In this document: in pieces, positions 1-34,231 of the stretch
Layout of the letters: each line of letters starts with the position of its first letter
How positions within the stretch are numbered: position 1 is the stretch's first letter
DNA from: a virus
Length of the DNA stretch: 34,231 nucleotides
IMG/VR virus record: IMGVR_UViG_3300030102_004767
Location: 1-34,231 of that record
Reading direction: 5' to 3' (one strand)
Notes under the pieces: model-generated
Seen by the model: only the letters and a program-made list of their open reading frames with translations
Database searches by the model: none
Told to the model about the DNA's origin: nothing
Position numbers and translations under genes: made by a program

Positions 1-79
1 TTTCTGTCAACTCATTGGCTAAAGGGTTAGAAGGTGGCTCGATATTCATCGGGGTTATTGTAAATTCATTTTCACTCAT
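1..79 (-). CDS. N-terminal fragment of the 78-aa hypothetical protein (gene split by the linear ends)
   Basis: This is the start of a leftward gene (ATG at 77-79, beginning MSENEFTITPMN) cut off by the left end of the sequence. The full copy is at 33975-34211. Its start overlaps the stop of the Q-like gene by 8 bases (ATGAGTGA), so it is the next gene of that operon. It is not a second gene and not a truncated pseudogene. Confidence 0.9.
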   Translation of the reverse strand, partial: MSENEFTITPMNIEPPSNPLANELTE

Positions 80-99
80 AGTAACCTTTCTTTAAAATA
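1..99. repeat. Direct terminal repeat, left copy (99 bp)
   Basis: Bases 1-99 are identical to bases 34133-34231. The repeat contains the first 26 codons of the leftward gene that is complete at the right end (33975-34211), so the two ends join into one continuous coding sequence. This is what a circular or circularly permuted genome gives after assembly. Because 99 is a common assembler k-mer length, the repeat is more likely an overlap left by assembly than a physical terminal redundancy. Confidence 0.95.
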
Positions 100-431
100 G
101 TTTTTGCTAAAAATAAACCTTGTTCAAATGCGTATTTTCCCATTTTCAACCGACCGGCTAACTGTGATTTTGAAAGTTGCCTGCATTTAACATACCGATA
201 AACGATTATTTTTTTAAGTTCTTTAGGAAGTTTACAAACCAGTTCTTCCATTCGTTCAGCTTGTTCAATATCGAAAAATTCTGTTTCTTTTGTTTCTTCA
301 TCAAAAACCTCCCCCGCCTCTGGCGTGTATTTGTGTTCAATGCTCCTACACGTTGTATCTACATGAGGACCGCCGTCCGGTAAACTTTTAAGGTACAAGT
401 ACCAATTATGTAGGGCATCTTCTATGTTCAT
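72..431 (-). CDS. Q-like late antiterminator / sigma-70 region 4-like HTH protein
   Basis: The protein is 119 aa. It resembles small phage antiterminators of the Q/RinA type: an N-terminal MNIEDALHNWYLYLK helix, an acidic middle, and a C-terminal sigma-region-4-like helix-turn-helix (about residues 67-112, around LPKELKKIIVYRYVK and LSKSQLAGRLKMG). Such proteins let RNA polymerase read through a terminator placed just after the late promoter. It follows NinB and the DUF1364 protein, the usual place for Q in lambda-like ninR regions, and its ATG overlaps the previous stop as ATGA. A matching promoter-leader-terminator element lies at 31912-32027. The assignment rests on motif, size and position; a plain sigma-like regulator is the alternative. 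Confidence 0.62.
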   Translation of the reverse strand: MNIEDALHNWYLYLKSLPDGGPHVDTTCRSIEHKYTPEAGEVFDEETKETEFFDIEQAERMEELVCKLPKELKKIIVYRYVKCRQLSKSQLAGRLKMGKYAFEQGLFLAKTILKKGYYE

Positions 432-748
432 TCATATAGACTGGGGGTTTTCACTTCTAATCTACCAGAATTAAACAACCAACCAATCGTTTGCCGGTGA
501 GCATCTTCCCATAATTCTTTTTTATCTTCTTTTGATTTTTTCCCCTGATCTATTTCGAAATGGCAGTTATGACAAACAAAAGCCACGCGGTAATCATGAG
601 CCTTTATACCTTTGCCTTTGCCATCACGTAACTGGTTGCTGTGTGCGCCAACAATAGTACCATCATTATTTTTACCACAACAAAAACAATAAGGCGCGTC
701 TTGTGCAAACCTTAACAACTTTTTATTCCGAAACATTTGCGTTGGCAT
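428..748 (-). CDS. DUF1364 / YbcO-like putative zinc nuclease
   Basis: The protein is 106 aa and resembles the DUF1364 (YbcO) family of small phage HNH-like nucleases. Visible metal-binding candidates are C21/C23/C24, H36 in VGAHSNQ, the CHNCH cluster at 59-63 and D67. Members are found in ninR-type regions and are thought to process recombination intermediates; no activity can be proved from sequence. It overlaps the 3' end of ninB by 26 bases, and its stop overlaps the start of the Q-like gene as ATGA, so the genes are translationally coupled. A second in-frame ATG at 736 could also be the start. Neither start has a strong ribosome binding site. Confidence 0.75.
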   Translation of the reverse strand: MPTQMFRNKKLLRFAQDAPYCFCCGKNNDGTIVGAHSNQLRDGKGKGIKAHDYRVAFVCHNCHFEIDQGKKSKEDKKELWEDAHRQTIGWLFNSGRLEVKTPSLYE

Positions 749-1133
749 AAGGCATTTCTTCTAATAAGTGATCAATGACTATGTTTTCATTTCTGCAATA
801 TTGTTCTATTTCGCGTATATACTCGCTAAATTCTTCCTTGTTAAGTTTCGCTGTGCTTTTATAAACAATTGTTTCTGTGCTATCTGGTAATTGCTCAATT
901 TTAGATGGTAATAATGCTTTTTTCAACATTTCATGCCATGCGGCGGCTCGATATTTTACGCCAGAGACAGAATGTTGTTCTTCAATTTCTTTAAGTATTG
1001 CCCAATATAATCTGTTTTGCTCAATAGTTCTTTTCCTAGGTTCAATTGTGCAAACATAATTTTCAGGACAATTGATAATCGATTCAACGGCCTTTTTTTT
1101 GCCGTCCTCAGTGTCTAGTAGAAAGTATTTCAT
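723..1133 (-). CDS. ninB: NinB (Orf) recombination mediator
   Basis: The protein is 136 aa and matches the NinB/Orf family, which binds single-stranded DNA and helps load recombinases, replacing RecFOR functions in lambda-type recombination. The family signature RKRTIEQNRLYWAIL lies at about residues 33-47, with AAWHEMLKK at about 64-72. An ATG six bases upstream (1139) is possible, but it directly abuts the GGGG of the ribosome binding site. The ATG at 1133 has AAGGGG at proper spacing and was chosen. The gene overlaps the upstream replication-domain gene by 26 bases. It probably works with the ERF annealing protein and YqaJ exonuclease encoded on the other side of the control region. Confidence 0.85.
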   Translation of the reverse strand: MKYFLLDTEDGKKKAVESIINCPENYVCTIEPRKRTIEQNRLYWAILKEIEEQHSVSGVKYRAAAWHEMLKKALLPSKIEQLPDSTETIVYKSTAKLNKEEFSEYIREIEQYCRNENIVIDHLLEEMPYANANVSE

Positions 1134-1587
1134 TTTCATCCCCTTTTAACGTTCCGAACTTTTGTTTAACTTTGCTGAGTACCTTTTTCTTAAAAACAGG
1201 AAACGGCTCTTCGTCTTCGATATATTCAATTCCTAACGATTTGCCCATTTCTATTATTCCCGTTGATGAGTTAAACCATAAATCCTTCTCTTCCGGTTCA
1301 GGGATATAATGTTCGTCTTCCCACCTATGACCATTCAACCATGTAGCTAGATGACATACAAACTGCAACTTTTTTTTATCAATAGCGCCTTCTTCGTCTA
1401 ACAAATTTCTTGTTATATACTCACCTTTTTTCCAATCACTATAAATTTGGGCGATGGTTTTATTTTTACTACGGGCAAATAAATACAATGCCCTAAAGTT
1501 TTTTATAAACGCTTTTTTTGCAACTTGTTTAGCCGTTTTTTTGTCAACAACCTTCCACAACATTTCAAACTCTAATTCGATATCCAT
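1108..1587 (-). CDS. Putative replication-associated protein (phage O-like C-terminal domain)
   Basis: The protein is 159 aa. It begins with a KKTAKQVAKKAF pattern (residues 16-27) and has the CHLATWLNGHRWEDE motif near residues 78-92. Both are typical of the C-terminal part of phage replication initiator (O-like) proteins, where they usually follow a winged-helix domain. Here the domain stands alone, with no DNA-binding domain in front and no helicase or helicase-loader gene nearby. The start has a perfect AAGGAG ribosome binding site seven bases before ATG. Upstream lies the GC-rich structured segment 1640-1837, which would be the leader of this gene. Role in replication is inferred from motif resemblance and position. 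Confidence 0.6.
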   Translation of the reverse strand: MDIELEFEMLWKVVDKKTAKQVAKKAFIKNFRALYLFARSKNKTIAQIYSDWKKGEYITRNLLDEEGAIDKKKLQFVCHLATWLNGHRWEDEHYIPEPEEKDLWFNSSTGIIEMGKSLGIEYIEDEEPFPVFKKKVLSKVKQKFGTLKGDENEILSTRH

Positions 1588-1639
1588 ATCATCTCCTTGT
1601 TATAAAAAATATGAATTTCACCCAAACGCCCCCCTACCC

Positions 1640-1837
1640 CCATAGAGAGTAGATTGACGGATAGGCTTCACCCCCTTGCGGGTACTGTATCACTTAGGCT
1701 TTACGCCTAACCCCTCGACCATACAGTTCACGCCAGTCGCCAGAACTTACGGAGTTGCACCGCCACCCGAAGGTGGGTCTGGTAGGTCTTTCCTTCCACG
1801 CGGGCAACCTTTACCCCTTGCTATCGTGTGGAGTACG
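1640..1837 (-). ncRNA. Candidate structured RNA (unknown class)
   Basis: This gap between two leftward genes is about 56% GC over 1661-1830 by hand count, in an AT-rich genome. On the minus strand it folds into several consistent helices: 1685-1690 with 1721-1726 (CTGTAT/ATACAG) enclosing 1694-1699 with 1705-1710 (TTAGGC/GCCTAA); a GCAA-capped hairpin at 1673-1682; a UUCG-capped hairpin at about 1764-1776; a CCAGA/TCTGG helix closing a branched junction around 1740-1783; and CCACaCG/CGcGUGG around 1796-1831. The GNRA and UUCG loops exist only on the minus strand, which is also the transcribed strand. It does not match tRNA, tmRNA or RNase P signatures I know. It may be a cis leader or a processed small RNA. 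Edges are approximate. Confidence 0.5.
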
Positions 1838-2143
1838 TTAAAACTCAAATTCCTTCACTTCCCATCTGTTTTTACTTTTAAACCAACCTTCAACTACAAT
1901 TCTCCAACCACTTTGTAACATAACAGTCAAAGCCTCTGCATCTTCAATTTTACGAATACGACTACTCATATTATTTTTGCTTGTTGTTTGAATAGCAATA
2001 GTTTCTTTATTGCCGATAGCAAGCAAATCAATACAACCGAATAAGTCGTGCCGCGTTTTCGTAAAGGCATTGTACTTTTCAACGTTTGCTACAAGATAAC
2101 CTAACTTTTTCCATCTGAGTTGGCTACGTTGAGATAACGTCAC
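1838..2143 (-). CDS. PD-(D/E)XK nuclease-like small protein
   Basis: The protein is 101 aa. It resembles compact restriction-endonuclease-fold (Holliday-resolvase-like) phage proteins: an early glutamate (E22), the RHDLFGCIDLLAI segment (residues 31-43, with D33 and D39), the AIQTTSKNN strand (50-58), and a C-terminal GWRIVVEGW..KNRWEVKEF region. The usual catalytic E/QxK appears as IQTTSK, so activity is uncertain. The start is GTG, overlapping the stop of the Cro-like gene as GTGA, which indicates translational coupling. A role in recombination or branch cutting fits the neighbours but is inferred. Confidence 0.55.
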   Translation of the reverse strand: MTLSQRSQLRWKKLGYLVANVEKYNAFTKTRHDLFGCIDLLAIGNKETIAIQTTSKNNMSSRIRKIEDAEALTVMLQSGWRIVVEGWFKSKNRWEVKEFEF

Positions 2144-2385
2144 TTATTATTCCAATGCTTCGTTTCAAAATCAACCCATTCTTGTGTAAAAACTTCAGGG
2201 TTGCAATCCCTTAAAGGTACACCCGTTTTGATTCTTAACATTGGGCAATATTTTGAAGGAACGACAATATCATTATTTTTAAACCACTTAGATACTGTTG
2301 CCCTTGTAACGTTGCACATTTGCGCCAGTTCAACAATTGATAAATCAAACTTGCGTATGCATAATTTATTGTTTTCTTTTTTCAT
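2140..2385 (-). CDS. Cro/CII-like helix-turn-helix regulator
   Basis: The protein is 81 aa with one helix-turn-helix (about residues 17-38: IVELAQMCNVTRATVSKWFK), followed by the PSKYCPMLRIKTG segment typical of Cro/YdaS-like phage regulators. It is the first gene of the leftward operon and faces the recombination operon across an 89-bp divergent control region. No good ribosome binding site precedes its ATG. AAAAGTTTA repeats in the adjacent intergenic region recur at the other divergent control region (32972-32999), which makes this protein the best candidate to bind both. No CI-like partner was found, so it may act alone as a timing repressor. Confidence 0.75.
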   Translation of the reverse strand: MKKENNKLCIRKFDLSIVELAQMCNVTRATVSKWFKNNDIVVPSKYCPMLRIKTGVPLRDCNPEVFTQEWVDFETKHWNNK

Positions 2386-2474
2386 AATGAAAAGTTTACT
2401 TTATTTTTTTTAAGAAAAGTTTATTTTTGTTTATTTTTTTTATATAATAAATCATACATTAAAAAGGAGTGATT
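2386..2474. promoter_or_regulatory. Divergent control region with repeated operator-like words
   Basis: This very AT-rich 89-bp gap separates the Cro-like gene from the rightward recombination operon. A perfect -10 box TATAAT lies at 2443-2448 for the rightward operon, with a weak TTTATT at the -35 position (2420-2425). The word AAAAGTTTA occurs at 2390-2398 and 2415-2423, 25 bp apart, and the second copy overlaps that -35. The same word, inverted, lies between the divergent promoters near 32990. No equally clear leftward promoter was seen here. Operator function is inferred from the repeats and their position. Confidence 0.6.
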
Positions 2475-2873
2475 ATGGCAACTAAACGTAAAACCAACAA
2501 ATTTATTAAAGATATTGAGGAACAAAGGCAACACGAACTAGAGGCTTTCAATAAGCGATTAAATGATAGCGATGGCCGTCGTTCTTACCCTGAATGGGGC
2601 GCTAACTCTGTGGCTGATGATATAAATTGCAAATTTATAGCAACCTTTTGGGGCAGTTTATTTGTCCCCGTTAATGACAAGCCTGTTGACGTTTATATGG
2701 TGTTTGATAATGAGGAAAATTGCCCTCTGTTCATTACAGTAGCGGGTAACACCCATTGCGATGTTCGCACTTTGCAGAAAAAAGATGGTGAAATGTATCA
2801 AACAATTTTGCAAGCCGTTTCTCTGTTAGACCACATGCTTTTAAGCTATTACACAAAACCAAACGAGGAGTAA
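2475..2873 (+). CDS. Conserved hypothetical protein, first gene of the recombination operon
   Basis: The protein is 132 aa, with a basic N-terminus (MATKRKTNKFIKDIEE) and a mixed alpha/beta body. No domain was recognised. The start is the ATG at 2475, seven bases after a strong AAAAAGGAG; an in-frame GTG at 2469 lies within that binding site and was rejected. It is followed two bases later by the ERF gene, so it is cotranscribed with single-strand annealing and exonuclease functions and may serve recombination or early takeover. Confidence 0.8.
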   Translation: MATKRKTNKFIKDIEEQRQHELEAFNKRLNDSDGRRSYPEWGANSVADDINCKFIATFWGSLFVPVNDKPVDVYMVFDNEENCPLFITVAGNTHCDVRTLQKKDGEMYQTILQAVSLLDHMLLSYYTKPNEE

Positions 2874-2875
2874 TT

Positions 2876-3439
2876 ATGACAGTCCCAGAAAAAGTTAAAA
2901 TCAACGTTAGAGTACACGAACAGTTAATGGCCGTTCGGGAAGAAGTTCTAGTTAATTCAAAGGAAATGTCCGGTGAAAATAAATATCAAGGTTTTAAATA
3001 CTATCAATTAGTAGATTTTATGCCTGCTTTGATACAAAGCCTTAGAAAAAACGGATTATCTTATGTTGAAAATTTTAGCCCTACAGAGGCTTCGTTAACA
3101 GTTATCGACAAACAAAGCGGCAGTTATGTTACAACTACTTGCCCTATTGATTATTCTCATTTAAAAGGTTCTTCCCCGATGCAATCGATAGGCGCTTCCA
3201 TGACTTATGCGAGGCGTTATTTGTGGGTCAGTTTATTAGGGTTAGTAGAATATGACCCTAAGAACGGCGGCGATGTTGACCTTGACCAACTTGATCAAAG
3301 CAAGTCAGCTATTGACCCACAAGCTAAAACACCTCAATACGTTCAAAAACATGGACAGACTCCTAACAATGTTATGGAAAAACTACAAGCAATAAGAACA
3401 CAAAACCTTGAAAAACGGGGGAACAATAATGATTCATGA
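2876..3439 (+). CDS. erf: ERF-family single-strand DNA annealing protein
   Basis: The protein is 187 aa. It matches the ERF superfamily of phage single-strand annealing proteins, which pair complementary strands during recombination and genome circularisation. The family core is present: YQGFKYYQLVDFMPAL at about residues 37-52, and the characteristic MQSIGASMTYARRYLW at about 102-117. The C-terminal 55 residues are low-complexity and polar, as is common in this family. The ATG is preceded by GAGGAG. Its 3' end overlaps the YqaJ exonuclease gene by 11 bases, forming the classic annealase-exonuclease pair. Confidence 0.9.
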   Translation: MTVPEKVKINVRVHEQLMAVREEVLVNSKEMSGENKYQGFKYYQLVDFMPALIQSLRKNGLSYVENFSPTEASLTVIDKQSGSYVTTTCPIDYSHLKGSSPMQSIGASMTYARRYLWVSLLGLVEYDPKNGGDVDLDQLDQSKSAIDPQAKTPQYVQKHGQTPNNVMEKLQAIRTQNLEKRGNNNDS

Positions 3440-4184
3440 AAACGAAATATGCGTGAGTCAGCGTTCTTTTGATTGGTGGTATAGAAGGTTGGGTCGTATA
3501 ACCGCAAGTGATGTGGGCGTTTTGTTTGCTGAACCTAGGGCGAAAGTAGATAAAGATAAACTAACAAAAACCCAACAGTCTTATGTAATTTCTAAGGCTT
3601 CGGAGCGGGTTCAATTACAAGAATTATCTTTAACGGAATTACAAAGGATTTATGGCGACCAAATTGATTTAGCTGACAAAAACGCTGACATAGCGCGGGG
3701 GGTTAAATTAGAACCCGAAGCAATGTTAAGGTTTGCTGATGCTTTGTTAGATCACTTTCCACAAGTCGGCAAAACCTTATACGTTGATAAATGCGGGTTG
3801 TTTGTCCATAAGGCTATGTCGTTTTTTGGTGCAAGTCCAGATGGCATAGTCTATGACTCCGACACAAAAAAAATTGAGTCTGTTGTAGAAATTAAATGCC
3901 CTCGCGTTGCAGGTCATTATGAGGTGATATCAACCAAGGAAGTTAAGACTGCTTATTACTATCAGATGCTTGCACAATCTTTTATTGTTGGGACAAAAAC
4001 TTGTGAGTTTGTCAGCTATTGTGAGGAAGTGCCTTTTGACCATCAACTTGTTGTACTGACTCATAAATTTGATAATTCAGAACGAGAGGCTTTAATTGAA
4101 AAAGTTGATCGGTTCAACACTTTGATTGAAATTGAAAAAGAAAAACTTATGAAAACAGATACTTGGGTGCAGTTTAATGAATAA
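3429..4184 (+). CDS. YqaJ-family (lambda exonuclease-like) recombination nuclease
   Basis: The protein is 251 aa. It belongs to the YqaJ viral recombinase family of PD-(D/E)XK exonucleases, which resect double-stranded ends to feed an annealing protein. Visible motifs are RITASDVG (23-30), GASPDG with D138, VVEIKCP with E154 and K156 (the D...ExK active site), and the YYYQMLAQ helix with Q179. The ATG at 3429 was chosen over an upstream in-frame TTG because it has GGGGG about eight bases upstream. The partner ERF gene overlaps its start. Length is normal for the family. Confidence 0.9.
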   Translation: MIHENEICVSQRSFDWWYRRLGRITASDVGVLFAEPRAKVDKDKLTKTQQSYVISKASERVQLQELSLTELQRIYGDQIDLADKNADIARGVKLEPEAMLRFADALLDHFPQVGKTLYVDKCGLFVHKAMSFFGASPDGIVYDSDTKKIESVVEIKCPRVAGHYEVISTKEVKTAYYYQMLAQSFIVGTKTCEFVSYCEEVPFDHQLVVLTHKFDNSEREALIEKVDRFNTLIEIEKEKLMKTDTWVQFNE

Positions 4185-4419
4185 GGTATTTGTCGGTTTA
4201 GCTTGTTTAATACCTTTATTTGGAACGTATTTAATTTATACCGATTTTTTAAAAGTGTTAGAAAACGTTAGGGTTGCCGCATTTGAACAAGGTGTTGCCC
4301 AAACAACAAATAAGTATGAGGCCATTTTACAAATAGAAAGGAGTCCCGAATGGATTGATACCCAATGTATGATGTTGAATTTTGAATGGATAGATGATGT
4401 CAATAACCAAGGAAAATAA
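4177..4419 (+). CDS. Small membrane-anchored hypothetical protein
   Basis: The protein is 80 aa with an N-terminal hydrophobic segment (about residues 4-23, VFVGLACLIPLFGTYLIYT) and a soluble C-terminus. This suggests an inner-membrane anchor or an uncleaved signal. Its ATG overlaps the stop of the exonuclease gene by eight bases. No family was recognised. It could be a membrane-targeting takeover or exclusion factor, but that is only a guess from location. Confidence 0.6.
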   Translation: MNKVFVGLACLIPLFGTYLIYTDFLKVLENVRVAAFEQGVAQTTNKYEAILQIERSPEWIDTQCMMLNFEWIDDVNNQGK

Positions 4420-4420
4420 T

Positions 4421-4717
4421 ATGAATGATTATTACAGGAGGAAACAAGGCGATTATGACGAACCACGCCGGGAGCAAACAAAACAAAAACCTCAATTTAC
4501 AGCAAATGCGGGTTTGCCGTACAAAGACGGTGAGGAGATAAAATACGCTAATCACAATGTTGGTGCTGTTTTTATAAACAATAAAGGCGGTCTAACCTTA
4601 AACTTGAATGCTGTTGTAATGGCAGGTATTGTACAAGGTGTGTTGGCGAGGGGTGGCAAACCAACAATAAACATCTTTTTGAACAATGTTGAAGAAGAGC
4701 AAAATAAGCGAAACTGA
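4421..4717 (+). CDS. Hypothetical protein in the recombination operon
   Basis: The protein is 98 aa. The N-terminal third is very polar (NDYYRRKQGDYDEPRREQTKQK), followed by a beta-rich part around YANHNVGAVFINNKGG and a hydrophobic VVMAGIVQGVLARGG stretch. No family was recognised. The ATG at 4421 is preceded by AAGGA; an ATG 27 bases upstream lies within the previous gene and lacks a binding site. It overlaps the next small gene by 32 bases. Confidence 0.65.
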   Translation: MNDYYRRKQGDYDEPRREQTKQKPQFTANAGLPYKDGEEIKYANHNVGAVFINNKGGLTLNLNAVVMAGIVQGVLARGGKPTINIFLNNVEEEQNKRN

Positions 4718-4862
4718 ACAACAACTCCTGCAAATCGAAGAGGAGATTTTAAATGCCCCTTTGCGGGATTTTCTGAAAGAAGCGGAAGAGTTGGGTTACA
4801 CCTTTTTTTGTAAAGATATAATAAAGAAAGTGATGGTGGCCCGACTCAGTAAGACCAGATAG
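4686..4862 (+). CDS. Small charged hypothetical protein, last gene of the recombination operon
   Basis: This 58-aa reading frame starts MLKKSKISETEQQLLQIEEE and contains NAPLRDFLKEAEELGYTFF. The composition looks like a real helical protein rather than random translation. It overlaps the end of the preceding gene by 32 bases and the 3' end of the convergent lysis gene by 17 bases, filling an otherwise empty gap. No clear ribosome binding site is visible, so it may be translated by coupling. Confidence 0.5.
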   Translation: MLKKSKISETEQQLLQIEEEILNAPLRDFLKEAEELGYTFFCKDIIKKVMVARLSKTR

Positions 4863-5220
4863 TTGGTCTAGGATGCGATGAGGAGGCCGTGAGCGTGTCC
4901 AAATGTATAAAGCGGCCATTTCCCTTCTGAGCGATTCCGATGCCTGTAAAACCCATATTTAAGGCAATAACCAACAAATTGTAAGCATCACCCCTGGAGA
5001 CAGCCAAATCAACCGCTTGCCCGGTAGTATGCGCTCCGGGGGTTTTCTTTTTAGCTTCTATCGGGTGTGTTGGGTCTCGATATCCAGAAGTTATTCTCAG
5101 CGGTTTACCATAGGTTTCACGTAAAACATTCAACTGATCAAGAAAAGGTTGTTGCATGGCAATATTGCCAGTATGGGAGCAAACAAATTCCGACTCTTTA
5201 AAGTATTTGCCGTAGTTCAT
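4846..5220 (-). CDS. Peptidase M15-like endolysin (D-Ala-D-Ala / L-Ala-D-Glu type peptidase)
   Basis: The protein is 124 aa. It matches the short M15 zinc-peptidase family that cuts peptidoglycan cross-bridge peptides and often serves as a phage endolysin. The zinc ligands are visible: H64 and D71 in GAHTTGQAVD, and H106 in FIHLD; LRITSGYRD (41-49) is the usual substrate-side motif. There is no signal peptide, so release through the holin encoded nearby (5346-5807) is expected. It is the last gene of the late transcript. Its ATG overlaps the stop of the 41-aa gene upstream. Confidence 0.88.
   Translation of the reverse strand: MNYGKYFKESEFVCSHTGNIAMQQPFLDQLNVLRETYGKPLRITSGYRDPTHPIEAKKKTPGAHTTGQAVDLAVSRGDAYNLLVIALNMGFTGIGIAQKGNGRFIHLDTLTASSSHPRPTIWSY
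4852..4869. other. Hairpin at the convergent ends of the recombination and late operons
   Basis: AGACCA (4852-4857) and TGGTCT (4864-4869) form a 6-bp stem with a 6-base loop, lying exactly over the stop codon of the rightward operon and the 3' end of the endolysin gene. There is no adjacent T-tract on either strand, so it is at best a weak terminator or a 3'-end stabiliser. Confidence 0.3.
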
Positions 5221-5342
5221 TTTTTCTTTTGTTGTTTTTTCATCGTTTTTTCAATAAGATCAGCTTGACCTTTATGTAAGGCAGAAGCTTTTCTTAATTC
5301 TTTTACTAATTTTTTTTGTTGTGCAACTGTTAAATTTGCCAT
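5217..5342 (-). CDS. Small lysine-rich protein between holin and endolysin
   Basis: This 41-aa protein (MANLTVAQQKKLVKELRKAS then a KKQQKKK tail) has AAGGATG as ribosome binding site overlapping the end of the holin gene. Its stop overlaps the endolysin start as ATGA. The tight coupling on both sides supports a real gene. It is predicted to be helical and very basic, with no family recognised. Its place within the lysis cassette hints at a lysis accessory role. Confidence 0.75.
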   Translation of the reverse strand: MANLTVAQQKKLVKELRKASALHKGQADLIEKTMKKQQKKK

Positions 5343-5345
5343 TTT

Positions 5346-5807
5346 TCATCCTTTCAGATTAGGTTCTTTCTTTTCCATAATTTCTTGTAACTCTCTGCTC
5401 TTTTCTTTTGAGCCTGTACTGGAACCAAAATAGTAGTTAATGCAACTCATTAATGCTCCTGAAAGCAAGCCTAAGATATAAAGAGCAATTTCATAACTTT
5501 TGCCCTCTGTAATATCTAAAAATAATATTGCTGTCATCATACCGAATGTAAGCAGCACAATAAGAATTGCAAGACACGGAACGATAATTTTGTTTATAAA
5601 AGGCGCAAACTCACTGGTCGCCACCTTAATTTCTCTTTCCCTTGCCGATGCGGTATTCGCGTGTTCCGCTGAAAGTCTGGCTAGTTCGCCAGTTTGTTCC
5701 ATTTGTTTTAATTCTTTTAAGGCTTTTGCCTTGGCTTGGGGATCGGGAATAACCTTATCGATAAGCTTCTCGCCAATTGGCAATAATGAACCAATTAAAT
5801 TTAACAT
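5346..5807 (-). CDS. Holin of the 3TM / phage holin-like family
   Basis: The protein is 153 aa. An amphipathic N-terminus (MLNLIGSLLPIGEKLIDKVI) is followed by a charged helical segment, then two strong membrane helices at about 71-97 and 106-128. It ends with GSSTGSKEKS and a charged tail, a layout typical of the 3TM-superfamily holins of marine and Gram-negative phages. Holins permeabilise the inner membrane to release the endolysin, which is encoded two genes downstream. Topology is inferred from hydrophobicity only. Confidence 0.8.
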   Translation of the reverse strand: MLNLIGSLLPIGEKLIDKVIPDPQAKAKALKELKQMEQTGELARLSAEHANTASAREREIKVATSEFAPFINKIIVPCLAILIVLLTFGMMTAILFLDITEGKSYEIALYILGLLSGALMSCINYYFGSSTGSKEKSRELQEIMEKKEPNLKG

Positions 5808-6326
5808 TTATTTACTTGCCTCCGTGATTGCTGTATATGCAAAGTGTAATAACCAAATTAATATTAATACGAGGGTTCCAATTGCCACACCCATTTTTGT
5901 GTTATAAAAAAACCGTTTACGCGCTCGAATCTGATTGTATATTTGGGCTTTACGTTTGGCTCTAATGTCGCGTCTGATTTTAATGAAGGCCCTATATCCG
6001 TAAGGCCCATCCATGCCAAGATGGTGCAATTTTCCCCATGTAAATTCATGTTTGATTGCGTCTTCCATCTCTTTAATTTTCTTTTTTGCAATAAGTTCAT
6101 CAAACGCTTCTGCTGTTTCGCTTTTATCCCACGTTAATTTTTGCCAAAGCGTAGGTTTTTTAAACTTTCGCTCTTGGCCCATCCATTCCTGCAAATCAGA
6201 AACATGGCCGCTCCAAGTGGATAATTGCCTGAATATATCCTCCATGTCCCGACCCACCTGAATTGCTTTTTTTACACCATTGAAAGCTAAACTTGCGGCG
6301 CTCAATGCCGTTATTGGGTCTATCAT
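5808..6326 (-). CDS. Hypothetical protein with C-terminal membrane segment in the lysis region
   Basis: The protein is 172 aa. It begins MIDPITALSAASLAFNGVKK, has a charged helical middle, a strongly basic stretch (IRRDIRAKRKAQIYNQIRARKRFF, about 117-140), and one membrane helix at about 145-165. I recall similar proteins next to holins in marine phages, but know no function for them. The position suggests a lysis accessory or membrane-anchored virion factor. Confidence 0.7.
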   Translation of the reverse strand: MIDPITALSAASLAFNGVKKAIQVGRDMEDIFRQLSTWSGHVSDLQEWMGQERKFKKPTLWQKLTWDKSETAEAFDELIAKKKIKEMEDAIKHEFTWGKLHHLGMDGPYGYRAFIKIRRDIRAKRKAQIYNQIRARKRFFYNTKMGVAIGTLVLILIWLLHFAYTAITEASK

Positions 6327-6338
6327 TTGTTATAACCA

Positions 6339-6503
6339 TTATTGTAATTTTAAGATAATCGTGATTAAAATAATTATTATTGAGCCGAACGAACCTATTA
6401 ATATCATTTCTAGCCGTCTAACCCTTGAAAGTATTTCTAGCCAACGCTCAGAGCAAACTGCTTCGTGCGTTGACAATCGTTTATCCAGTTCGCTTGTATT
6501 CAT
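6339..6503 (-). CDS. Small XhlA-like membrane protein
   Basis: This 54-aa protein begins MNTSELDKRLSTHEAVCSER, continues with a WLEILSRVRRLE helix, and ends in one hydrophobic helix (about residues 33-51). The pattern of a charged coiled helix followed by a C-terminal membrane span resembles XhlA-type hemolysin/holin-accessory proteins. It overlaps the end of the upstream small gene by 23 bases. Together the two fill a gap that would otherwise look empty. Confidence 0.75.
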   Translation of the reverse strand: MNTSELDKRLSTHEAVCSERWLEILSRVRRLEMILIGSFGSIIIILITIILKLQ

Positions 6504-6624
6504 TTTCTAACCGCTTTATTTCTAATTCTAATAAAATTTTTTTAAACTCGTTTTGCGATAAATTTTCACTTTTATTATTTTTCAGCGAGTAAACATAAGG
6601 ATTACCATTATTTATTTTAAGCAC
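6481..6624 (-). CDS. Small hypothetical protein after the tail assembly gene
   Basis: This 47-aa frame uses a GTG start overlapping the stop of the tail-assembly gene (GTGCTTAA). It reads MLKINNGNPYVYSLKNNKSE followed by a charged helix LLELEIKRLENEYKRTG. A GTG two codons further upstream (6630) is also possible. I recall closely similar short proteins at this place in marine phages; their function is unknown. Coding is supported by composition and by overlaps at both ends. Confidence 0.65.
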   Translation of the reverse strand: MLKINNGNPYVYSLKNNKSENLSQNEFKKILLELEIKRLENEYKRTG

Positions 6625-7075
6625 CTGCACTAGCACCCTCCAAACTCAGCGATGGCCAATCTGTCCACGTTCTTGGGTCAGCGTTATCGTTAACAATTTT
6701 TTGAGGAACATTTCTTAACTCTACTCGATAACTAGCGTATGCAGATTTGTTAGCTGTGCTATCCGTTACTTGACTCCAGTCTGTATCATTCAATAACTGA
6801 TTACGTTGTGAACGTATTTGTGAAAGACTACTGGCTTTGTTTGCAGTTATTTCGTCCGCAGTTAAATTAACAACTTTTACTGTGGTAACAAAATTCCCAT
6901 CTACGAAAGGGTTTGTGCCTTCTAATTTTTGTGTAAGGTTATTGTGCGGCAAAAACTTATTGACCTTTTTAAAACCTCTTCTAGCAAGTGTTTCATCACT
7001 AGGCACGTTCTTAAACCAATGTCTATAATGATCAATTTTTACAATCGTGTTTCCATTCATTTGTGCGATATACAT
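6617..7075 (-). CDS. Tail fibre assembly / tail assembly chaperone-like protein
   Basis: The protein is 152 aa. Its C-terminal half carries the pattern IRSQRNQLLNDTDWSQVTD followed by YRVELRNVPQ and WTDWPS, typical of phage tail assembly chaperone (Phage_tail_APC-like) domains. The N-terminal half is beta-rich. It lies directly downstream of the large LamG fibre gene, the normal place for a fibre chaperone. A structural role instead of a chaperone role cannot be excluded. Confidence 0.7.
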   Translation of the reverse strand: MYIAQMNGNTIVKIDHYRHWFKNVPSDETLARRGFKKVNKFLPHNNLTQKLEGTNPFVDGNFVTTVKVVNLTADEITANKASSLSQIRSQRNQLLNDTDWSQVTDSTANKSAYASYRVELRNVPQKIVNDNADPRTWTDWPSLSLEGASAGA

Positions 7076-7083
7076 TTTATCTC

Positions 7084-9159
7084 CTATCTATTTGGATGCG
7101 CTTTAGTGGGAACTGTCATTGAAGTACCGGAATAACGGGCGATCCCTCGTGTAATTCTTACTTCATCTAACAAGCCGTTTAATTCGTTTGTGCCATTTAA
7201 ATGTTTACCTAAACTGACACGATTCAAGGCACTCCATGTTGTTGAGTTTGCGAAATTGTCAGTACGAGTTCCATCAACATAAACAGAAATATTACTTGCA
7301 TCTCTTTGCAGTACCACATATACCCATTGATTTTGCGCTAGGCTTCCAACATCAGCATCTATTGCAACCGCCTGTGGACTAGCACCATTATAAATTTGAA
7401 GAACGCTTGACCAAAAAAAGTTGAGACCCACGGTATTACCATCGCCAGTACCTAACATAATCAATGTTTGTTGACCAGTTCCCCTTCTATATACAAAAAA
7501 TTCAATAGTAAATGCTCCATTACCAATATCGAATAATGTAGAGTGATATGCTGGCGAAACAACTGTATCATCAGTACCATCCAATTCTACGCTTCCAGTA
7601 CCAAACTTTTTAATACTCGTATCTATTTGTGCATCACCCACAGTTTCTAAATTATTTTTCATCGTGCTGTCGATGATTTCTGCGTTGGTAAAGTTTAAAA
7701 GTAATTCTGTGTCTGTTCCGGTAGATGTTAATGGTGCATTTGGAATGCCACTTTCCGTACCAACTGAACCAACTACATAACGTATATTGCAAAGATACCC
7801 ATGACTTTGTCTACCGTCATTAGTTGGCTCATACGTCTGCGCTCCTATACCAACAAAAGGGGACGCACCCGCCCCAACCCCAGTAACATTTGCGCCTGTT
7901 GTTTCAACTCCATTTATAAATAAACTTTTTTGTGATGATGTTTTTCTGGCTCTGATATAGTTCCATTGATGAAGAAATATATTATTAGATGATGTTACTA
8001 AATCGCCACCACCATAAAAATCAACTTCAGAACTATTACCCGTACCGTGTTTACCTTGTATACTTATAAAAGGAGAACCAGTATCAGTAAGGTCACCTCT
8101 ACTAAAATAATTTGGCCCGCCCGGACTTGCGACAAAACTTGTGGGGTATACCCACAAAGAAATTTCAAATTCACCAGAGCCGGGGTTAAACGAACCATCG
8201 TCAGTTATCGTTAAATATTGATCGTGAATACTGTCCGTGACATTATAAGCCATACTACCACCATGTACCGATTCGGAATAACTTGCTGTTGGTGCAAAGG
8301 GGCTGAAAGGAATTACTTTTGGTGTTCCTGTAACAGCAGGTGTTCTTGCAGAAGACGAAAGTTCAGTAAATTTATTATTACCACAAGCTAATAATTTAAC
8401 TTCAGAAGAGGTTGCACCTTGAGAAGTTAAAGTTAAAGGGCTTGAAGGTTTTGTAAAACTAGCATTATAAAGAGCTGTTCCTTTAATAATTCTTATATTA
8501 CTCAGAAAATCTCTCTCTGTATGTCTGTTTGTTAATCCACCCATGTTTCCAATATGCAAATTTCCTGCGTTGGTAATATTATCGTCTCCTCCCGTTGTTT
8601 GTTCCATTACTTCAGTTCCATCAATAAAATATCGCACAACACTACTTTCTCTTGTTATTGCTACGTGATACCAAACCCTTACTTCTCTACTACTCCAGTC
8701 ATATTGAGTAAAAGCACCATTAGCAACAGCAAATTCAAGGTTATCACCATTCATTTGAACTGCCCAACCTGTTCCAGACCCTGCACTTGTATATGTTCCA
8801 AAAAAGTCTTGTAAGCCAGTACTAATAATTCCTAAATTAACAAAAAACTCTACTGTAAAATCTCCAGTAGCAAATGCAAAATCAGAAGATGCTGTGTATG
8901 CAAGATAACTAGTTTCTCCAGTGTCAGCATAAACACTATAATACCCATCACCTAAAAATGGATTGAAAGTACCTTGTGTTGGATTACCATTTCTAGTAAT
9001 TGAATGACCACTAGAAGAACTGTCTACAAACGTATTGTTCTGCCCACCATTGCTGCCATCGGCATGTACTAATAAAACAGTCTGATTGAAATTAGGATCT
9101 GTTTCTTCTTCTGCTGCTGCCCCAGTAGTGCCTAACAAATTTTGATGCGGTGCTGTCAT
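7084..9159 (-). CDS. LamG-repeat tail fibre / host-recognition protein
   Basis: The protein is 691 aa and contains three concanavalin A-like/LamG lectin modules, at about residues 25-245, 290-490 and 500-685. Each has the pattern F.(I/V)E/S.(F/W)V then WYHVAI/WNYIRA/WVYVVLQ followed by a SxxxFIDG/LFINGVE/VYVDG strand, and two close with RI(I/T)(K/R)G.A.Y. Such modules bind surface glycans. The position after two fibre genes and before a chaperone makes this the probable distal receptor-binding protein. The threefold repetition suggests recent internal duplication or multivalent binding. Confidence 0.82.
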   Translation of the reverse strand: MTAPHQNLLGTTGAAAEEETDPNFNQTVLLVHADGSNGGQNNTFVDSSSSGHSITRNGNPTQGTFNPFLGDGYYSVYADTGETSYLAYTASSDFAFATGDFTVEFFVNLGIISTGLQDFFGTYTSAGSGTGWAVQMNGDNLEFAVANGAFTQYDWSSREVRVWYHVAITRESSVVRYFIDGTEVMEQTTGGDDNITNAGNLHIGNMGGLTNRHTERDFLSNIRIIKGTALYNASFTKPSSPLTLTSQGATSSEVKLLACGNNKFTELSSSARTPAVTGTPKVIPFSPFAPTASYSESVHGGSMAYNVTDSIHDQYLTITDDGSFNPGSGEFEISLWVYPTSFVASPGGPNYFSRGDLTDTGSPFISIQGKHGTGNSSEVDFYGGGDLVTSSNNIFLHQWNYIRARKTSSQKSLFINGVETTGANVTGVGAGASPFVGIGAQTYEPTNDGRQSHGYLCNIRYVVGSVGTESGIPNAPLTSTGTDTELLLNFTNAEIIDSTMKNNLETVGDAQIDTSIKKFGTGSVELDGTDDTVVSPAYHSTLFDIGNGAFTIEFFVYRRGTGQQTLIMLGTGDGNTVGLNFFWSSVLQIYNGASPQAVAIDADVGSLAQNQWVYVVLQRDASNISVYVDGTRTDNFANSTTWSALNRVSLGKHLNGTNELNGLLDEVRITRGIARYSGTSMTVPTKAHPNR

Positions 9160-10284
9160 TTAACTAGCCCCCCCAGTTACGATACAGCCGTCTGCACTGA
9201 CAAAATAAATATTTGCTATGTTATTAATTCCTAGAGTTGCCGTTCCAGTAGCAGAAACACCACCGCCAACGTGCATTGTAATCTGGGAAGTTATGGAACC
9301 AGTAGTCGAAGTGGTATTCATTATACTTACAATGTCACCCGCATCAAACGTGCTTGAGGGAATAAGTGCTTGTATGCCCGCAGAATTTAAACGTACCATT
9401 TGACCTGTGTCATTTGTAGTAAGAGTATATGTTGACCCACTCGATTGACTTATTTGTAAATCTCTTACATCACCTTTTGTATCGCTTACAATGTCAAAAA
9501 CTTTGTTGCTTAAACTAGCAGTGCCAACTTCACTAACTAAAGTTGAGTCTGCGCCTTTAGGCAATAACATTGTATTTGTTTCACCCTCAGAATGTGGTTG
9601 TGCTTTGATTGTTTGACCATGTGAATTAGCATGACAGTTTAATTTTATCTGTCCTTCTGTATCTGAGCCATTACCTTTAATCTCAACAATTTGTGTCGCA
9701 GGGTCAATGTCAAAATTACCAGAGGAAGTTGTAAAGTCTCCAGATAAGACTGGGTTTACTAAGGTTGGGTTTGCAGAAATACTCCCTGTCTGACCCACGG
9801 CACCAAACACCTGCCAGTTATTCGGGTTGCTACTGGGTATGTTGTTTAAATTAGAACCTGTTCTGGATAAATAACTATTACTATCACTTTCTAAAAAGAC
9901 AACATCATTAACAGCATACGTTGTGGTTGCGGTGTAGTTTCCTCTTGCTGTGAAACCAACCTCAGCGGGAGTTGAACTATTTTCAAACCTACTTACAAGA
10001 GCAACTAAGCCTGTTCCAGAAGCACTAGCATTAACTTTATCTCCTGCCGCCATATTTATAGGAGCATCAAATGCTTTTAACGTGGTATCAGATGTTACAG
10101 TCTGTGTTAATAAACTGAGCTCAGAAGATGTACCCGAATCGAAAAAAGAAAGAGTTACATCTAAATTCCCACCAGTAGGGTTTGATATTAATAAACTGTG
10201 TAAAGACGCTTCTAGCGTGGCAGGGACTGTCATTAAAGTCGTTGAGCTAGTGCCTATCTCGATTGGTTGGCCAACTAATGCCAT
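9160..10284 (-). CDS. Tail fibre / spike protein with carbohydrate-binding-like segment
   Basis: The protein is 374 aa and beta-rich. The first 110 residues form a compact beta domain. Residues about 115-160 (GNYTATTTYAVNDVVFLES through NPNNWQVFG) look like the short chitin-binding-type (CBM5/12-like) module seen in many phage fibres. The rest is a low-complexity G/S/T-rich fibre with a C-terminal beta domain. It sits immediately upstream of the LamG protein with no intergenic space (stop 9160, next start 9159), so the two probably assemble together. Confidence 0.72.
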   Translation of the reverse strand: MALVGQPIEIGTSSTTLMTVPATLEASLHSLLISNPTGGNLDVTLSFFDSGTSSELSLLTQTVTSDTTLKAFDAPINMAAGDKVNASASGTGLVALVSRFENSSTPAEVGFTARGNYTATTTYAVNDVVFLESDSNSYLSRTGSNLNNIPSSNPNNWQVFGAVGQTGSISANPTLVNPVLSGDFTTSSGNFDIDPATQIVEIKGNGSDTEGQIKLNCHANSHGQTIKAQPHSEGETNTMLLPKGADSTLVSEVGTASLSNKVFDIVSDTKGDVRDLQISQSSGSTYTLTTNDTGQMVRLNSAGIQALIPSSTFDAGDIVSIMNTTSTTGSITSQITMHVGGGVSATGTATLGINNIANIYFVSADGCIVTGGAS

Positions 10285-10288
10285 GATA

Positions 10289-11776
10289 TTATCCTCCGAA
10301 AACTAAAGCCATTGCTACGGCCTGTGTTGTTGATTCGCCTTTCGGCTCGAATGTATTTGATGCAAGCGTTGTGATGTTTGCTGTTGTAAGTGTAATTGCT
10401 CCAGTTTGTGCCGCTCCACCTTGTATAGAAAAAGAAGTTACTGCGGTTCCCACATCAAATGCCGCATCATTAAATGCACTACCAGAAAATACTTTTAGCT
10501 TATTCTGCGTAGTGTTGAAGTACAAAGTGCCATCTGTCAAAGCATCTCCATCTAAATCGGTACTGGGATCACTCGATGCACTTCCCAGATATATATCCTG
10601 GAAACTATCGAGATGTGCTTCTGCCGCTGATGCTGAGTTTGCCGCATTGATTGCTTGTGTTGAAGCATTCGATTCTGATGATGCCGCCGCAAGAGCAGAT
10701 AATTGAGCAGATGCCGCTGATATTGTTGCCGCCGCTTGACTGCTTGCCGCTGATGTCGCACTTCCCAATATATTGTCAACATAAGCCTTGCTTGTTGCGT
10801 GGCTTGATGCTGATGGGGTTTCGTTTAATCCAGTTACACGATTACCGCCCATAGCGATGTCGCCACCCATAGTCCCGCCTGTAAGGCTTAATTTAAGAGC
10901 ATCTTGGGTTTCCATCTGCCCTTTATTGATTGCCCCGGACGTTGTGCTTGCGGAACCGATGTTTAATATTGTGTTGCCGCCCATGTGGAGAGTACCCGTC
11001 ATTGAGCCTCCGGTTAGGGTTAATTTTGTTCCCAAACTATTAGCAATACTGGTGGCAAAATTTGGGTCGTCATCTAATGCCGCCGCCAGTTCATTTAACG
11101 TGTCTAATGTCCCGGGTGCTGAATCAACTAACCCTGCTATTTCTGTATCAACATAGGATTTACTTGCGGCATCACTAGCATTAACTGGTGTAGACAGCCC
11201 CGTAATTGTAGCAGTTGTCGCTGCATCCATATTTAAGGAGCCGTTTATCACCACGTTTGTGAAACTTGAAGTTCCTGCCGCTGCATTAACATTACCTGTT
11301 AAATTACCGCTATAACTTCCGTGAAAATTAGTAGAAAAAACATTACTAGCAGATATAACTGTACCCAATATGGAATCTGCAGAAACAGGGCCATTAATTT
11401 TTGTAGTTGCAGTGATGATGCTAAATGTACCTGCATTGGGAGAGGAGTTTCCAATAACCACATCATTGATTGTACCGCCCGTAACTGTAAGCAAAGATGT
11501 AGTTAAAGCACTTGGGCTAAATTCTCCTGTCGCAGAAAAAGCCCCATCAACAGTTAAACCCGCGGTTAACTCCGCAGAAGCATTAACAGTGAGTTTTCCA
11601 CCTAATGTAAGGGTATCGGCACTTGACCCACTTTGAAAGTCTTTTAAATGTGCCATTAATTCTCTAATGCTGTTATTGACCAGAGAAGGAGCCATTCCCT
11701 CTGCTAAGTTAATTCCGTCAATATCTGTGTTAGATGAGGCGGTTGCGTTGTATTCTGATATTTTAGTTTTTGCCAC
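10289..11776 (-). CDS. Tail fibre protein, virion-proximal
   Basis: The protein is 495 aa. The N-terminus (MAKTKISEYNATASSNTDID then LVNNSIRELMAHLKDFQSG) is a signature of many podovirus and cyanophage fibres and probably attaches to the tail. It is followed by repeated beta segments with GLxxPxxxxxAxxKxYVD motifs, an alanine/serine-rich region (about 340-400) likely to form a trimeric stalk, and a C-terminal beta domain. Repeated TGGxMxGxIxMGGN units indicate a triple-beta fibre. It is the first of three consecutive fibre genes. Confidence 0.8.
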   Translation of the reverse strand: MAKTKISEYNATASSNTDIDGINLAEGMAPSLVNNSIRELMAHLKDFQSGSSADTLTLGGKLTVNASAELTAGLTVDGAFSATGEFSPSALTTSLLTVTGGTINDVVIGNSSPNAGTFSIITATTKINGPVSADSILGTVISASNVFSTNFHGSYSGNLTGNVNAAAGTSSFTNVVINGSLNMDAATTATITGLSTPVNASDAASKSYVDTEIAGLVDSAPGTLDTLNELAAALDDDPNFATSIANSLGTKLTLTGGSMTGTLHMGGNTILNIGSASTTSGAINKGQMETQDALKLSLTGGTMGGDIAMGGNRVTGLNETPSASSHATSKAYVDNILGSATSAASSQAAATISAASAQLSALAAASSESNASTQAINAANSASAAEAHLDSFQDIYLGSASSDPSTDLDGDALTDGTLYFNTTQNKLKVFSGSAFNDAAFDVGTAVTSFSIQGGAAQTGAITLTTANITTLASNTFEPKGESTTQAVAMALVFGG

Positions 11777-11787
11777 TTTTCTATCCT

Positions 11788-13842
11788 TTACTGACTAGCT
11801 TCTTGGAATCTTGCTTCCTGAAAATTATCTTGTAAAATCTTGTTAAGCAATTGCGATATTAAAGCCACAACCCTTGGTTCGTTGTCGCTGATAGCCACAA
11901 TTTCTCTTAACATTCTGTGTGATTCAGGGTCAACAACTGCTTTAGCTAATTTATCCGCATGATCACCCATCAAAATTGAATCAGCGATTCTTCCTATAAC
12001 TTGCAAAGGAGCATCAAATCTTATCTGCCTTAATGCTCTTTCCATAGGTCCATATTTAATTCTTTCGCCTTCATCTATCATGAACGCTGTTTGCGCGCCT
12101 GTTTTATTTACAGAACCCGCGATTGCTAACAAGTCTGTTAATTCATCAAACGCTTTAAATTCATCCTCTGTTAATAACGCTTTAAGTTTTGGTCTATTTG
12201 TTTTATTTTTTAATGTCGCAAAAGAAAATATACCGCCTCTGTCAACGGCGTTGTCTGCATCTTTTACACTACGCGTAAACGCTTGTTCAAAGAAACCTTG
12301 CATTACCGATTTTTTCACTTCTTTATATAGCTGTGGATTTTCAGCGTTTATCATGTTAGCTATATCTTTAATTACAGATGGTTCGCTTAATGCTATTTTC
12401 TTAACAATTTGTTCCGGCGATTGTAAGTTTTTATATTTGCGTTGTAATTTAATTAAACCTTCAACCGGTTCTGAAAACTCCGCAAACGTTTTTTGCGCTA
12501 ATTCAAAAGAACCATCACCTGACGACCTTTTTAAAGCATCATTTAAGGATTCTCTTATAGCAGTTATTCTAGCATCCATTGGGCTTTTTAAAGTAGCCCC
12601 AATACCTGTTTCAAAGTATTTGGCGAATGTATCTCTAGCGTTTTTTATTCTAGTAAAATCTGTTTCGGGAACAACTTCTTCAATTCTGTTGCCGTCTTGG
12701 TCTTTTGTAATGACTGTTTTTTTCAACATACCTTTTATTTTTCTTAGTATGTCTCGCTCTGGCGCTGTTTGAGAAAATTCATTCATCATAGAATCAATTA
12801 ATCTTACTGTTGGCGCAACCATTACTGGGTCAGCGGTTTTTGCGGCTTTGTTATATAACCCTTCGGTAGCTTGTGTTCTTGCATCTTTAGCTTTTTGTAA
12901 AGCTGATTCACCAACACTCACTACGTCTTGACCTATATCACCTGCATCGGTTCTGCTTCTTTGCCCGAACAAATCGTTGATTAGTTTGCCTATAGCATCT
13001 TCGGTTTTTCCTTCACGCCTTCGATAAAACTCACCCATTGTATCGGCTGATTCCGAATATCTCCCCAAAGCATTTTGTAAATTCTTCGCACTTCGTAATG
13101 CCGTTTTTTCGCCAACGGCCAAAGGAATATCATATTTTTCTGATAAGTTCATACGTCTTTGCATAGCTACTGGGTCGAGTTTATTAACGTCTATATTTTT
13201 TGTTAAACTCCGCAAAAGGTTAAAAGCTCCCGGAATTAATTGAGCGCCCGCATCTAACACCCCTGTTGTAGCCATTCTACTTTTGTCTATTGGACCTGCG
13301 GGGGCAATGCCTTTGTTTTTTGGTTGCAATAAATAATTTTCTAATTGTTGTCTTAAAACATCCGCGCCTGCACCTGCCGCTCCAGTTGCGGCCATAGAAA
13401 TAGGTGCTGTTGCCGGAGACATCATCAAAGGTGCTGTAGCTGTGCCTGTTGCTACTGCAGGGATATCTGCTATTAAATTAGGTGCGGCTCTAGCGTAACT
13501 CGATGTTCCTGTTTGCGGTAACACGCTGTATAGTTGCCCTCTTCCTGTTAAACCTTCGGTTGCGCCCTTGCGATAAACAGGTTGGCCATTGCGTAAAAAA
13601 ACCTTTTCGCCTGTTAATTTAGATAAAAACTGCACCAATTTATCAGGGTCAGCAAACACACCCGCTTTGATGTTAGGTACTAAATCTTTAATTTCTTTAT
13701 CAGCGTATATAGTTTCAGCCGGCGGTTTCTCACGCAGTTTTAATTTTTTGCCAGTATCAACAAGTGAGCCGTCGGGCAATACTTTTTTAACGCCATCCAG
13801 TATGTCTTGTAATTCTTGTCTAGTATATTTTTTCGCATCCAT
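11788..13842 (-). CDS. Internal virion / DNA ejection protein (large)
   Basis: The protein is 684 aa. It is mostly alpha-helical, with an Ala/Pro/Thr-rich, weakly hydrophobic stretch near residues 130-165 that may be membrane-active, and long charged helices after it. This is the usual make-up of podovirus ejection proteins that exit the capsid ahead of the DNA. The ATG at 13842 follows AGGGGA and lies just after the stop of the preceding gene; an in-frame ATG at 13890 would overlap that gene by 44 bases and was not chosen. No lysozyme motif is visible. Function is inferred from composition and position. Confidence 0.65.
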   Translation of the reverse strand: MDAKKYTRQELQDILDGVKKVLPDGSLVDTGKKLKLREKPPAETIYADKEIKDLVPNIKAGVFADPDKLVQFLSKLTGEKVFLRNGQPVYRKGATEGLTGRGQLYSVLPQTGTSSYARAAPNLIADIPAVATGTATAPLMMSPATAPISMAATGAAGAGADVLRQQLENYLLQPKNKGIAPAGPIDKSRMATTGVLDAGAQLIPGAFNLLRSLTKNIDVNKLDPVAMQRRMNLSEKYDIPLAVGEKTALRSAKNLQNALGRYSESADTMGEFYRRREGKTEDAIGKLINDLFGQRSRTDAGDIGQDVVSVGESALQKAKDARTQATEGLYNKAAKTADPVMVAPTVRLIDSMMNEFSQTAPERDILRKIKGMLKKTVITKDQDGNRIEEVVPETDFTRIKNARDTFAKYFETGIGATLKSPMDARITAIRESLNDALKRSSGDGSFELAQKTFAEFSEPVEGLIKLQRKYKNLQSPEQIVKKIALSEPSVIKDIANMINAENPQLYKEVKKSVMQGFFEQAFTRSVKDADNAVDRGGIFSFATLKNKTNRPKLKALLTEDEFKAFDELTDLLAIAGSVNKTGAQTAFMIDEGERIKYGPMERALRQIRFDAPLQVIGRIADSILMGDHADKLAKAVVDPESHRMLREIVAISDNEPRVVALISQLLNKILQDNFQEARFQEASQ

Positions 13843-13846
13843 CGTA

Positions 13847-15130
13847 TTATCTTCCCCTACCTTCGACATAGAGTTCGACAAACGCGGCATATTGGTTTTC
13901 TAAATCTGGCGGCAACCGTGACAGCGCAAATAATCGTTTGTATTCGTCCTCATAATACCCGCGGTCTTCTGGATTTATGCGAGGTATAATTGATTGTAAT
14001 TTTTGTAATTTCTGTCTATTAACATGGATAGAATCAAATTGAACTAATCGTAATTCGTCTATCAGTTTTAAAATACTTTCTTCTGTCATAGCGAAGTCAG
14101 CTTGATTTGCCGCTTCAAGTGTAGCTGTTTCTCTATCTGTTATCGAACCTTGACCTTTAAGCTGTGCCCTCGCTTCTAAACCTGCCCGCGCTAATTGATT
14201 AATATATGTTCTAGTGTTCGCTACTCTGTCTGTGCTTTCAGCGTCAGCGAATTTAAATTTTAAGCCAAAAAATGCACCTAGCTGATCAAGTGCTTGTAAA
14301 CCCTCGTTGAAGGCCATTTCTTGTCTCGCTAATGGACCTGTAAACATTTTAGGCAACAACGCTTCCATGTCATCTAATCTACGCAAAGACATTCGCGGCA
14401 TACCTAACGCTCTTTTATCTAGTTCATCCACTATGTCAAACCCACGAGTTGCGAAAGGACTTTTCCCACCTTGGCTAATTGAAACAGCGGGATTTTGTAT
14501 AGGTTTATATTTAGATATATCAGTTACGGGTAAACCGGTCGTTAAGTTTATCATTTTATTATTACGCATTGCCACCGGTATGGTGTCGCCTTTTTCATCT
14601 TGCATCATTGTTAGATTTGTTGTTTTGCCTAATTGAGCCATCAAACCTCCAGCTCCTAACAAGTTAGCGAATTGCTGTTGTTTTAATTTTTGGTTCATTA
14701 AGTTTTGAGCCATCAGGTTTTGATACCCGCCACCTAGAGCCTCACCAATCGAACCGCCTTTGGTGGGCTGTAATAAACCAATAGCCATTGCGGTTGATGG
14801 GTTCATCATAAATTGATTAATGTTGCCTAATATACCCTGTTGTGGGCTTTGCCCGCTTGGCATCAATCCTTTACTTTGACTAAAATTGGGAGCGTAAGGC
14901 TGATTTGTACCTTGCCCTTGCGGTGAATATGGGTTGTAATTAGATGTTGGCACTGTTGTATAATCCGAAGTTACCATGCTCGATCTTGGGTCAAGAGTAG
15001 GATTAAGGTTAGGTTGCGAACGTGCGGGTGTTGGTAACCCTAATAAATTTCCACCTTGACTTCCACCCGTGCCAAATGACTGATTCATTTGTAACAGATT
15101 TAATAAATCATTAAAATTAAATGCTGACAT
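13847..15130 (-). CDS. Internal virion / DNA ejection protein (Gln/Asn-rich N-terminus)
   Basis: The protein is 427 aa. The first 130 residues are disordered and rich in Q, N, P, S and G. The rest is largely helical, including LARAGLEARAQLKGQGSITD near 310-330. The disordered N-terminus and helical C-terminus match ejection proteins of short-tailed phages. It sits between the glycine-zipper protein and the 684-aa protein and is likely part of the same trans-envelope channel. No enzymatic motif was seen. Confidence 0.62.
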   Translation of the reverse strand: MSAFNFNDLLNLLQMNQSFGTGGSQGGNLLGLPTPARSQPNLNPTLDPRSSMVTSDYTTVPTSNYNPYSPQGQGTNQPYAPNFSQSKGLMPSGQSPQQGILGNINQFMMNPSTAMAIGLLQPTKGGSIGEALGGGYQNLMAQNLMNQKLKQQQFANLLGAGGLMAQLGKTTNLTMMQDEKGDTIPVAMRNNKMINLTTGLPVTDISKYKPIQNPAVSISQGGKSPFATRGFDIVDELDKRALGMPRMSLRRLDDMEALLPKMFTGPLARQEMAFNEGLQALDQLGAFFGLKFKFADAESTDRVANTRTYINQLARAGLEARAQLKGQGSITDRETATLEAANQADFAMTEESILKLIDELRLVQFDSIHVNRQKLQKLQSIIPRINPEDRGYYEDEYKRLFALSRLPPDLENQYAAFVELYVEGRGR

Positions 15131-15139
15131 AATTTTTCC

Positions 15140-15970
15140 TTAACTAAATAATCCGCCTAACGCAGCTCCTGCGATAGCACCATAAGGGCCTCCTAATTGC
15201 GCTCCTAACATAGCCCCACCTGCCGCTCCTGCTATTGGGTTGGTTCTTGGAACCGGAACTGTTTGAACTTGACCCATCGGTGCGCCGTATGCGGCGTTAA
15301 GGTACTGTTGCAATTTGAGTTGAGGTAAATTAGTATTAAAATTAAACCTGTTGATGTCGTCTTCTAGCGCCATAGCTTGATACCCTTCTGCTGCCTGCCC
15401 CAGTTTTAACAACCTATCGATATCTGCGTAATCTTGTGCTGCCATAGAAGGTGCTAATTGTGTTTGGGCAAGTTGATTTTGTCTTTCTCTTGCATAATTA
15501 TCAAAGGCAAGTTGTCCTGCTGTATCTGTTAAAGCACTAGCAAACTGACTCGTTGCCCGGTCTTGTAAATCTGCCATTGCCCCTGAACCATAACGCCCTG
15601 CCATAGATGCTTGTGAATTAATTTGATTCATAGCATCGAAATACTTTTGTTGAGCAGCATCAGACGCTGTATTAAATACGTCAGTAAAATAAGGGTTATC
15701 GGCTGTTAAATAGTCGCCTGATATAGTATCAAACACTTGTTGTTGCGCCGCAGGTATTAATGGACTACCCATAACCGCTCTATTTTGTGCCGCATCTAAT
15801 CCTGCTTGCGTTTGTTCGCTCGGGCCAACAAAAGTATCGCCGGGATAAAATGATGGCATATCTGACGTTTGATATTGTTCTTTTGCTTGCTCTAAGCCAT
15901 ATTCAACAAATGGCGCTTGAGCCGGGTCTAATTTTTGATAAACAGTTTGTGTGCCGCCTCCGCCGCTCAT
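15140..15970 (-). CDS. DNA ejection protein with C-terminal glycine zipper
   Basis: The protein is 276 aa. A helical, Ala/Gln-rich body (AAQNRAVMGSPLIPAAQQQ and similar) ends in a glycine-zipper segment (GAAGGAMLGAQLGGPYGAIA, about 249-268). Such tails insert in membranes and recur in phage DNA-transfer proteins resembling P22 gp7/gp20. It starts right after the GNAT-like gene (ATG overlaps its stop). The start is MSGGGGTQTVYQKLDP, a common N-terminus for this group of podovirus proteins. Confidence 0.68.
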   Translation of the reverse strand: MSGGGGTQTVYQKLDPAQAPFVEYGLEQAKEQYQTSDMPSFYPGDTFVGPSEQTQAGLDAAQNRAVMGSPLIPAAQQQVFDTISGDYLTADNPYFTDVFNTASDAAQQKYFDAMNQINSQASMAGRYGSGAMADLQDRATSQFASALTDTAGQLAFDNYARERQNQLAQTQLAPSMAAQDYADIDRLLKLGQAAEGYQAMALEDDINRFNFNTNLPQLKLQQYLNAAYGAPMGQVQTVPVPRTNPIAGAAGGAMLGAQLGGPYGAIAGAALGGLFS

Positions 15971-16368
15971 AATAACTCCTTAATATATTTTCTAGGTTTA
16001 AATCCAAAACGTGTCGCTTTGCGACTCCAACCTTTTCTCCATGACTCAAAAGAAATTTTATTACATCTTACTTTTTCTGCAACTTCTTCTATCATGTGCC
16101 ATTTCACATAATCATCTATATGCGGGTCACAATACCCCGCCCATAAATGAAATGTTTGTTCTTTTTGTACTTGACCAACAATAAATCCAATTGGTTTATC
16201 AACATTGAAAGCAATCCAGAGCGTTGAATGTCCATTCAGGATGTCCGCAAAGATTTCCTCTGGAATCCATTGCTCTGGACTCTTTCGTAAAACTAACTCT
16301 AACTTTGGGCGTAAATACTCCCAATACAACTTTAACTCTGCGGGTGGTATGTATTTTTTGTTTATCAC
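15967..16368 (-). CDS. GNAT-like virion-region protein
   Basis: The protein is 133 aa. The order of elements (WIPEEIFADILNG, TLWIAFNVDKPIGFIVGQV, HLWAGYC, then a helix and KISFESWRKGW...FGFKPRKYI) is that of a small GNAT acyltransferase fold, which podoviruses often carry beside their ejection proteins. The Q/RxxGxG/A acetyl-CoA loop is not clear, so it may be a structural, non-catalytic copy. It uses a GTG start overlapping the upstream stop as GTGA. Confidence 0.55.
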   Translation of the reverse strand: MINKKYIPPAELKLYWEYLRPKLELVLRKSPEQWIPEEIFADILNGHSTLWIAFNVDKPIGFIVGQVQKEQTFHLWAGYCDPHIDDYVKWHMIEEVAEKVRCNKISFESWRKGWSRKATRFGFKPRKYIKELL

Positions 16369-16679
16369 CCGATGACTAAATAACTAAATGTTGCGCTTGC
16401 CGCTGTGTTTGCGCTATGCGATATTGTTGCAGAACCATCTACTTTTTCTGAAATAAACATATCATTCATAAATGTTGCCGATGCTGTGTTAGTAGGCATA
16501 AACAAAACAACGCTATCTGTGCTTATTCTTACATCTGGCAAACTTGTTGCCGTTGCACTACTTGCCGCTAAGTTTATCGTGCCTGTTGCGTTTATTTTAC
16601 CACCCATAGCATTATTGACAACTTCCGATATTTGTCTTGCGGTTCCCCCCGCATACGGTAAAACACGATATTGACTCAA
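16365..16679 (-). CDS. Hypothetical virion-associated protein
   Basis: The protein is 104 aa and beta-rich. The start MSQYRVLPYAGGTARQISEV includes the GGTARQISEVVN motif, followed by alternating A/S/T-rich strands ending in a SYLVIG strand. It lies between the gp10-like tail gene and the GNAT-like gene, coupled by overlaps at both ends. A small head- or tail-decoration role is plausible, but the family function is unknown to me. Confidence 0.6.
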   Translation of the reverse strand: MSQYRVLPYAGGTARQISEVVNNAMGGKINATGTINLAASSATATSLPDVRISTDSVVLFMPTNTASATFMNDMFISEKVDGSATISHSANTAASATFSYLVIG

Positions 16680-18097
16680 CGCATTCCCCTTGCTTTAATA
16701 TCTAAGTCGACTCCAACTGCGGCCGTATAGTTGCCACTCGGAGACACTTTTACACGGTGATACCTGCCGTGACTACGCAAAGCACATCTATTCTCACTAT
16801 CTGCACTAGCAACCGCACCGAAAGAAACTTCACTATCTAATCTCGCTCTGCTTGCAATAGAAACATTTGCTGTACCTGAATCAACCTGTGGTTTTGCTAA
16901 GGTAATAATAGAATTTTGACCCACAAGGTCGCCAGTTATAATTTCTGCTCCTGTAGTTGCGCCTGAAAATGCTACAATTTTTCTATCCTCTACCCCTGCA
17001 AGTAACGTGTTGTCAGCAACCCAAAACCTATCATCTAAACTAATACCTAAGTCATCTAAGCTTGCTGAATAGTTATCCAATGACTCAAGCGTAATACCTT
17101 CCGTTTCTACGCTCGCAATAAAATCTGCTGTGGTTTCGCCTCTTGACCATCTTTGAATTTGCCAATTGTAAATTAATATTGATTGAATTGAACTATTGTT
17201 TGTGTACAACCAAAAAATACATCTTCTCACAGGGTCAACTGCTACACTCATATTATTCAATAACGCCAACTCGGCATCATTAAAAAAGAAACGATCTATT
17301 TTCTCAGCACCGATTGGCTGTACCTTCGTACCATCACAAAAATAAAATCCATCATCAGATAAAAAGAATGATAAATTTCCGTATTGGGCTATAGATTTAG
17401 GCTCCAAACAACCTAAACCCCTACTAATAGTATCAAACTGAAAGTAAAGGGGTGCGCCCGCATACGTCATTCTTGAAATACCACGTTGCAAAAATATAAG
17501 TCCAAATTCACCCCCGGTTATGCCGACAATATTACCGCCATCCGGGATTATCTGAAAATCTGACTGACTTGTTGGCCCGCTTGACCAGTCCGTTTCATCG
17601 TTTATATCTGACCATAAAACTTTATTCGGTTCTTCATTTGTTCTACCGCAAACTACAAAATCTCTCACAACACTTACAAAATGCGCTGTAGGTGCGGCAC
17701 TTGCTAAATCTGCAAAATTACTGCTTGTTCCTATCGTGTAAGCCTGTACAATCTCTTCTCCGTTTGCGGCTAGTACAACCTTACCAAACTGTGCAGTAGA
17801 CCATCTACCGCTTTCTCCTGCGCTATAATTGCCCGCTTGGCTAATATTTGTTAAGTTCAAATTACTAGAACTATATTCAAATAACTTTGTGCTAGAAGAA
17901 GCGAAAACCTTTGTCGTATCACCAAATCTACCAGAAAAAACACCGTTTAAATTTTCACTAGCATCATTACTAATAGCTGATATGCTAGGCAAAGGCCCAT
18001 AACCAATTTGTTGTGGTATTACATTTTTAGCCTCAACTAACGCACCCGCTACTGGTGGTTGATCGGGAAGCCATTCGCCGAAAGTTACTTTTTCCAT
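16676..18097 (-). CDS. P22 gp10-like tail stabilisation protein
   Basis: The protein is 473 aa. It matches the phage stabilisation family that includes P22 gp10, which plugs the portal-adaptor complex after packaging and forms the tail needle hub. Typical parts are the VPQQIGYGPLP-like N-terminus, the DFVVCGRTNEEPNKVLWSDI block (about 144-163), and CLEPKSIAQYGNLSFFLSDD (about 230-249), together with repeating strands expected of a beta-propeller. Its ATG overlaps the stop of the adaptor gene. With no tape-measure gene present, it supports podovirus morphology. Confidence 0.82.
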   Translation of the reverse strand: MEKVTFGEWLPDQPPVAGALVEAKNVIPQQIGYGPLPSISAISNDASENLNGVFSGRFGDTTKVFASSSTKLFEYSSSNLNLTNISQAGNYSAGESGRWSTAQFGKVVLAANGEEIVQAYTIGTSSNFADLASAAPTAHFVSVVRDFVVCGRTNEEPNKVLWSDINDETDWSSGPTSQSDFQIIPDGGNIVGITGGEFGLIFLQRGISRMTYAGAPLYFQFDTISRGLGCLEPKSIAQYGNLSFFLSDDGFYFCDGTKVQPIGAEKIDRFFFNDAELALLNNMSVAVDPVRRCIFWLYTNNSSIQSILIYNWQIQRWSRGETTADFIASVETEGITLESLDNYSASLDDLGISLDDRFWVADNTLLAGVEDRKIVAFSGATTGAEIITGDLVGQNSIITLAKPQVDSGTANVSIASRARLDSEVSFGAVASADSENRCALRSHGRYHRVKVSPSGNYTAAVGVDLDIKARGMR

Positions 18098-18705
18098 TAC
18101 GTTACACTCATTGCCATTGGATTGCCGCTGAACTCGCCTCTATCATCAGATGAGGTTAATTGTATTCTTGCTCGGTCATACAAACTAGCCCAAACTGCTA
18201 ATCTTTGGTCATTCATTAGAAATGGTTCTGATTCACCTAATGCAGCATATAACAAACAATCTGGAGCAATCGTTAGAAATGTGTTGCTTGTATTGCTGTC
18301 GCTTAAAAAATCCGGAGCGGCATAATACAATAATTTGCCAGTGTAAGTTGTGTCAGGGGTTGGGCCAAAAACAAAATTAGAGCCGTCCATAGTGTAAAAA
18401 ACAGGCTTTCCTGTTTCGGTTGTACGCGCTGTTCTAAAAAACGTTGTAGGCGGCAAATAATCTAATTGCGTTATTGGGGTGCTGTCTATGTGCAACTCCC
18501 GCAATTCTAAAAAATCACTAGGTATCGCAACACTTGAAGCGTTTATTGTTAAATCGCTAGTAGTGAGCATTTCTCGTAAACGCAAATCTCTCCTTATGCG
18601 TACTTCAGCAAGTTTGATAAAATCAACAATCTGCGTTGATAAATCATCTCTTGCTAAATAATTAGCAACTAAACTTTGTAAGTCTGAATAGGTTGCGATA
18701 GCCAT
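18097..18705 (-). CDS. Head-to-tail adaptor (SU10/gp4-like)
   Basis: The protein is 202 aa. The N-terminus (MAIATYSDLQSLVANYLARD through KLAEVRIRRDLRLREM) and the SSVAIPSDFLELRELHID segment (about 57-74) match phage head-completion adaptors of the SU10/P22 gp4 type, which form a dodecameric ring below the portal. Its order, downstream of capsid and before the gp10-like gene, is the expected one. It overlaps the next gene at its stop. Confidence 0.78.
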   Translation of the reverse strand: MAIATYSDLQSLVANYLARDDLSTQIVDFIKLAEVRIRRDLRLREMLTTSDLTINASSVAIPSDFLELRELHIDSTPITQLDYLPPTTFFRTARTTETGKPVFYTMDGSNFVFGPTPDTTYTGKLLYYAAPDFLSDSNTSNTFLTIAPDCLLYAALGESEPFLMNDQRLAVWASLYDRARIQLTSSDDRGEFSGNPMAMSVT

Positions 18706-19005
18706 TTATATTCTTCCTGTTCGTGTGCGAAAAAACCTATTATCTGGGTCGTTTAAAAATTGTCGGAATGCTTTTTCATCAAGCACTTTAAAGCCTCTCA
18801 GAATACCTTTTTTGTTCAACGCATCTATAACAGTTAAAGGTATAGATGCAATTTTGTTCCCAAATAAATTATCCGACCATCGGGCGTTTTCATCAAAAGA
18901 ATTAAATTCTTTTTTATTTTTTTCAATAATCGGGGTGCAGTCTTGTACGTCTTCAACAATGCACACTCCGTCTTGTTTGTGATACAGAGTATTTTTATAA
19001 TTCAT
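18706..19005 (-). CDS. Hypothetical protein between capsid and adaptor genes
   Basis: The protein is 99 aa, with features such as DENARWSDNLFGNKIASIPLTVIDALNK and FLNDPDNRFFRTRTGRI. No family was recognised with confidence, but short proteins with this ending recur next to capsid genes of SU10-like short-tailed phages as I recall them. A head-completion or decoration role is an inference from position. Confidence 0.65.
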   Translation of the reverse strand: MNYKNTLYHKQDGVCIVEDVQDCTPIIEKNKKEFNSFDENARWSDNLFGNKIASIPLTVIDALNKKGILRGFKVLDEKAFRQFLNDPDNRFFRTRTGRI

Positions 19006-19021
19006 AATTTTAGGAAACCAA

Positions 19022-19073
19022 AGAGGGGGAGAGGGATGGAACGTACTTATGGAGATATACGAATTCCCCCTCT
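19022..19073 (-). terminator. Stem-loop downstream of the capsid gene
   Basis: A perfect 9-bp inverted repeat (AGAGGGGGA at 19022-19030, TCCCCCTCT at 19065-19073) with a 34-base loop fills the gap between the major capsid gene and the next gene. Only a short T-run follows on the transcribed strand, so it is probably a partial terminator or an mRNA-end stabiliser. This would raise capsid mRNA relative to downstream genes. Confidence 0.5.
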
Positions 19074-19090
19074 AAGGTTGTTAGGTTAAG

Positions 19091-20053
19091 TTAAGCTAAA
19101 TCAGCACAAATACCATGTGCGCCTTCGTTTAAGACTCCGAGAGTACACTCAGTGACGATTTGCTGTTTAGCGGCTTGGTCGCCTGCTACTGCAAGGTCAT
19201 TTGTAGTGAATGGTCGTAAATAATTTACTTCCAAAAACTCTGGGTCTAAAACTAATGCGATGTCATCTGCTGAGTTTGATGCAAGCATAAACCTATCAGG
19301 AACAACGCTAATTGTTCCGAAATCGGACATGTAAACATCAGCCGCCCCAATGATAGTCGTTGGAGCATCAGCGGGAGCCATGTATCTTTGCGCCGCGATT
19401 CCTGCAAAACCAGATACCACTTGTTTTTGTGCAGGTGAAACGAGAAGCATAGATGGGTCGCCACCTGCTTCATACACTTCTTTAACCACTGTTTTAAGGA
19501 TAGTTTCTGTAAACGCTCTTTCAGCACCATCAACAGTTCCATCAACTCTCGCTGTAGAACCTAATGAACCGGCTGTTCCTGCGCTTGCAAAATCGCCATT
19601 CGTGTTAATCCACGTTTGTAGCCCGCCTAAAGTTCTGGCTTCAGCCGCTGAACCCGCGTCTTTAACTTGGTTAGATAACAAAATGGCTTCTAAATCACGC
19701 TTAATTTCTTTAGAGGCTTTGGCCAACTGGTAAGCCTGTTCGCTTTTGCGACCTGCTTTGTCGACTGCTTCTAATGTGCGTGAAACAGAAATTGTTTTCT
19801 GTAGAATTTGACATTGGTTGTTAAGACGTGTGGTTGCTGACAATGTTGCTGTTGAAGCATCAGCACCTTCGATAGCGGCGTTGCTAACATTAACGCTTGC
19901 TAGCGCATCTGTTTGCCACTCGTGCAAAGTTCCACTGGCCTTACCTTGACCAATACTATTCATGAAAGGCGTATCTGTAGGTGAGATTGAATAAATTACA
20001 TCTTGCAAGTCTTCTCTACTACCGACCGCCGCATGGTTTGAAAATACTGCCAT
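19091..20053 (-). CDS. Major capsid protein (SU10-like, DUF5309 family)
   Basis: The protein is 320 aa and closely follows the DUF5309/SU10-type HK97-fold capsid family. It has REDLQDVIYSISPTDTPFMN near the N-terminus, the WQTDALASVNVSNAAIEGAD segment, QILQKTISVSRTLEAVDKAG, the KEIKRDLEAILLSNQ spine helix, and the DFGTISVVPDRFM strand. It follows the scaffold gene and precedes a strong stem-loop that probably enhances its expression. No N-terminal scaffold or protease domain is fused, consistent with the separate scaffold gene. Confidence 0.9.
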   Translation of the reverse strand: MAVFSNHAAVGSREDLQDVIYSISPTDTPFMNSIGQGKASGTLHEWQTDALASVNVSNAAIEGADASTATLSATTRLNNQCQILQKTISVSRTLEAVDKAGRKSEQAYQLAKASKEIKRDLEAILLSNQVKDAGSAAEARTLGGLQTWINTNGDFASAGTAGSLGSTARVDGTVDGAERAFTETILKTVVKEVYEAGGDPSMLLVSPAQKQVVSGFAGIAAQRYMAPADAPTTIIGAADVYMSDFGTISVVPDRFMLASNSADDIALVLDPEFLEVNYLRPFTTNDLAVAGDQAAKQQIVTECTLGVLNEGAHGICADLA

Positions 20054-20065
20054 GATTATGTTCTC

Positions 20066-21067
20066 CTATAACATGGCTTCAAAAACATTAGCAACATCTT
20101 TTATGCTGCCAGTTTTTTTAGCCTGTGATTTAAGTTTCTTAATCCTTTGGCTTTGACCATCAGCAGGTGGGGTGACTCCACTCCTAATCATTTTTGGAGC
20201 AGATTTAACTTTCGTCATCACCTTTGGTTTTGCTTGCCGGGCTTTCCAACCCTCATGGGCTAGATCGCACAAAAAAGCAAATCTACTGTCTATTGTTGCG
20301 TTTAACTCTTGATCGGTATAACCGACTGTAAGGGCAACATTTCGCAAATTCTTCTTGATCTCTTTGCCCTTATCAGGGTGAAAGTAGTCTGGAAGTTTTG
20401 TTGCTACTTTTTTCTTTTCTGCTTCTAATCGCTGTGCAAGACGCTTTTGATTCTCCGCTTGTTGCTCTGTAGCAAGGCGGTGTTGTTCTTGTCTGATTAT
20501 TGCTAGTTGTTTATCCCTTTCTTGTTGCTCCGCAACTTTCATCAAATAAGCCTCTGGATTACTTTGTTTAAGGGCAGACAGATCCTCTTGTTGATTTTGA
20601 CCTTGAAGGTACTGGTCTATAAGGTTTATATACTCCGAATACTTTTGTCGCTCCTGAGTGTGTTTTTGATACGCCTCATCTTGCTCCGCTTTCTTCGATG
20701 ATAACTCACCTTTTAAAGATTCAACCTCTTTCTTGTCATGTGCAAGAGATTCCATCTTTTTGCGAACATTGGCTTCAAGCTGATAGTTTTTAACCAATTC
20801 ATCCAAAGTAACCTCATGCTCTTCGCCTTCCGCTTTTACACGATAGGTTTCCGGTTGAGGTGCCTCTTCTGCTTCGGTTTGTTCCTCGACTTGTTCCTCA
20901 GATACTTCCTCAGTTTCTTTGGCTTCAACAACTTCTTGTTCTTGTGGTTCCTCTTGAGGTTGATCTTGCGATGCCTCTCCTTGATCCATCAAACTCATGA
21001 TTTTGCCTGCGGCCTGTTCTACATTTAACGATTCCATGCCTTGTTCTTGGTTAACAGTTTCGCTCAT
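20066..21067 (-). CDS. Capsid scaffolding protein
   Basis: The protein is 333 aa. The first third is very acidic and E/Q-rich (DQPQEEPQEQEVVEAKETEE and similar), followed by long coiled-coil helices (about 95-240), and it ends in a basic KKLKSQAKKTGSIKDVANVF tail. Acidic coiled coil with a basic C-terminal capsid-binding helix is the standard make-up of phage scaffolds, and the gene lies directly before the capsid gene. It would guide procapsid assembly and then leave. Confidence 0.8.
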   Translation of the reverse strand: MSETVNQEQGMESLNVEQAAGKIMSLMDQGEASQDQPQEEPQEQEVVEAKETEEVSEEQVEEQTEAEEAPQPETYRVKAEGEEHEVTLDELVKNYQLEANVRKKMESLAHDKKEVESLKGELSSKKAEQDEAYQKHTQERQKYSEYINLIDQYLQGQNQQEDLSALKQSNPEAYLMKVAEQQERDKQLAIIRQEQHRLATEQQAENQKRLAQRLEAEKKKVATKLPDYFHPDKGKEIKKNLRNVALTVGYTDQELNATIDSRFAFLCDLAHEGWKARQAKPKVMTKVKSAPKMIRSGVTPPADGQSQRIKKLKSQAKKTGSIKDVANVFEAML

Positions 21068-21078
21068 TTATTTTCCTT

Positions 21079-21306
21079 TTAAAAAAATTTCCATTTGCTA
21101 TTATGGACAGCTTTGTTATAAGCAATGCTTTCAAAGTGTCCAATAATCTTTTGTAATGCTTTTATCATTCGATAGGATTCTTCCCTTCCTTCGAAATCTT
21201 CTACCGCACTATTTGCTATTTGCGATAAATATTCATTTGTAATAGTTTCCACCGACTTTTTGAATGCGGTGTTTTCTAGTAACTCCCTCGCTTCTTGTTC
21301 TGTCAT
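21079..21306 (-). CDS. Small helical hypothetical protein before the scaffold gene
   Basis: The protein is 75 aa and predicted all-helical, with sequence such as EQEARELLENTAFKKSVETI and YRMIKALQKIIGHFESIAYN. No family was assigned. Its position between the portal/head cluster and the scaffold suggests a head-morphogenesis helper. Coding is supported by tight spacing (one base after the preceding stop, 11 bases before the scaffold ATG). Confidence 0.65.
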   Translation of the reverse strand: MTEQEARELLENTAFKKSVETITNEYLSQIANSAVEDFEGREESYRMIKALQKIIGHFESIAYNKAVHNSKWKFF

Positions 21307-21307
21307 A

Positions 21308-22222
21308 TTATCCGTGAGTTGAAGTTTTAAAACTTCTTGGGTTATTTGATGTATTTTGTAATTTTGCTAACTCTGCCGCTTCTTTTTGTGCAACAAACTC
21401 TTCAAATGTTTGCGGGTTAAATTGTGGCAGGTTACCAAATCTAAAAGGTACGCCAAACTCAAACCCTGTTGGAAGGGTGTCTGTAAACCCTGCGACCCCC
21501 GATCTAAACATTGGGTTTTGTTCCATGTTTTGCATAAGTTCAACATTATTGGTCGTTGGATTTATTCCGTAAAATTGTCCTGTTAAATTTGTTGGCATAA
21601 AGTTTACGCCGCCTGTGTCACCGCTAGTATCAAACAACCCTGATTCAATTACTGGAGTCATTAAATTCGAAAACCCATCACTTGTAGGAATACTAGACCG
21701 AATATCACCAAGAACAGAAGAAGCAAATACTTCTGAATCGCTCACAGGAAGAGTTATTGGCAAAACTTCTTCTGTAGAAGGTACGGTATTTACACTTTGC
21801 CCGGCATCTGATTCTGCGGTTTCTTGAAATATTCCCGCGTATTTTGTCGGGTCGGATAAAATACCTTCTGCAGTTATCGGGTTAAGGGGGTCTTGTTCTA
21901 GCTGACCTATAAAATTACCGGAGTCTCCTTTTATCGAAACATTAACATAAGTACTTGGATGAGAAGTATTTACCGCTCCCATAGGATTTTCTGAAGATGT
22001 AATAAAACTGTAATTCGGAACATTCACATAATTTCCGTAATAATCGACTTCTCCTGCATCTCTCAGGTTCTTAATCCGTTGGACTTCTGGCAAATTATCT
22101 GCAATCCATTGCCTAGAATTACCAAGACTCACCCCGAAATTATCCATTGCATAATCTCGAGCAGCATTATACATTGATATTACATCTGTTGCATAAAAAA
22201 CATCATTTATTGTTGTGGCCAT
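21308..22222 (-). CDS. Hypothetical head-region protein
   Basis: The protein is 304 aa. The N-terminal 70 residues (FYATDVISMYNAARDYAMDN, IADNLPEVQRIKNLRDAG) are helical and ordered. The rest is low-complexity, rich in S, T, P, G and N, with no recognisable domain. It lies between the 651-aa polyvalent-type protein and the scaffold. This composition is typical of internal or ejected virion proteins, but the function is unknown. Confidence 0.6.
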   Translation of the reverse strand: MATTINDVFYATDVISMYNAARDYAMDNFGVSLGNSRQWIADNLPEVQRIKNLRDAGEVDYYGNYVNVPNYSFITSSENPMGAVNTSHPSTYVNVSIKGDSGNFIGQLEQDPLNPITAEGILSDPTKYAGIFQETAESDAGQSVNTVPSTEEVLPITLPVSDSEVFASSVLGDIRSSIPTSDGFSNLMTPVIESGLFDTSGDTGGVNFMPTNLTGQFYGINPTTNNVELMQNMEQNPMFRSGVAGFTDTLPTGFEFGVPFRFGNLPQFNPQTFEEFVAQKEAAELAKLQNTSNNPRSFKTSTHG

Positions 22223-22245
22223 TTTACACCCTCTTCTGTTCCATG

Positions 22246-24201
22246 CTACATTATCCCCATTGACATCGGTTCATTCATTGCAAAAATACCCATGTTATTT
22301 TGTTGTTGAACTATAGGTTGTCCAATTTTTTGTATTAATTCTTTCAATTCCGGCGTAATAGGTATGCTTAAAAATTTGTATTCTTCGCCGTCTTTTTCGT
22401 TTTTCATGGTAACAGTTTCCACCTTTGCGCCGATTTTTTTTGCATACTTTTTTACAAATTCGTTCGCCTGTTTGTATACATTTGTTGGCGCGCTAGACGA
22501 ATGTGATGCAACGCTTTCAGGCGTTGAAAAAACCGCTCTGTCGTAACCTTCTTCAACTGCTAATTTGATTGTTTCTTTAACGCCCAGTTCGTGTTCTTTT
22601 TTAAAAGGCGCGTCTGGTTTTAAATTTCCTAATTTTTTTCCTAGCATCTGGCTTGATTTTTTTAAAAGAGTTTCAATAAAATACATAGGATTGCGTTCTT
22701 GCATTTTAGTAAAAGAATCTTCATATGGCATGAGGGGTTGCATAAAACCGGCTAAAACATCATTCTCGGCCTGACTGTTGTTCTTTAAATTTCCCAAGTC
22801 CAAAATTTCTTTTGGCGTTATATCTTTTTTTGATAACTTGTTTACCATTTTTTTAATAACTTCTTTGTCAGTATCTGTAGCGTCAAATGTTTGCGAGTTA
22901 ATCGCTTCTTTTAAGGTTGAAACAACAATGTCTTTGTTTTGCTCAACAAAGTTTTCTTGAAGGCTTATTGTATCAGCATCGTATTTTTCTTTGGAGAATG
23001 GCGGCCTCGCCATATTTTCTTTTTGTTGTGCTTTTATTTCGTCTTGTAGCATATCAAATTCATAAAGAGCCTCGTCTATCGCTGATTCTTTGCTAGTTAA
23101 GGTTGCTTTTTGACTTTGATATGCGCCTTTTTGCCCTCGTGCTGATTTATGAAAATCAGATTGTATTTCTTCCACGAATAATGCTTTTTCATTTGGAAAC
23201 TCATCAACTACTCGATCTGTAAACCGCAAATGAGCCAAACCATAAGTTCCACTTTCATCATCTACGTCAACTCCCATAAAATCTGGAGGCACATCAAAAT
23301 GACCCTCCATTTGCGTTTGAGCTATTACCTCAGCTTGTTTATCACCCGTGGGATAATTGTCTGAAGGATCCATTCTGTAACCATAAACTTTAAAACCAGG
23401 AGCTGTTTCCACGTCCTTTTGATTAAAAGTTAAATCTGGATACCCGGTTTCGTGGGGTACCTCCACTCCTTCAACTAACTGTTCTCTTTTTAAATTTATA
23501 GTATTGTCCTTTACAAAATCCATGACCTCTTCTTTAGTGAACTGTTTTTTTCTTGTCAAAAAGTCAGGCAAACCAATCCATTCCAATTCCTCTTGTTTCA
23601 CGTTTGCATCTTTTTTAAGCATGCTTAAAAACTGCTCGCCTGTGCCGGAGGGTTGGTTTATGTTTTCTACCGAACGTAGTGTTGGTGAGTAATATCCAAG
23701 TTCATCTATATCATCAAAGTTGCTCAACAAACCACCACCACCGCCTTTACCATACATCTTGGAAAGCATCGGCTCGTTGATGTCTTTTGACAAATCAGCT
23801 CCTTGCTGAAATATATTTTTCCCTTGACTAGCGATTTGTTGCACGTAATCTTTGATTTGCGGAAAAAATGGAGCAACACTTAGTATTGCTGTTTTCGCCG
23901 CTGCCGTTGGAGTTACACTACTTAATAACGCGTCTGAAAAGTCGCCCGCTGAACTTTCCCCGAATATTCCTTTAGATTGCTCAGGTAATAAACCGAGCTT
24001 TGTTGCGTAATCTGTGGAACCTACAACGTTTTCAGGTTTTACAATACCGCTCATAGTGAATGGCAACCCGAGCAAATCAATCATTCCGGTTCCAATCTGA
24101 GGAATACCGCGGCCAACAGTGTAAGCTGTTTTACCTAGCGCATCGCCAACTTTCTGGGCATAATCACCTAAGTTAAACTCTTCTTCTTCTCGCATCAACA
24201 T
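22246..24201 (-). CDS. Polyvalent-type, probably ejected, protein with EIQSDxH domain
   Basis: The protein is 651 aa. Residues about 20-120 (VGRGIPQIGTGMIDLLGLPF and following) resemble the membrane-active N-termini of ejection proteins. Residues about 330-380 hold HLRFTDR...KALFVEEIQSDFHKSARGQKGAY, and about 555-600 hold PDAPFKKEHELGVKETIKLA and EEGYDRAVFSTPES. I know these paired motifs from large phage polyvalent proteins, where the domain's activity is undefined. The gene starts on a TGATG overlap with the portal gene, a place where MuF-type fusion toxins also occur. A coiled, charged insert (about 385-500) splits the two motif blocks. Enzymatic action on the host after ejection is an inference. 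Confidence 0.6.
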   Translation of the reverse strand: MLMREEEEFNLGDYAQKVGDALGKTAYTVGRGIPQIGTGMIDLLGLPFTMSGIVKPENVVGSTDYATKLGLLPEQSKGIFGESSAGDFSDALLSSVTPTAAAKTAILSVAPFFPQIKDYVQQIASQGKNIFQQGADLSKDINEPMLSKMYGKGGGGGLLSNFDDIDELGYYSPTLRSVENINQPSGTGEQFLSMLKKDANVKQEELEWIGLPDFLTRKKQFTKEEVMDFVKDNTINLKREQLVEGVEVPHETGYPDLTFNQKDVETAPGFKVYGYRMDPSDNYPTGDKQAEVIAQTQMEGHFDVPPDFMGVDVDDESGTYGLAHLRFTDRVVDEFPNEKALFVEEIQSDFHKSARGQKGAYQSQKATLTSKESAIDEALYEFDMLQDEIKAQQKENMARPPFSKEKYDADTISLQENFVEQNKDIVVSTLKEAINSQTFDATDTDKEVIKKMVNKLSKKDITPKEILDLGNLKNNSQAENDVLAGFMQPLMPYEDSFTKMQERNPMYFIETLLKKSSQMLGKKLGNLKPDAPFKKEHELGVKETIKLAVEEGYDRAVFSTPESVASHSSSAPTNVYKQANEFVKKYAKKIGAKVETVTMKNEKDGEEYKFLSIPITPELKELIQKIGQPIVQQQNNMGIFAMNEPMSMGIM

Positions 24202-26219
24202 CAGTTAGGAATCTCCGTGTTTCCGGTCATATCGTTGGATACTTTTGTCGCTTTGATTTGTGCTTCTGCCAAAAATTCCTGTTTCTTTAACTCCAACTCT
24301 TGCATCATCTTTTCACGCTGTAACTGAATATCTGCTTCCATCTTGCGTTGTTTGATAGCAATATCAGCCTCTGCCTTTTGTTTGTCGATCGCGATTTGAG
24401 CCTGGGCTTGAGCCATCGCCGCGCTGACCACCGGATCTTGTTTCTTTTGTTGCCCCTGCTGAGCAAGCATTTGATCTTGTTCTGGAGTGATTTCGCGGAA
24501 GAATTGTTTGGTATCCTTAAACCCAGACGTTTCTATAAACTTTGCTAAAGTCTCCCGATATTGACCAACGCTGACCAGGGGATTATTTGGGCCGAACATT
24601 TTTAGTATTTCTTCTTGTTTCTGCATGACCATCTGCAATATAGACATTTGTTGTTTCTGATCACCCGTACCTAACCCAACATTTACTAATACATCATATT
24701 GAGTGTCCCATAAACTAGGATCTACATTAATGTATTTACCCCGCATCCGTATAATTTGTGGTTTGCTGTCGTATTTGCAGGCAAGGTGCAAAATGCCCTT
24801 GAATAGACTCTTGATGCCTGTTTCTGCAAATATACGGGCTATCAGTTCAATCTTGCCAGTAGCGGCGTTGGTAGATGCGGCAATGGCGGCGGCTGTTACA
24901 TTCTGTAATACATCTGGAGCCAAACCTTGCATCGCATCGCTTATACCTGTTCTTTTCCCTTGTACTGCGTCTAAATACTCTAACATTGGGAATGCTTGAT
25001 TTGCCAACTGCGGGACAGTCATTGGCACGATTGCGTTTGGATTCTTTAATCTTACAACCCCTCCCGCGGTAACGTTTAGTAAATCATCTAAATTTGCCTG
25101 TCCTTCAACAACTCCAACCCTAGGAGCAAGCGACAAATAGAGCGAATCTAAAATCGCCCTTGTTATTGCGGTTTTTTGTTCTTGTATGTCCATTGACCTA
25201 TCAGCCAATGATTGACCGAAAAACTTATGCGGCAATGGGTAAGGGCAAATAGCATGGAACGGGTTAAAGTCTATTTCTTCGTTGGATAATACTTCGTTAC
25301 CTGAATAAACAACTTTGCGCCTTTCGGCTATGCCGTCATCGTTGAAGTCGGTGAACAAATAACATTCAAACACTTCTATTTCTTCCATGGATTTATCTAG
25401 CGATTCCATGTCGTTTGGTTGTTCGCCCTCTGAAAATCTGCTCACTCTTTCCGGTGTATAAGATAACTCATCATACGCGGGTAAGGTTTCTACAACTTCT
25501 GGGTCAAAACCTAATGCAACTAAATCTGTTCTTGTGATTAATTTTCTATGCGCGCAAAAAGGGCTGTCGGCTATGGTTTTGCCTTTTTTGCTTATTAAAA
25601 ACTCTTCCGGCGGCAACGACTCAACTACAATTTTTCCTGTGGTTGTCTTTTTTCTAACCTCAACAGCAAAGTTTCGTTTCGTGATTGCTTCGCCCAGTTC
25701 GTTTTGTATAATTTCTTCTGTTATCTCTTGGCTGACCACTTCTCTTGTCTCATCAGCCAATAACATAGTCATTTCTTCTTCGGTTAACGACTCATAAGTT
25801 TCGGTGTTGGCGTGTTCTTTTTCTTCGTAATAGGCTTTGAAAATACCCACTTTCTGCGTGAGCGCAGTTTTCATGGTTTCGTGTAGTATGTCAAAACCTT
25901 CGTTTTGGGTATAAAACACCCAGTTACAATAATCTGTAATTTGCTCGGCAATCTGTACGCCTTGCGGGTTTCTGGCCTCAAACTTAACTGCATTCTCGCT
26001 ACTAGCAAAAATACGCATCAAATGTGGCATAGCCCCATCAACGGCCTCGGCAACTTCGCCGGTTACAATCGTGCTACGACCTTCTACTTCTGTGCCGTAG
26101 GGTCTTCTGAGATACGCTTCTAAAGACTTACGTCTTTCGGTTGTTGTCTCACTTTCTATGTACCCGATTGCTGAGTCCAGTTCGGCTTGAACTATTGTTT
26201 TTAGTTTGTTTTCGTTCAT
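24201..26219 (-). CDS. Portal protein (P22-like)
   Basis: The protein is 672 aa, the large size of P22-type portals. Early blocks (TERRKSLEAYLRRPYGTEVE, GAMPHLMRIFASSENAVKFE, EQITDYCNWVFYTQNEGFDI) and the FNPFHAICPYPLPHKFFGQS block are characteristic of the family. The C-terminus (about 600-665) is a long helical, Q/K/A-rich barrel segment (AQAQIAIDKQKAEADIAIKQ and similar). It forms the dodecameric DNA gate at one vertex and docks the terminase. It follows terminase with a small overlapping coiled-coil gene between. Confidence 0.9.
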   Translation of the reverse strand: MNENKLKTIVQAELDSAIGYIESETTTERRKSLEAYLRRPYGTEVEGRSTIVTGEVAEAVDGAMPHLMRIFASSENAVKFEARNPQGVQIAEQITDYCNWVFYTQNEGFDILHETMKTALTQKVGIFKAYYEEKEHANTETYESLTEEEMTMLLADETREVVSQEITEEIIQNELGEAITKRNFAVEVRKKTTTGKIVVESLPPEEFLISKKGKTIADSPFCAHRKLITRTDLVALGFDPEVVETLPAYDELSYTPERVSRFSEGEQPNDMESLDKSMEEIEVFECYLFTDFNDDGIAERRKVVYSGNEVLSNEEIDFNPFHAICPYPLPHKFFGQSLADRSMDIQEQKTAITRAILDSLYLSLAPRVGVVEGQANLDDLLNVTAGGVVRLKNPNAIVPMTVPQLANQAFPMLEYLDAVQGKRTGISDAMQGLAPDVLQNVTAAAIAASTNAATGKIELIARIFAETGIKSLFKGILHLACKYDSKPQIIRMRGKYINVDPSLWDTQYDVLVNVGLGTGDQKQQMSILQMVMQKQEEILKMFGPNNPLVSVGQYRETLAKFIETSGFKDTKQFFREITPEQDQMLAQQGQQKKQDPVVSAAMAQAQAQIAIDKQKAEADIAIKQRKMEADIQLQREKMMQELELKKQEFLAEAQIKATKVSNDMTGNTEIPN

Positions 26220-26304
26220 TCAGTAGTTGCTCCAACGCTTCTATGCGTTTTTCTAGTTCATCTATACGTTTTTGAGGGTTTAACCCTTGTTTTTCTAGTA
26301 TCAT
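26149..26304 (-). CDS. Small coiled-coil protein between terminase and portal
   Basis: This 51-aa frame starts at an ATG overlapping the terminase stop (ATGA) and reads MILEKQGLNPQKRIDELEKR with heptad-like RIEALEQLLNERK. Its last 23 codons overlap the first 71 bases of the portal gene in another frame. The leucine/glutamate heptads and the coupled start support a real gene; the C-terminal part may be filler forced by the overlap. Confidence 0.55.
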   Translation of the reverse strand: MILEKQGLNPQKRIDELEKRIEALEQLLNERKQTKNNSSSRTGLSNRVHRK

Positions 26305-27554
26305 ACAACCCACCTATGGTTAGGTTGCGGTAAATGACCCCAGTTTTCGTTGGTCATAAACTCGCAACTGGTACATAGATACCTTAAACAATCGGCGGCG
26401 TGGCTGTGTTCGTCATGCATTGGGCTTGAAGGTTCGCCCGCGCTGTTAATTGTTCTGCGGTATCTTTTTATATGGTTTACTAAGTCTTTGGTCTTTTCTT
26501 TATCAAACCAAATCCTCGGCATAACCATGCGAGTCTTCATTATACCCTGTTCAACGTCCATGCGACCTAAAGTAAAAACATCTCTACCCATGCCGCGTAG
26601 CATTTCCTCGGTGCTTTTGCCGTGTTTAAAATCTTTATGAGTAGCATCGTGAGGCAGATAATCTGTACCCCAGTTCCAATCTCTTGTTTCTAGTTCTTTT
26701 ATGTAGCTTTCTAAGGTTCTGTGGCTGTCCTCTATAAAATCAATAATCCGTAACTCTGAAGCGGCCACTTGAACCATTATGATCGCCATGTTGTCATTCC
26801 ACCCTAAATCCCACACAGTGTGTACTAGCAACTGTGGGTCATACGGGACGTTGCGTATTCTGCCCTCTGATATGACGTCTTGTATTTCTTGGGTATAGAT
26901 TGCGCCTTCTACAGTTGGCCGGCATTTACCTTCCCAGACTGTTAAATAACCTACGGGGTCGCGTACTTTCCATTGTTTGCGTTCTTTTTCTAACTCAACC
27001 GGAAAAAATGGGTTGTCATCATAATTGACCTGTACAACCCAACTATCCTCAGGGGGGGTTTCAACAAAACGCTGATACGTTGGGTCAGTGTCTAGTTCAG
27101 GGTTAAAAGAAAGCCAAATCTGACTGCCGTCTTTTCGTATTGTTGGGATTAAAATATCCCACGATTTATTCGTTACAACTTGAGCTTCTTCGACCCAACA
27201 AATATCTGTTCCTTCTAAACTTTTTAAATTGGCTACCCCTTGTTGCCGTATACCAATGAACGTTATCTCCGAGCCGTTTCTGCCCAGTATTTTTTGTTCT
27301 TGTGCTTCAAACGCATTGTGCAACCCCATGTAACCTATTTGGTCTTTCAATAACCGGTGAACCGATTCTTGTATTGATTTTTGAGTTTCCCTAGCACATA
27401 ACACCCGTAAAGGCCGTTCCGCACACATAGCGATAATTGCACGAGCAATCGTCCATGATTTACCACTTCCCCGCCCGCCGTACAAAACCTTGTGTCGTTT
27501 TGGTTTAAATATCGGGAGCAACTTTTTTGGAATCCGTAAGGCGAACTTGCTAAT
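26301..27554 (-). CDS. terL: Terminase large subunit
   Basis: The protein is 417 aa if it starts with ATT at 27554. It is a Terminase_3-type packaging motor and nuclease. Counting from the TTG at 27521, Walker A is GGRGSGKSW (15-23), Walker B is ICWVEEA (107-113), the coupling motif is SFNP (138-141), and nuclease acidic residues are D238 (VWDLGW), D292 and D377 (EHSHAAD). The family N-terminus (RIPKKLLPIFKPKRHK) extends upstream of that TTG, where no ATG, GTG or TTG exists. A perfect GGAGGT lies seven bases before an ATT codon, so initiation at ATT is proposed. The small terminase gene ends at the same point. Confidence 0.88.
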   Translation of the reverse strand: MSKFALRIPKKLLPIFKPKRHKVLYGGRGSGKSWTIARAIIAMCAERPLRVLCARETQKSIQESVHRLLKDQIGYMGLHNAFEAQEQKILGRNGSEITFIGIRQQGVANLKSLEGTDICWVEEAQVVTNKSWDILIPTIRKDGSQIWLSFNPELDTDPTYQRFVETPPEDSWVVQVNYDDNPFFPVELEKERKQWKVRDPVGYLTVWEGKCRPTVEGAIYTQEIQDVISEGRIRNVPYDPQLLVHTVWDLGWNDNMAIIMVQVAASELRIIDFIEDSHRTLESYIKELETRDWNWGTDYLPHDATHKDFKHGKSTEEMLRGMGRDVFTLGRMDVEQGIMKTRMVMPRIWFDKEKTKDLVNHIKRYRRTINSAGEPSSPMHDEHSHAADCLRYLCTSCEFMTNENWGHLPQPNHRWVV

Positions 27555-27916
27555 TAGTCTACCTCCACTCCAACTACTTCTATGCTTGTCGTTATTTCTA
27601 TTGGGTCGCCATTTGCCCCTACAAGCTCATTAACCTGTCTTTCTTTCCAGCCTGCTCTGGTCTTGAGCCAAAACATTTGGGCTGATGTGTTGCCGTTTTT
27701 TGCTTGGTCAAAAAGGCTTTTAGCGATTTGCGCATTAGCATCTATACGCCCGTCATCTAGTTCTTTTTTGTAGTACTTTGTCAGCGTGTCGGCTGATATG
27801 TCCATCTTGCTTGCTATATCCTCATGCGTAACCCCAACCGCCGACAACGTTCTTGCCATTGTTCTTTTTTCGGTAGTCGGCACATGGGCAGGTCTTCCTC
27901 TGCTTGCATTTGCCAT
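27554..27916 (-). CDS. Terminase small subunit-like DNA-binding protein
   Basis: The protein is 120 aa with an N-terminal helix-turn-helix (about residues 18-50: RTMARTLSAVGVTHEDIASK then MDISADTLTKYYKKEL), a central oligomerisation helix (ANAQIAKSLFDQAKNGNTSA) and a beta-prone tail. This is the usual form of small terminase subunits that recognise the packaging site, and it directly precedes the large subunit. The start has CCGGAG upstream. A general regulator is the alternative, but the position argues strongly for terminase. Confidence 0.78.
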   Translation of the reverse strand: MANASRGRPAHVPTTEKRTMARTLSAVGVTHEDIASKMDISADTLTKYYKKELDDGRIDANAQIAKSLFDQAKNGNTSAQMFWLKTRAGWKERQVNELVGANGDPIEITTSIEVVGVEVD

Positions 27917-27934
27917 TTTTATAACTCCGGTAAA

Positions 27935-28717
27935 TTACATAAATTTTTGCAATCCATTGATTGTGTAAAAAACTAAACTGTTCCTATAACCGCCTAAATT
28001 TACTGAATTAATAGGCGTTACCCCGTGCATATTAGCATAAGCCGGATAAACCAGTAAGGAATTATCGCTGTTTTCAATAACTAAACCATATTCGGGAACG
28101 TGTAAATGCGCTCCTAATACCTTTTTTTTTACTGAAAAAATCAAATTAACACAGCCTTTTAAATTACCCCTGTCTTGATGATAAGGCGCGGCGATGTTGT
28201 AATTTGATATACTGCTTGAAAATAATTCTGTTAAACCCAGTCGTTCCGGTACATTTTCTTTCACTAATTGTTTTTGCTTGCTGTATTGCTCGGGCATATA
28301 CTTTTCTATAAGTTTCTCCCCCGCCCTACACAGTAACAACATAGCCTTTACAAAAGGTTGGGCGCTTTTTAATCCATGTATTGTTGTAGTTCTAGCGTAG
28401 TTTCTTCTCATGTGCGCTCTTGGCACCGCCGCTCCTAATACAACGCTGTACTGTTCAACCCATTCTTCTCCTTTTGCTATGGCTTGTTTGCGTGTACCTC
28501 TGTTCATTTTAGTTTTAGGTACATTAGCCGACCTGAGTTCAGTATCAGCTATAGCAATTAAATTGGTTATATTCGGTGGTAAATCATTTATATAAAACCC
28601 CACAGGCGCATCGTCTTTCATAAAGATGCTAGTTTCTGCGATGTTTGCCTCTAGTTTTTTAACCTTTGTGCCAAATTTTTCTGGGTATTTTTGACTTTCA
28701 AGTTCGATAATATTCAT
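27935..28717 (-). CDS. TET/JBP-family 2-oxoglutarate/Fe(II) dioxygenase (DNA pyrimidine hydroxylase)
   Basis: The protein is 260 aa. It has the TET/JBP double-stranded beta-helix signature: H180 and D182 in AAPYHQDRGN, the distal H231 in YANMHGVTP, and R245 in LGGYRNSLVFYT, which would hold iron and 2-oxoglutarate. The N-terminal half carries VPRAHMRRNYARTTTIHGLK, a family-like basic segment. TET/JBP enzymes oxidise the 5-methyl group of 5-methylcytosine or thymine in DNA to hydroxymethyl. Its ATG overlaps the stop of the glycosyltransferase gene (ATGA), so product and next enzyme are coexpressed. All expected catalytic residues are present. Substrate base cannot be told from sequence. Confidence 0.85.
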   Translation of the reverse strand: MNIIELESQKYPEKFGTKVKKLEANIAETSIFMKDDAPVGFYINDLPPNITNLIAIADTELRSANVPKTKMNRGTRKQAIAKGEEWVEQYSVVLGAAVPRAHMRRNYARTTTIHGLKSAQPFVKAMLLLCRAGEKLIEKYMPEQYSKQKQLVKENVPERLGLTELFSSSISNYNIAAPYHQDRGNLKGCVNLIFSVKKKVLGAHLHVPEYGLVIENSDNSLLVYPAYANMHGVTPINSVNLGGYRNSLVFYTINGLQKFM

Positions 28718-29493
28718 ATCTTTAACTTGGGCAAGTTCTTTGTCTGGTCATGCAATCGCACTTCCGGATATTTACCCTTGGCGTTTTTTCTTTTGCAGTG
28801 CAACGGAAATGTTTTCAACAACCATTGAACCGCCTTTTCTTCATATTCTACTGTTCTGTAATTTTGTATTCCTCCAGATTCAGAATAATACTTTGTGTCC
28901 GGCGCTATGTAGTTATATCTGACCACCTTGTTATGTGCTAGATAATACCTAATAGAGCGTTCAAAATCCTCTTTCCCATACTCCGGTTCGGTTGAAACGT
29001 ATGCAAATTTTTCATGAGCATTTATCCACCCATAAAAACAAGCCACGATGTACTTTAAATTTGTTGAAATGTTTTGTTTTAAAAAATAAGGGTTGTTTAC
29101 AGGGTTGATTCCCCATATTTTTGCCTTGTGTTGTTCTGTTGTTTTAAACGCCTCTTTTATAAATTTATCCAACTCAATCAATAACTTAGTAGACTTATCA
29201 TCTACTTTTTGCACCACAGCATTAATGTCGTCATCAATTCCTACTATGTTTGTGCCTTCCTCATAGTAATCAACTATAAAGTTCCTTTGTGTGTTGACGT
29301 GTTTTTTGCCCGTTGTAATTATATTTACATTGAAAGGGGCAAGGCTTTTTTCGTAGGCGGCCTTTTCTTCTGGGTCGCTTAAAAATACATCAATCTTGCT
29401 AAAATCTATATCTGTTTTGGATAAGTACCCCAACGTTTTTTTAACAATCGTTTCGCTTCTTGATATGCTCGGGATTGCTATTCTGTAGGTCAT
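28714..29493 (-). CDS. TET-associated glycosyltransferase (TAGT)
   Basis: The protein is 259 aa and matches the TAGT family of GT-A-like enzymes predicted to glycosylate TET/JBP-made hydroxymethyl-pyrimidines in DNA. Features in order: RIAIPSISRSETIVKKTLGYL N-terminal strand, VNTQRNFIVDYY (66-77), the metal/sugar-nucleotide motif GIDDDIN with D87-D89, the IWGINPVNNPYF block (126-137), YGKEDFERSIRYYL (172-185) with E175-D176 as candidate catalytic acids, and SGGIQNYR. It overlaps the ParB-like gene upstream and the TET gene downstream by 4 bases each. The sugar donor cannot be read from sequence. The kinetoplastid base-J glucosyltransferase was predicted to be related to this family. Confidence 0.85.
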   Translation of the reverse strand: MTYRIAIPSISRSETIVKKTLGYLSKTDIDFSKIDVFLSDPEEKAAYEKSLAPFNVNIITTGKKHVNTQRNFIVDYYEEGTNIVGIDDDINAVVQKVDDKSTKLLIELDKFIKEAFKTTEQHKAKIWGINPVNNPYFLKQNISTNLKYIVACFYGWINAHEKFAYVSTEPEYGKEDFERSIRYYLAHNKVVRYNYIAPDTKYYSESGGIQNYRTVEYEEKAVQWLLKTFPLHCKRKNAKGKYPEVRLHDQTKNLPKLKI

Positions 29494-30077
29494 TGTTGGT
29501 ATTTTTCTTGTAAAAACTCCACAATCGTCATACCTAAATTATCATCCTGACTTTTAGCAAACGATAACACTTCGTAAGCCTTTGGGTAATCTTCCACAGT
29601 AAAAGTAATTTCTATAGCCCGTCTGGCCGACCTTTCTAGTTCTTGTAGCTTAACGTCATCAGCTTCATCAAGAACGCTGTAATCCATAGGTTTGACTGTT
29701 AGTTCTTCTAAATCAAAACCAGTTAAAGCTGTATCAAATTCTAAACTTGCTAACTCCTGCAGTTCCTTAGTAACTATATCGTAATTGTACGAACCATTTA
29801 ACGCTATTTGGTTGTCAGCTAAGATGTAAGCCTTTTTTTCAACGTCGGTCAAATGATCTAACCTGATACAAGGTACTGTGTCTAATCCTAATTTTTTTGC
29901 CGCTAAAACCCTGCCGTGGCCTGCTAAAATTCCGCTTTCTTTATCAACAAGCACGGGGTTGTTAAATTTAAACTTTTTAATTGATGCCGCTATCTGCTCA
30001 ACCTGTTCGTCTGAATGCTCTCTAGCATTGTTCGCATAAGGTATAAGGCTTTCAACTTTTATTTGTTCTATTTTCAT
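29490..30077 (-). CDS. ParB-like nuclease-domain protein of the modification cassette
   Basis: The protein is 195 aa. Residues 1-100 form a ParB/Srx-type domain with VESLIPYANNAREHSDEQVE, KFNNPVLVDKESGILAGHGR (G53-H54-G55-R56) and ILADNQIAL. This version is the one normally fused ahead of DNA adenine/cytosine methylases (as in COG1475-type fusions), including the LTGFDLEEL linker that usually leads into the methylase. Here no methylase follows: the rest (about 130-195) is a short helical tail. The ATG overlaps the upstream stop (TAATG) and was chosen over an ATG 30 bases upstream. It may target or regulate the modifying enzymes. Confidence 0.75.
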   Translation of the reverse strand: MKIEQIKVESLIPYANNAREHSDEQVEQIAASIKKFKFNNPVLVDKESGILAGHGRVLAAKKLGLDTVPCIRLDHLTDVEKKAYILADNQIALNGSYNYDIVTKELQELASLEFDTALTGFDLEELTVKPMDYSVLDEADDVKLQELERSARRAIEITFTVEDYPKAYEVLSFAKSQDDNLGMTIVEFLQEKYQQ

Positions 30078-30262
30078 TAATGCACTAACGCGTTGATAAC
30101 TTTCCAATTAAGGTGTCCTGAGTATTTTGCATGCGCCGTCATTCGTTCATGCATGAAACGTTTAGTCAACCATGTGTCGCTTTTGTGTATTCTGTTGCCA
30201 TACCGCAAGTCAACACGATCGTTTATTAAATCGTCTAAATACTTCCAATCTGCATTGGTCAT
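30077..30262 (-). CDS. Small hypothetical protein preceding the ParB-like gene
   Basis: The protein is 61 aa (MTNADWKYLDDLINDRVDLR, later RIHKSDTWLTKRFMHERMTA). It is helical and rich in basic and aromatic residues. Start and stop overlap the neighbours (TGATG upstream, TAATG downstream), so it belongs to the coupled run that leads into the modification genes. No family was recognised. Confidence 0.65.
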   Translation of the reverse strand: MTNADWKYLDDLINDRVDLRYGNRIHKSDTWLTKRFMHERMTAHAKYSGHLNWKVINALVH

Positions 30263-30558
30263 CAACAATCCCACTTTCTTAACGCTTTGTTAATTCTACT
30301 ATCCGGATCGTTAGCTGTTTTGCTACTTGTCAACTTTTTTTTCATTCCCTTCATTCTAGCACAAAAAGATTTGCGTCTTGCGGCGGCTTTTTTACTTTTT
30401 TTTGCTTGTTTTGCGCTCACCGGCGGTTTTAAATTACCACCCGTTTTGTTGTTGTAATATTTACGTCCGGCGGCCGACAACCCCCCAGAGGGGTTTTTAT
30501 GCTTTTTTCTTATTCTTAGAGCCACTTTTCTTTTTACCTTTCCCCAGTAAATCCGCAT
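30262..30558 (-). CDS. DUF6321-like small basic protein
   Basis: The protein carries the pattern KNPSGGLSAAGRKYYNNKTG, then NLKPPV, RRKSFCARMKGMKKKLT and a closing INKALRKWDC. I associate this pattern with the DUF6321 family found in marine phages and large DNA viruses. Function is unknown; the high K/R content suggests nucleic-acid binding. The N-terminus is uncertain: ATG at 30558 is used here, giving 98 aa and a 62-base overlap with the DUF5824 gene. ATG at 30591 or GTG at 30525 are alternatives, and the conserved core is kept in all three. Confidence 0.7.
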   Translation of the reverse strand: MRIYWGKVKRKVALRIRKKHKNPSGGLSAAGRKYYNNKTGGNLKPPVSAKQAKKSKKAAARRKSFCARMKGMKKKLTSSKTANDPDSRINKALRKWDC

Positions 30559-30784
30559 CTGCTTTGCGTGCGCCGCCTTTGCCGGTTGCAAAACTTTTCA
30601 CTCTGCCCATAGCCCATTGTTGCGGCGATGTGCCTGCGCGGCTTCCTGAACTGTAATAAGCGCCCATACCACGGCGGTAGACCTTCTCTAACGTTGATTT
30701 GGGAATGCCGTATTTTTTGCTATATGAAGCGATACTACTACTTTTTGTTCCCTTTGAAGCCTTTTTTGTAGTTTTTCGTGCCAC
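30497..30784 (-). CDS. DUF5824-like small basic protein
   Basis: The protein is 95 aa. The core, YSKKYGIPKSTLEKVYRRGM followed by GAYYSSGSRAGTSPQQWAMG and RVKSFATGKGGARKADADLL, is the DUF5824 signature found widely in marine phages and giant viruses. Both ends are lysine-rich. No biochemical role is known; DNA binding is likely from charge. It overlaps genes at both ends in this compact cluster of basic proteins. Confidence 0.82.
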   Translation of the reverse strand: MARKTTKKASKGTKSSSIASYSKKYGIPKSTLEKVYRRGMGAYYSSGSRAGTSPQQWAMGRVKSFATGKGGARKADADLLGKGKKKSGSKNKKKA

Positions 30785-30962
30785 TTTTTATCCTTTTTTT
30801 TGCAATTTTATTCATTTCGGCGATCGTTAGCTTGCCTTCCTTATACTTTTTTTGTGTAGAAAGGATTTCTTTTTCTGATGCTTTTTTGTTTTTCGAACCT
30901 TTTAGATAAACAAGAGGCACGCCTTTTTTACTTTTGCTGACTTTTTGAAACTTTCTTGCCAT
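30738..30962 (-). CDS. Lysine-rich small basic protein
   Basis: The protein is 74 aa (MARKFQKVSKSKKGVPLVYL and KGSKNKKASEKEILSTQKKY), with about one lysine in every three to four residues. The GVPLVYLKGSKNKKASEKE part resembles short proteins seen beside DUF5824 genes; no function is known. The ATG at 30962 is preferred; an ATG at 31010 would extend it wholly inside the upstream gene. Overlaps on both sides reach 35-47 bases. Confidence 0.6.
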   Translation of the reverse strand: MARKFQKVSKSKKGVPLVYLKGSKNKKASEKEILSTQKKYKEGKLTIAEMNKIAKKRIKSGTKNYKKGFKGNKK

Positions 30963-31080
30963 TTTTTGCACTTTTCTTAGGTTTTGGACCATACGCAACT
31001 TTTTTATCAACTGGTACGGGGTTTTTGCTTAACAAATATGCCTGCATTTTTGCTACATCATCTTTTTTTAGAGTTTGCAT
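30928..31080 (-). CDS. Small basic protein following the 236-aa conserved gene
   Basis: This 50-aa protein reads MQTLKKDDVAKMQAYLLSKN, then PVPVDKKVAYGPKPKKSAKN and a lysine-rich end. AGAGG lies eight bases before the ATG. It overlaps the gene upstream by 23 bases and the one downstream by 35. It forms part of the run of tiny basic proteins; function unknown. Confidence 0.68.
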   Translation of the reverse strand: MQTLKKDDVAKMQAYLLSKNPVPVDKKVAYGPKPKKSAKNGKKVSKSQQK

Positions 31081-31768
31081 TTTTTTCCTCTGCGTACAAA
31101 TTATTAAAAGTTACTTCGGGGTCTGTGTAGCTGTCATCTTGCTCTGCACAGTATGAATGGTTGTTAGGTTTAAAATCAGGCGCACCCTCTCCTGTGAGCC
31201 AGTACGCCGGCGATGTAACGCGCACCCTATTATTAGGTACAGCAACAACATTGCCCTTGTGTTCGCCCTCTGTTAAAACCACGATGTGGCTTTGTTTGTG
31301 CTGAGCGGGGTCTTCTGCCACTGTTGACTGCGCATAATCGACTGTAAAAAAGTATCTCCCTAACAGCCATTTGCCATCAACCTTACATATCCATGGACTA
31401 GGTTTTAGCCTTGAGTATGCGGTTACAGAGTGATAGTAACTACTGCAGTCCCACGGCTGTACAACGTGCGTTGGCATGCGTTCAGGCCATTCATCTAGCG
31501 GTATGTCGCCGACTAAGGCTACAATCGGCATTTTTGCCCACATAGCACCGCCATGTACATTTGGTGTTTCGCCATCATCTGCTTCGTAGCCTGTAAAAAC
31601 GACATGAAATGCCAGAGATTTATCCGGTTCTGTTCTAACCCCGCAAACAATAGCGTGTATAAACTCGCCTTTGTAAGTATCTTCTAATCCATTTGTAAAC
31701 TCTTTGCGCACCCAAACCTTAAACAGCGGTATATTCTGTTCGTATAGGTCGCTGTTTAAATAGGGCAA
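31058..31768 (-). CDS. Conserved marine-phage protein of unknown function
   Basis: The protein is 236 aa. The start (LNSDLYEQNIPLFKVWVRKE) and blocks such as SLAFHVVFTGYEADDG, AKMPIVALVGD, VVQPWDCSSYYHSVTAYSRL and GKWLLGRYFFTVDYA match a protein I recall as widespread in cyanophage and pelagiphage late regions, always uncharacterised. The first codon is TTG, placed directly after the stop of the 43-aa gene (TAATTG), with GAAGAG as a possible binding site. It opens the small-protein part of the late operon. Confidence 0.72.
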   Translation of the reverse strand: MPYLNSDLYEQNIPLFKVWVRKEFTNGLEDTYKGEFIHAIVCGVRTEPDKSLAFHVVFTGYEADDGETPNVHGGAMWAKMPIVALVGDIPLDEWPERMPTHVVQPWDCSSYYHSVTAYSRLKPSPWICKVDGKWLLGRYFFTVDYAQSTVAEDPAQHKQSHIVVLTEGEHKGNVVAVPNNRVRVTSPAYWLTGEGAPDFKPNNHSYCAEQDDSYTDPEVTFNNLYAEEKNANSKKR

Positions 31769-31900
31769 TTAGGCTCTTCTTTTAGGCTTTTTCATAGCCC
31801 TCATTTTAGCCATTTTTTGTTTCATTGTCATTGGCTTGCCGCCTGCCGCAGAACCTTTTTTCTTTCCGCCCATTGCTGAACCTTTTTTCATACCTGCCAT
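31769..31900 (-). CDS. Tiny Lys/Met/Gly-rich protein, first gene after the late terminator
   Basis: This 43-aa protein is MAGMKKGSAMGGKKKGSAAG followed by GKPMTMKQKMAKMRAMKKPK and RRA. Its composition is almost entirely K, M, G, A and R, so it is expected to bind nucleic acid or an acidic partner. It has a good GGAG site nine bases before ATG, placed immediately after the T-tract of the terminator at 31912-31946. That makes it the first gene expressed upon read-through into the late operon. Confidence 0.75.
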   Translation of the reverse strand: MAGMKKGSAMGGKKKGSAAGGKPMTMKQKMAKMRAMKKPKRRA

Positions 31901-31911
31901 TATTGTTCTCC

Positions 31912-31946
31912 AAAAAAAACCCGAGAAAACAAGGAGTAAACTCGGG
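31912..31946 (-). terminator. Strong intrinsic terminator at the head of the late operon
   Basis: On the minus strand CCCGAG (31941-31946) and CTCGGG (31920-31925) form a perfect 6-bp GC-rich stem with a 15-base loop, followed by eight T residues (31912-31919). It stands between three upstream leftward genes and the late operon, and only about 80 nt after the promoter at 31999-32027. This layout matches a lambda tR'-like terminator controlled by antitermination. Confidence 0.88.
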
Positions 31947-31998
31947 TCTATACAGTAAAAAAGAGTGGGTTGGTCGAAGGAGACACGTACCCACAGAT

Positions 31999-32027
31999 AT
32001 TTTGGCTTATTTTTTTAACGATGTCAA
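31999..32027 (-). promoter_or_regulatory. Candidate late promoter (pR'-like)
   Basis: On the minus strand a perfect -35 box TTGACA (32022-32027) is followed after exactly 17 bp by CAAAAT (31999-32004), a four-of-six match to the -10 box. Predicted transcription starts near 31992 and runs through a leader of about 80 nt into the terminator at 31912-31946. The -35 overlaps the stop codon of the 50-aa gene upstream. Confidence 0.65.
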
Positions 32028-32176
32028 GGTAAATAATTGCGTATTTGGTAACTTGTTATTTTAGAGCGCGCCTCACTACCTATTGGCCTATCTCGTTTTG
32101 TGACGACAAAACTGGGGTTAGGAACATATTTAAATTTGCCAGATAAATAAACTTCCGTGCGTTTGCATACTTTCAT
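32024..32176 (-). CDS. Small hypothetical protein before the late promoter
   Basis: The protein is 50 aa (MKVCKRTEVYLSGKFKYVPN and following), beta-prone and basic. The ATG at 32176 lies four bases after the upstream stop. In-frame ATGs at 32215-32218 would overlap that gene by about 38 bases and lack a binding site. No family was recognised. It is the last gene before the terminator, so it is expressed before antitermination. Confidence 0.55.
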   Translation of the reverse strand: MKVCKRTEVYLSGKFKYVPNPSFVVTKRDRPIGSEARSKITSYQIRNYLP

Positions 32177-32180
32177 GGCT

Positions 32181-32615
32181 TTACAACCATCTGTGTTTGA
32201 ATCTGTAGCCGTCATCATATAACTTGCGGCTCAAAGAATAAACAACATGAAACCCCATGTCCATACCGCAACCTTTAACAACTAGCCCGTCAATTTTTTT
32301 ATGCGGTTTGTACCCCAAAAAATCCTGCAAAAACCAGTCGATGCATATGATGGTATTATCTTTAACAACAAAAAACGAAAGAACTCTGGTCATGCCGCCG
32401 CTTGAAACATGGCGGCAAAGAGCCCAAATAGTGGTTTGCCCATGTAAATAGTTGCAATAAAAACGGGCTATACCTTCTGCTTGATCAACAGTTAATTTAG
32501 GCCACGTTATAGAGTTATGTAACAAATAATCCCGTATAGAACAGATTGTATCGTGTTCCCCTTCGTCCACCACGATTTCAGCATCAGGATCAATGATCCT
32601 ATCCATAATTTTCAT
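32181..32615 (-). CDS. Conserved phage protein with GCGMDMGFHVVY motif
   Basis: The protein is 144 aa. The C-terminal VKGCGMDMGFHVVYSLSRKL (about 113-132) is a motif I recall from many phage hypothetical proteins. The Cys-Gly-Met-Asp and following His resemble an active-site or metal-site arrangement but have no assigned reaction. The N-terminal half has AEIVVDEGEHDTICSIRDYL. It is expressed from the leftward promoter at 32946-32974, ahead of the late terminator. Confidence 0.65.
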   Translation of the reverse strand: MKIMDRIIDPDAEIVVDEGEHDTICSIRDYLLHNSITWPKLTVDQAEGIARFYCNYLHGQTTIWALCRHVSSGGMTRVLSFFVVKDNTIICIDWFLQDFLGYKPHKKIDGLVVKGCGMDMGFHVVYSLSRKLYDDGYRFKHRWL

Positions 32616-32631
32616 TATTCCATCTCCTTCC

Positions 32632-32916
32632 TTACGGGGTTACATTTTCATTAAACGCGCGGTCTAACAACTCGTAAGCCTTGCCTGATTTAAGGCATTG
32701 CTCAAAAATTTCACCATGCATTTTTTCCAGAGCCGGCAACGCACCGGCATAGAATTCACGCTCCTCCGCACTTTTACAGTCACGCAGGCCGGCCAAAACC
32801 GCTACGTCGATGTACTTTTGTTTATAACGCTCTCGTATAAACTCAGTCCATGTTTGGTTAATGTTAGACGCAGGCTGTTGCATTAAATCGATGGCTGTTT
32901 CTTGGTCTTCAAACAT
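32632..32916 (-). CDS. Hypothetical helical protein, first gene of the leftward early unit
   Basis: The protein is 94 aa and helical (INQTWTEFIRERYKQKYIDV, then LRDCKSAEEREFYAGALPAL). No family was recognised. AAGGA precedes the ATG, and the strong promoter at 32946-32974 lies about 30 bases upstream, so it should be made early and be under the shared operator. Confidence 0.65.
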   Translation of the reverse strand: MFEDQETAIDLMQQPASNINQTWTEFIRERYKQKYIDVAVLAGLRDCKSAEEREFYAGALPALEKMHGEIFEQCLKSGKAYELLDRAFNENVTP

Positions 32917-32945
32917 TTTTTTTCCTTTTTAAACTGTATGAAATA

Positions 32946-32974
32946 ACTATACTCTTAAATTACCCCTCTGTAAA
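32946..32974 (-). promoter_or_regulatory. Strong leftward promoter
   Basis: On the minus strand TTTACA (32969-32974) is followed after 17 bp by TATAGT (32946-32951); each box matches the sigma-70 consensus at five of six positions. It drives the leftward genes starting at 32916. Its -35 box overlaps the left half of the operator-like inverted repeat. Confidence 0.8.
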
Positions 32975-32999
32975 GTTTTATATTGTTTTATAAACTTTT
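32972..32999. promoter_or_regulatory. Operator-like inverted repeat between divergent promoters
   Basis: AAAGTTTTATA (32972-32982) and TATAAACTTTT (32989-32999) face each other between the two divergent -35 boxes. The right half contains the reverse complement of AAAAGTTTA, the word repeated next to the Cro-like gene at 2390-2398 and 2415-2423. Binding here would block both promoters at once. Repressor identity is inferred. Confidence 0.6.
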
Positions 33000-33000
33000 C

Positions 33001-33029
33001 TTTACAAACCTATTGAGTAGGAGTATTAT
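33001..33029 (+). promoter_or_regulatory. Strong rightward promoter
   Basis: TTTACA (33001-33006) is followed after 17 bp by TATTAT (33024-33029), each a five-of-six match to consensus. It drives the genes at 33059-33786. The -35 box abuts the operator-like repeat. Confidence 0.8.
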
Positions 33030-33058
33030 TGAATTACAGTAAAAACAAGGAGCAAAAA

Positions 33059-33568
33059 ATGCAAAAATGGAAAGAAGATTTTTTTAGAAGACAAAGGTTA
33101 GAAAGATTTTTCAATCTTGTTTGCGTTCGTAAAGGCGGCAAAAAAAGCACTCTAAGCCTTAAAGAAGTAACCATTATTCTAAACTGTTTAGAGTTTCACT
33201 TTGAAAACCCGCAAGTTTGGGATATATTTCTTAAGCTAACCGAAGACTTAATTTTAAAAAATAATAAAAAAACATACGGCGTGGCCGGAGTATGGGAAAG
33301 AATGCGGTGGGAAATAAAAATTGTTTTAAAACGGGAAGATATTGCGCATAAACTTAACAATAATTACAAAGCGTTTTATGCTCGATTATTTGATTTTTAC
33401 AGCCCGTTGACTGGTCTTTCTAATGGTAATTTTTATACAAAGCGAGATTCCATCATGGACCACATTGATTATGAATTGGTAAACTCACACGGCACAAATA
33501 CAGTTTACATGACAGACCAAGAATTAAACGAGCTAGATCAACGTGCTAAGTCAAAAATGTTGTACTGA
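33059..33568 (+). CDS. Conserved hypothetical phage protein (early, rightward)
   Basis: The protein is 169 aa with a basic N-terminus (MQKWKEDFFRRQRLERFFNL). The VWERMRWEIKIVLKRED and NNYKAFYARLFDFYSP blocks (about 80-125) recall a helical domain common in small phage proteins of unknown role. The ATG at 33059 has AAGGAG seven bases upstream; a TTG ten codons earlier overlaps the promoter and was rejected. Under the strong promoter at 33001, it should be expressed early and may act in host takeover or regulation. Confidence 0.75.
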   Translation: MQKWKEDFFRRQRLERFFNLVCVRKGGKKSTLSLKEVTIILNCLEFHFENPQVWDIFLKLTEDLILKNNKKTYGVAGVWERMRWEIKIVLKREDIAHKLNNNYKAFYARLFDFYSPLTGLSNGNFYTKRDSIMDHIDYELVNSHGTNTVYMTDQELNELDQRAKSKMLY

Positions 33569-33582
33569 AACAGGAGGAAAAA

Positions 33583-33786
33583 ATGGTTAAAGCGATGAAT
33601 GAAAAATTTGCGTTAAAAAAAAAGACGGGTATGAAAAGCACGTTGACCTATGTTGGGGAAAATGCGTTGATTGGTGTCCTGTATTTGCATGAATGGGCTG
33701 ACAATTATCAAGAATTATTTTTTGAAAGTCATTTGGATGCAAGGAAATGGGCACGAGAAAATAAAGCTACCTACCAAACCTCATAA
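33583..33786 (+). CDS. Small hypothetical protein, second gene of the short rightward operon
   Basis: The protein is 67 aa (MVKAMNEKFALKKKTGMKST, later FFESHLDARKWARENKATYQ), alpha/beta. CAGGAGG gives a very strong ribosome binding site six bases before ATG. Its end overlaps the convergent winged-helix gene by six bases, with the bidirectional terminator just beyond. No family was recognised. Confidence 0.7.
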   Translation: MVKAMNEKFALKKKTGMKSTLTYVGENALIGVLYLHEWADNYQELFFESHLDARKWARENKATYQTS

Positions 33787-33978
33787 AACAACCTTAAATA
33801 AAGGTTTCTTTTTGCCCTCTTGATCACGGCGGGCTACTTTGTTTTCTTTAACGAGCACCGCTATTCTGCTGTTGATAACGTGTTTTTCAGTATAATCTTG
33901 TAGTTCCTCGAAAATATCATCGACAGTGCTTTCGCCGTTTTCTTTTAAAAATTTTATTATTAAATCACCTAGGCTCAT
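33781..33978 (-). CDS. Small winged-helix-like DNA-binding protein
   Basis: The protein is 65 aa: LGDLIIKFLKENGESTVDDI, FEELQDYTEKHVINSRIAVL, then VKENKVARRDQEGKKKPLF. This helix-helix-helix-wing order is a minimal winged helix. It is the last gene of the leftward early operon after the 78-aa gene, coupled by ATGA. It could modulate the nearby rightward operon. The target is unknown. Confidence 0.65.
   Translation of the reverse strand: MSLGDLIIKFLKENGESTVDDIFEELQDYTEKHVINSRIAVLVKENKVARRDQEGKKKPLFKVVL
33790..33813. terminator. Bidirectional intrinsic terminator between convergent operons
   Basis: AACCTT (33790-33795), a 5-base AAATA loop and AAGGTT (33801-33806) form a hairpin followed by TCTTTTT on the plus strand; on the minus strand the stem is followed by GTTTT. 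It ends the short rightward operon just after 33786 and the leftward operon within its last codons. Confidence 0.78.
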
Positions 33979-34211
33979 TTTTTTGCGTAACTATCTAAAA
34001 CTGTTTTTTTTGTAACTTCCAATAATTCTAATATGCTTTGTCGGTTTTCGTCTTTTGCTTTCATACGAAAATGCCCTTTGTTATCTACATAAAGGATAAG
34101 AAAATTATATTGATTATTAAAATCCTTTGCAATTTCTGTCAACTCATTGGCTAAAGGGTTAGAAGGTGGCTCGATATTCATCGGGGTTATTGTAAATTCA
34201 TTTTCACTCAT
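33975..34211 (-). CDS. Hypothetical 78-aa protein (complete copy across the circular junction)
   Basis: The protein is 78 aa: MSENEFTITPMNIEPPSNPL, then a helix and YNFLILYVDNKGHFRMKAKD, ending in a helix. The overall helix-strand-strand-helix order is compact, but no family was recognised. On the circle it follows the Q-like gene (8-base start overlap) and precedes the winged-helix gene (ATGA overlap). The first 79 bases of the sequence repeat its beginning. Confidence 0.75.
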   Translation of the reverse strand: MSENEFTITPMNIEPPSNPLANELTEIAKDFNNQYNFLILYVDNKGHFRMKAKDENRQSILELLEVTKKTVLDSYAKK

Positions 34212-34231
34212 AGTAACCTTTCTTTAAAATA
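34133..34231. repeat. Direct terminal repeat, right copy (99 bp)
   Basis: This is identical to bases 1-99 and closes the genome into a 34,132-bp circle. Confidence 0.95.

What the first reader, a model, noticed from the sequence alone, without database searches (positions are those of the whole stretch)
1640..1837. GC-rich, hairpin-dense segment: candidate new structured phage RNA
The only non-coding gap of this size in the early operon is about 56% GC and forms at least five compatible helices, including nested CTGTAT/ATACAG and TTAGGC/GCCTAA stems, a GCAA loop and a UUCG loop. The stable loop types appear only on the transcribed strand. It does not resemble any RNA class I can name. Possible roles: cis control of the replication gene downstream, an early regulatory RNA, or an origin-associated element.
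Basis: partly seen in the sequence, partly recalled or inferred. Interest (0 to 1): 0.75.

Follow-up and report, generated by a model that had tools for sequence, protein, structure and literature searches.

The report
New self-matching structured phage RNA class
The non-coding gap encodes one copy of a widespread, previously uncatalogued family of intricately folded phage RNAs, two loops of which repeat the DNA sequence at the RNA's own 3' end, as if the RNA were built to pair with its own gene; what it does for the phage is still unknown.

Summary
Folding energy alone is unremarkable; comparative evidence is decisive. A covariance model built from 58 other phage sequences, window excluded, finds the window copy at 95 bits, E 4.6e-24. 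33 of 41 proposed pairs show changes on both sides; the covariation score is 0.44 against 0.05-0.10 for slid controls. No Rfam 15 family matches. Whole phage records carry one copy each; blastn found none in 50,697 catalogued phage records. The sharpest feature was not in the finding: two internal segments (g1, g2) are direct repeats of the last ~13 nt of the element, and the copies change together across many alleles. No complement was found elsewhere in nine whole phage records. Such identity covariation is what pairing with the opposite DNA strand gives (as used for IS110 bridge RNAs). I infer that the RNA pairs with its own 3' DNA. An R-loop that helps start replication is my best guess; a cis leader/antiterminator is the main rival. 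The class is secure, the function is not.

The parts
1616..1838 (-). whole RNA element (type A), 223 nt, ACGTACTCC...GGGTGAAA
   Evidence: CM R1 hit 1838-1671; element ends from near-identical elements in unrelated flanks; coordinates
1795..1832 (-). P1 (UCCAC/GUGGA) closing the 5' module shared by types A, B and others
   Evidence: P1 pairs 14-49, 15-48, 16-47 covary; all 5 P1 pairs change on both sides
1801..1817 (-). P2 hairpin; its loop AGGUU is one side of pseudoknot PK1
   Evidence: P2 covariation; PK1 columns 38-58, 39-57
1784..1788 (-). GACCU, the other strand of PK1, pairing with loop-2 AGGUU (many relatives have AACC/GGGU)
   Evidence: window letters
1740..1782 (-). P4 three-way junction (CCAGA/UCUGG) holding P5a and P5b
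1763..1776 (-).
   Evidence: some relatives carry a large tRNA-like insert here
1750..1762 (-). P5b, CGG-UGCAACU-CCG, loop resembles a T-loop
   Evidence: P5b pairs kept in 100% of cells, one pair covaries
1715..1739 (-). P7 (CGACU/GGUCG), crossed by P9 (pseudoknot)
   Evidence: 99.3% of cells paired, 3 of 5 pairs change on both sides
1684..1727 (-).
   Evidence: columns 121-159, 122-158 are among the strongest covariations
1694..1710 (-). P8 hairpin UUAGGC/GCCUAA
1672..1682 (-). P10 hairpin CCC-GCAA-GGG
   Evidence: columns 163-175, 165-173, 166-172 covary
1730..1734 (-). g1, internal copy GGCGU after P7 5' strand
   Evidence: identity covariation with 3' copy: columns 114/220, 115/221
1667..1673 (-). 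g2, internal copy GGGTGAA after P10
   Evidence: identity covariation: 176/226, 178/228, 180/230, 181/231
1629..1652 (-). P11 3' hairpin, CUACUC/GGGGUAG followed by a G run; strongly conserved, so little covariation to test
   Evidence: type A alignment; the G-rich strand was also used to collect type A sequences
1626..1630 (-). g1', 3' copy GGCGT
1616..1623 (-). g2', 3' copy GGGTGAAA, end of element
1108..1587 (-). downstream gene, replication initiation / primosomal-like protein
   Evidence: phrog_270 E 6e-11
1838..2143 (-). upstream 101-aa gene, no Pfam or PHROG match, conserved in many phage contigs

Best explanation
SHOWN: the gap encodes one member of a large, uncatalogued class of phage RNA. 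It has a 5' module (P1, P2, loop-2 pseudoknot), a T-loop-bearing three-way junction, a P7xP9 pseudoknot containing P8, P10, and a G-rich 3' hairpin. Two internal segments, g1 and g2, lie in predicted single-stranded joints about 60 nt apart. They repeat, on the same strand, the tail of the element, where the copies lie almost side by side (g1'-TTT-g2'), and they co-vary with it. INFERRED, step 1: since identical strands cannot pair and no complement was found elsewhere in the RNA or in the phage genomes checked, the folded RNA presents g1+g2 as one composite guide that pairs with the DNA strand opposite its own 3' end, most simply the template strand just behind RNA polymerase, giving a sequence-specific R-loop. 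INFERRED, step 2, weaker: the R-loop primes or opens a replication origin, in the manner of ColE1 RNA II; one copy per genome and independence of the downstream gene fit this.
For: Structure: 33/41 pairs change on both sides, score 0.441 vs 0.055-0.097 when slid, 0/500 shuffles; mutual information on 87 sequences, effective number 67. Window is a member: 95 bits, E 4.6e-24. Repeats: identity-type column pairs fall on two diagonals, offset 106 for g1 and 50 for g2. Own tail/body common substring averages 7.31 nt vs 5.89 +/- 0.09 with swapped tails; 7.6 vs 5.53 +/- 0.16 when the commonest allele is left out. At least 7 nt in 79/88. No second matching or complementary site beyond chance in 9 whole phage records. 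Upstream flank shows no such signal. One copy per record. Identity covariation read as bottom-strand pairing is the criterion used for bridge RNA (PMC11208160). ColE1 RNA II is a precedent for a persistent hybrid (PMC5043065). Downstream genes: replication initiation or primosomal in 9/64, primase/helicase in 2/64.
Against: No transcript, R-loop or replication data. The element does not sit at cumulative GC-skew extremes in 10 records. Type B relatives, with the same 5' module and P7xP9 topology, show no tail repeat; their 3' end pairs with an internal loop instead. g1 is only 2-5 nt. Related sequences inflate covariation counts. Most downstream genes are not replication genes.
Confidence: 0.4

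Rival explanations
1. Cis-acting leader or antiterminator: the folded RNA contacts RNA polymerase or the ribosome and controls early transcription or translation downstream, like HK022 put sites in principle.
For: In the window and several lambda-like records it lies near the divergent early promoter region ahead of an early operon; it sits upstream of a same-strand gene; terminator-like T runs lie just upstream in many relatives.
Against: One copy per genome, whereas put and nut sites come in pairs (own knowledge); downstream genes vary widely; does not explain the matched repeats.
Confidence: 0.27
2. Trans-acting non-coding RNA (for example anti-defence or host-directed); the repeats both bind one partner RNA or protein and the 3' copy is a decoy or autoregulatory site.
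For: Single copy, elaborate fold, several alternative bodies on one 5' module; tRNA-like inserts and occasional tRNA genes upstream; no partner inside the phage.
Against: Many different g2 alleles would need as many partners; usually placed shortly before a gene.
Confidence: 0.18
3. Guide RNA of a DNA recombination or homing system (bridge-RNA-like), with the 3' tail as the recognised end and the enzyme supplied elsewhere.
For: Same covariation logic as IS110 bridge RNA; shared ends, about +/-1 nt at the 5' side and +11 to +15 at the 3' side, in unrelated flanks.
Against: No IS110-type recombinase in 26 records; no empty site found, replaced rather than absent; no top-strand guide seen; single copy.
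Confidence: 0.08
4. DNA-level direct repeats are binding sites (iterons or operators) for a phage protein, and the RNA fold is separate.
For: Repeats of 7-9 nt; replication initiator next door in some.
Against: Spacing between copies varies by tens of nt; internal copies fall in RNA joints; g1 is very short.
Confidence: 0.07

Closest known systems
IS110/IS621 bridge RNA (PMC11208160)
   Same: Structured RNA of similar length with internal segments that covary by identity with a DNA site at the end of its own element, i.e. bottom-strand pairing.
   Different: No recombinase found, no second guide for the top strand, no donor/target pair of loops, one copy per phage, no sign of insertion or excision.
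ColE1 RNA II replication primer (PMC5043065)
   Same: Folded non-coding RNA; here proposed to form a hybrid with its own template near its 3' end.
   Different: Much shorter, different fold, dsDNA phage that often has its own initiator; primer role not shown here.
HK022 put / lambda nut antitermination RNAs (own knowledge)
   Same: Early-operon location in the window and some relatives.
   Different: Longer, pseudoknotted, single copy; antitermination not tested.
GOLLD / ROOL ornate RNAs (PMC12286853)
   Same: Folded orphan RNAs of phages and bacteria; GOLLD also occurs with tRNAs (own knowledge).
   Different: About 220 nt, no Rfam match to either family.
VIPR vrRNA (PMC13142463)
   Same: Phage-borne RNA that reads DNA with split segments.
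   Different: No YNNGG repeat tract; only two segments, which match its own tail; Vipr protein not looked for.

Membership tests
Any Rfam 15 family | Score at or above gathering threshold | tested here: not met
   (only tRNA genes elsewhere in two loci); relaxed scans give only chance-level hits (8, 82, 83)
This new class (type A) | CM R1 match with window excluded from the model | tested here: met
   95 bits, E 4.6e-24, minus 1838-1671
This new class (type A) | g1 and g2 repeated after the G-rich 3' hairpin | tested here: met
   GGCGT and GGGTGAA in both places
IS110 bridge RNA | DEDD recombinase (PF01548) in the same element or genome | tested here: not met
   0 of 26 records
IS110 bridge RNA | Guides for both top and bottom strands | tested here: not met
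   only identity-type diagonals between RNA and 3' site
ColE1 RNA II-like primer | Persistent RNA-DNA hybrid used as primer | not testable with these tools
   needs experiment
ColE1 RNA II-like primer | Single origin-associated copy per replicon | tested here: inconclusive
   one copy per record, but not at skew extremes
Group I / II introns | Rfam intron model match | tested here: not met
Group I / II introns | Interrupts a gene | tested here: not met
   intergenic in type A loci; joined flanks give no consistent long reading frame
HK022 put antiterminator | Suppresses termination in cis | not testable with these tools
   needs reporter assay

The most novel reading that the evidence does not exclude
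An RNA, alone or with a host protein, that folds two separated loops into a composite guide reading the DNA of its own 3' end, forming a programmed cis R-loop that starts phage DNA replication: a new RNA-guided DNA recognition mode and a new kind of phage origin.
Probability: 0.25. Interest if true: 0.93.

Novelty: categorically new. Interest (0 to 1): 0.78.

Why it matters
Matched repeats between RNA loops and the RNA's own DNA end are the sort of signal that revealed bridge RNAs, here without the IS110-type recombinase. If the pairing is real, it gives a testable case of an RNA that reads its own gene, and possibly an RNA-made origin in dsDNA phages. Even if not, the family is a well-defined covarying fold for structural work.

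Tried and rejected
Single-sequence folding energy: uninformative. Exact 18-mer GTACTGTATCACTTAGGC: only unrelated contigs with what looks like a coding match. Cobalamin riboswitch or tRNA-like reading from the T-loop GGUGCAAAUCC: no Rfam support. HDV-like, group I and hammerhead-like readings considered by eye and dropped: topology or core nucleotides do not fit. Intron inside a gene: rejected. Empty-site search for mobility: none found. Partner complementary to the repeats in flanks or whole genomes: none beyond chance. IS110 recombinase: none. Catalogued phage with the element: none; plasmids none. My first common-substring control for type A excluded the g2 region and was redone. VIPR paper read: different RNA.

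Full report
1. The observation. The gap between the 101-aa gene (1838-2143, minus) and the replication-initiation-like gene (1108-1587, minus) is 55.6% GC in a 39.5% GC window. Energy alone does not set it apart: z -0.32 for 1640-1837 minus, -2.2 for 1588-1860 minus. The evidence had to come from relatives.

2. Finding relatives. Using the 101-aa protein as bait gave 80 loci. Four of them held a stretch similar to the gap, downstream of their copy of that gene. A few hits of the second probe are a match in an unrelated phage group and were set aside. In bacterial genomes only two metagenome-assembled genomes (one betaproteobacterial, one Burkholderiales) matched the 5' probe. Blastn with three representatives found nothing in 50,697 catalogued phage records, and one found nothing in plasmids. 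A covariance-model search of six whole named phage records that carry relatives of the 101-aa protein found nothing.

3. Structure. On 87 sequences collected as type A (effective number 67), mutual information recovers helices P1, P2, a loop-2 pseudoknot, P4, P5a, P5b, P7, P8, P9 and P10 as complementary column pairs. On a separate 58-sequence alignment without the window, 87.8% of cells pair, 33 of 41 pairs have changes on both sides, and the covariation score is 0.441 against 0.055 to 0.097 for slid partners and 0.146 for shuffles. Related sequences inflate such counts, so the slid control is the better guide; the structure was drawn from one of these rows, which also favours it somewhat. 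P7 and P9 cross. The covariance model from that alignment finds the window at 95 bits, E 4.6e-24, minus 1838-1671 (E-values from a short calibration are rough). The closest relative of the window element among those collected appears to be L113 3147-3316, judged by eye from shared motifs.

4. Extent. Pairs of elements about 89-96% identical in otherwise different flanks commonly share sequence from CCGTAC to 11-15 nt after the G run, which puts the window element at 1616-1838. Type A elements are intergenic, with a same-strand gene downstream at a median of 87 nt.

5. A family with several bodies. The 5' module CCGTACTCCRCACGATAGYAAG...GCRYGGAAG also heads other RNAs. Type B (28 sequences) repeats the order P1, P2, pseudoknot, P4, P7xP9 with P8, P10, with covariation of its own, and pairs an internal GGTGA with TCACC at the 3' end. 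Whole-record searches found one copy per record: 32 of 32 matched records by the 5' probe and 27 of 28 by the model, two of these matching in two pieces where an insert splits the element.

6. The matched repeats. The identity-type column pairs that form diagonals are 114/220 and 115/221 (g1) and 176/226, 178/228, 180/230, 181/231 (g2). In plain terms, the few bases after P7's 5' strand and the seven to nine bases after P10 recur at the very end of the element as g1'-TTT-g2'. In the window: GGCGT and GGGTGAA, each twice. Examples elsewhere: GGGCGAAAT, GGGCGATAA, CGAGGAACC, GGGAAGAG, GGGTGATGT, GCTGATCT, GGTTGAAA. Each tail matches its own body better than tails swapped between sequences: 7.31 against 5.89 +/- 0.09 nt, and 7.6 against 5.53 +/- 0.16 among sequences without the commonest allele. 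Swapping ignores relatedness, so the size of the effect is not a probability; the range of distinct matched alleles is the stronger argument. The upstream flank shows nothing of the kind. No complement of the 16-nt tail occurs elsewhere in nine whole phage records beyond chance.

7. Reading. Two copies on one strand cannot pair with each other. A shared partner inside the RNA would show as complementary covariation with these columns; no consistent helix of that kind appears. The remaining partner in the phage is the opposite DNA strand at the tail. The bridge RNA authors read identity covariation as bottom-strand pairing (PMC11208160). I therefore infer a composite guide, split in sequence and joined by the fold, that pairs with its own 3' DNA. 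The step to replication is weaker: one copy per genome, indifference to the downstream gene, the ColE1 RNA II precedent (PMC5043065), and replication genes next door in a minority (9 initiation or primosomal, 2 primase/helicase of 64). Against it, the element is not at skew extremes, and type B lacks the tail repeat. A host partner in trans, a leader or antiterminator role, and a recombination guide remain possible; the last is weakened by the absence of IS110-type recombinases in 26 records and of empty sites.

8. What is known. No Rfam 15 match beyond chance at any threshold tried. Literature searches in open-access PMC found no description; subscription papers and most preprints were not searchable, so prior description elsewhere cannot be excluded.

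9. Verdict. The RNA class is real and, as far as I could check, undescribed. Its function is open; the matched repeats give a sharp, testable lead.

Noticed in passing
L072 4590-4740; L070 3925-4110; L075 5320-5480; L059 5870-6060: A second structured-looking element just upstream of type A in several phages: long arms that differ between phages close a terminator-like hairpin with T run around a folded insert, with a promoter-like site before it in some (by eye).
   Followed up: partly
L002 5303-5484; L003 3935-4130: Closest relatives of the window (81% and 72% in the 101-aa protein) carry a different ~180-nt folded-looking segment at the same place, ending AATGGTCTTTTTGCGTCTT.
   Followed up: partly
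L066 ~3270-3480; L079 ~3880-4100: Yet another conserved folded-looking segment at the same place, containing GGCTGACGAGTC...CCGAAAG in L066; hammerhead-like at first sight but the core is not conserved in L079.
   Followed up: no
L057 5500-6500: Array of 15-nt inverted repeats CCAACACGCATGGGG / CCCCAGCCGTGTTGG enclosing different inserts, next to a tRNA-Leu gene.
   Followed up: no
L183, L204, L156, L221, L267 and others, inside P5a: Roughly 140-nt inserts with ends GATGATGGTG...CACCATCATC and, in some, tRNA-like D- and T-arm sequences; ARAGORN calls none of them tRNA.
   Followed up: partly
L165, L239, L264, L278, L345, L150, L059, L123: tRNA genes lie within 1 kb upstream of 8 of 204 collected elements (some near-duplicates), more than the roughly one expected from tRNA density.
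   Followed up: partly
L206, L191, L220, L241, L214; L149, L159; L192, L227, L232; L160, L215: At least four further bodies share the 5' module; not aligned or folded here.
   Followed up: no
window 1838-2143: 101-aa protein with no Pfam or PHROG match but about 100 relatives in viral contigs, and relatives in Xanthomonas, Stenotrophomonas and Methylophilales phages, in several near antitermination-like genes.
   Followed up: partly

Follow-up and report, generated by a model that had tools for sequence, protein, structure and literature searches.

The window (the whole stretch of DNA analysed, 34,231 bases from an uncultured virus of bacteria; IMG/VR record IMGVR_UViG_3300030102_004767) carries a ParB_N, TAGT and Tet_JBP gene trio at positions 27935 to 30077 on the minus strand. 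In order of transcription, the genes encode a ParB_N protein (195 aa, 29490..30077; a TTG-started form of 205 aa is possible), a TAGT glycosyltransferase (259 aa, 28714..29493), and a TET/JBP Fe(II)/2-oxoglutarate dioxygenase (260 aa, 27935..28717). The coding strand reads ATGA at both junctions (29493-29490, ParB/TAGT; 28717-28714, TAGT/TET), and these coordinates and overlaps match the three coupled genes described by a first-pass annotation of this DNA. Its placement of the cassette directly before the small terminase gene also held: TerS (27554..27916, minus strand; phrog_309, 4.2e-23) starts 18 bases past the TET stop and is followed by TerL (26301..27521, minus strand; Terminase_3, 2.2e-35), both taken as context, with TerS outside the predicted chemistry. 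The ParB_N, TAGT, and Tet_JBP families recur jointly in phages of other lineages, so their grouping is more than chance.

Just 5′ of the cassette lie three overlapping small lysine-rich open reading frames (30262-31010) and, at 31058-31768, a 236-aa protein that matched phrog_3704 ("ferredoxin," 2.4e-29), a doubtful label, with no convincing Pfam domain. A tRNA-Gln called by ARAGORN (3237-3333, minus strand) falls inside a plus-strand coding frame (2876-3439) and is probably a false call. The record is classed linear and is therefore possibly a fragment, in which case a C5-methyltransferase could sit in the missing piece. Phages nearest by portal protein include a circular genome from Manatee Spring (34,712 bases) and Methylophilales phage Venkman (38.6 kb), and the missing share is probably small by that comparison. 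A host call from relatives was dropped, as only the backbone resembles Venkman and the Manatee Spring phages; metagenome bins with related cassettes were mixed (Oscillatoria, a betaproteobacterium, and Flavobacteriaceae).

The 260-aa protein matched Tet_JBP (PF12851) at 1.6e-11 (44.2 bits; Pfam cut-off, 34.9). Its H180-Q-D182, H231, and R245, corresponding to the HxD...H iron triad and the 2-oxoglutarate-binding arginine, had been noted as intact and proved invariant in alignments of 17 and 47 homologues. Sequence searches of the family against the PDB returned no match, and a fold search was therefore used, with a model built from the 47-sequence alignment (pLDDT, 95.1; pTM, 0.92). The model has the TET-type double-stranded beta-helix fold, and its 26 best PDB matches were all TET-family DNA dioxygenases (CcTET, human TET2, CMD1, and NgTET1), with FTO next. 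Profile and fold agree with the first-pass assignment to TET/JBP over other hydroxylase families, and the protein is predicted to be a base 5-methyl hydroxylase acting on DNA. The label "queuine tRNA-ribosyltransferase" carried by phrog_6059 and RefSeq homologues was rejected as a misannotation, with no queuine-enzyme domain and no Pfam support. In NC_020857.1, NC_020847.1, and Mycobacterium phage records, TETs bear that name and ParB-only proteins are called "DNA methylase"; both look misannotated.

The 259-aa protein matched TAGT (PF20691) at 1.9e-11 (44.8 bits; Pfam cut-off, 27.5) and phrog_842, a beta-glucosyl-HMC-alpha-glucosyltransferase family, at 2.1e-12. The DDD motif lies at residues 87-89, as first reported; D88, D89, D176, G207, and G208 were invariant in 25 sequences. 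A structural model (pLDDT, 91.2) matched GT-A glycosyltransferases in a Foldseek search of the PDB (best TarS, TarP, AvpGT, and RmlT), in keeping with the original TAGT assignment. From family and fold, the protein is predicted to put a sugar on a 5-hydroxymethyl base. A Tet_JBP protein was also found on 14 of 15 contigs of the closest TAGT relatives; these relatives (56 to 66% identical) adjoin another TET clade, itself behind ParB. Judged from these contigs, TAGT travels separately from TET.

Several observations beside TAGT genes concern the sugar. A PIG-L type deacetylase gene stands right after TAGT in two cultured actinophages (Acadian gp4, L126:2438-3025, PF02585 at 1.6e-10; Altadena "glucosaminyl deacetylase," L128:7463-8056), which suggests an N-acetyl amino sugar that is put on DNA and then deacetylated. 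Sugar-nucleotide-type genes (NTP-transferase-like and HAD/RIO-like) precede TAGT in two loci (L085 and L096, 7823-10001), and Synechococcus phage S-CBWM1 has a phosphatase and a glucose-1-phosphate thymidylyltransferase beside it (L129:5207-7139), hinting at phage-made non-glucose donors.

Relatives of the window TET were encoded in at least 575 stretches of viral contigs, from which 120 loci were taken as the neighbourhood set; contig counts are inflated by near copies, and fragments can hide genes. Of the 120 loci, 110 include the sequence upstream of TET, and every one of them has ParB directly ahead of TET; the remaining 10 end within 0.92 kb. Between the two genes, a TAGT-cluster glycosyltransferase was found in 32 loci, alone or with other genes (some cluster members, L010, L065, and L084 among them, match no Pfam family themselves; nor do L071 and L116 in the ADDT cluster), and an FkbM-type methyltransferase in 23. 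Elsewhere the position was empty or held a P-loop kinase, in some loci accompanied by ADDT (amino acid:DNA transferase) and a GATase_6 protein. Six loci (L020, L024, and L027 to L030) lack an intervening tailoring gene: two successive ParB-like genes stand right before TET. On this gene content, the constant partner of TET is ParB, not TAGT, and the middle gene is an exchangeable slot, a point absent from the first-pass annotation.

Slot exchange was frequent: on a quick tree of 89 TETs, with long branches and with the window TET loosely placed, the slot label changed at least 34 times (possible minimum, 5). Closely related TETs had different slot genes, as in kinase (L013) versus TAGT (L014) at 97% identity, ADDT (L064) versus FkbM (L100) at 91%, and ADDT (L064 and L113) versus Pfam-verified TAGT (L085 and L077) at 78 to 79%. 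TET is unlikely to have switched base with every swap, and these pairs therefore indicate one TET product passed to alternative tailoring enzymes, including the thymidine-type ADDT. The role in DNA base hypermodification proposed at first reading is thus backed by conserved neighbourhoods.

Thymine and cytosine were weighed as the base. In a cytosine pathway, TET would oxidise 5mC supplied by the host or by an unseen phage C5-methyltransferase, and TAGT would glycosylate the 5hmC, as in T-even glucosylation. Phage TET activity was reportedly shown on 5mC by Burke et al. in 2021. In characterised phage TET systems, TET is paired with a C5-methyltransferase and with glycosyltransferases (PMC12730594), and in T6-like phages PF20691 enzymes are thought to act on glucosylated cytosine, as the second glucosylation of hmC (PMC13390438). 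Given that role and the presence of TAGT in 7 of 64 C5-methyltransferase loci, TAGT alone does not name the base. The nearest backbone relative of the window (MW202462) also encodes a C5-methyltransferase, without TET, which lends this pathway some further weight, as does the possibly fragmentary state of the window.

Against cytosine, C5-methyltransferase (PF00145) had no match in the window's 34,231 bases, a record that may be incomplete. Among ParB-TET records, 4 of 50 carried it, never in the cassette and no closer to TET than 3 kb; it was missing from all 45 contigs of a further TET set (part ParB linked, part ADDT linked) and from all 6 cultured ParB-TET phages. In the Melnitz-class clade, the true C5-TET class, by contrast, 35 of 35 records have it adjacent to TET, and ParB_N matches number 0 of 35. 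Across scored loci, C5-methyltransferase stood beside TET in 61 (ParB, 0; ADDT, 0), ParB in 149 (C5-methyltransferase, 0), and ADDT in 47 (C5-methyltransferase, 0). These loci are not all independent, since TETs of all classes formed only 34 clusters at 70% identity, of which 24 had ParB, 5 had C5-methyltransferase, and none had both.

ADDT (PF18724), which fills this slot next to close relatives of the TAGT-linked TETs, points to hmU; Mycobacterium phage Prince and Rhodococcus phage Tonitrus also have it in their ParB-TET cassettes. Published thymidine hypermodification (Lee et al. 2018 and 2022, cited in PMC11955845) employs a 5hmU kinase and ADDT/aGPT-PPlase enzymes. A thymidylate-synthase-family gene was found in 0 of 49 records, giving no indication that hydroxymethylation takes place at the nucleotide level. 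Because this TET class has no C5-cytosine methyltransferase with it and close relatives have ADDT in the slot, thymine-derived 5hmU is the more likely base; gene content thus favours thymine, and we regard the cytosine pathway as unlikely, if still deserving some weight. The first-pass annotation had expected a "hydroxymethyl-pyrimidine"; the prediction of a hypermodified base is kept, and the pyrimidine is narrowed to thymine-derived 5hmU as the likelier form by the scarcity of C5-methyltransferase and the slot shared with ADDT. No base analysis of the window phage or of a ParB-TET relative turned up.

Two candidate markers of the base were rejected. The residue three positions after the HxD aspartate is N in the window class and cultured actinophages and D in all C5-methyltransferase-linked TETs, but a D-type class (HYDAGD) with ParB-TAGT or ADDT-GATase and no C5-methyltransferase ruled it out. 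A P-loop kinase was discarded as a thymine marker, as related kinases also occur near C5-TET pairs. In MW202462, the nearest of the complete backbone relatives, the region upstream of the terminase (L282:6007-8245) holds a sugar-transferase fragment, an FkbM methyltransferase, and a 304-aa protein, without TET or ParB and with the C5-methyltransferase elsewhere; it is perhaps a different modification cassette.

The 195-aa protein matched ParB_N (PF02195) at 1.9e-6 (28.2 bits; Pfam cut-off, 26.3), bearing out the ParB-like domain of the first reading, and comprises an N-terminal ParB domain (residues ~1 to 128) and a conserved C-terminal region (~132 to 193). It also matched phrog_620 (7.3e-51) and, over residues 1 to 134, phrog_498 (DNA methyltransferase, 2.4e-47). 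Residues 1 to 127 matched PADLOC MTase_II (1.7e-35) and resemble the ParB domain of phage ParB-methyltransferase fusions; N17, R19, G53, R56, D88, and N89 were at least 93% conserved in 60 homologues. The fusion of this domain to DNA methyltransferases in phages suggests DNA targeting; ParB would most likely bind phage DNA or slide along it, bringing the enzymes there. Were ParB itself catalytic, as a ParB/sulfiredoxin-fold phosphotransferase or nuclease, it would activate the 5-hydroxymethyl group or nick DNA, with no targeting; a very weak match (E, 0.0097) to SerK, a serine kinase with the ParB fold, and the constancy of ParB, equal to that of TET even where the slot is empty, could be read in this way. 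We judge catalysis quite improbable, given that its best relatives of solved structure are Spo0J/ParB partition proteins, that the methyltransferase fusions speak for targeting, and that the kinase/ADDT variants carry a separate P-loop kinase.

Action of TET on RNA, tRNA, or host DNA instead of phage genomic DNA, with the terminase neighbourhood incidental, draws on the queuine label of several RefSeq homologues and on a cassette away from the terminase in Arthrobacter phage Altadena, but is very improbable, given best fold matches to DNA dioxygenases, a label without Pfam support, DNA-linked companions (ParB domains and ADDT), and no queuine-enzyme domain found.

The late expression proposed by the first-pass annotation would follow from strand and position only; a promoter and terminator scan of the window gave no excess over shuffles and thus no evidence for late timing. 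A terminase commonly adjoined the cassette (at least 31 of the 74 loci with room). Its adjacency is not required, because the Altadena cassette (ParB-TET-TAGT) has no terminase in the surrounding 12.5 kb. Timing linked to packaging and an anti-restriction function may apply to the window.

We consider it fairly probable that a widespread ParB and TET pair with an exchangeable tailoring gene forms a modular, post-replicative thymine hypermodification system, with hmU formed by TET, glycosylation by TAGT, and delivery by ParB. This reading is based, by sequence and structure, on the families, catalytic motifs, gene overlaps, ParB-TET pairing, slot swapping, and absent C5-methyltransferase and thymidylate-synthase-family genes; we infer thymine as the base, the sugar, the role of ParB, the timing, and the protective purpose. 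In the proposed sequence of events, ParB would bind or slide on phage DNA and bring TET and TAGT there, TET would hydroxylate the 5-methyl group of thymine already in the DNA to give 5-hydroxymethyluracil, and TAGT would move a sugar from a nucleotide sugar to the hmU hydroxyl, giving a base-J-like glycosyl-hmU. Sugars on virion DNA could then block host restriction or Cas nucleases. Such base-J-like chemistry is otherwise known from kinetoplastids and their relatives.

More tentatively, ParB-TET may be a general platform, in which a ParB clamp would load a thymine hydroxylase on replicated DNA and glycosyl-, methyl-, and aminoacyl-transfer enzymes would be exchanged, altering the surface chemistry of the genome, while the first step is kept, the product here being base-J-like glycosyl-hmU. 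If so, two phage TET roles could be told by neighbourhood alone (ParB-TET, thymine; C5-methyltransferase-TET, cytosine), and the prediction could be tested in cultured phages (Prochlorococcus MED4-117 and MED4-184 and Mycobacterium Acadian). Such frequent swapping of tailoring genes beside near-identical TETs resembles an arms race over the surface chemistry of DNA and, on this view, would offer new DNA-decorating enzymes for use in sequencing and labelling.

Associations of TET/JBP with TAGT were reportedly predicted by Iyer et al. in 2013; a limited literature search found no paper on the ParB-TAGT-TET arrangement. The kinetoplastid base J system (JBP1/2 and a J glucosyltransferase) resembles the predicted route from T through hmU to glycosyl-hmU in DNA (PMC10057400). 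It differs from the window in being eukaryotic and having no ParB. Its glycosyltransferase presumably also differs from the window TAGT. The class of Methylophilales phage Melnitz (C5-methyltransferase plus TET) likewise has a TET-family hydroxylase and, close by, tailoring enzymes that sometimes include TAGT, but is set apart by the adjacent C5-methyltransferase (35/35), the lack of ParB (0/35), and a cytosine substrate. Prochlorococcus phages MED4-117 and MED4-184 have ParB, a slot gene, TET, TerS, and TerL in the same order and place; their TET is the closest among cultured phages (41%) and their ParB shares 43% identity with that of the window, but FkbM methyltransferase replaces TAGT in the slot. 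Mycobacterium phage Acadian has the same three families (ParB gp1, TET gp2, and TAGT gp3), followed by PIG-L deacetylase gp4, TerS, and TerL; unlike the window, its order is ParB-TET-TAGT, its TET belongs to a distant clade, and the extra deacetylase, suggesting an amino sugar, has no adjacent counterpart in the window.

PMC11955845 presents genes 1 to 5 of Rhodococcus phage Tonitrus (including ParB-like, TET-like JBP, aGPT-Pplase2, and 5-hmU DNA kinase) as a predicted system of thymidine hypermodification. Tonitrus likewise has ParB and TET near the cassette start and no C5-methyltransferase in its complete genome. It differs from the window in ADDT/kinase tailoring in place of TAGT, a TET only 29% identical, and a terminase several genes further on; with its TET as query, no relatives were found in viral contigs. 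The window cassette combines ParB-like and TET-like genes without a C5-methyltransferase, as expected of a thymidine hypermodification system of the ParB-TET type, and neither 5hmU kinase nor ADDT/aGPT-PPlase was found in it. With TAGT in the kinase/ADDT slot, it is therefore not a member of the kinase/ADDT pathway; a predicted system with ParB, TET, ADDT, and kinase is already in the literature, and the window cassette is a TAGT variant.
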